From positions 1 through 33,333 of the forward strand of contig CANBWJ010000004.1 in NCBI GenBank assembly GCA_947373115.1: a stretch of 33,333 bases of DNA. Reading direction: 5' to 3'. The notes under the pieces were generated by a model. It saw nothing but the letters and a program-made list of their open reading frames with translations, made no database searches and had not been told where the DNA came from. Below are positions 1-33,333 of the stretch, one piece after another. This DNA is from Opitutia bacterium. GTDB lineage: Bacteria; Verrucomicrobiota; Verrucomicrobiia; Opitutales; UBA953. Position 1 is the first letter of the stretch. Every line of letters starts with the position of its first letter. The position numbers and the translations under genes are program-made.

Positions 1-44
1 AAGCCAGCGATGGCTTTTTGAATTTGGTCGATCACGTTACTCAT
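1..44 (-). CDS. atpA: F0F1 ATP synthase subunit alpha, N-terminal fragment (runs off window)
   Basis: Reverse strand reads MSNVIDQIQKAIAG from ATG at 44; immediately downstream of atpH in atp gene order. Confidence 0.7.
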   Translation of the reverse strand, partial: MSNVIDQIQKAIAG

Positions 45-74
45 GGTTTTGTAAATTTAGGTAGAGGTTAATTA

Positions 75-470
75 TTAGGAAAGGGATTTGGCGAGGTTCG
101 CTAAGCGCAAGGAGGCAGTGAGGTCGGTGACGTCGTCGCCGACGCGCACACGGAAGCCGCCGAGAAGTGCATCGTTGCGACGAAGCACGGGGCTGACTTT
201 ACGACCCAGCGCTTTGGTGAAGTGCGCCGCAATGGCATCCGACTCCGAAGCTGAGAGAGGGCCGGCGTGCTCGATGCGCGCTTCGCTGCGCGCGAGTTCA
301 CGACGAACGTTGGCCAAGTAAGCACGAAGCAATGGGCGCAATGTGTGTGCGGGACGCGACTTGCTTAAGGCGACTAAGACTGCACCCACACGTTCAGCGG
401 AAACCGCGCCGCTCTCCAGGGAGAGGGCGAGAAGTTTCTTGGCTTCAGCTCGAATGGTGACAGCGGACAT
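75..470 (-). CDS. atpH: F0F1 ATP synthase subunit delta (short form)
   Basis: 131 aa; C-terminal half has delta/OSCP pattern (GPLSASESDAI..LGRKV..LLGGFRVRVGDDVTD); position between atpF and atpA. Confidence 0.85.
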   Translation of the reverse strand: MSAVTIRAEAKKLLALSLESGAVSAERVGAVLVALSKSRPAHTLRPLLRAYLANVRRELARSEARIEHAGPLSASESDAIAAHFTKALGRKVSPVLRRNDALLGGFRVRVGDDVTDLTASLRLANLAKSLS

Positions 471-476
471 AGAAAA

Positions 477-1076
477 TTATCGGGAGGCGAGTTGTTTGGT
501 GGCCGCTTCGTTTAAGCGGGTGCGCTGCGCGTCATCGAGGTTTTGCTCGAGGACCTTAGCGGCGGTCTCAACCACGAGACGGGAAACTTCACCACGAACT
601 TCGTTCATCATCTTGCGACGATCCGCCTCAATGGCTTCCGCGCCCTTGCGGGCGATTTCCGCTTGAGCGGCGGACGCTTCGGCCTTGGCGGCTTCGACGG
701 TCTGCTTAGCGGAGTTGCGGGCTTCGGTGAGAAGCTTAGCGGCTTCATCCGAGGCTTGGGTTAAAAGTTGTTCGGCGTGCTTACGGGCGTCGGCAAGTTT
801 TTGTTCGGCCGAAGCACGGTCGCTTTGCAATTGCTCGGCTTGACGGATGCGCTCTTCGAGCTGTCCGAGTGCAGGCTTAATGGCAAAGCGGTAAAGGACG
901 AAGGCGAGGACGCTAAAATTGACTAACTGAGCGAGGAGGTGGGGGCCGTCGACGCCGAAGCTGCCGAAAAGTTGGATGATGGAGTCGACCGGGTTGCTCG
1001 AAGCCGCATGGGCTTCGGTGGTGGCGGCAGCGGCGTGACCGGGCTCCGCGTTAAGGAAGATTGAGAGTGAGGACAT
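477..1076 (-). CDS. atpF: F0F1 ATP synthase subunit b
   Basis: 199 aa; one N-terminal TM segment then long Ala/Glu/Lys coiled coil; atp operon context. Confidence 0.93.
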   Translation of the reverse strand: MSSLSIFLNAEPGHAAAATTEAHAASSNPVDSIIQLFGSFGVDGPHLLAQLVNFSVLAFVLYRFAIKPALGQLEERIRQAEQLQSDRASAEQKLADARKHAEQLLTQASDEAAKLLTEARNSAKQTVEAAKAEASAAQAEIARKGAEAIEADRRKMMNEVRGEVSRLVVETAAKVLEQNLDDAQRTRLNEAATKQLASR

Positions 1077-1110
1077 TTGATTTTAAATTAATCGGCGCTG
1101 GGAAAGAGAA

Positions 1111-1139
1111 GCGGCGAGCCCCCGAAGGGGCTTCGCCGC
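1111..1139 (-). other. GC-rich intergenic stem-loop between atpE and atpF
   Basis: gcggcgagcccc-cgaa-ggggcttcgccgc: near-perfect inverted repeat with one bulged base, just after the atpE stop, no T-tract. Confidence 0.6.
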
Positions 1140-1146
1140 GTAGTGG

Positions 1147-1350
1147 TTACTTCGTGAGGAAGATCGCGTAGAACGCGACCGCTTCAGCGAGAGCCATGCC
1201 CAGAATGGACTGGACGAGGATCTTACCGGAAGCCTCAGGATTGCGACCGACGGATTCTACTGCCTTGGCACCAACTAAGCCTACGCCAATTGCGGCGGCG
1301 AAACAGCCGATGGCGGCAGGGAGTGAACCAGTGATTTCAGCGATGATCAT
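1147..1350 (-). CDS. atpE: F0F1 ATP synthase subunit c
   Basis: Two-helix proteolipid with GRNPEA loop and MALAEAVAFYAIFL; start taken at MIIAEITG rather than the longer ORF start at 1377. Confidence 0.93.
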   Translation of the reverse strand: MIIAEITGSLPAAIGCFAAAIGVGLVGAKAVESVGRNPEASGKILVQSILGMALAEAVAFYAIFLTK

Positions 1351-1424
1351 GTTGTTGTGTTTTTGGTTTTTTCTCAACGCACCGCTTGGGGGATTCCCAG
1401 CAAGTCATACGCCTTGAAAGTAAA

Positions 1425-2270
1425 TTAATGGGCGTGTTCGTCGTCGGCGTGGCCGCCTTCGTGGTTACAGATGAGGCCGATGTAGACGGCCGAGAGGAGG
1501 GTGAAAACGAAAGCCTGGATGAGTCCGACCAGCACTTCGAGTAAGCCGGCCAAGGCGGGGACGACGTAGGGGGCGATGCCGCCGAGCGAGTGAATGAGGT
1601 TTTCGCCGCCGAAGACGTTGCCGTAGAGACGGAACGAAAGTGAAATAAGGCGGAAAGCGATGGAGACCATTTCGATACCACCGACGCCCAAGAAAATAAA
1701 GCTGAGCATAATCCACATCGGCCAGCCCACTTCTTTGCGGTCGGATTTATTACCAAACAAATCGAAGATTAAAACCTTCACGCCTGCGTAACGCAGCACG
1801 AAGTAAGTCCACGCCAAGAAAGAGACGATGGAAAGGGCGAGCGTGGTATTAAGGTCCGACGTCGCTGGGCGAATCGCATCGAGCCAATGGCCACCGTCGT
1901 TGTACTTTAAGGTGCCAACTCCAGGGAGTAGACCGCTCCAGTTCATCAACAGAATGAAAACGAAAAAACCGCAGAGCGTGGGGAAGACTTTACCAATCAT
2001 GCTCTTGCCAACAATCGGCTCGAGGGCGCTGCGCAGCCCCGAGGCCATATCTTCCACCAGGGCTTGGCCCTTGGAAGGAACAATCTTGGGCGTGCCGACT
2101 AACAGTCGCACCGCGATAATAATGAGCACGGCGATGATCCAAGTCGTCAGCACCGAGTTCGATACGGGGAAGCCGCCAATTTCGAAAAGGTTTTCGGCTT
2201 TTTGGCTGACACCTTCATTCGCAAAAACGAACGCTGGGGCAAAAATAGAGAGTAAAAGGGCGAGGCGCAT
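1425..2270 (-). CDS. atpB: F0F1 ATP synthase subunit a
   Basis: 281 aa polytopic protein; conserved SFRLYGNVFGGE and LLEVLVGLIQAFVFTLLSAVYIG. Confidence 0.95.
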   Translation of the reverse strand: MRLALLLSIFAPAFVFANEGVSQKAENLFEIGGFPVSNSVLTTWIIAVLIIIAVRLLVGTPKIVPSKGQALVEDMASGLRSALEPIVGKSMIGKVFPTLCGFFVFILLMNWSGLLPGVGTLKYNDGGHWLDAIRPATSDLNTTLALSIVSFLAWTYFVLRYAGVKVLIFDLFGNKSDRKEVGWPMWIMLSFIFLGVGGIEMVSIAFRLISLSFRLYGNVFGGENLIHSLGGIAPYVVPALAGLLEVLVGLIQAFVFTLLSAVYIGLICNHEGGHADDEHAH

Positions 2271-2390
2271 TAGACGCAGGAAGGTAGGTGTGAATGAAAC
2301 CGAGCAAATAGGTCAACCCTACGCTCTCCCCCGACCCACGAGTTAGGCCACTACCCCCATTCCTATTAGATTCTCTAATCTTAAGACCGG

Positions 2391-3026
2391 TCAGGGACTA
2401 AGCCGCTTAATGTCCCACGTTTTGCCAACCAAAGTGTATAAAAAGCGGTCGTGCAGGCGGTTAAGTCGGCCCTGCCAAAACTCATAGGAATCAGGAATTA
2501 AGTGGTATCCGCCCCAATTTTCGGGCTTGGGTACCGCGCCTTCAGAGTATTTTGCCTTAAGTTCCGCTAATCGGGCCTCCAGGGTACCTCGATCCGGGAT
2601 GACCTCGCTCTGCTCGGACGCCAAGGCGCCCAGCTGACTACCGTACGGCCTCTTGGCAAAATAGGTGGCGGACTCTTGTTCAGAAGTCTTTATCACTCTA
2701 CCACTTACGTGGATTTGACGCTCCAAGCCATACCAGGGGAAAAGTAACGAGGCCCGGGGTTCATGATCGAGCTGGGCGCCCTTGCGACTGTGATAATTCG
2801 TAAAGAAGGTGAGGCCGCGTTCATCCGCCGCCTTTAATAAGACAGTACGAGCATGGGGGGCTCCGGCAGCATCCACCGTACTTAAGACCATCGCATTAGG
2901 CTCGATGATGCCATCGGACTTCGCCTGCGCAAACCAGGCTTTGAATTGGGCCAAGGGACAGGGCAGCAGCTCGTCGCGGTCGAGTCCGTGCGTCGCATAC
3001 TCCTTACGGTGGTCCGATAAATCCAT
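2391..3026 (-). CDS. pdxH: Pyridoxamine 5'-phosphate oxidase
   Basis: 211 aa; ARTVLLKAADERGLTFFTNYHSRKG, FPWYGLERQIHVSGRV, EFWQGRLNRLHDR motifs. Confidence 0.96.
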   Translation of the reverse strand: MDLSDHRKEYATHGLDRDELLPCPLAQFKAWFAQAKSDGIIEPNAMVLSTVDAAGAPHARTVLLKAADERGLTFFTNYHSRKGAQLDHEPRASLLFPWYGLERQIHVSGRVIKTSEQESATYFAKRPYGSQLGALASEQSEVIPDRGTLEARLAELKAKYSEGAVPKPENWGGYHLIPDSYEFWQGRLNRLHDRFLYTLVGKTWDIKRLSP

Positions 3027-3117
3027 GAGCCCGAAAATACCGAAGCCGCGTCTACGTGCAAGCGTTTGCCGCCCTTCCCTCTCGCTTCTTCGGGTGAGCC
3101 AAACAAATTAGGCGGGC

Positions 3118-3855
3118 GTGAACTTAGTTTTGCTCACCGAAAAAGAATTGGTCGATGGCCTCGCCCTCGAAGACGCGCGCTCCGTTCACCTGCTCAACAC
3201 CGTCGGTCTTAAGGTGGGGGCGAGTTTTCATCTTGGAATTAAGAATGCCCGGCGCGGACTGGCGATCATCACCTCAACGCAGCCACGGCTTACCTTCACT
3301 GTAAAGTTTGAGGACGTGGTCCAAAAAAGATTTCCTCTCACGATCATCGTCGGGCTCCCCCGCCCCCAGACCGCCAAAAAAGTTTTGCACGATCTCGCGA
3401 GCGTCGGGGTAGATAAAATTATTTTCTTCGATACGGAGAAAGGCGACGCGGGTTATGCAACGAGTTCCCTTTGGAAAGACGGCGAGTGGACTGAGCACAT
3501 TGATAAGGGCGCCGAGCAAGCTTGCTCCGCTCATGTTCCTGAGGTCATCCGCTGTGCAACTTTAACTGAAGCCTTGGCAAATATTGACGCTGCCACTTGG
3601 AAGGTCGCGCTGGATCCATACGAGGCATCGCATGCACTGGGAGAAGGCACGCCCGCTGCACGTCGCGCTGTGCTGGCAATTGGACCTGAACGTGGCTGGT
3701 CGGCTGCCGAACGTGCGCTCTTATTAAAAAATAATTTTGATCTCCGTCATCTCGGCGACCGCATCTTGCGCGTAGAAAGTGCCGCCCTCGCCGGCAGCAT
3801 GATTGTGCTCTCCCAATTAAAGGTCTGGGAAAAGCATCGCCCTCTCGCTCCTTAA
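3118..3855 (+). CDS. rsmE: 16S rRNA (uracil-1498-N3)-methyltransferase, RsmE family
   Basis: 245 aa, GTG start; AIGPERGWSAAE and LGDRILRVESAAL SPOUT motifs. Confidence 0.92.
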   Translation: MNLVLLTEKELVDGLALEDARSVHLLNTVGLKVGASFHLGIKNARRGLAIITSTQPRLTFTVKFEDVVQKRFPLTIIVGLPRPQTAKKVLHDLASVGVDKIIFFDTEKGDAGYATSSLWKDGEWTEHIDKGAEQACSAHVPEVIRCATLTEALANIDAATWKVALDPYEASHALGEGTPAARRAVLAIGPERGWSAAERALLLKNNFDLRHLGDRILRVESAALAGSMIVLSQLKVWEKHRPLAP

Positions 3856-3856
3856 C

Positions 3857-4414
3857 TTAAGTGCGAACGAGAATCGAGGCCGCTGGCTGACCTTTTCCTT
3901 TTCCGATAATCTTTTTAAGTTTCCAGCCCGCCGGTACGGGAACCTCAAAACCTCCGGGTGCTTCTAAGATCACCCGCGCATCGTCCGATACATTTGCATA
4001 AGAAACAGCGGCTTGAGCAATGTCTTCGGCTTTGGTTTCCCATAGTTCCCAGGGAGGATCAGCGAAAACAATATCGAAGGTTTCATCCAGCTTTACGGGC
4101 TTTGTTGCGTCGCCCGTAATCACTTTAAGGGGTAAGGCGGGCAGCTGCATCGACTTCGCCACGGCCTGGGCGTTCGCGTCGAGTTCACTGCCTGCTCGGA
4201 GATCGACACAAACGGCCGACTTCGCGCCGCGACTTAAAGACTCGAGCGCATACGCACCTGTGCCCGCAAAAAGATCCAGCACCGTGGCGTTGGGAATGAA
4301 TGCTGCCAGTGAACTGAAAACGGCTTCGCGAATGTAATCGGTGGCGGGGCGGACGCCCCCCTTGGAGGGAACGCGCAATTGAATGCCGCGTGCAATGCCG
4401 CCCGTGATGCGCAT
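3857..4414 (-). CDS. rsmD: 16S rRNA (guanine-966-N2)-methyltransferase, RsmD family
   Basis: 185 aa; MRITGGIARG..R, VLDLFAGTGAYALESLSRGA, DIVFADPPWE. Confidence 0.93.
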   Translation of the reverse strand: MRITGGIARGIQLRVPSKGGVRPATDYIREAVFSSLAAFIPNATVLDLFAGTGAYALESLSRGAKSAVCVDLRAGSELDANAQAVAKSMQLPALPLKVITGDATKPVKLDETFDIVFADPPWELWETKAEDIAQAAVSYANVSDDARVILEAPGGFEVPVPAGWKLKKIIGKGKGQPAASILVRT

Positions 4415-4444
4415 GGGGTTAAATTTCGCTATCGCCGAAGAAGG

Positions 4445-5260
4445 TCAACGGCGTTCCGCACCGAGCTTCTGTTTACTAGGCGACCAACAAGTGGTTCGTC
4501 CGCCGATCACCGTGCGCTTCAATTCTTGTTTAGACTGCGGACATTTTCCGCCATCGCTCCAGCGGTGATTAAACAACCACGTGCGTGGAGGGTCGGACCA
4601 ATCCTTGCCAATGACGCGCATCGCATCGGCGCAAACTTTCTTAAGGGTCGCATGTAATTTCTTGGTCGCGGCTGGACCAAAATTTCCCGCCATTGCGGCT
4701 GGGTGAAAGCCTGCACGCCACAAAACTTCGTCGGCCATCCAATTGCCAATGCCCGGAAAGCGCTCCTGCATGAGTAACACGGACTTTATGGGGGCACGAG
4801 CACGACGCTTGAGAAACGCCTCGACCGCCGACACGGTAAAATCTTTCGAGAGAATGGGTGGCGCGATTTTTGCCCACCAATCGGGCACGCCTTCGCCCTG
4901 GTAAAATTGCACGCGGCCAAATTGTCGGGGGTCGACAAAGAATAGATTCTTTCCGCCCGACATCTTAATGACGAAATGATCGTAGGGCGTGGGTGCACGC
5001 CGATCGTCGCCCCACTCAAGTCGGCCCGTCATGCCCAAATGCAAGCCAACCCAAATACCGTTACTGAAGCGGAATGCCATTTGCTTGGCCGCAGCATGCG
5101 AAGAGTAAAACGTCGCGCCCTTGAGCAGTCGGCTAATCTTCGCCGTGTTCAGTCCGCGATTCACACGGGCGGCCTTGTGCCAGCTCACCCCTGAGACTTT
5201 CTTGCCAATGCCCACGTCCCACTGTCGGCGGAAATATTCAACTTCGGCTAATTCGGGCAT
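4445..5260 (-). CDS. Fpg/Nei-family formamidopyrimidine-DNA glycosylase
   Basis: 271 aa; N-terminal PELAEVE, LHLGMTGRLEW, FPGIGNWMADEVLWRAG (H2TH), GGRTTCW; zinc finger degenerate. Confidence 0.9.
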   Translation of the reverse strand: MPELAEVEYFRRQWDVGIGKKVSGVSWHKAARVNRGLNTAKISRLLKGATFYSSHAAAKQMAFRFSNGIWVGLHLGMTGRLEWGDDRRAPTPYDHFVIKMSGGKNLFFVDPRQFGRVQFYQGEGVPDWWAKIAPPILSKDFTVSAVEAFLKRRARAPIKSVLLMQERFPGIGNWMADEVLWRAGFHPAAMAGNFGPAATKKLHATLKKVCADAMRVIGKDWSDPPRTWLFNHRWSDGGKCPQSKQELKRTVIGGRTTCWSPSKQKLGAERR

Positions 5261-5317
5261 GGGCGGCTTTAATTAATCCATGGTTGAGCCTGTGACATTC
5301 TCTTACAAGGTGGATTT

Positions 5318-5839
5318 ATGTCCGCGGCCCCCGCTCTACCCTTCAAAATCAGCGTCCTCGTTTTTATCCACGATGACGCAGGAAAGCTTTTACTCATTCA
5401 ACGCACCAAGGCCCCCAACCAGGGGTGCTGGAGTCCGGTCGGCGGAAAATTAGAAACCGCCGAAGGCGAATCACCCTTTGAGTGCGCGGTGCGCGAAGTG
5501 GCCGAAGAGACCAATCACGCCATCACGACTTCTGATCTTCACCTCTTCGGTATGGTTTCGGAAAAAGGCTATGAGGGGCAGGCGCATTGGCTCATGTTCC
5601 TCTTCGATTGTCGTAAACCCCTACATAAAATTCCGACAACCATCGACGAAGGGCATTTCAAATTCTTTTCGCGTGAAGAAATTAACGGTATTCAAATTCC
5701 TGCCTCTGACACCACCATCATCTGGCCGATTTATGATCAGCACCGTCGTGGCTTCATTGCGTACCGTGCCGAGTGTCATCCTGGAGCGCCGCTGCAAATG
5801 ACCATTGAAGAATCGAGTCAGCGACCTAACCTCGATTGA
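5318..5839 (+). CDS. NUDIX hydrolase
   Basis: 173 aa; Nudix box GGKLETAEGESPFECAVREVAEETN. Confidence 0.93.
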   Translation: MSAAPALPFKISVLVFIHDDAGKLLLIQRTKAPNQGCWSPVGGKLETAEGESPFECAVREVAEETNHAITTSDLHLFGMVSEKGYEGQAHWLMFLFDCRKPLHKIPTTIDEGHFKFFSREEINGIQIPASDTTIIWPIYDQHRRGFIAYRAECHPGAPLQMTIEESSQRPNLD

Positions 5840-5842
5840 ACG

Positions 5843-6895
5843 ATGGACGACGCTGGCTTTACGGGAGAATTTAAACGCACTAATCGTAAACCCACTTTTG
5901 CCATCGGTGAAGCGTTGCGCGAATACTTGGCACGCGAAGGCCGCGAAGTCGCCCTGCCCGTCACGTACGCCGACCTTCGTGCCTACTCCGAAGCGATTCC
6001 CTTATTAGACCGCGGCAAAGATACGCTTTGGGAAACAGTCACCTACCCGCCTGATGTGATGGCCAAGCTCTCGCAAGGGTTACTCGAGATTTATGCCCTC
6101 TTGCGCGGCGAAGGCGGCATGCGTGTGTTCCGCCACGTCTACGTCGACCGTGTTGATTTCTGCTCCTTCGGCAATTCGCAGCCCTTCCGCATCCGCATCG
6201 TCAATGCGACGAATGAAAATCACGATTACTTTTATATTAAGACCGGTGATGCCTCGCGGGTTTGCGGACTCGAGCTCGAGCACCTTCTCTCGCCGAATCG
6301 CATCCACTACCTCACGGGCGGCGAATCTCTGGTCGAAGAACACGTCACCGGCATTCCGGGCGACGTTTTTGCAGAAAAGTGGCTAGCCGCCGACGGACAC
6401 CACCCCGTGCGCCTGGCCAAGGAGCTTATAAAATTTGAGGAGCGCTGCCTGGTTCGCCTCTTGGGCGACATGCGGGCCTATAATTTCGTGGTCGCCGTAA
6501 CACCCGACTTCGACGCCACCGCGATCCGCGTCCGGGCCATGGATTTCGACCAACAATCCTACGATGGACGTCTGAGGTTCTATCTACCAGGATCATTTAA
6601 GGAAAATCGGCCCTTCACCGAACTCTGCCGCCAACACATCAACGCCGATTCGGCCGCCCAGTATCGCCGAGAAGAGCGCTCCCTTATTCACCGTCGATTA
6701 TTAGCCGCCCCAGATCGGGTGCACGATCTCCTCCAGGCCATGGAGTCTAATTTATTATCTACCCCAGAGAAAGCACTCGAGCTGGCGGAGGGTTTAGCCG
6801 ATTATCACCAAGACCCCGCCTTCCGCAAGCATTCAACGATGGCGGGGTTAATTGCAGAAAGTTTGGCCCGTTTGGATAGAATCTTGCGCACTTAA
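5843..6895 (+). CDS. Uncharacterised protein with kinase-like (APH/HipA-like) motif layout
   Basis: 350 aa intact ORF 3 nt after the NUDIX stop; FYIKTGD, LELEHLL, LVEEHVTGIPG, GDMRAYNFVV, AMDFDQ in kinase-like order. Confidence 0.6.
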   Translation: MDDAGFTGEFKRTNRKPTFAIGEALREYLAREGREVALPVTYADLRAYSEAIPLLDRGKDTLWETVTYPPDVMAKLSQGLLEIYALLRGEGGMRVFRHVYVDRVDFCSFGNSQPFRIRIVNATNENHDYFYIKTGDASRVCGLELEHLLSPNRIHYLTGGESLVEEHVTGIPGDVFAEKWLAADGHHPVRLAKELIKFEERCLVRLLGDMRAYNFVVAVTPDFDATAIRVRAMDFDQQSYDGRLRFYLPGSFKENRPFTELCRQHINADSAAQYRREERSLIHRRLLAAPDRVHDLLQAMESNLLSTPEKALELAEGLADYHQDPAFRKHSTMAGLIAESLARLDRILRT

Positions 6896-6949
6896 AAGAG
6901 TAAGCGCTGGACAGGAAGCGCGCTAAGCAGGCAAACTCTGAAGCCTGCG

Positions 6950-8863
6950 ATGAGCGACTCTTTAAGGCACGAATGTGGCATTGCCCTGGTCCGACTGACT
7001 AAGGACCTCAAGTGGTATCAAGAAAAGTACGGCACGGCCTTACACGGGTTCAATCAACTGTTCCTCTTAATGGAGAAGCAGCACAACCGCGGCCAAGATG
7101 GCGCAGGGATTGGCAGTGTGAAAATTGGTGCCGAAAACGGTGAAGCATTTTTATTCCGCGACCGGGAAATCGGCGCCCAGGGCCTGACCCAAATTTTTAC
7201 CCGTCAGATTAAAGCTTACTCTGATATGGTACGCGAAGCGACCATCGTCCCCGAATTTCCCGAAACCGTTAAGCGCTACTTCGATTTCGGCGGCGAGCTC
7301 TTGCTCGGACATCTGCGTTACGGCACGTCGGGTAATTTTGATTCCGTTTCCTGCCACCCCTACGCACGTAAATCCATTTGGCCGACCCGTAACCTGTTAG
7401 TCGCGGGCAATTTCAATCTCACCAACACGCCCGCCCTGAATGCCTCGCTGACGGAGCGTGGCGCGCACGTGATTTATTCAACGGATACGCAATCCATTCT
7501 CGAAGAGATCGGCTTCTGGCTCGATGAAGAACACGATCGCCTGTTTAAGGCGTTTCGCGATCAAGGCCTTGAGGGCACGGCAGTCCAAAAAGAAATTTCT
7601 AAGCACCTCGATGTAGGCAATGTGCTACGCAAAGCTGCTAAAAACTGGGATGGCGGTTACGCCATCGCTGGCCTAGTCGGCAACGGCGACGCCTTTGTCG
7701 TACGCGACCCCAACGGCATTCGCCCCGCTTGGTATGTGAAGACCGATGATTTAATTGCCGTCGCCTCCGAACGAGTGGCGCTAATGACCATTGTGGGCGT
7801 TAACCAGGAAGACGTGAAAGAAGTTCCGCCGGGTGCAGCCTTAATTATTAAGGCCGACGGCCGACATGTCATTGAGCCCATCCACACGCCTGGAAAGAAA
7901 CTCCATTGCTCATTCGAACGGATTTATTTCTCGCGCGGTAACGACCCTGAAATTTATGCCGAGCGTAAAGCCCTTGGTGCGGCTCTCGCCAACGATGTTC
8001 TGGAATTAATTAAAGAGGACCATGATCGCGCGGTCTTCTCTTATATTCCTAACACGGCTGAAATCGCCTGGTACGGCTTAATGGAGGAGCTCCGCCGTCG
8101 CCGTCGCGTCCAAGTGCGTAACAAATTAGCCGAAGCCTTGCGGGCAGGTAATTTAGATGAAGCTGCCATTGATCGTCTGGTTTTAGGTGGCTGGCCACGT
8201 GGCGAAAAAGTCGCCCATAAAGACGTCAAACTCCGCACCTTTATCTCACAGGAGAAAAACCGCATGCAGATGGCCTCGCACGTGTACGATATTTCGTATG
8301 GCACCGTGCGCGAGGGCGATACCTTGGTGTGCGTCGATGATTCGATTGTGCGCGGCACCACGCTGCGTCAGTCCATTCTGCGCATCTTGGCCCGTCCGAA
8401 TCCGAAGCGGATTGTTATCGCCTCAACCGCTCCGCAAATTCGCTACCCCGATTGTTACGGCATTGATATGTCGGAGATGGGCAAATTCATCGCCTTCCAA
8501 GCCGCCGTGGCCCTCTGCAAAGAACGGGGCATGAATGACCTCTTGCGCGATGTTTACGAAGATTGTTTGGCGCAGGCCAAGGGCCCCGCCAGTGAGATGA
8601 AGAATCATGTGAAGCGTATCTACGATGCGTTCACCGCCCAAGAAATCGCCGTGAAGGCCGCCGAATTGGTTTACCCTCACAAGTCGGTCTGGAAGGGCGA
8701 ACTCGTGATTGTATTCCAAAAAATTGAGTCCCTACACAAGGCCTGTCCACAAAGTCTGGGTGATTGGTATTTCACAGGCAACTACCCGACGCCCGGGGGT
8801 TACGGCGTGCTCAACCAGGCCTACATTAATTACTGGGAAAAGCGCGAAGGCCGCGCCTATTAA
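6950..8863 (+). CDS. purF: Amidophosphoribosyltransferase, long form
   Basis: 637 aa; N-terminal MSDSLRHECGIAL, EKQHNRGQDGAG, LLLGHLRYGTSG (Ntn amidotransferase); VCVDDSIVRGTT PRPP loop. Confidence 0.9.
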   Translation: MSDSLRHECGIALVRLTKDLKWYQEKYGTALHGFNQLFLLMEKQHNRGQDGAGIGSVKIGAENGEAFLFRDREIGAQGLTQIFTRQIKAYSDMVREATIVPEFPETVKRYFDFGGELLLGHLRYGTSGNFDSVSCHPYARKSIWPTRNLLVAGNFNLTNTPALNASLTERGAHVIYSTDTQSILEEIGFWLDEEHDRLFKAFRDQGLEGTAVQKEISKHLDVGNVLRKAAKNWDGGYAIAGLVGNGDAFVVRDPNGIRPAWYVKTDDLIAVASERVALMTIVGVNQEDVKEVPPGAALIIKADGRHVIEPIHTPGKKLHCSFERIYFSRGNDPEIYAERKALGAALANDVLELIKEDHDRAVFSYIPNTAEIAWYGLMEELRRRRRVQVRNKLAEALRAGNLDEAAIDRLVLGGWPRGEKVAHKDVKLRTFISQEKNRMQMASHVYDISYGTVREGDTLVCVDDSIVRGTTLRQSILRILARPNPKRIVIASTAPQIRYPDCYGIDMSEMGKFIAFQAAVALCKERGMNDLLRDVYEDCLAQAKGPASEMKNHVKRIYDAFTAQEIAVKAAELVYPHKSVWKGELVIVFQKIESLHKACPQSLGDWYFTGNYPTPGGYGVLNQAYINYWEKREGRAY

Positions 8864-10186
8864 TTAAGAGTAGAGTCGGAACGGTGCCGTGCGAGTGCGG
8901 AACGCCGCAGATTGAGCGTCCCACTTGGCCAGCCATGCGCCGACATCAATCGCGGCACCCTTCGTCTTTAATTCCTCGTAGAGTGCCTCGCTGCCGACGT
9001 GTTTAATAAAGAGGTCGCGCTCCGTGTTGGTGGCCTTTGCAAATGGGTTGGTCGCACTCCAGGCGCAACACTGACGCATCATATAAAGTGAAAGCGCCGA
9101 GGGTTTTAATTTATTCCAATCGCTCACCTGGGTGTAAACGCCTTGCGTGCCATCGGACATCACCATGGGTTTTAATTGGAGACCAGGCACCGTATTGCCG
9201 AGCGTGCTAATTAAATCGGCGGAACGTTTGCGGCTATATTTCAGGAAACGGAAATGCATCTGGTTGCCAAAGCTGTGGCTGAAGTCGCCGATAATACAGC
9301 CCAACCCAACCATCGCATAGCCGAGGGTCGCCTGTGGCGAGGGCACGCGCGGAGAGGTGGGCACCCAAGTTAAACCGGTTTGGTCCCAGGTCATGTTGCG
9401 GCGCCAGCCACGCATGCTGACGACCTCCAGCTTGCCGCGCGCTCGTTGCGCTTCAGAAATTTCTAAGACGCCCGGTGTCGCCGCCGCCCAGCGTGCAATT
9501 TCGCCAATGGTTAAGCCGTGCACGTAGGGCATTTCGTACGCCCCCACATAACTTCGGCGGGCGCGGTCAATAAATGGCCCGTCTACTTTTTCGCCGCCCA
9601 GTGGGTTGGGGCGATCGAGGACGATTACTTTAATTGGACGTTCTAAAGAGAAGCATGCTTCGATCACGTAGCGCATGCAGCTGATGTAGGTGTAGGAGCG
9701 TGAACCGATGTCTTGAAAATCAATCACGACCACGTCGAGGTCGGCCAGCATCGCGGGTGTCGGGCGACGGGTAGCACCGTATAAAGAATAAATCGGCAAA
9801 CCAGTCCGAGCATCGCGCGCGTTTTTAACGACTACTTCCGCGGCGGCATTGCCGTCGATACCGTGTTCAGGGCCAAATAATTTAGTGAGCTTTACGCCGG
9901 GTGCACCGGCTAAAACATCAACTGTGCGAGCGCCCGCTCCGTTAACGCCCGCCTTATGTGTCACCAAGCCACAACGCATTCCTTTAAGCGGTGCAAACCC
10001 ATCGGCGGCCAAAGCATCGATGCCGAGCATGACTTTGGTGCCTTGAAATTCTTTGTTGGTGGGCTGTGGTCCGCTTGAGCTTGCCACGCTTCCGCCGCCT
10101 CCTGCTGGACCCGAGGCACAGCCAGGAATTAAAGCGGCACTAAGTGTCGCCAAGGCGGTGAGACGAAAAAATTCGCGGCGTTCCAT
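8864..10186 (-). CDS. DUF1343 / NamZ-type exo-beta-N-acetylmuramidase family lipoprotein
   Basis: 440 aa; RREFFRLT..LIPGC Tat-like/lipobox signal; LFGPEHGIDG, DVVVIDFQDIGSRSYTYI, VIVLDRPNPLGG. Confidence 0.88.
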   Translation of the reverse strand: MERREFFRLTALATLSAALIPGCASGPAGGGGSVASSSGPQPTNKEFQGTKVMLGIDALAADGFAPLKGMRCGLVTHKAGVNGAGARTVDVLAGAPGVKLTKLFGPEHGIDGNAAAEVVVKNARDARTGLPIYSLYGATRRPTPAMLADLDVVVIDFQDIGSRSYTYISCMRYVIEACFSLERPIKVIVLDRPNPLGGEKVDGPFIDRARRSYVGAYEMPYVHGLTIGEIARWAAATPGVLEISEAQRARGKLEVVSMRGWRRNMTWDQTGLTWVPTSPRVPSPQATLGYAMVGLGCIIGDFSHSFGNQMHFRFLKYSRKRSADLISTLGNTVPGLQLKPMVMSDGTQGVYTQVSDWNKLKPSALSLYMMRQCCAWSATNPFAKATNTERDLFIKHVGSEALYEELKTKGAAIDVGAWLAKWDAQSAAFRTRTAPFRLYS

Positions 10187-10303
10187 ATTCTAAGTACCCA
10201 TTTATCTTTCGGTTAAATCGCGAAGGTTCAAACGACTTTTCGTTTTATTATAAGAATAGTAAATTCGATTTGCCGAGGGGCACCATCCATCGCACCGTAC
10301 GCC

Positions 10304-10888
10304 ATGCGCGTCGCACTCTTAGGATCAGGCCGAGGCTCGAATGCCGAGGCCGTGTTGCGCGCCCAAAAGGACGGGCGACTGAGCAAAGCCGAGGTCGTCG
10401 GTATTTATTGCGACATCCCAACGGCGCCCATGCTACAACTAGGGCCTAAGTTTGGTGTGCCTGCCTTTTATTTAGACCCTGGACCCTTTAAGACGAAGTT
10501 CTCTCCTGAACAGGAAGCCTTTTGGGCCGACACTTTAAAACAGCACCGGGTCGACCTCGTTGTCCTCGCGGGATTCATGCGCGTCGTAAAGGCGCCGCTC
10601 TTGGAGCCTTTTGCCGGACGAATTATCAACCTTCACCCCACGCTACTGCCTGAATTCCCAGGCCTAGATGGCATCGGACAAACCTGGCGGGCCAATGTCC
10701 CTGAAGGTGGTTGTACGGTGCATTGGGTGACGGCTGAAGTCGATGGCGGCAAACACCTCGGGCAAGCTCGCGTGACGCGTGAAGCCTCCGACAGCCTGGA
10801 GTCGTTCGCTCAAAAAATTCATCAGGCCGAACACGCCCTACTGCCGAAGGTGATCGCTGAATTAGCTCAAAAGTTTCCGCAACTATGA
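10304..10888 (+). CDS. purN: Phosphoribosylglycinamide formyltransferase
   Basis: 194 aa; LLGSGRGSNAEA, VVLAGFMRVV, IINLHPTLLPEFPG, GCTVHWVTAEVDGG. Confidence 0.93.
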   Translation: MRVALLGSGRGSNAEAVLRAQKDGRLSKAEVVGIYCDIPTAPMLQLGPKFGVPAFYLDPGPFKTKFSPEQEAFWADTLKQHRVDLVVLAGFMRVVKAPLLEPFAGRIINLHPTLLPEFPGLDGIGQTWRANVPEGGCTVHWVTAEVDGGKHLGQARVTREASDSLESFAQKIHQAEHALLPKVIAELAQKFPQL

Positions 10889-11766
10889 TCGAGTTACGCT
10901 GCCCCATCCATGAAGACCTCGTTCAGCCGATGGAGGACCATTTTTGCGAACTAACGCGGTCATCTTGGATGCTCTTTCATGAGGGTCCGGGTAAGCCGCA
11001 TTTTGTGATGGGCTATTTTGAGACGAAACCTGAGGCCGATGCGGCGTGGGCGGGATTGCGTAAGGCGTTTAAAAAACTCCCGGAGCATTATGAATCGACC
11101 ACCCTCGAGGATAAGGATTGGAAAGAAGCCTATAAGGAACATTTGAAGCCGTGGAATCAGGGGCGCCTACATTGGGTGCCCGCCTGGATGCGCGGTAAGC
11201 ACCCCGTCCCAGCGGATGCCGCGGTGATTTGGTTTGATGCGGGTTTGGCCTTTGGCACCGGCGATCACCCCACCACGCGCCTCTGCGCTATTCGCTTAAT
11301 GGATTTTTTGGAAATACAGGCGGCGGAAAAAACTTCCGTCATCGATGCGGGCTGCGGTTCTGGAATCCTAGCCCTATCCGCGGTGCAATTAGGGTGTGGT
11401 AAGGTAAATGGTTTTGATCGCGACCCTGAATCTGTGCGCGTGAGTCTGGCCAACCGTGCCGACAACGGTATCGCCGAAAATAAAGTTTCTTTTTATCACG
11501 CGGGGCTCGAAGAAGGTTTTAAATTAACTGGGCCTGCCGATGTCGTACTCGCCAATATTATCAGTGATGTCCTTTGCATTTACGCCGATGATTTAATCGC
11601 CGCCGTCAACCCAGGTGGCGTTTTGGCGCTCAGTGGAATCTTGGCAAAAGAACAAGCGGCCGTGCTGGCACACTTTGAGGCCAAGTGCGCCGCCGCATGG
11701 GGCACGGTGAAAGTCGACGGACGGGTCATGGGCGAGTGGAGTGACGTGGCCTTGTTTCGCCGCTAA
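10885..11766 (+). CDS. prmA: Ribosomal protein L11 methyltransferase
   Basis: 293 aa; FGTGDHPTTRLC, VIDAGCGSGILALSAVQLG, DVVLANIISDVL; ATGA overlap with purN. Confidence 0.93.
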   Translation: MIELRCPIHEDLVQPMEDHFCELTRSSWMLFHEGPGKPHFVMGYFETKPEADAAWAGLRKAFKKLPEHYESTTLEDKDWKEAYKEHLKPWNQGRLHWVPAWMRGKHPVPADAAVIWFDAGLAFGTGDHPTTRLCAIRLMDFLEIQAAEKTSVIDAGCGSGILALSAVQLGCGKVNGFDRDPESVRVSLANRADNGIAENKVSFYHAGLEEGFKLTGPADVVLANIISDVLCIYADDLIAAVNPGGVLALSGILAKEQAAVLAHFEAKCAAAWGTVKVDGRVMGEWSDVALFRR

Positions 11767-11815
11767 ATAGTTGGGCGGGGCTTGCCATTAATCCTTCCCT
11801 ACGTTCGCTCGGCAT

Positions 11816-12268
11816 ATGCATTCGTCGAACCTCCGCGGAATCCGCTACGCCCGATGGGCGAGCTACCTCTTTGCGGCCGTTATCTTTTTCTTAGCGATTT
11901 TAGAATTAAACGGCGGGCTTAACCTCGGCTTTGTACATTTCCCTCCGCGCTGGAAGCCGGCCGATGTAACGTTCCCCTTGGCACTGCACATGGAGTGCGG
12001 TTTCTTTATTTTCTACGCTGCACTCATCGCCCTGCCGTGGGAAAAAATTCAGTCGGACACGACGTGGAGAAAATTATTTGCCGTTCTTTGTGTGGTGTCC
12101 GTGGTTTTTGCATTCGCCATGATCTCGGAAGTAATGGCGAAAAACTACGTGGCCTCGGCGGCGAAGACTAAAGCACGCCTGCCGGTGTTTCAGGCCATTC
12201 TCCTTTTTAGCGCCCTCGGACAGATTCCTGCGCTGCTCTTCGTGCGTCGTCCTGAGCTGCTCGATTAA
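11816..12268 (+). CDS. Small multi-pass membrane protein, unknown function
   Basis: 150 aa ORF with about four hydrophobic segments. Confidence 0.7.
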   Translation: MHSSNLRGIRYARWASYLFAAVIFFLAILELNGGLNLGFVHFPPRWKPADVTFPLALHMECGFFIFYAALIALPWEKIQSDTTWRKLFAVLCVVSVVFAFAMISEVMAKNYVASAAKTKARLPVFQAILLFSALGQIPALLFVRRPELLD

Positions 12269-13408
12269 TTACTTCGAAAGCGTCACAAACAGGGCTTCCG
12301 CTTTTTGGAGCGCATCCTCTAAGGTGTCCGCCGTAACGGTGAGGTGCCCCATCTTTCGTCCGGGCGCAGCTTGACCTTTATCATACAAGTGAAGTTTGGC
12401 GGCTGGTTCCTTTAACACCGTCGCCCAATCCGGGGTCTGTCCATTACGCCACAGGTCGCCCAATAAATTAAGCATCACCGAAGGTTTTAACATGCGGGTC
12501 CCGCCGAGCGGTAAGCCGCAGACCGCGCGAATATGTTGTTCAAACTGACTGGTCTCATTCGCGTCAAAGGTTTGGTGGCCGCTATTGTGTGGGCGGGGGG
12601 CTAATTCATTCACGATGATGCGGCCGTCTTGGACAAACATTTCGACGGCCATCAAACCCACGAGTTTAATCTGTGCGGCAATCTTAAGGGCGAGTGCTTG
12701 AGCCTCGCGGTGCGTCGCTTCGCTGATGCGGGCCGGCGAAAGCGAGAGGTGTAAAATATGATTACGGTGAATATTTTCCGCCGGATCATACACGGCGGTG
12801 CGACCGTCTTCGGTGCGGGCTACGATGACCGAGATCTCGAGTTGAAAGGGAACCCACGCCTCGAGAACGCCGATGCCGTCTCCGATTTTTTCCCACACCT
12901 CTTCGAGATTGGTTTGTGCATTGGGAATTTTTACCTGGCCTTTACCGTCGTAGCCAAAGTCGGCGGTCTTCAACACGCAAGGTGTGCCGATTTGTTTTAC
13001 GGCGGCCGTTAATTCTTCGAGCGAGGAAACGACGGCGAAGTTTGCACAGGGAATCCCTTGGGCCTTCAGAAACTCTTTTTCGCGGCGGCGATTTTGGCAA
13101 ATTGCCAAGACCTCAGCCGAGGGGTGGCACGGCACCAGGGTGTTCACTTGGGTCACGGTGGCGGGCGGAATATTCTCGAACTCTAACGTCACTCGTCCGC
13201 AACCGTCGGCAAAAGATTTGAGCGCTTTAACGTCGGACCATGCGGCCGTCGTGTGCTGATCGGAGACCGCCGCGGCGCAAGCATGGGCTGCGGGGTCGAA
13301 CGTTTTTACCTTATAGCCCATTCGCCGAGCCGCGATGGCCGACATCCGGCCGAGTTGGCCGCCGCCTAAAATTCCAATTGTTCCTCCCGGCAATAGTGGT
13401 GCGGACAT
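12269..13408 (-). CDS. purK: N5-carboxyaminoimidazole ribonucleotide synthase
   Basis: 379 aa; GILGGGQLGRMSAIAARRMGY, LKTADFGYDGKGQ, VNELAPRPHNSGHQT. Confidence 0.96.
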   Translation of the reverse strand: MSAPLLPGGTIGILGGGQLGRMSAIAARRMGYKVKTFDPAAHACAAAVSDQHTTAAWSDVKALKSFADGCGRVTLEFENIPPATVTQVNTLVPCHPSAEVLAICQNRRREKEFLKAQGIPCANFAVVSSLEELTAAVKQIGTPCVLKTADFGYDGKGQVKIPNAQTNLEEVWEKIGDGIGVLEAWVPFQLEISVIVARTEDGRTAVYDPAENIHRNHILHLSLSPARISEATHREAQALALKIAAQIKLVGLMAVEMFVQDGRIIVNELAPRPHNSGHQTFDANETSQFEQHIRAVCGLPLGGTRMLKPSVMLNLLGDLWRNGQTPDWATVLKEPAAKLHLYDKGQAAPGRKMGHLTVTADTLEDALQKAEALFVTLSK

Positions 13409-13411
13409 GGA

Positions 13412-13930
13412 TTATTTTTTCTTTTTAAAACTAGGCCGCGGGTTTTTCAAAACTGCCTGCGTTTGCTTCGTACGGAATTTCGCGAGCTGGCTTGCCACTT
13501 TTTTATCAGTCAGGCCCAAAATGGCGGCGGCGGCCAATGCCGCGTTGATTGCGCCCGCTCGTCCAATCGCAAAAGTGTGCACGGGAATACCCGCCGGCAT
13601 TTGCACGATGGATAAAAGCGAGTCGATGCCGTCGAGTGCTTTAGATTGCACGGGCACTCCCATCACGGGCAAAAGGGTCATGGCTGCCGCCATTCCCGGC
13701 AAGTGGGCGGCACCACCTGCGCCGGCGATGATGACTTTAAGTCCGCGCGCCTGGGCGCTCAGGGCATAATCTTTTAACTTCAGGGGCGTGCGGTGAGCGC
13801 TGACCACTTCGGCTTCGAAAGTGACCCCAAGAAGTTTGAGGGTGTCGGCCGCATGAACCATCGTCTCCCAGTCAGACTGCGAGCCCATGATGATGCCCAC
13901 GGAAACGCTGGATTTTGTTTTTTTCGCCAT
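13412..13930 (-). CDS. purE: N5-carboxyaminoimidazole ribonucleotide mutase (class I PurE)
   Basis: [35 protein letters not shown]; start taken at [10 protein letters not shown], upstream ORF extension unlikely. Confidence 0.95.
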
Positions 13931-13981
13931 GGGGCTAACATGAAGGACGGTTGCCCAACTGTGAAGCCCGAAGCACAAAAA

Positions 13982-15856
13982 CTAGTCGAGGTAAGGGACG
14001 TACTCGGGGACTAATTGCTTAATCCCCTGCTTGCACTGCTCTTTCTCCATGGGGATAAGGCTGCGCACAGACTCCACAAATTTGGGCAGTAACTCAAAGG
14101 GCAACGGCGGGGCCACAAAGCGGAAAATGCGCTCGTGTGACGTTTCTAAATACTGCTCCCCGTGATGCTGGAGCTCCTCAATCATCTTCTCGCCTGGACG
14201 CAGGCCGGTGATTTTGATTTCGATATCAATATCGGGACGGAGGCCACTCAGCTCAATAAGCTGACGGGCCAGATCCACGATCTTCATCGGCTTACCCATT
14301 TCTAGAACGAGGATGTCGCCACCTCGCCCTTGACTGGCGCTTTGCAAGACTAGGCCCACTGCCTCGGGGATCGTCATGAAGTATCTTTGGACGTCGGGGT
14401 GCGTGACGGTCACGGGGCCGCCGGCGGCAATTTGTTTTTTAAACATCGGAATCACCGATCCCGATGAGCCTAAAACATTGCCAAAGCGTACGGCGATGAA
14501 CCGGGTTAAATTTCCTGGGCGGGTCTGCTGAGATTGAACAATAATTTCCGCTAAGCGTTTCGATGCGCCCATCACGTTGGTGGGGTTGATTGCCTTGTCG
14601 GTGGATATCAGGACGAACTCTTTCACCTTATGAAGTGAAGCCAGCTCCGCGACATTAGCGGTGCCCAAAGTATTATTCTTCAAGGCCTCCCCGGGCTGCG
14701 ACTCCATCATGGGCACGTGCTTGTGAGCCGCGGCGTGTAAAACGAGGTCGGGCTTAAAACGCATGAACACGCCCTCCATCCGAGCCCGGTCTTTGACATC
14801 CGCAATTATCGGCGTCACCAAGGCACCTGCGCCCGCGGCAATTAATTCCTGTTCTGTTTGGTAAAGTAATACCTCACATTGGTCTAAAATGATGAGTCGC
14901 TGGGGTTGGCGTTGTGCAATCTGGCGACAAATCTCTTGACCGATACTACCGCCAGCACCGGTGACGAGTACCGTTCGGCTCCCCACCATTTCCGCAATCG
15001 CCGCATCGTCCAACTTAGCTGGATCGCGGCCCAATAAATCCTCAACTGAGACCGATCGTAAATCGGTCGCACGCACACGGCCGCTGGCTAAATCAGCGTT
15101 GGAAGGTAAAACGAGTACACTTAAACCATTTTGCATGGCGAGGGTGCTGATTTCTTTAACGCGGCGCACGGAATGGACTGGCAGGGCCAAAATGAGCTCG
15201 GTGACGCCGTAGCGTGCTACCAAATTAGGAATCATTTTTTCCCCACCCACAATGGTCAGACCATGAACTTCCAGGCCTTGCTTTTCCGTGGCGTCATCTA
15301 GGATGCAGACCGGTTTTAGACCATGGCCGCGCTTGGAAAGTAAATCAACGATCAGCTGTTCACCGACTTTACCAGCGCCGTAAACGGCAATTCTTTTAGT
15401 GGGTGCAGTCGTGGTAATATTGGCGCCCGACCATTTGTCTCGTAGGGTGCGCACCAAAACGCGAAAGCCCACAAACATTAAAGCGCTTAAATTAAAATCT
15501 ACCAAAACGACGCTTCGTGGTAAGAGGAAAGCCGAATGCTGGAACGAAGTGGGGCTGACTAAAATAAAAATTAATAACGACGATCCAAAGATTGCGACCA
15601 TCATCCGGGTCGCATCGTAAAATCTAAAATAGTAAATTACCCCACGAAATTGGCCGCAAAGCCAAAGCATTGTTAACTTAATGACCAAAAAGGTCAGAAA
15701 AATATTCGCGGTCGGTCGCTCGCTCATTTCGCCACCATAGAAACGGATGTGGTAGCTCAACCATAGGCTTAAGGTCGTTAGTCCGCCGTAACTAAAAAAG
15801 TACACCGCTAAGCGTCGGAATTGTTTCGCCAGAGAGGGCCTGGTTTTCGGGCTCAT
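13982..15856 (-). CDS. CapD/WbpM-like nucleoside-diphosphate-sugar epimerase/dehydratase, membrane-anchored
   Basis: 624 aa; four N-terminal TM segments; VLVTGAGGSIGQEICRQ, HAAAHKHVPMME, ISTDKAINPTNVMGASKR. Confidence 0.93.
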   Translation of the reverse strand: MSPKTRPSLAKQFRRLAVYFFSYGGLTTLSLWLSYHIRFYGGEMSERPTANIFLTFLVIKLTMLWLCGQFRGVIYYFRFYDATRMMVAIFGSSLLIFILVSPTSFQHSAFLLPRSVVLVDFNLSALMFVGFRVLVRTLRDKWSGANITTTAPTKRIAVYGAGKVGEQLIVDLLSKRGHGLKPVCILDDATEKQGLEVHGLTIVGGEKMIPNLVARYGVTELILALPVHSVRRVKEISTLAMQNGLSVLVLPSNADLASGRVRATDLRSVSVEDLLGRDPAKLDDAAIAEMVGSRTVLVTGAGGSIGQEICRQIAQRQPQRLIILDQCEVLLYQTEQELIAAGAGALVTPIIADVKDRARMEGVFMRFKPDLVLHAAAHKHVPMMESQPGEALKNNTLGTANVAELASLHKVKEFVLISTDKAINPTNVMGASKRLAEIIVQSQQTRPGNLTRFIAVRFGNVLGSSGSVIPMFKKQIAAGGPVTVTHPDVQRYFMTIPEAVGLVLQSASQGRGGDILVLEMGKPMKIVDLARQLIELSGLRPDIDIEIKITGLRPGEKMIEELQHHGEQYLETSHERIFRFVAPPLPFELLPKFVESVRSLIPMEKEQCKQGIKQLVPEYVPYLD

Positions 15857-15865
15857 GGGTAAAAA

Positions 15866-17629
15866 TTATTCGATAATAAAACGGAAACCAAGGGTGCGGC
15901 TTCGTTCTTTTTTAGGGGCTTGGCGCTGGGGTAAACCGGCCGTTGGAACCCAGTTAACATTACCCCCCACAACGGTGGCAACACTTGTGTTCGCACCAGA
16001 CTCAATCCATTCCTCTACGTTGCCAATGATATCGTAAAATCCTTGGGCATTGGGTTGGCTCGTTGCAGTATCCATGACGGTCAATCCATCCGTTGAATCA
16101 AAGGTCCATGCCCCTTGGCGGCTAGGGGGCTGAGATAAATCTCCCGCGGCTAGTTTAATTTCTGCGAGCGTCGGCAGTCGAGCGGTACGGCCGGTTAACC
16201 ACGAAATCTCCCGACAAAAGGCGGTGGCTTCTTCATAGGAAACGGATTCGACCGGGGCGGTGCCGCGCACCATGGCGCTGGGATTTTTGCCGTGCACCAG
16301 TGAGTAAAACGATTGCGCGACCTCGTGCTTGAGCATCTGTTGTTTGGGGGTGCCAGGAACGGGAAGTAAGAGGCGATCAAGCAAAGGGAGGATGACGCGC
16401 ACGGTGCCTTCGTGTTTCGCAATATAATCCACTTCTTGCACGGCCGCATTCGTTGCAGGGTAAAGCCCGGGGCTAACGGCTTCTAATTTATTCATCCGCT
16501 CTAAAAGCGTGCGCGCTTTGTCGGTGGCTGCATCAATTTGCTTGGCCCGCAACATTTGGCGTAGGCTGCTTAATTCATTAGCAATCACTTCGGTTTCGGG
16601 GCGGTACCTCGCCATGTTGCGGCGCTTCACTATTTCTCCCTCATACGTCCGACTCGCGTATTGGCTCTGGGGGAATTGCGCAATTATTTTGCCAATTTGT
16701 CGCAAGGCCTCGTCCCATTGAACGGTCGCCTTTACCCAATCGTTTTCCGCCTCGAAAGCTTGAGCTTCCTTTTCGATTTTGGCGAGCGACACCTGTAGCG
16801 GGTATGACCGAACCGTCTCCAACCGAGCATTAAGTTTATCTAGGCGATTGAATTCCGTGTTTAAAACGTCGCGGTATTTTTCCGTAAACTCGCGCTCGAG
16901 CCGAATCGACTCTTTGAAACAATCTTCCGCTTCCGCAAGATTCTGCTCTTTAAAAAAGCCCTCGGCCTGCGCCTCAAGCGCACGGGTCTTTTTCCATAGT
17001 GGCTCGGCTTCCATGCGGCGGATGCGTGTATCCAACTGGGTGATTTTCCCAGGGTTACCTAATCCTGAGTTATACCATTTCTTCTCGATTTCTTTTTCCG
17101 CTTCGAGGGCTTTCTTTAACTCAATTTGCGCCATTCCAATTGATTGCTCGTTTTCTTTTTCGGCCTGCACTTCTGCTTTTCGTGCCGTCGCTCGAAGTCT
17201 TTCCGCGTGGACGATGTGCTGTCTTCGGCGAAGCTCAGTAAGACGCGTCGTTTGTTCGTTATCGGTCGGCTCAAGTTCCGTGTACCTTTCTAAAGATTTG
17301 ACGGCTTCGTCTAATAATTCGACATCGGCATCTGCGAGCTCGGGCTTACTGAGCTTGAGCTCCTCAAAGGCATCTTCCTTTTTCAGTGAAATTTCTTTCA
17401 GGGCGACCACTTCGGTGGAACTGATCCGGCTACCCCCTCGACTGCTGCGCTGACGCTCCCTAATATAGAGGGCGGCGAGGGCGGAAATAAATAGTAACAA
17501 CCCTGTCGTAATAACGATGAGGGTAAGTGAAGAAAATCGCCCTGTCCCCTTGGTGATGCGACGCTCCCCCGGGGGTCGCGGCGCCTGGTGTTCAAATCGC
17601 ATTGGGTTAGGTGTGGGTGGCTGAGACAT
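15866..17629 (-). CDS. Single-TM coiled-coil protein with C-terminal FGE/SUMF1-like domain
   Basis: 587 aa; TM LTLIVITTGLLLFISALAALYI, long E/K/A-rich helical region, VESVSYEEATAFCREISWLTGRTARLPTLAE..FYDIIGNVEEW..LGFRFIIE. Confidence 0.82.
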   Translation of the reverse strand: MSQPPTPNPMRFEHQAPRPPGERRITKGTGRFSSLTLIVITTGLLLFISALAALYIRERQRSSRGGSRISSTEVVALKEISLKKEDAFEELKLSKPELADADVELLDEAVKSLERYTELEPTDNEQTTRLTELRRRQHIVHAERLRATARKAEVQAEKENEQSIGMAQIELKKALEAEKEIEKKWYNSGLGNPGKITQLDTRIRRMEAEPLWKKTRALEAQAEGFFKEQNLAEAEDCFKESIRLEREFTEKYRDVLNTEFNRLDKLNARLETVRSYPLQVSLAKIEKEAQAFEAENDWVKATVQWDEALRQIGKIIAQFPQSQYASRTYEGEIVKRRNMARYRPETEVIANELSSLRQMLRAKQIDAATDKARTLLERMNKLEAVSPGLYPATNAAVQEVDYIAKHEGTVRVILPLLDRLLLPVPGTPKQQMLKHEVAQSFYSLVHGKNPSAMVRGTAPVESVSYEEATAFCREISWLTGRTARLPTLAEIKLAAGDLSQPPSRQGAWTFDSTDGLTVMDTATSQPNAQGFYDIIGNVEEWIESGANTSVATVVGGNVNWVPTAGLPQRQAPKKERSRTLGFRFIIE

Positions 17630-17722
17630 GACTGGCGGTTGACTCTCTGACGTCTGTTGGTGTTTTATTATTTTAATAGTTTCCCACCGTTAACCTTCGA
17701 GTATAGACCATTCTTTTAAGAA

Positions 17723-18577
17723 ATGTCCCGCTTTAATCGTATTGCCGTTATTGGTGCCGGCCTCATTGGAGGCTCGGTTCTGCTGGCTTTATTACGTCGT
17801 AAAAGCGGCCAAACGCTTACCGGATGGTCTCATTCTAGAAAGTCGCGGGACTTGCTAGGGGGCTTCACTGGGGTCGACGTCTTTGAAACAGCCAAGGAGG
17901 CAGCGAGTGGGGCAGATTTAGTGATTATTGCCACGCCGGTGGATAAAATTAAGCAAACTTTGTTGGCCATCACCCCATCCCTTAAGCCTGGTGCGATTGT
18001 CACCGACGTGGGAAGCGTCAAGGCAAGCGTCGTTCAAGACGCCACAATTTTACCTCCAACTGTATCCTTCATCGGCTCACACCCCATGGCGGGGTCGGAA
18101 AAGGCTGGTATCGAACAGGCGAGGGCCGACCTATTTGAGGGTCGCCTTTGTTTTATCACCCCCGCCGGCAAGGAGGACCCAGCCGCCCTTTCCGCGCTTC
18201 GCGATTTCTGGCAAGGCCTTGGCTCGATTATCCGTGAGTGTTCCGCAGAGCAACACGATGCCATTGTTGCCGTTACGAGCCACGTGCCACACGCAACGGC
18301 TTCAGCATTAATGTTAGCCGTCGCCCAGGCACCACAGTTTGACATTACCGCCGCGGGCTCTGGCTTGCGCGACGCGACACGCATTGCTGCGGGTGAAGAA
18401 AACCTTTGGGTGAGCATTTTACTCTCGAACGCCGAAAATGTGGTGTCGGGACTAAGCAACGTAGAAAAAAACCTGCGCGCCCTGCGCGAGGCGGTTGCCG
18501 CGGGTGACCAGGAAAAAGTGGCTGCCTTGCTTAAAGCGGCACGCCTGGCTCGCCAATCCCTTGATCCATCTCGATGA
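17723..18577 (+). CDS. tyrA: Prephenate/arogenate dehydrogenase
   Basis: 284 aa; IAVIGAGLIGGSVLLALLRR, FIGSHPMAGSEKAGIEQA, VTSHVPHATASAL. Confidence 0.9.
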   Translation: MSRFNRIAVIGAGLIGGSVLLALLRRKSGQTLTGWSHSRKSRDLLGGFTGVDVFETAKEAASGADLVIIATPVDKIKQTLLAITPSLKPGAIVTDVGSVKASVVQDATILPPTVSFIGSHPMAGSEKAGIEQARADLFEGRLCFITPAGKEDPAALSALRDFWQGLGSIIRECSAEQHDAIVAVTSHVPHATASALMLAVAQAPQFDITAAGSGLRDATRIAAGEENLWVSILLSNAENVVSGLSNVEKNLRALREAVAAGDQEKVAALLKAARLARQSLDPSR

Positions 18578-20595
18578 CCGATTCCCTTTTAATTAAGCCA
18601 TTCCGCTCTCCGGCAACTGGACTCGCCCAAGTTCCTGGTTCAAAAAGTATTACCAACCGTGCGTTGATTTTAGCGGCCCTGGCGGATGGCGAAACCCTTT
18701 TAACGGGCGCACTTTTTAGTCGAGACACCTTGATTTTAATCAAGGCCCTGCGTTCGCTTGGGTTTTCTATTCAGGACGACCCCGCCGCCCACACTATTCG
18801 CATTAAGGGTGAAGCTGGGAAAATTCCCGCAGCAACGGCCGAGATTCATGTCGGCAACGCAGGTACGGCGGCGCGGTTTCTCACGGCCTTTTTAACTTTA
18901 GCACCGCAAGGCGTTTACTCACTTGATGGCGACACCGCCATGCGGGCGCGTCCGATGGGCGGCCTGTTGGAGGCCCTTGAATCCTCTGGGCATAAAGCCG
19001 TCACCCCCGATGGTCAGGTCACGCGATCGTTCCCCTTTATTTTAAAAACAACGGGTCGCTTACAAAACCTTGAGGTCGATGCTTCGGCGAGCTCGCAGCT
19101 ACTCTCTGCCTTACTGATGGTTCTGCCGCTATGTCCAGGCGCGACAGTCAAAATGCGCGGCTCTACTGTTTCGGAACCGTTTGTAGAAATGACGGAGAAA
19201 ATGTGTGCCCAGTTTGGTCGGCCACTCCAACGCGATGCCACTGGAAAATGGCACTGCCAACAACCTGGACCCTACCGTGCGCCGGGTGTTTATGAAATTG
19301 AGCCCGATGCCACTGCGGCGAGTTACTTTATCGCCCTGCCTGCAGTCACTGGAGCATCCGCCGCCGTCCGCCTCCAGGGTTACGTGAAGGGTGCACTGCA
19401 AGGCGACACCGCCTTTGCCGAGGTGGCAGCCGCGTGTGGAGCCGAACTAATTGCAGAACCCTCTGCCATGGTTGTTAAATCGTGGCCCTTCCTTCGCGGT
19501 GGAAGTTTTGATTTCAATAAATTCTCCGACACGTTTTTAACGCTGGCGACCTTAGCTCCACTGGCTTCTTCGCCGACGGAAATTAAAAATATCGCCCACA
19601 CGCGTAAACAGGAAACGGATCGCATGCTCGCCGTGGCCACCGAGCTGGAGCGTCTCGGCGTACGCGTCGAACCCACCGCCGCACAGTTACGCGCGGACCC
19701 TAAGATTGCTTCATACACAATTTATCCGGCTCGCGATGCCCTGCTTAAGGCGGCCCAAAATGGCCCCGTCTCCATCCACACCTACGAAGACCACCGTGTC
19801 GCCATGAGTTTTGGCGTGCTAGGCTCCTATGATTTATTCGGTGACGGTCGCCCCTGGATCAAAATCGAAGATCCTGCCTGCACCGGAAAAACCTTCCCGG
19901 ATTTCTTTAAAGCCCTTGAGGCGCTAAGGGCAAATTTCGTGGTCGTTGCTGTCGATGGCGGAGCGGCTTCGGGCAAGTCTAGCACTTCAAAATCCTTGGC
20001 TTCGCGTCTTGGCCTTTTGCACGTCGATACCGGCGCGCACTATCGCAGTTTAACGGCTGCGCTTTTAAAATCCGGCACCCCAGCCGATGATGTTTCTGCA
20101 ATCGATGCCGTCTTGTCTAAATTTATTCTCGGAACCCGAATCATGGGCAACTCCGCACACCTTACCATCAATGGACAAGTAATCGACGCGGCCAGCTTAC
20201 GCACCGAAAGTGTGAATGCGGCCGTTTCGAAGTTTGCCGCCTTGGCGGTGGTCCGTGGTGCGCTATTAAATTACCAGCGTGCGCAGGTGAATTTGGCTAA
20301 GGCTGCGGGCTTCGGCGGATTAATTATGGAAGGCCGCGACATCGGCTCGGTGGTTTTACCTGATGCCAACGTGCGTATTTTCCTCCAAGCCGACGCCGAC
20401 GCGCGTTGCGCCCGTCGTGCCAGCGAGGGACAAAGCGATGCCATTACTCAACGGGATCTGCTTGATTCGACCCGTAAGATCGCGCCTCTCGTTTGTCCGG
20501 TTGGGTCGCTCTGTATTGATAATACCTGTCTGACACTTGAAGAAGTCGTGGGGCAGATTGAGGAAAAAATCTGCGGCGTGATGTATTCGGCATGA
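18574..20595 (+). CDS. aroA-cmk: Fused 3-phosphoshikimate 1-carboxyvinyltransferase (EPSPS) / cytidylate kinase
   Basis: 673 aa single ORF; VPGSKSITNRALILAALADG, GNAGTAARFLTAF, EDHRVAMSFG then AVDGGAASGKSSTSKSLASRLGLLHVDTGAHYRSL, EGRDIGSVVLPDA. Confidence 0.95.
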   Translation: MTDSLLIKPFRSPATGLAQVPGSKSITNRALILAALADGETLLTGALFSRDTLILIKALRSLGFSIQDDPAAHTIRIKGEAGKIPAATAEIHVGNAGTAARFLTAFLTLAPQGVYSLDGDTAMRARPMGGLLEALESSGHKAVTPDGQVTRSFPFILKTTGRLQNLEVDASASSQLLSALLMVLPLCPGATVKMRGSTVSEPFVEMTEKMCAQFGRPLQRDATGKWHCQQPGPYRAPGVYEIEPDATAASYFIALPAVTGASAAVRLQGYVKGALQGDTAFAEVAAACGAELIAEPSAMVVKSWPFLRGGSFDFNKFSDTFLTLATLAPLASSPTEIKNIAHTRKQETDRMLAVATELERLGVRVEPTAAQLRADPKIASYTIYPARDALLKAAQNGPVSIHTYEDHRVAMSFGVLGSYDLFGDGRPWIKIEDPACTGKTFPDFFKALEALRANFVVVAVDGGAASGKSSTSKSLASRLGLLHVDTGAHYRSLTAALLKSGTPADDVSAIDAVLSKFILGTRIMGNSAHLTINGQVIDAASLRTESVNAAVSKFAALAVVRGALLNYQRAQVNLAKAAGFGGLIMEGRDIGSVVLPDANVRIFLQADADARCARRASEGQSDAITQRDLLDSTRKIAPLVCPVGSLCIDNTCLTLEEVVGQIEEKICGVMYSA

Positions 20596-21236
20596 TTTTA
20601 AATTCGAAGAACCTAATTTATAAGGCCGTGTACCACGGGGCCCGTTCCTTCGTGGAAGTTTTCTCCACACTCGAGGTCGAAGGCTGGGAAAATGTTCCCG
20701 AGGGTGCGTGTCTGTTTGCCTCCAATCACCAGAGCATGGTTGACCCGCCCTTAATTGGTTCCTGCCTGCCGCGCGAAATTTCTTACATCGCACGCCGCAG
20801 CCTTTTTTATAATCCTCTTTTTGGGGCGGTCATTCGCTCCTGTAATTCTATTCCCGTCGATCGTGGCGAAGCCGATGTCGGTGCCATCCGGGCCGCCTTA
20901 ACTGCGCTCGGCGATAATCGCGGGCTCCTGATTTTCCCCGAGGGCACGCGCAGCTTTGATGGCGTGATCAAAGAGCCGAAGGCAGGTGCGGGCTTGCTCG
21001 CCTGTAAGTCTGGGGTGCCGGTTGTACCGATTCGCATTCGGGGCACGCGCGATATTTTACCACGAGGATCTTTCTTTCCAGTCGGTGCGGCCCGGTTGCG
21101 GATCCGCTTTGGCAAGCCAATGATGCCTGCCGAATACGATCCCGGAGCAGGTGCACCCGGCCGCTCCTTGGAGGCCTCACGGCGCATCCTGGAAGCCATT
21201 AAGGCCTTGCCCGATTGCTCTGAGCCGGGGCTTTAA
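20592..21236 (+). CDS. plsC: 1-acyl-sn-glycerol-3-phosphate acyltransferase
   Basis: 214 aa; FASNHQSMVDPPL (HX4D), LIFPEGTRSFDG; ATGA overlap with aroA-cmk. Confidence 0.93.
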   Translation: MILNSKNLIYKAVYHGARSFVEVFSTLEVEGWENVPEGACLFASNHQSMVDPPLIGSCLPREISYIARRSLFYNPLFGAVIRSCNSIPVDRGEADVGAIRAALTALGDNRGLLIFPEGTRSFDGVIKEPKAGAGLLACKSGVPVVPIRIRGTRDILPRGSFFPVGAARLRIRFGKPMMPAEYDPGAGAPGRSLEASRRILEAIKALPDCSEPGL

Positions 21237-22360
21237 GAAATCCGCTGCGGCATTACGACGCAAAGGAAGTCTTCTTTCAGTCCACGAATCACGCCGGGAG
21301 ACATGTCATCCTTGAACTCGAAATCGAGTTCATCTTCGGTGACTGCACGGAGCGGCTCTAAAACGTAAGTGGGGTTGAAAGCGATGTTCACATCGGGACC
21401 GTCGTACTTAATTGCAATCGGCTCGTGCGCTTCGCCGCTGTCTGACTTGGCGGAAATTTCTAGGTTTTGCGTCTTCTTCGAAACACTCATGCGAATGGTG
21501 TTGTTGCGCTCGTCGCACATCAACCCAGCCCGGGCGACACTGTCTAAAAGTTTTTCGCGTTCGACACGCACCTTGCTGCCCGCGTCTTTTGGAATCACCT
21601 GGCGGTAGTTAGGATAATTTCCTTCGACCACTTTAGAAACCAGCTGAATGCGGTCCACGAGGCCTTCCTCGTTTTTAGGAATGTCGATCGTGAAGCCTAC
21701 TTGGCGTTCGTTGTGCATCACGTGGGCCTTGCCGCCAACTTTTAAGAGGCGTTGTAATTCGGTGATCGTACGTGCTGGCAAAATCAAAGCTAGGGGCTTT
21801 TCGGGGCCTTCCAGTTGGCGTTCACACTTCGCGAGGCGACGACCGTCGGTGGCGACGACCGTTAATTTGCCGCCTGCAAATTCAAAGAAGACGCCATTTA
21901 AAATATAACGGTTTTCATCGGTGGATTGGGCGTAGCTGACTTTGCGCAACATGGCACCGAGGTCTTCCTGTTCGATTGAGATGGCTGACTGACCAGAGAA
22001 ACTGGCGAGTGGTGGGAATTGGTCGGCGGGTAAACCAGCGACATGAAAAACTGAACTTCCGGATGTAATTTTAACGCGATCCTTACCGGTCAACTCGACG
22101 GTGGTTTCCGCACCAGAAAGTGCACGGATAATTGGCACTAATTTTTTGACGGGTAAAGTTATTCTTCCTGGTGAAGAAATGTTTGCTTTGATGCGGCAAC
22201 AAATTCCGAGATCCAAATTGGTGGTCGTTAAGGTTACGGTGTCACCTTCGGCTTCGATTAAAACGTTTTGTAAAATCGGCATCGTGGCGCGATTGCCAAC
22301 AACGTTGGTAACGCTGGAGAGGCCGTTGAAGAAATGATTCCGGTTAACTTTGAACTTCAT
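21233..22360 (-). CDS. dnaN: DNA polymerase III subunit beta (sliding clamp)
   Basis: MKFKVNRNHFFNGLSSVTNVVGNRATMPILQNVLIEA...EFKDDMSPGVIRG..CVVMPQRIS; start taken at MKFKV rather than longer ORF. Confidence 0.96.
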   Translation of the reverse strand: MKFKVNRNHFFNGLSSVTNVVGNRATMPILQNVLIEAEGDTVTLTTTNLDLGICCRIKANISSPGRITLPVKKLVPIIRALSGAETTVELTGKDRVKITSGSSVFHVAGLPADQFPPLASFSGQSAISIEQEDLGAMLRKVSYAQSTDENRYILNGVFFEFAGGKLTVVATDGRRLAKCERQLEGPEKPLALILPARTITELQRLLKVGGKAHVMHNERQVGFTIDIPKNEEGLVDRIQLVSKVVEGNYPNYRQVIPKDAGSKVRVEREKLLDSVARAGLMCDERNNTIRMSVSKKTQNLEISAKSDSGEAHEPIAIKYDGPDVNIAFNPTYVLEPLRAVTEDELDFEFKDDMSPGVIRGLKEDFLCVVMPQRIS

Positions 22361-22612
22361 AATAAATTTAGAATGGGGGTGATGGGAGGATTGAGGCAAC
22401 CGTTCAATGCTTACACTCAATGATAGGTATTAATAGAAAGAGAGTTAAATAAATACAGTAGTAGTAGTAAAGAGCGGAAGAGCGTGTATAGATATGGAAG
22501 GGCTTGAAGAACTGAGGGATAGGATTTTCCTTAGCCTGTGTAGAAGGGGTGAATAAACCCTAGCTTGTTCACACCAGGCTACAAAGCCAAACCCTTCACG
22601 GACTATTCACAG
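22361..22612. promoter_or_regulatory. Candidate chromosomal origin (oriC) / dnaN regulatory region
   Basis: Intergenic between divergent-side end of dnaN start and pssA stop; TAGTAGTAGTAA array (22459-22470), AT-rich flank and DnaA-box-like 9-mers at 22483, 22537, 22548, 22565, 22603 (each 1-2 mismatches to TTATNCACA). Confidence 0.5.
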
Positions 22613-23500
22613 TTAAACCGCAACGTCTTCGTCGTCGTCCGGCGCCGGGTCAGTCTCCTCCTTTTTAAGAAGGAAGGCATGACGAACCACCCCGTAGATA
22701 ATATACCCAAGAAAGATGCACGGAACGGCAATTTCACTAAAGAAATAGAGACCAGCCCCGCCTAAAATAATGAGAATAAAGACCCGGGTTTTGGCCCGCG
22801 TGTCCCAGTTGATTTTCTTTAAACTCGGGAAGCGAACATTGCTGACCATTAAATAGGAGATAATCAGCATGAGCGGTAGTAAAACCCGCGACCACGATTG
22901 CAGGGTTTGATCGGGCGGACTCAGGGGGTCGGCCAAGCGAATCACCTTTGTTAGGGCCAAGACTAACGACGCCATCATACCAGCCGCCGCCGGGCTTGGT
23001 AGGCCTACAAAATCTCCGCCCGCGACCCGTTTCTCATTCCCGGGAACGAGCGGACTGGTGAGCACATTGAAACGTGCCAAACGCACGCCCGCACAAAGTA
23101 AATAGATGAAAGCGAGTAGCCAGGTGGCTAGCTGAATGTCTTTATCCTGGTTAGGGTTAATAATCAGGAAGCAGGCCATTAACGCCGGAGCCACGCCGAA
23201 CGAAACGGTATCGGCAATTGAATCAAACTCCGCGCCGAAAAGCGATTCGCGATGGGTGGCGCGCGCGACGCGTCCGTCAAAGAGGTCGCAAACACAAGCG
23301 AACAAAATAAACCATACGGCCATCAAATAGTGGTCGGCGCGCGCCACAGCCGAGAGGTCGGTAAAACGGGCCTCCACGCAGTTTTTTATGGCGAGAAAAC
23401 CGCACAACATATTACCAGCCGTGAATAAATTAGGGAGTAAGTAGATGCGCGCCGCCTCTTCTGGCGTCCGATAAACTTTAGGTTCGGGAGGTTGAGCCAT
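22613..23500 (-). CDS. pssA: CDP-diacylglycerol-serine O-phosphatidyltransferase
   Basis: 295 aa multi-pass; CDLFDGRVARATHRESLFGAEFDSIADTVSFGVAPA CDP-alcohol phosphotransferase motif. Confidence 0.94.
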   Translation of the reverse strand: MAQPPEPKVYRTPEEAARIYLLPNLFTAGNMLCGFLAIKNCVEARFTDLSAVARADHYLMAVWFILFACVCDLFDGRVARATHRESLFGAEFDSIADTVSFGVAPALMACFLIINPNQDKDIQLATWLLAFIYLLCAGVRLARFNVLTSPLVPGNEKRVAGGDFVGLPSPAAAGMMASLVLALTKVIRLADPLSPPDQTLQSWSRVLLPLMLIISYLMVSNVRFPSLKKINWDTRAKTRVFILIILGGAGLYFFSEIAVPCIFLGYIIYGVVRHAFLLKKEETDPAPDDDEDVAV

Positions 23501-23502
23501 GT

Positions 23503-23856
23503 TCAGGATTTAGGTTCGTCGAGGTATTTCCAAAAGCCACCTTCTTGTTCGATGCGGGCTTCATCATCGGCGAAGGGCAGACGACTGCGGAAAGCGAAAT
23601 CGTTATAGGTGTGACGGTGTAAAACGTAATGTGCGAGCAGCGCAGATTCGGAGGCCTCAAAATAAATACGAAACTCGCCCACGCGGAGGCGGTGATAGGT
23701 TAATCCGCCGCGTCTTACGCGACCCAAGTCTGAGCGGCCCTGTAAAAGGAGTTCAGGCGTGAGCGAGGTGAAGGCTTCCACGACTTCCATTTGCTCTAAG
23801 GTCGGCAGCTTGGCCAACTCTTGCATGGCCTGATCGCTAAAATTGACTTGGTACAT
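23503..23856 (-). CDS. RelE/ParE-like toxin-fold protein
   Basis: MYQVNFSDQAMQELAKLPTLEQMEV...LGRVRRGGLTYHRLRVGEFRIYFEA; no antitoxin-like ORF adjacent. Confidence 0.6.
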   Translation of the reverse strand: MYQVNFSDQAMQELAKLPTLEQMEVVEAFTSLTPELLLQGRSDLGRVRRGGLTYHRLRVGEFRIYFEASESALLAHYVLHRHTYNDFAFRSRLPFADDEARIEQEGGFWKYLDEPKS

Positions 23857-23898
23857 CGCTCGCAAAGTTAATTCCGTCCCTGTTAAAGCCGCAACCCT

Positions 23899-24369
23899 TC
23901 AGTTCGTCTTTAACCAGAGATTAACCAGAAATTCGGCCCTTTGTTCCGTTAAGTTTAAAACGGTTTCGAAGCCTTCCGCACCCCCATAATAGGGATCGGG
24001 CAACTCCCGCGTCCCCAGAAAGAGTGCGAGTTTCGCGCGGTGCTCGATGGGACAGATTCGTTGCAACTCTTCAACATTAGACTCATCCGCTGCCAGAATG
24101 AGGTCGAAAGTTTCGAAATCGGAATGCGTCACCTGACGGGCACGACGACGACTCAAATCATAGCCGCGCTTGGCGGCATGATGAATGGAGCGTTTATCCG
24201 GTGGTGACCCAACGTGATAATCCTCCGTGCCAGCCGCATCGATTTCGATGTTAAGCTTACGCGATTTAATTTTTTCGTGAAGCACCACCGCGACGGTGGG
24301 CGACCGACAGATGTTGCCCTTGCAGACAATTAAAACGCGTTGCGGAGGCACCTTAAACTTTGCCACCAA
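23899..24369 (-). CDS. Low-molecular-weight protein-tyrosine phosphatase
   Basis: 156 aa; VLIVCKGNICRSP active-site loop and LPDPYYGG catalytic Asp; ORF start is TTG, GTG alternatives exist. Confidence 0.9.
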   Translation of the reverse strand: MVAKFKVPPQRVLIVCKGNICRSPTVAVVLHEKIKSRKLNIEIDAAGTEDYHVGSPPDKRSIHHAAKRGYDLSRRRARQVTHSDFETFDLILAADESNVEELQRICPIEHRAKLALFLGTRELPDPYYGGAEGFETVLNLTEQRAEFLVNLWLKTN

Positions 24370-24808
24370 AGCTTTGGTGGTCGTCGAGGTCTAACACATC
24401 AAACCAGGTGAAAACATCCTCGCGCGCCCCGCCGGCCGGAGTGGACGACTGGTAGGCGGAAAGGCGGGAGCGTTTTTCGGGCGAGCCAGCACCGCGTTGT
24501 TCGTGGTAGCTACTGAAGGCTGCGACCTCCCAACCGGCGCGCGCGTGTTTGGCGTTTTGAAGCATCCAGGTAAGAATTTCCCCGTCGCCCTTCCCTTTTG
24601 CGACCTCGGCTAAAAGTGCTTCCGAGTTCACACCCAAGAAATCCAAGACGTACCGATCCAGGGAGCAGTTGTAAGTGTATTCACCCTGCTTGCCGGCCAC
24701 AGTTGCCCGGGCCTTATCAAGGAGTCGGGGCAAGATAACTAGCCCGCCCAGGCGGCAACGGGGGCTGCGTGGGGGGTGTTGAGTGAGGTCGTAAGGGTTG
24801 TAAGTCAT
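24353..24808 (-). CDS. DUF5069 domain-containing protein
   Basis: DLTQHPPRSPRCRLGGLVILPRLLDKARA..GKQGEYTYNCSLD pattern. Confidence 0.85.
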   Translation of the reverse strand: MTYNPYDLTQHPPRSPRCRLGGLVILPRLLDKARATVAGKQGEYTYNCSLDRYVLDFLGVNSEALLAEVAKGKGDGEILTWMLQNAKHARAGWEVAAFSSYHEQRGAGSPEKRSRLSAYQSSTPAGGAREDVFTWFDVLDLDDHQSFGGKV

Positions 24809-24879
24809 GGAATCTACCTAGTTAGACCCCCATTTAGTGCAAGAAATCTCGAAAAAAGGACATTCTGAGGGTTGCCAAA

Positions 24880-25731
24880 ATGTCACACCTCCTCATCTTA
24901 CCCCTAATGCTGCTTAATTCTGCCAGCTCGGCCGCTGCCTCACCGGATTTTGCCTGGTTCTATTGCGCGTGGGCTTTTGTTTTGGCCTATTGCGTGGATC
25001 TCGGATTTCGCGGCACGGGCCGCAACTTCCCGGCTACAGCTTCCTGGTTGTTTCGCATTAGCTGGTTAGTGCTTTCGGCCTTATTGGCCTATCGGGGTTT
25101 GGTGCTGAATGTTTTCCCAATCAACGGAGCAGGTGAAATTCTACTCTCCATTGCCTGGGGCTTTGCGGGCCTCTCTATTTTTCTCGATCTGGTTTTTGAA
25201 CACCGTCTCCCGGTTTGGTTGGTTAGCATTTTAACAGCCGCATGTCTTTTCGCCGCCGAATGGATGGGCATCGAGGGCGCTTCGGCCAATCAAGCCGGCA
25301 AGCCACTTTTAATGATGCATGTGGCCACGGCGATTCTGGCTTACATGATACTTGCCGCACAGTCGCTGAATTCCGTGGCTTACTTATTGCAAGACCGTGC
25401 CTTAGCGAAACGTAAATTTGGCGGCGTGTATTCTCTGCTTCCAGCTTTAGTGCCGATGGACAAAATCGGTACACAGTTGATGGGTGCAGCCGTTTGGGTC
25501 TTGGGCGTTTCGCTTATTATTGGCACGGCTGATTGGGTTCAAAGTGCATTAAGTTTAGTGAAGCTCCCCAAATTATTCTTTGCGATGATAACGTGGGCCG
25601 GCGGATTAATTTTAATTATTCAACGCCGTCGTCACCAATTGAGCGGTGCACGTTTTGCGCGCGGCTCGCTCATCATTCTTATTCCGGCGCTCATAGCGTT
25701 ATGGCTTTCGCTGCCGCGTGGCTCTAGATAA
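24880..25731 (+). CDS. HemX/CcsA-like cytochrome c assembly family membrane protein
   Basis: 283 aa multi-pass; MHVATAILAYMILAAQSLNSVAYLLQ; directly upstream of hemA. Confidence 0.75.
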   Translation: MSHLLILPLMLLNSASSAAASPDFAWFYCAWAFVLAYCVDLGFRGTGRNFPATASWLFRISWLVLSALLAYRGLVLNVFPINGAGEILLSIAWGFAGLSIFLDLVFEHRLPVWLVSILTAACLFAAEWMGIEGASANQAGKPLLMMHVATAILAYMILAAQSLNSVAYLLQDRALAKRKFGGVYSLLPALVPMDKIGTQLMGAAVWVLGVSLIIGTADWVQSALSLVKLPKLFFAMITWAGGLILIIQRRRHQLSGARFARGSLIILIPALIALWLSLPRGSR

Positions 25732-25732
25732 A

Positions 25733-26776
25733 ATGAGTGCCACCGTCCCAACATTAGTGGCCCTTAGTGCCACGCACCATACCGCGGGCCTGGATGCACG
25801 CGCCGCGTTTGCCCTTTCCGAAGAAGGCAAGGCGGAGTTTTATTTAGCCGCCCGCGAGGCGGGCCTGCGCGAAGTGGTTTTATTGGCGACCTGCAATCGA
25901 CTCGAGGCTTACGCCGTGGGCGATGAGGCGGTGGCTCTACATGTGCGAGCCGCCTTACTTAAGGCTACGGGCGTGGAGGCAAATACCTTGGATCCACATT
26001 TGAAACCGATTCCGGGTCAGCGAGCCGTTGAACATTTATTTTCTGTCGTGGCGGGCCTAGATTCACAAATGGTCGGCGAAGCAGAAATCGCGGGACAGGC
26101 ACGGGTGGCGTACGCGGATGCCTTGGCACGCGGCATGACGGGTCCGGTGCTCAACCGAATTTTTCAAAAAGCCTTTCAGGCGAGTGCCTGGGCGCGCACA
26201 CACACCGGTATCGCACAGGGCCAAGTTAGCCTCGGCAATGTGGCGGTGGATTTAGCCAACCGCGTTTTTGGCTCCCTCGCCGACGCCAGAATTTTAGTTT
26301 TAGGCACCGGTGAAGTGGGTCGACAAGTCGTGCAGGCTTTGGTTTCGCGCGGGGCGACCCAAGTTGCCGTGGCTTCACGTACTTTTGAGAACGCGCGAAT
26401 TTTAGCAGAAGAATTTTCGGGCTCATCGCTCGCGTTAGTGGATGCACTCCATCAAGCACATGCACACGACGTGATTATCGGCTGCGCGCAAGTGGAGCGC
26501 CCGTTATTTGATGTCACCACCCTTGCCGCAATTGTGGCCCGTCGCCAAGACCGCCCCCTTTTATTGGTGGACCTCGGAGTCCCTCGAAATTTTTCTGCCG
26601 AAGCACGTTCCCTCGATGGCGTTTATTTAAGTGACCTCGATGATTTAGCCGCCGTCGCTAATACGCACCTGCAAGCTCGCTTGGCCGAAGTGGGTCGTGC
26701 GCGCGAAGCTTTAGATCAGCGCGCCGAACGCGTTTGGCTTGCCACCCATTCCTCCCCTGCCCGCGAAACTTTATGA
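25733..26776 (+). CDS. hemA: Glutamyl-tRNA reductase, short form
   Basis: LLATCNRLEAYAV, GLDSQMVGEAEIAGQ, VLGTGEVGRQ, DLGVPRNFSAEARSLDGVYLSDLDDL; ATG at 25733 preferred over GTG at 25718. Confidence 0.93.
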   Translation: MSATVPTLVALSATHHTAGLDARAAFALSEEGKAEFYLAAREAGLREVVLLATCNRLEAYAVGDEAVALHVRAALLKATGVEANTLDPHLKPIPGQRAVEHLFSVVAGLDSQMVGEAEIAGQARVAYADALARGMTGPVLNRIFQKAFQASAWARTHTGIAQGQVSLGNVAVDLANRVFGSLADARILVLGTGEVGRQVVQALVSRGATQVAVASRTFENARILAEEFSGSSLALVDALHQAHAHDVIIGCAQVERPLFDVTTLAAIVARRQDRPLLLVDLGVPRNFSAEARSLDGVYLSDLDDLAAVANTHLQARLAEVGRAREALDQRAERVWLATHSSPARETL

Positions 26777-28161
26777 AGCCAACCGTTCTGATTGTTGACG
26801 ATGAAAAGCCAACCCGTGATGGGCTCAGGGCGGCCTTAGAAGATATATATGAAACCTTTGTCGCCAAGGATGCGGCCGAGGCCGCGCGCCTCATGCAAGA
26901 CGTTCCGCCCGATGCGGTGCTCACCGATTTGCGCATGGCGGGAGAAGACGGCATGGCGGTGATTGATCGCGCCCTCAAACTTTCCCCGCAGCCAGTGTGC
27001 ATCATGATGACCGCCTATGGAGACGTGGATACGGCGGTGAAGGCGATGAGTCGCGGCGCATATTGGTTTTTGCAGAAGCCGGTCGACCTGCGACAGATTG
27101 AGCTTTTATTGGAGCGCGGATTAAAGGCGCGCACCAATGAGAAGGAAGTGGTCGCCCTAAAAACTCGGCTCGACCAAAAATTCGCTTTAGGCGAAGTCAT
27201 TGGATCGTCGGAACCTTTACAGCACGCGATTGAGCAGGTGCGCACGGTGGCCGCTTCGAATGCCACCATTCTCTTGCTCGGCGAAACCGGCACTGGCAAA
27301 GAATTGTTTGCCCAAATGATTCACCAGGCGAGCCCGCGCTCGAAGGGCCCGTTTATGGCGGTACACTGTGCGGCCATCCCGGCCAACCTCTTGGAGAGTG
27401 AATTATTCGGTCACGAGAAAGGTGCGTTCACGGGTGCCAATGAGCGACGCGTGGGGCGCTTCGAGTCAGCCAACGGCGGCACGTTATTCTTGGATGAAAT
27501 CGGCGAAATCGATGCCACCACGCAAATCAAGCTCCTGCGCTTTTTAGAAACGCGTAGCGTGGAGCGGCTCGGCTCGCATAAGCCTATCGCCCTCGATTTG
27601 CGTTTGGTTTGTGCCACCAATCGCGACCTTCGCCAGATGGTCGCCGAAGGAAAATTCCGCGAAGATTTATTTTACCGCCTATCAGTAGTGCCACTTCGCC
27701 TGCCGCCGCTGCGTGAGCGGAAGGACGACATCCCGTTGCTGCTCACACACTACCTTAAGAAATTTGCGACGGAAAATAAAACCGCCGAAGTAAAACTTTC
27801 ACCGGCGGCGCTGGTGCCGCTTGCGGCTTATAGCTGGCCAGGAAATATTCGCGAACTACGGAACGCGTGCGAGAACCTTGCGGTTTTACAGGCGGGCAAA
27901 GTGGTGGCGCCTCAAGACCTCGATCCACGTTTTACGGAAGCCGCCCTTCCCCGCTCCCCGGCCGCGATGGGTTTAGCCGCTTTGCCACCAGGGGTTTTCG
28001 ACAAGGAGCAAAACGAAAAAAATTTACTTAAACAGGCGCTAGCCTCGGCCGCCGGCAATCGAACCAAGGCGGCGGAGTCGCTGGGTATTTCGCGCCGCAC
28101 CTTACACCGTAAACTATTACAGTGGCCGGAGCTCGAGGCAGGCACGACACCCACCGGCTAA
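26773..28161 (+). CDS. NtrC-family sigma-54-dependent response regulator
   Basis: Receiver domain + AAA+ (LLGETGTGKELFAQ, ESELFGHEKGAFTGA) + Fis-type HTH; start at MKPTVLIVDDEKP. Confidence 0.95.
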   Translation: MKPTVLIVDDEKPTRDGLRAALEDIYETFVAKDAAEAARLMQDVPPDAVLTDLRMAGEDGMAVIDRALKLSPQPVCIMMTAYGDVDTAVKAMSRGAYWFLQKPVDLRQIELLLERGLKARTNEKEVVALKTRLDQKFALGEVIGSSEPLQHAIEQVRTVAASNATILLLGETGTGKELFAQMIHQASPRSKGPFMAVHCAAIPANLLESELFGHEKGAFTGANERRVGRFESANGGTLFLDEIGEIDATTQIKLLRFLETRSVERLGSHKPIALDLRLVCATNRDLRQMVAEGKFREDLFYRLSVVPLRLPPLRERKDDIPLLLTHYLKKFATENKTAEVKLSPAALVPLAAYSWPGNIRELRNACENLAVLQAGKVVAPQDLDPRFTEAALPRSPAAMGLAALPPGVFDKEQNEKNLLKQALASAAGNRTKAAESLGISRRTLHRKLLQWPELEAGTTPTG

Positions 28162-28172
28162 ACTAAACGCTT

Positions 28173-29024
28173 ATGAAAAAACTGATTACACTTTTTCTTA
28201 TTACCGCACGTCTAGCGGCTGCCGATATCGTTGGGACGGATCTCATTAAAGGCTTGGTGACAAGCGGTATTAAAACCATGCCCAACCCGCCGACGGTTGA
28301 ACTCGCGGGTACATTGCCCGGGCGTCGGGCGCTTTGTGCCGGCAATGCCAGCGCCGCTTTTTTATTTCTAAAAGAAGGCGAGGCCGACCCCCTTGCGCCT
28401 GCGGGCGTTTTCTTTAATCGTTTCCTCGTGGCGAATGCGGCGGTAGTGGTAGTGGTTCATAAGCAGAATCCCGTCGCTCAACTTAAATTTTCCGAACTTA
28501 AGGGCCTGTTCGCCAAGGAGTCCCGAGAGGTTTATTTGAATTGGGGTGATTTATCTAATGGGACTTTATCTGAGATGTCGGCGCCGCTTGTCTATGCGCC
28601 GTCGGGTGCTTTCACCGATGAATTATTTAAAGGGCTAGTTCTCGAGGGTAACGATTACCGTCCAGGCGTTCGTCAGCGACTCGAATGGCCGACCATCATC
28701 GAAAACTTAACCGCCCGTTTCGGCGTCGTAGCCATTATGCCGTCGATGCCAGCGGGTACGCCCGGAAGGCTAATGCCCATTGCTGATGGACGGCCAGGAC
28801 GCTCGCAAGTGGCTTACCCGCCGAATGAGGTGAATATATATAACGGAGATTACCCGCTTCGCCTTCCGCTCTATTTATATGTTCGAACCGATCAGGAGAA
28901 AGCGCTGCACGATACTTTGGTTTGGATTCTTTCGGACGCCTTCGCCCAGGGGCTAGAGGCGCAAGGGCTATCCCCCGCCCCCAAGGCAATTCGTGGCCGA
29001 TTAACCCAAAGGCTTGACAGGTGA
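28173..29024 (+). CDS. PstS-like periplasmic substrate-binding-fold protein
   Basis: 283 aa with signal peptide; AVVVVVHKQNPVAQLKFSELKGLFAKE..YLNWGDLS resembles PBP-like domain. Confidence 0.65.
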   Translation: MKKLITLFLITARLAAADIVGTDLIKGLVTSGIKTMPNPPTVELAGTLPGRRALCAGNASAAFLFLKEGEADPLAPAGVFFNRFLVANAAVVVVVHKQNPVAQLKFSELKGLFAKESREVYLNWGDLSNGTLSEMSAPLVYAPSGAFTDELFKGLVLEGNDYRPGVRQRLEWPTIIENLTARFGVVAIMPSMPAGTPGRLMPIADGRPGRSQVAYPPNEVNIYNGDYPLRLPLYLYVRTDQEKALHDTLVWILSDAFAQGLEAQGLSPAPKAIRGRLTQRLDR

Positions 29025-29042
29025 AGCCCTGATGGGTCTGCT
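29014..29042 (+). promoter_or_regulatory. Possible promoter for tRNA-Gly inside the 3' end of the upstream CDS
   Basis: Perfect TTGACA at 29014-29019, 17-nt spacer, weak -10 TCTGCT. Confidence 0.3.
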
Positions 29043-29055
29043 TTCCCTCCTGAAT

Positions 29056-29130
29056 GCGCGTGTAGCTCAATGGTAGAGTACCACCTTGCCAAGGTGGCTG
29101 TTGCTGGTTCAAGTCCAGTCGCGCGCTCCA
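29056..29130 (+). tRNA. tRNA-Gly (anticodon GCC), CCA encoded
   Basis: Cloverleaf: GCGCGTG/CGCGCGC acceptor, CCACC-TTGCCAA-GGTGG anticodon arm, GCTGG-TTCAAGT-CCAGT T arm, TCCA end. Confidence 0.97.
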
Positions 29131-29134
29131 ATTT

Positions 29135-29158
29135 AACCCACCGTTTGGTGGGTTTTTT
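29135..29158 (+). terminator. Intrinsic terminator after tRNA-Gly
   Basis: AACCCACC-GTTT-GGTGGGTT followed by T run. Confidence 0.9.
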
Positions 29159-29159
29159 G

Positions 29160-30398
29160 TTAGATTTGAGGCAGCGTGACCGTAACCCTTAAGCCATGAG
29201 GTCGGGCGTTCTCAGCCACCACCGACCCCCCGTGCAATTCTGCGACCTGACGTACGATGCTTAATCCTAAACCGCTTCCCCCTGCCCGGCGGGACTTATC
29301 GGTACGATAGAACCGATCAAAGAGTCGGGAAATTTCAGATGGAGCTACACCGGCTCCATTGTCTTCGACCTCAAGGATAACGCCCGTGGGCTTAGTGTGC
29401 GTGGTAATCGAAATTCTGGTGGCCCCCGCCGCGTGTGCGAGTGCGTTCTCAATTAGATTTTGAATCAGACGCCGAGCTTGTACGGGGTCGGCTGCCGCTT
29501 CGCTTGCTTCCAGTTTTAACTCTAGGGCCACTCCCGCAGCACGGCAGCGAGCATCAAATTCTTCCGCCACTTCGCGACAGGCTTTGTGCAAGGCTTGAGG
29601 CTCACGCAGCATTTGGTCGGTCGAGCTTTCCAGGCTCGCCAGGGCTAAGAGCCCTTCGACTAGGCCCTGCAGTCGACCCACAGAGCCTACAATCTTTTGT
29701 AGAAAGCGCGTCCGGTCCGCAGGCGACATTTTTTCGTGATCATCGGCCAGGGTTTCAGCGTACCCACGCAGAATGGTGACGGGCGTCCGAAGGTCGTGCG
29801 AAACATTCGTCACAAACTCGCGCTCCATGGCTTGCAGTCGCTTAAGGGCGGTCACCTCGGTGAGCACGAAGATGACGGCGCCCTCGCCAAAAGCTTCGGG
29901 GTCAGTGCGCGCCCCCGCCGCCTGAATCCAAGCGTCAGCCAATGGCGCACGGTGAAGGAGAATCGTTTCGCCTGCCCTCCCCTCGCGCCGCACGCGGCGG
30001 ACAAGGTCGATAAAGTCGGCGCTCCGCACGAGCGGCACTACGGATTCACCTAAATCGCTTTCGGTTAAATTAAAAAGTGTTTTAGCGGCAGGATTGGCGA
30101 GGCGTAATAAATCTTTGGCGTCCACGACCAGTACGGCATCGGTTAAAGGCGCGAGGAGTGTTTCGATCCGCTTGGCTGCGGCTGAATTGATTTCTCCTTC
30201 GGTGAGCGAGCGCCCCTCAATCGCCGAATATAAACTTTCGAAGCCCAACCAATTAATCAGCCAGCCCCGCGGACGCTTTTTAATTTCGCCGCGGAGTAAT
30301 GCTTGTCGTGCCCAGAGCACCGAGCGCCCTAATTCAGCGGCACACCAGAGCGTGAAGCTGATGACGAGTGCTAAAATAATCCACGGCAGCCAAGTCAT
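29160..30398 (-). CDS. PhoR-like sensor histidine kinase
   Basis: 412 aa; PAS region, FVTNVSHDLRTPVTIL H-box, LIQNLIENALAHA N-box, SGLGLSIV G-box. Confidence 0.93.
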   Translation of the reverse strand: MTWLPWIILALVISFTLWCAAELGRSVLWARQALLRGEIKKRPRGWLINWLGFESLYSAIEGRSLTEGEINSAAAKRIETLLAPLTDAVLVVDAKDLLRLANPAAKTLFNLTESDLGESVVPLVRSADFIDLVRRVRREGRAGETILLHRAPLADAWIQAAGARTDPEAFGEGAVIFVLTEVTALKRLQAMEREFVTNVSHDLRTPVTILRGYAETLADDHEKMSPADRTRFLQKIVGSVGRLQGLVEGLLALASLESSTDQMLREPQALHKACREVAEEFDARCRAAGVALELKLEASEAAADPVQARRLIQNLIENALAHAAGATRISITTHTKPTGVILEVEDNGAGVAPSEISRLFDRFYRTDKSRRAGGSGLGLSIVRQVAELHGGSVVAENARPHGLRVTVTLPQI

Positions 30399-30447
30399 GC
30401 GAGGCCTCTAGACTGGGAGCATTCGAAATGACAGCGAGCGAAAACCC

Positions 30448-31152
30448 TTAACCCGATACGCGGTAGCCGACGCCGCGCACCGTTTCGATGCAATCGCCGC
30501 CGGGCCCAAGTTTTTCACGCAAGCGACGCACGTGGGTGTCCACGGTACGCGTTTCAAGGTCGGGCGAATAATTCCAAACGTCGGACAATAATTCTTCGCG
30601 CGACTGTACCCTGCCCTTGCGCTCCAAAAGTAGGCGGAGCAGTTTAAATTCGGTGGCGGTTAATTCGACAACCTTACCTTGAGCGGTGACCTCATGGCGC
30701 TCGATATCGAGCAAGAGTGCGCCGGCGGCGAGACGCGTGGATGGACTGGCCGCGGCGGATTTCGCACGACGCAATAAAGCTTGGGCGCGCAGCATGAGTT
30801 CACGGGCGTCGAAAGGCTTGGTGACGTAATCATCGGCACCCGACTCAAGGCCTCGCACCTTGTCGGCAGTCTCCCCTTTTGCGGTTAAGAAAATGACAGG
30901 CGTATCGTTGAGCAGCGCGTCACTCCGAATCATCCGGAGCAATTGTACGCCCGTGAGCTCAGGCATCATCACATCCAAGATTATTAAATCCGGACGAAAA
31001 TCGCGGGCCAACCCGATTGCTCGGAGCGGATCGTTTAAGGCACGCACCGCATAACCCGCTTGGCGAAATTTATAATCCAACAGTTCCGTCACATCGGTTT
31101 CGTCATCTACCACCAAGATGCGCTTCAGAAGTTCGTCGGCGGATTGAGCCAT
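30448..31152 (-). CDS. PhoB/OmpR-family response regulator
   Basis: 234 aa; receiver with LIILDVMMP, winged-helix C-terminus TRTVDTHVRRLREKLG. Confidence 0.94.
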   Translation of the reverse strand: MAQSADELLKRILVVDDETDVTELLDYKFRQAGYAVRALNDPLRAIGLARDFRPDLIILDVMMPELTGVQLLRMIRSDALLNDTPVIFLTAKGETADKVRGLESGADDYVTKPFDARELMLRAQALLRRAKSAAASPSTRLAAGALLLDIERHEVTAQGKVVELTATEFKLLRLLLERKGRVQSREELLSDVWNYSPDLETRTVDTHVRRLREKLGPGGDCIETVRGVGYRVSG

Positions 31153-31236
31153 AAATGAACACTGTGGGACTTTTTATTAAAGCGCCAGAGTTAGGTGACA
31201 AGTAAGGCGAACGTGAAACAAGATGAAGTATTGATG

Positions 31237-31261
31237 TAAGTCCTTTTAAATAAAGGACTTA
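31237..31261. repeat. Perfect 10-bp inverted repeat, 5-nt spacer
   Basis: TAAGTCCTTT-TAAAT-AAAGGACTTA in the response regulator/mnmG intergenic region; no T-tract. Confidence 0.7.
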
Positions 31262-31314
31262 AGAACTTCGTCACCCCGTTTTAACAGTCCGTATGCCCAA
31301 AAGTTACATACCCT

Positions 31315-31330
31315 TGTTCCACGTGGAACA
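31315..31330. promoter_or_regulatory. parS: parS-like centromere site
   Basis: Perfect 16-bp palindrome TGTTCCACGTGGAACA, matches the conserved bacterial ParB-binding parS form. Confidence 0.85.
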
Positions 31331-31347
31331 GTGTGAGCCCCCTACCC

Positions 31348-33237
31348 TTATTTTGCCGACTGCGCCCGGAATAAAACCATCAGCAGCGAAATGTCTGCCG
31401 GGTTAACCCCGCTAATCCGGCTGGCCTGACCGAGGGTTTGCGGCTGAACCTTCGCCAGTTTTTGTCGCGCCTCAAGGCTGAGCCCGTAGGTTTTCATGAA
31501 GTCAAAGCTGGCCGGGACCCTGAATGCATCCAGGTCGTGGAGCTTGCGGGCGGATCGAGTTTCACGCTCCAGGTACCCGCGGTATTTAACCTTATACATG
31601 ACCTCAGCCTGTATTTCTGGGCTTTCTGCCATAAATGTCGCTGGTAAGTCGGCGGGTGTCGCATCGATATTACGTCTAAGCACGTCGCCAGCCAGACCCC
31701 CAGAAATAGAGATTTTCTCAAGGTATTCGACCCAATGTGCGATTCTTGAGGCCTTGAACTCGATCCGTTTAAGCCGTTCATTAGGAACTAGGCCAAATTC
31801 AGCTAACTTAGATTTAAGGCGAATCTCGGCGCTACCATGGTTAAATAATAGCCGGTATTCGGCACGACTGGTAAACATCCGGTAAGGCTCCTGGGTGCCT
31901 TTGGTAACTAGGTCGTCGATTAATACGCCGATGTAGGCCTCATCGCGTCCAATGACCATAGGGGTCTGGCCGCGAACCTTGGCCGCAGCATTGACCCCAG
32001 CCACAAGTCCTTGAGCACCAGCTTCTTCGTAGCCCGAGGTACCGTTGATTTGCCCCGCAAAGAAGAGGCCTTCGACCTTTTTAGACTCTAAAGTGGGGTA
32101 AAGCTGGGTGGGCGGCGCGAAATCGTATTCAACGGCGTAGGCTGGGCGCATCATAACGGCTTTTTCCAGACCAACGATCGAATGGAGCATTTCGAGCTGA
32201 ACTTCAAAGGGAAGGGACGTCGATAGGCCGTTAATGTACCATTCGTCGGTATTTCGGCCTTCGGGCTCTAAATAAAGTTTATGTGACTCCTTGTCGGAGA
32301 ACTTCACGAACTTATCTTCAATCGAAGGGCAGTAGCGTGGCCCGACACCCTCGATCGCGCCGCCGTAAAGCGGGGAGCGGTGTAGGTTATCATGAACGAT
32401 CTTACCGGTGCTACCTTTAGCCTCGGTCATCCAGCACGAAACCTGATTGCTTCCAGGGGCCCAGCCAGGGAGGCGTTCACCAGCTTGTTCCACGTGGAAC
32501 AAATCGGTTTCTTGGCGGGTGTCGTAGAAGGCAAAAAGGGTGGGGGATGCGTCGCCCGGCTGCTCTTCGCATTTAGAGAAATCGATGGATGAGCCAAGGA
32601 TGCGCGGAGGGGTGCCAGTCTTAAGCCTTTGTAGTTCAATTCCTGCTTCTAAGAAACTGCTGGACAACGACTTAGCACTAAAGTCGCCCAGACGTCCACC
32701 TTCGGTTTTATTGGCCCCAATGTGCATTAGTCCGCGCAGGAAAGTGCCCGTGGTAACGACCACGGTTTTGGCGTAGAAGGAGAGGTCGAGGTTGGTGTTT
32801 ACGCCGACAACTTTGCCTTTCTCGAAGATCAGGCCGGTGACCATGGCCTGGAAGATAGTGAGCCCTGGCTGAATCTCACAGCGATGCTTCATTCGGAACT
32901 GGTAGGCTTTCTTATCGCACTGGGCGCGGGGTGCCTGGACGGCAGGGCCTCGCGAGGAATTGAGTAGGCGGAACTGAATTCCGGTGACATCGGCGGTCAG
33001 ACCCATTTCGCCACCGAGGGCATCAATCTCACGGACGATGTGACCCTTGGCCTGTCCGCCAATGGCGGGGTTGCAGCTCATCTGCGCAATGGTGTCGATA
33101 TTACCGCTCAGCAGTAAAACGTCCACGCCCATGCGGGCCGCAGCCAGTGCGGCCTCTACGCCAGCGTGTCCAGCCCCACAAACTATGACGTCGTAGGGCT
33201 TTGAGGGACCGAGGCGGATTTCTTTGGCGGGTGGCAT
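31348..33237 (-). CDS. mnmG: tRNA uridine-5-carboxymethylaminomethyl modification enzyme MnmG (GidA)
   Basis: 629 aa; [65 protein letters not shown]. Confidence 0.97.
32486..32501. promoter_or_regulatory. parS: parS-like site inside the mnmG coding sequence
   Basis: Second identical TGTTCCACGTGGAACA palindrome; encodes LFHVEQ in the MnmG frame. Confidence 0.85.
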
Positions 33238-33264
33238 GGGAGGACTTCCTCCCAGCAGAGGAAA

Positions 33265-33333
33265 TCACTTACCAATGCAGAAGGAAGCGAAGAGCTTGTC
33301 CAGCATTCGCTCATTGTCGATGCGTCCGACGAT
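33265..33333 (-). CDS. mnmE: tRNA modification GTPase MnmE (TrmE), C-terminal fragment
   Basis: Reverse strand reads IVGRIDNERMLDKLFASFCIGK*, the typical MnmE C-terminus. Confidence 0.92.
   Translation of the reverse strand: MVGRIDNERMLDKLFASFCIGK

Follow-up and report, generated by a model that had tools for sequence, protein, structure and literature searches.

In the basal unwinding system (BUS) of Bacillus subtilis, a DnaA box is followed by a short GC-richer spacer, by DnaA-trios of the 3'-GAT-5' type and by AT-rich DNA; DnaA bound to the box is guided onto the trios, where it oligomerises, stretches the strand and opens the duplex, and the length of the spacer between box and trios peaks at 10-13 bp (PMC6669920; PMC8287927). 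A survey of 2070 origins predicted such sequences in 85% of them (PMC8287927). The oriC of Synechococcus elongatus PCC 7942 is located beside dnaN at the shift point of the GC skew, with dnaA elsewhere (reviewed in PMC7198777). Thus, both the BUS layout and an oriC beside dnaN with dnaA elsewhere are already known. For the part of Verrucomicrobiota considered here, no description of an oriC was found in the open-access literature, which is weak evidence of absence.

Here, we analysed a stretch of 33,333 nucleotides (referred to as the window, at its full length), which is contig C4 in the metagenome assembly (1.47 Mb, 132 contigs, 82% complete) of an uncultured lake bacterium, and compared it with relatives, of which the named ones are freshwater Opitutae / Verrucomicrobiota assemblies. 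Profiles confirm both dnaN and pssA, each on the minus strand, so that the intergenic region upstream of dnaN spans 22361-22612. This region, proposed as a candidate oriC in a preliminary description, is very probably the chromosomal oriC, BUS-type and dnaN-linked, of this freshwater Opitutae bacterium, as judged from sequence. The proposal is supported by the anatomy of boxes and trios, by conservation among the congeners, by the skew minimum and the genome-wide rank of the box cluster in the congener G026, and by the positions of parS and mnmG, all of which were observed here. The skew, the rank of the box cluster and the parS and mnmG positions hardly depend on one another or on the reading of the motifs. 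The features are listed in Table 1.

Table 1. Features of the predicted origin region and related sites (window positions, unless another contig is given)
Feature	Position	Strand	Remarks
dnaN, DNA polymerase III beta subunit	21233..22360	-	TIGR00663, 290.5 bits (cut-off 137.65)
pssA, CDP-diacylglycerol-serine O-phosphatidyltransferase	22613..23500	-	TIGR00473, 112.7 bits (cut-off 107)
Predicted oriC, BUS-type, pssA-dnaN intergenic, read towards dnaN	22361..22612	-	Boxes, trios, AT-rich DUE, 47 distinct congener sequences, G026 skew, nearby parS/mnmG
DnaA box 1, CTATTCACA	22603..22611	+	1 mismatch to TTATNCACA; mean 1.74 bits/column, 47 congener sequences
DnaA box 2, TTGTTCACA	22565..22573	+	1 mismatch to TTATNCACA; 1.85 bits/column
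DnaA box 3, TTATTCACC	22548..22556	-	1 mismatch to TTATNCACA; 1.58 bits/column
Weak DnaA box 4, TTCTACACA	22537..22545	-	1 mismatch to TTATNCACA; 1.00 bits/column; last four positions ~1.8, only CACA conserved
DnaA box 5, CTATACACG, trio-proximal box of BUS	22483..22491	-	2 mismatches to TTATNCACA; 1.48 bits/column
12-bp GC-richer spacer, CTCTTCCGCTCT	22471..22482	-	Near-invariant TTCCG at 22475-22479
DnaA-trio tract TTA CTA CTA CTA CTG	22456..22470	-	3'-GAT-5' type on complementary strand; five repeats, canonical polarity
AT-rich unwinding stretch, TATTTATTTAACTCTCTTTCTATTAATA	22428..22455	-	First 12 bp at 1.45 bits/column
Probable dnaN promoter, TTGCC 22395-22399 and ATTCT 22370-22374	22370..22399	-	Conserved in alignment; function inferred
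parS site TGTTCCACGTGGAACA, just past mnmG	31315..31330	.	16-bp palindrome; 1-2 copies per genome in 50/55 congeners
parS site TGTTCCACGTGGAACA, inside mnmG	32486..32501	.	16-bp palindrome; 1-2 copies per genome in 50/55 congeners
mnmG/gidA	31348..33237	-	PF01134, 523.5 bits
dif-like 22-bp core TTCGCACAATATACATTATGTC	G026 C5:468172-468193 (L101)		Single-copy; ~106 kb from skew maximum

The five boxes of the preliminary description, two on the plus and three on the minus strand, were all found in place with one or two mismatches to TTATNCACA, and none of them is a perfect copy of this consensus, as it had also noted. The GC-richer patch, the trios and the AT-rich stretch do follow each other in that order on the minus strand and match the BUS layout that had been claimed; the trio array, given as 22459-22470, is present there, although the whole tract is slightly longer. 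The 33-kb window holds 21 DnaA boxes with one mismatch; four of them fall inside these 252 bp, as against 0.16 expected, which is the densest cluster of the window, and the single (CTA)3 of the whole window also lies in this region. A box cluster above chance and an adjacent AT-rich unwinding element, as in a DnaA-dependent oriC, are both present. The criterion for a BUS was a DnaA box with at least three 3'-NAN-5' trios of the right polarity no more than 16 bp away; here there are five, at 12 bp from CTATACACG. The box-plus-trio score is 9, compared with 3 at the 99.9% quantile of the background (1500 random 333-bp windows of G026). It should be noted that the BUS program allows a box at most two mismatches to TTATCCACA (PMC8287927). 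Under this strict rule box 5 of our bacterium is one mismatch too weak, with three mismatches to TTATCCACA, and several congeners pass; the trio-proximal box has one mismatch in G026 (CTATCCACA) and two in several congeners (CTATCCACG).

Conservation of trios and boxes in relatives that keep the pssA-dnaN order had been put forward as a check, and the layout of box, spacer, trios and AT-rich DNA is indeed kept in the congeners, where it recurs in 47 distinct sequences. It was judged from an anchored alignment, since the mechanical box-plus-trio score misses the many congeners in which box 5 deviates at more than two positions. The order of elements common to the 29 aligned congeners is TGTGAATA, TGTGAACAA, TTATTCAC, CACA, CTATnCACg, TTCCG, the trio tract and TATTTATA. 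The remaining intergenic columns of the 47 sequences carry 0.80 bits per column, to be compared with the values for boxes 1, 2, 3 and 5 in Table 1. All 40 distinct core sequences have TTCC in the spacer and 39 of the 40 have TTCCG, which is followed by a run of at least three NTN triplets in 45 of the 47 sequences; in 43 of the 47, at least three such triplets are in register and include at least two CTA or CTG. Within the trios, conservation is on average highest at the middle T, which corresponds to the A of 3'-NAN-5' on the opposite strand (mean 1.64 bits vs. 1.17 at position 1 and 1.34 at position 3). In trio 3, for example, position 1 is unconstrained (0.06 bits) and the middle T reaches 1.71 bits. 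G026, where the run is interrupted (CTA CTG TGA CTA CGG), is among the exceptions in this set.

The GC skew, also suggested as a check, did not refute the candidate: a minimum is located at dnaN in G026, the one nearly complete congener with strong skew, whereas the skew is weak and uninformative within the window and has no minimum at dnaN in the sampled parts of G029. G026 is the best-assembled congener (8 contigs, 99% complete), of which 2,254,299 bases (2.25 of 2.27 Mb) were read. Its sole clear switch from minus to plus, the cumulative minimum, is at C4:93807, within 1.4 kb of the start of dnaN (C4:92408), where the cumulative skew is within ~10 counts of the minimum. One switch from plus to minus was found, at C5:362400; among the other contigs, C2 is near zero at first and then negative, and the rest are of one sign. 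The replication arms implied by the skew, summed from the contigs, are ~1.19 and 1.08 Mb. The densest cluster of DnaA boxes in the whole G026 genome is again the one upstream of dnaN, with six boxes in 252 bp, and the next best cluster has three. Within 10 kb of the locus, the skew on the pssA side is lower than that on the dnaN side in only 15 of 22 congener loci. In the sampled stretches of G029 the skew is scrambled, without a usable minimum or maximum. Its contigs C12 and C8 (L240-L254) show weak skew with frequent sign changes, as opposed to the textbook skew of G026, a pattern that points to frequent rearrangements or to a weak mutational bias.

The gene mnmG/gidA is a frequent neighbour of bacterial origins, and dnaN, mnmG and parS occur together in our window, with the two predicted parS sites ~9-10 kb from the oriC candidate. 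The palindrome TGTTCCACGTGGAACA is as rare in the congeners as Table 1 indicates, while its reversed control has zero copies. In most of the genomes with two copies these are ~1.2 kb apart, and in most genomes with the palindrome and dnaN on one contig the distance between them is ~9-11 kb. The linkage extends to a sister genus (G061, G062, G063 and G064), where the site is ~2-7 kb from dnaN. Profile searches found one ParB gene in each of five relatives and two fragments in our own assembly, so that a putative ParB-parS pair is present; both ParB and MnmG were identified by profile, and a regular-expression signature scan missed them. As in the classical origin region with mnmG/gidA and ParB-parS, parS is no more than ~11 kb from the origin and lies in or beside mnmG. 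However, TGTTCCACGTGGAACA deviates from the canonical TGTTTCACGTGAAACA at two positions, and parB of G026 (C5:116402) is not beside parS. TGTTTCACGTGAAACA itself has no match in the relatives, and two one-mismatch matches to it in our own genome were rejected as parS, being on other contigs and not conserved.

We infer that DnaA binds and unwinds the region, and that the region serves as an origin in vivo. DnaA would bind the box cluster next to pssA, where boxes 1-4 may raise the local amount of DnaA and build a larger complex, and would be loaded from box 5 across the 12-bp spacer onto the single-stranded trio tract. The oligomer formed on the trios would then stretch the strand and open the AT-rich DNA beside dnaN, where the helicase could be loaded. 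The newly made origins would be segregated by ParB bound to the two parS sites at mnmG. Such BUS opening towards dnaN is the most likely mechanism, because it follows the published scheme and the 12-bp spacer falls within the published peak. The AT-rich stretch might also unwind alone in an origin that leaves the trio tract unused, a variant of the oriC reading that does not exclude it and that we consider unlikely. Its support comes from the interrupted run in G026 and from the nearest sister genus (L231, L232, L233 and L239), in which box-like sites and an AT-rich stretch are kept upstream of dnaN, with no DnaA-trio run and no TTCCG. However, the register of the trios and their spacing from the box are kept within the genus, and positions 1 and 3 of the trios vary more. 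The sister genus might have lost its trios when 26 bp between ACGGG repeats were deleted, but the MAFFT alignment of the region is different, and our claim is limited to the absence of a trio run.

Could the boxes instead tune the transcription of dnaN, with the real oriC elsewhere, e.g., at dnaA? Immediately ahead of dnaN there are conserved elements resembling a promoter (TTGCC and ATTCT), which would suit such a DnaA-regulated promoter, as would the DNA upstream of dnaA, which likewise has conserved boxes, e.g., TGTGAACAA and TGTTAATAA. However, the skew minimum of G026 is at dnaN and its dnaA is near the skew maximum, parS is near dnaN and absent from the listed dnaA contigs, and G026 has three one-mismatch boxes upstream of dnaA compared with six at dnaN. 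In addition, trios and an AT-rich stretch were not seen by eye upstream of dnaA, and in-register trios are needless for a simple promoter. We therefore regard this explanation as very improbable. A conserved intergenic stretch preceding a gene could also be a transcribed RNA leader of dnaN, i.e., a riboswitch or attenuator, but this was rejected as almost certainly wrong: there is no Rfam match, single-strand folding with DNA parameters shows no clear gain over shuffles (z -1.49), and the promoter-like elements lie where dnaN starts, past the downstream end of the conserved block.

As the preliminary description had remarked, dnaA is absent from the window; it was found on another contig, C6 (L001:1057-2520), and is off the dnaN contig in G026 and G029 as well, so the adjacency to dnaA that is common among oriCs, though not required, is lacking here. 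The dnaA gene of G026 (C5:377389-378810, L079) is ~15 kb from the sole skew maximum. With dif consensus sequences as queries, the best match in the G026 genome was a dif-like 28-mer on C5 with six mismatches (next best, nine). In 47 of the 55 congeners the dif-like 22-bp core is present as exactly one copy; it was not found in our own assembly, which is 82% complete. Where dnaA and the dif-like site share a contig, they are 91 kb (G026), 103 kb (G007) and 163 kb (G029) apart. Because it is near the skew maximum of G026 and shares a contig with the dif-like site in these three genomes, dnaA is probably located on the chromosome's terminus side; the support for this is good in G026, and for the genus as a whole it is suggestive. 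The broader picture, in which dnaA stays stably on the terminus side throughout the genus, nearly opposite the dnaN-linked oriC and with possible feedback on initiation, and in which a sister genus starts from the same dnaN-linked origin although it has no DnaA-trio tract, is tentative and has in our judgement somewhat less than an even chance. If it is true, the copy number of dnaA relative to the origin drops as the overlap of forks rises, which could be a built-in negative feedback on initiation.

Compared with B. subtilis, with which it shares the order and polarity of the elements, the origin proposed here is beside pssA-dnaN with no dnaA at the locus, has one poorly matching box next to the trios instead of two in tandem, and carries a near-invariant TTCCG in the spacer, and the trios are degenerate in several congeners. 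It resembles that of S. elongatus in its place beside dnaN at a skew shift point with dnaA elsewhere, but belongs to Opitutae of the Verrucomicrobiota, with dnaA apparently on the terminus side and with linkage to parS and mnmG. The points that deserve a closer look are the unusual, apparently terminus-side position of dnaA and the origin of the sister genus, which is poor in trios. The former would be a natural experiment on why dnaA usually stays near oriC, and the latter on whether trios are needed. A testable origin, together with centromere-like sites and a dif-like site, is now available for this large freshwater genus of uncultured bacteria. The peak-to-trough ratio of metagenome read depth, from which growth rates are estimated, could be anchored at dnaN instead of dnaA.

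Some further observations concern the genes and relatives. The conserved box-like sites upstream of dnaA (L033-L062) would fit autoregulation, and domain IV of the host DnaA has GGRDHGTVIHA, which is compatible with recognition of TTATNCACA. In another family member, G059 (C3:266486, L255), the DNA upstream of dnaN is different and without a clear box cluster, and parS is ~91 kb from dnaN; therefore, dnaN and the origin seem to be separated there. Finally, the ATG of dnaN in our window is ~9 nt downstream of the promoter-like ATTCT, and no Shine-Dalgarno motif is found in 22358-22399. Since the promoter-like elements abut the ATG in this way, the dnaN mRNA may be leaderless.
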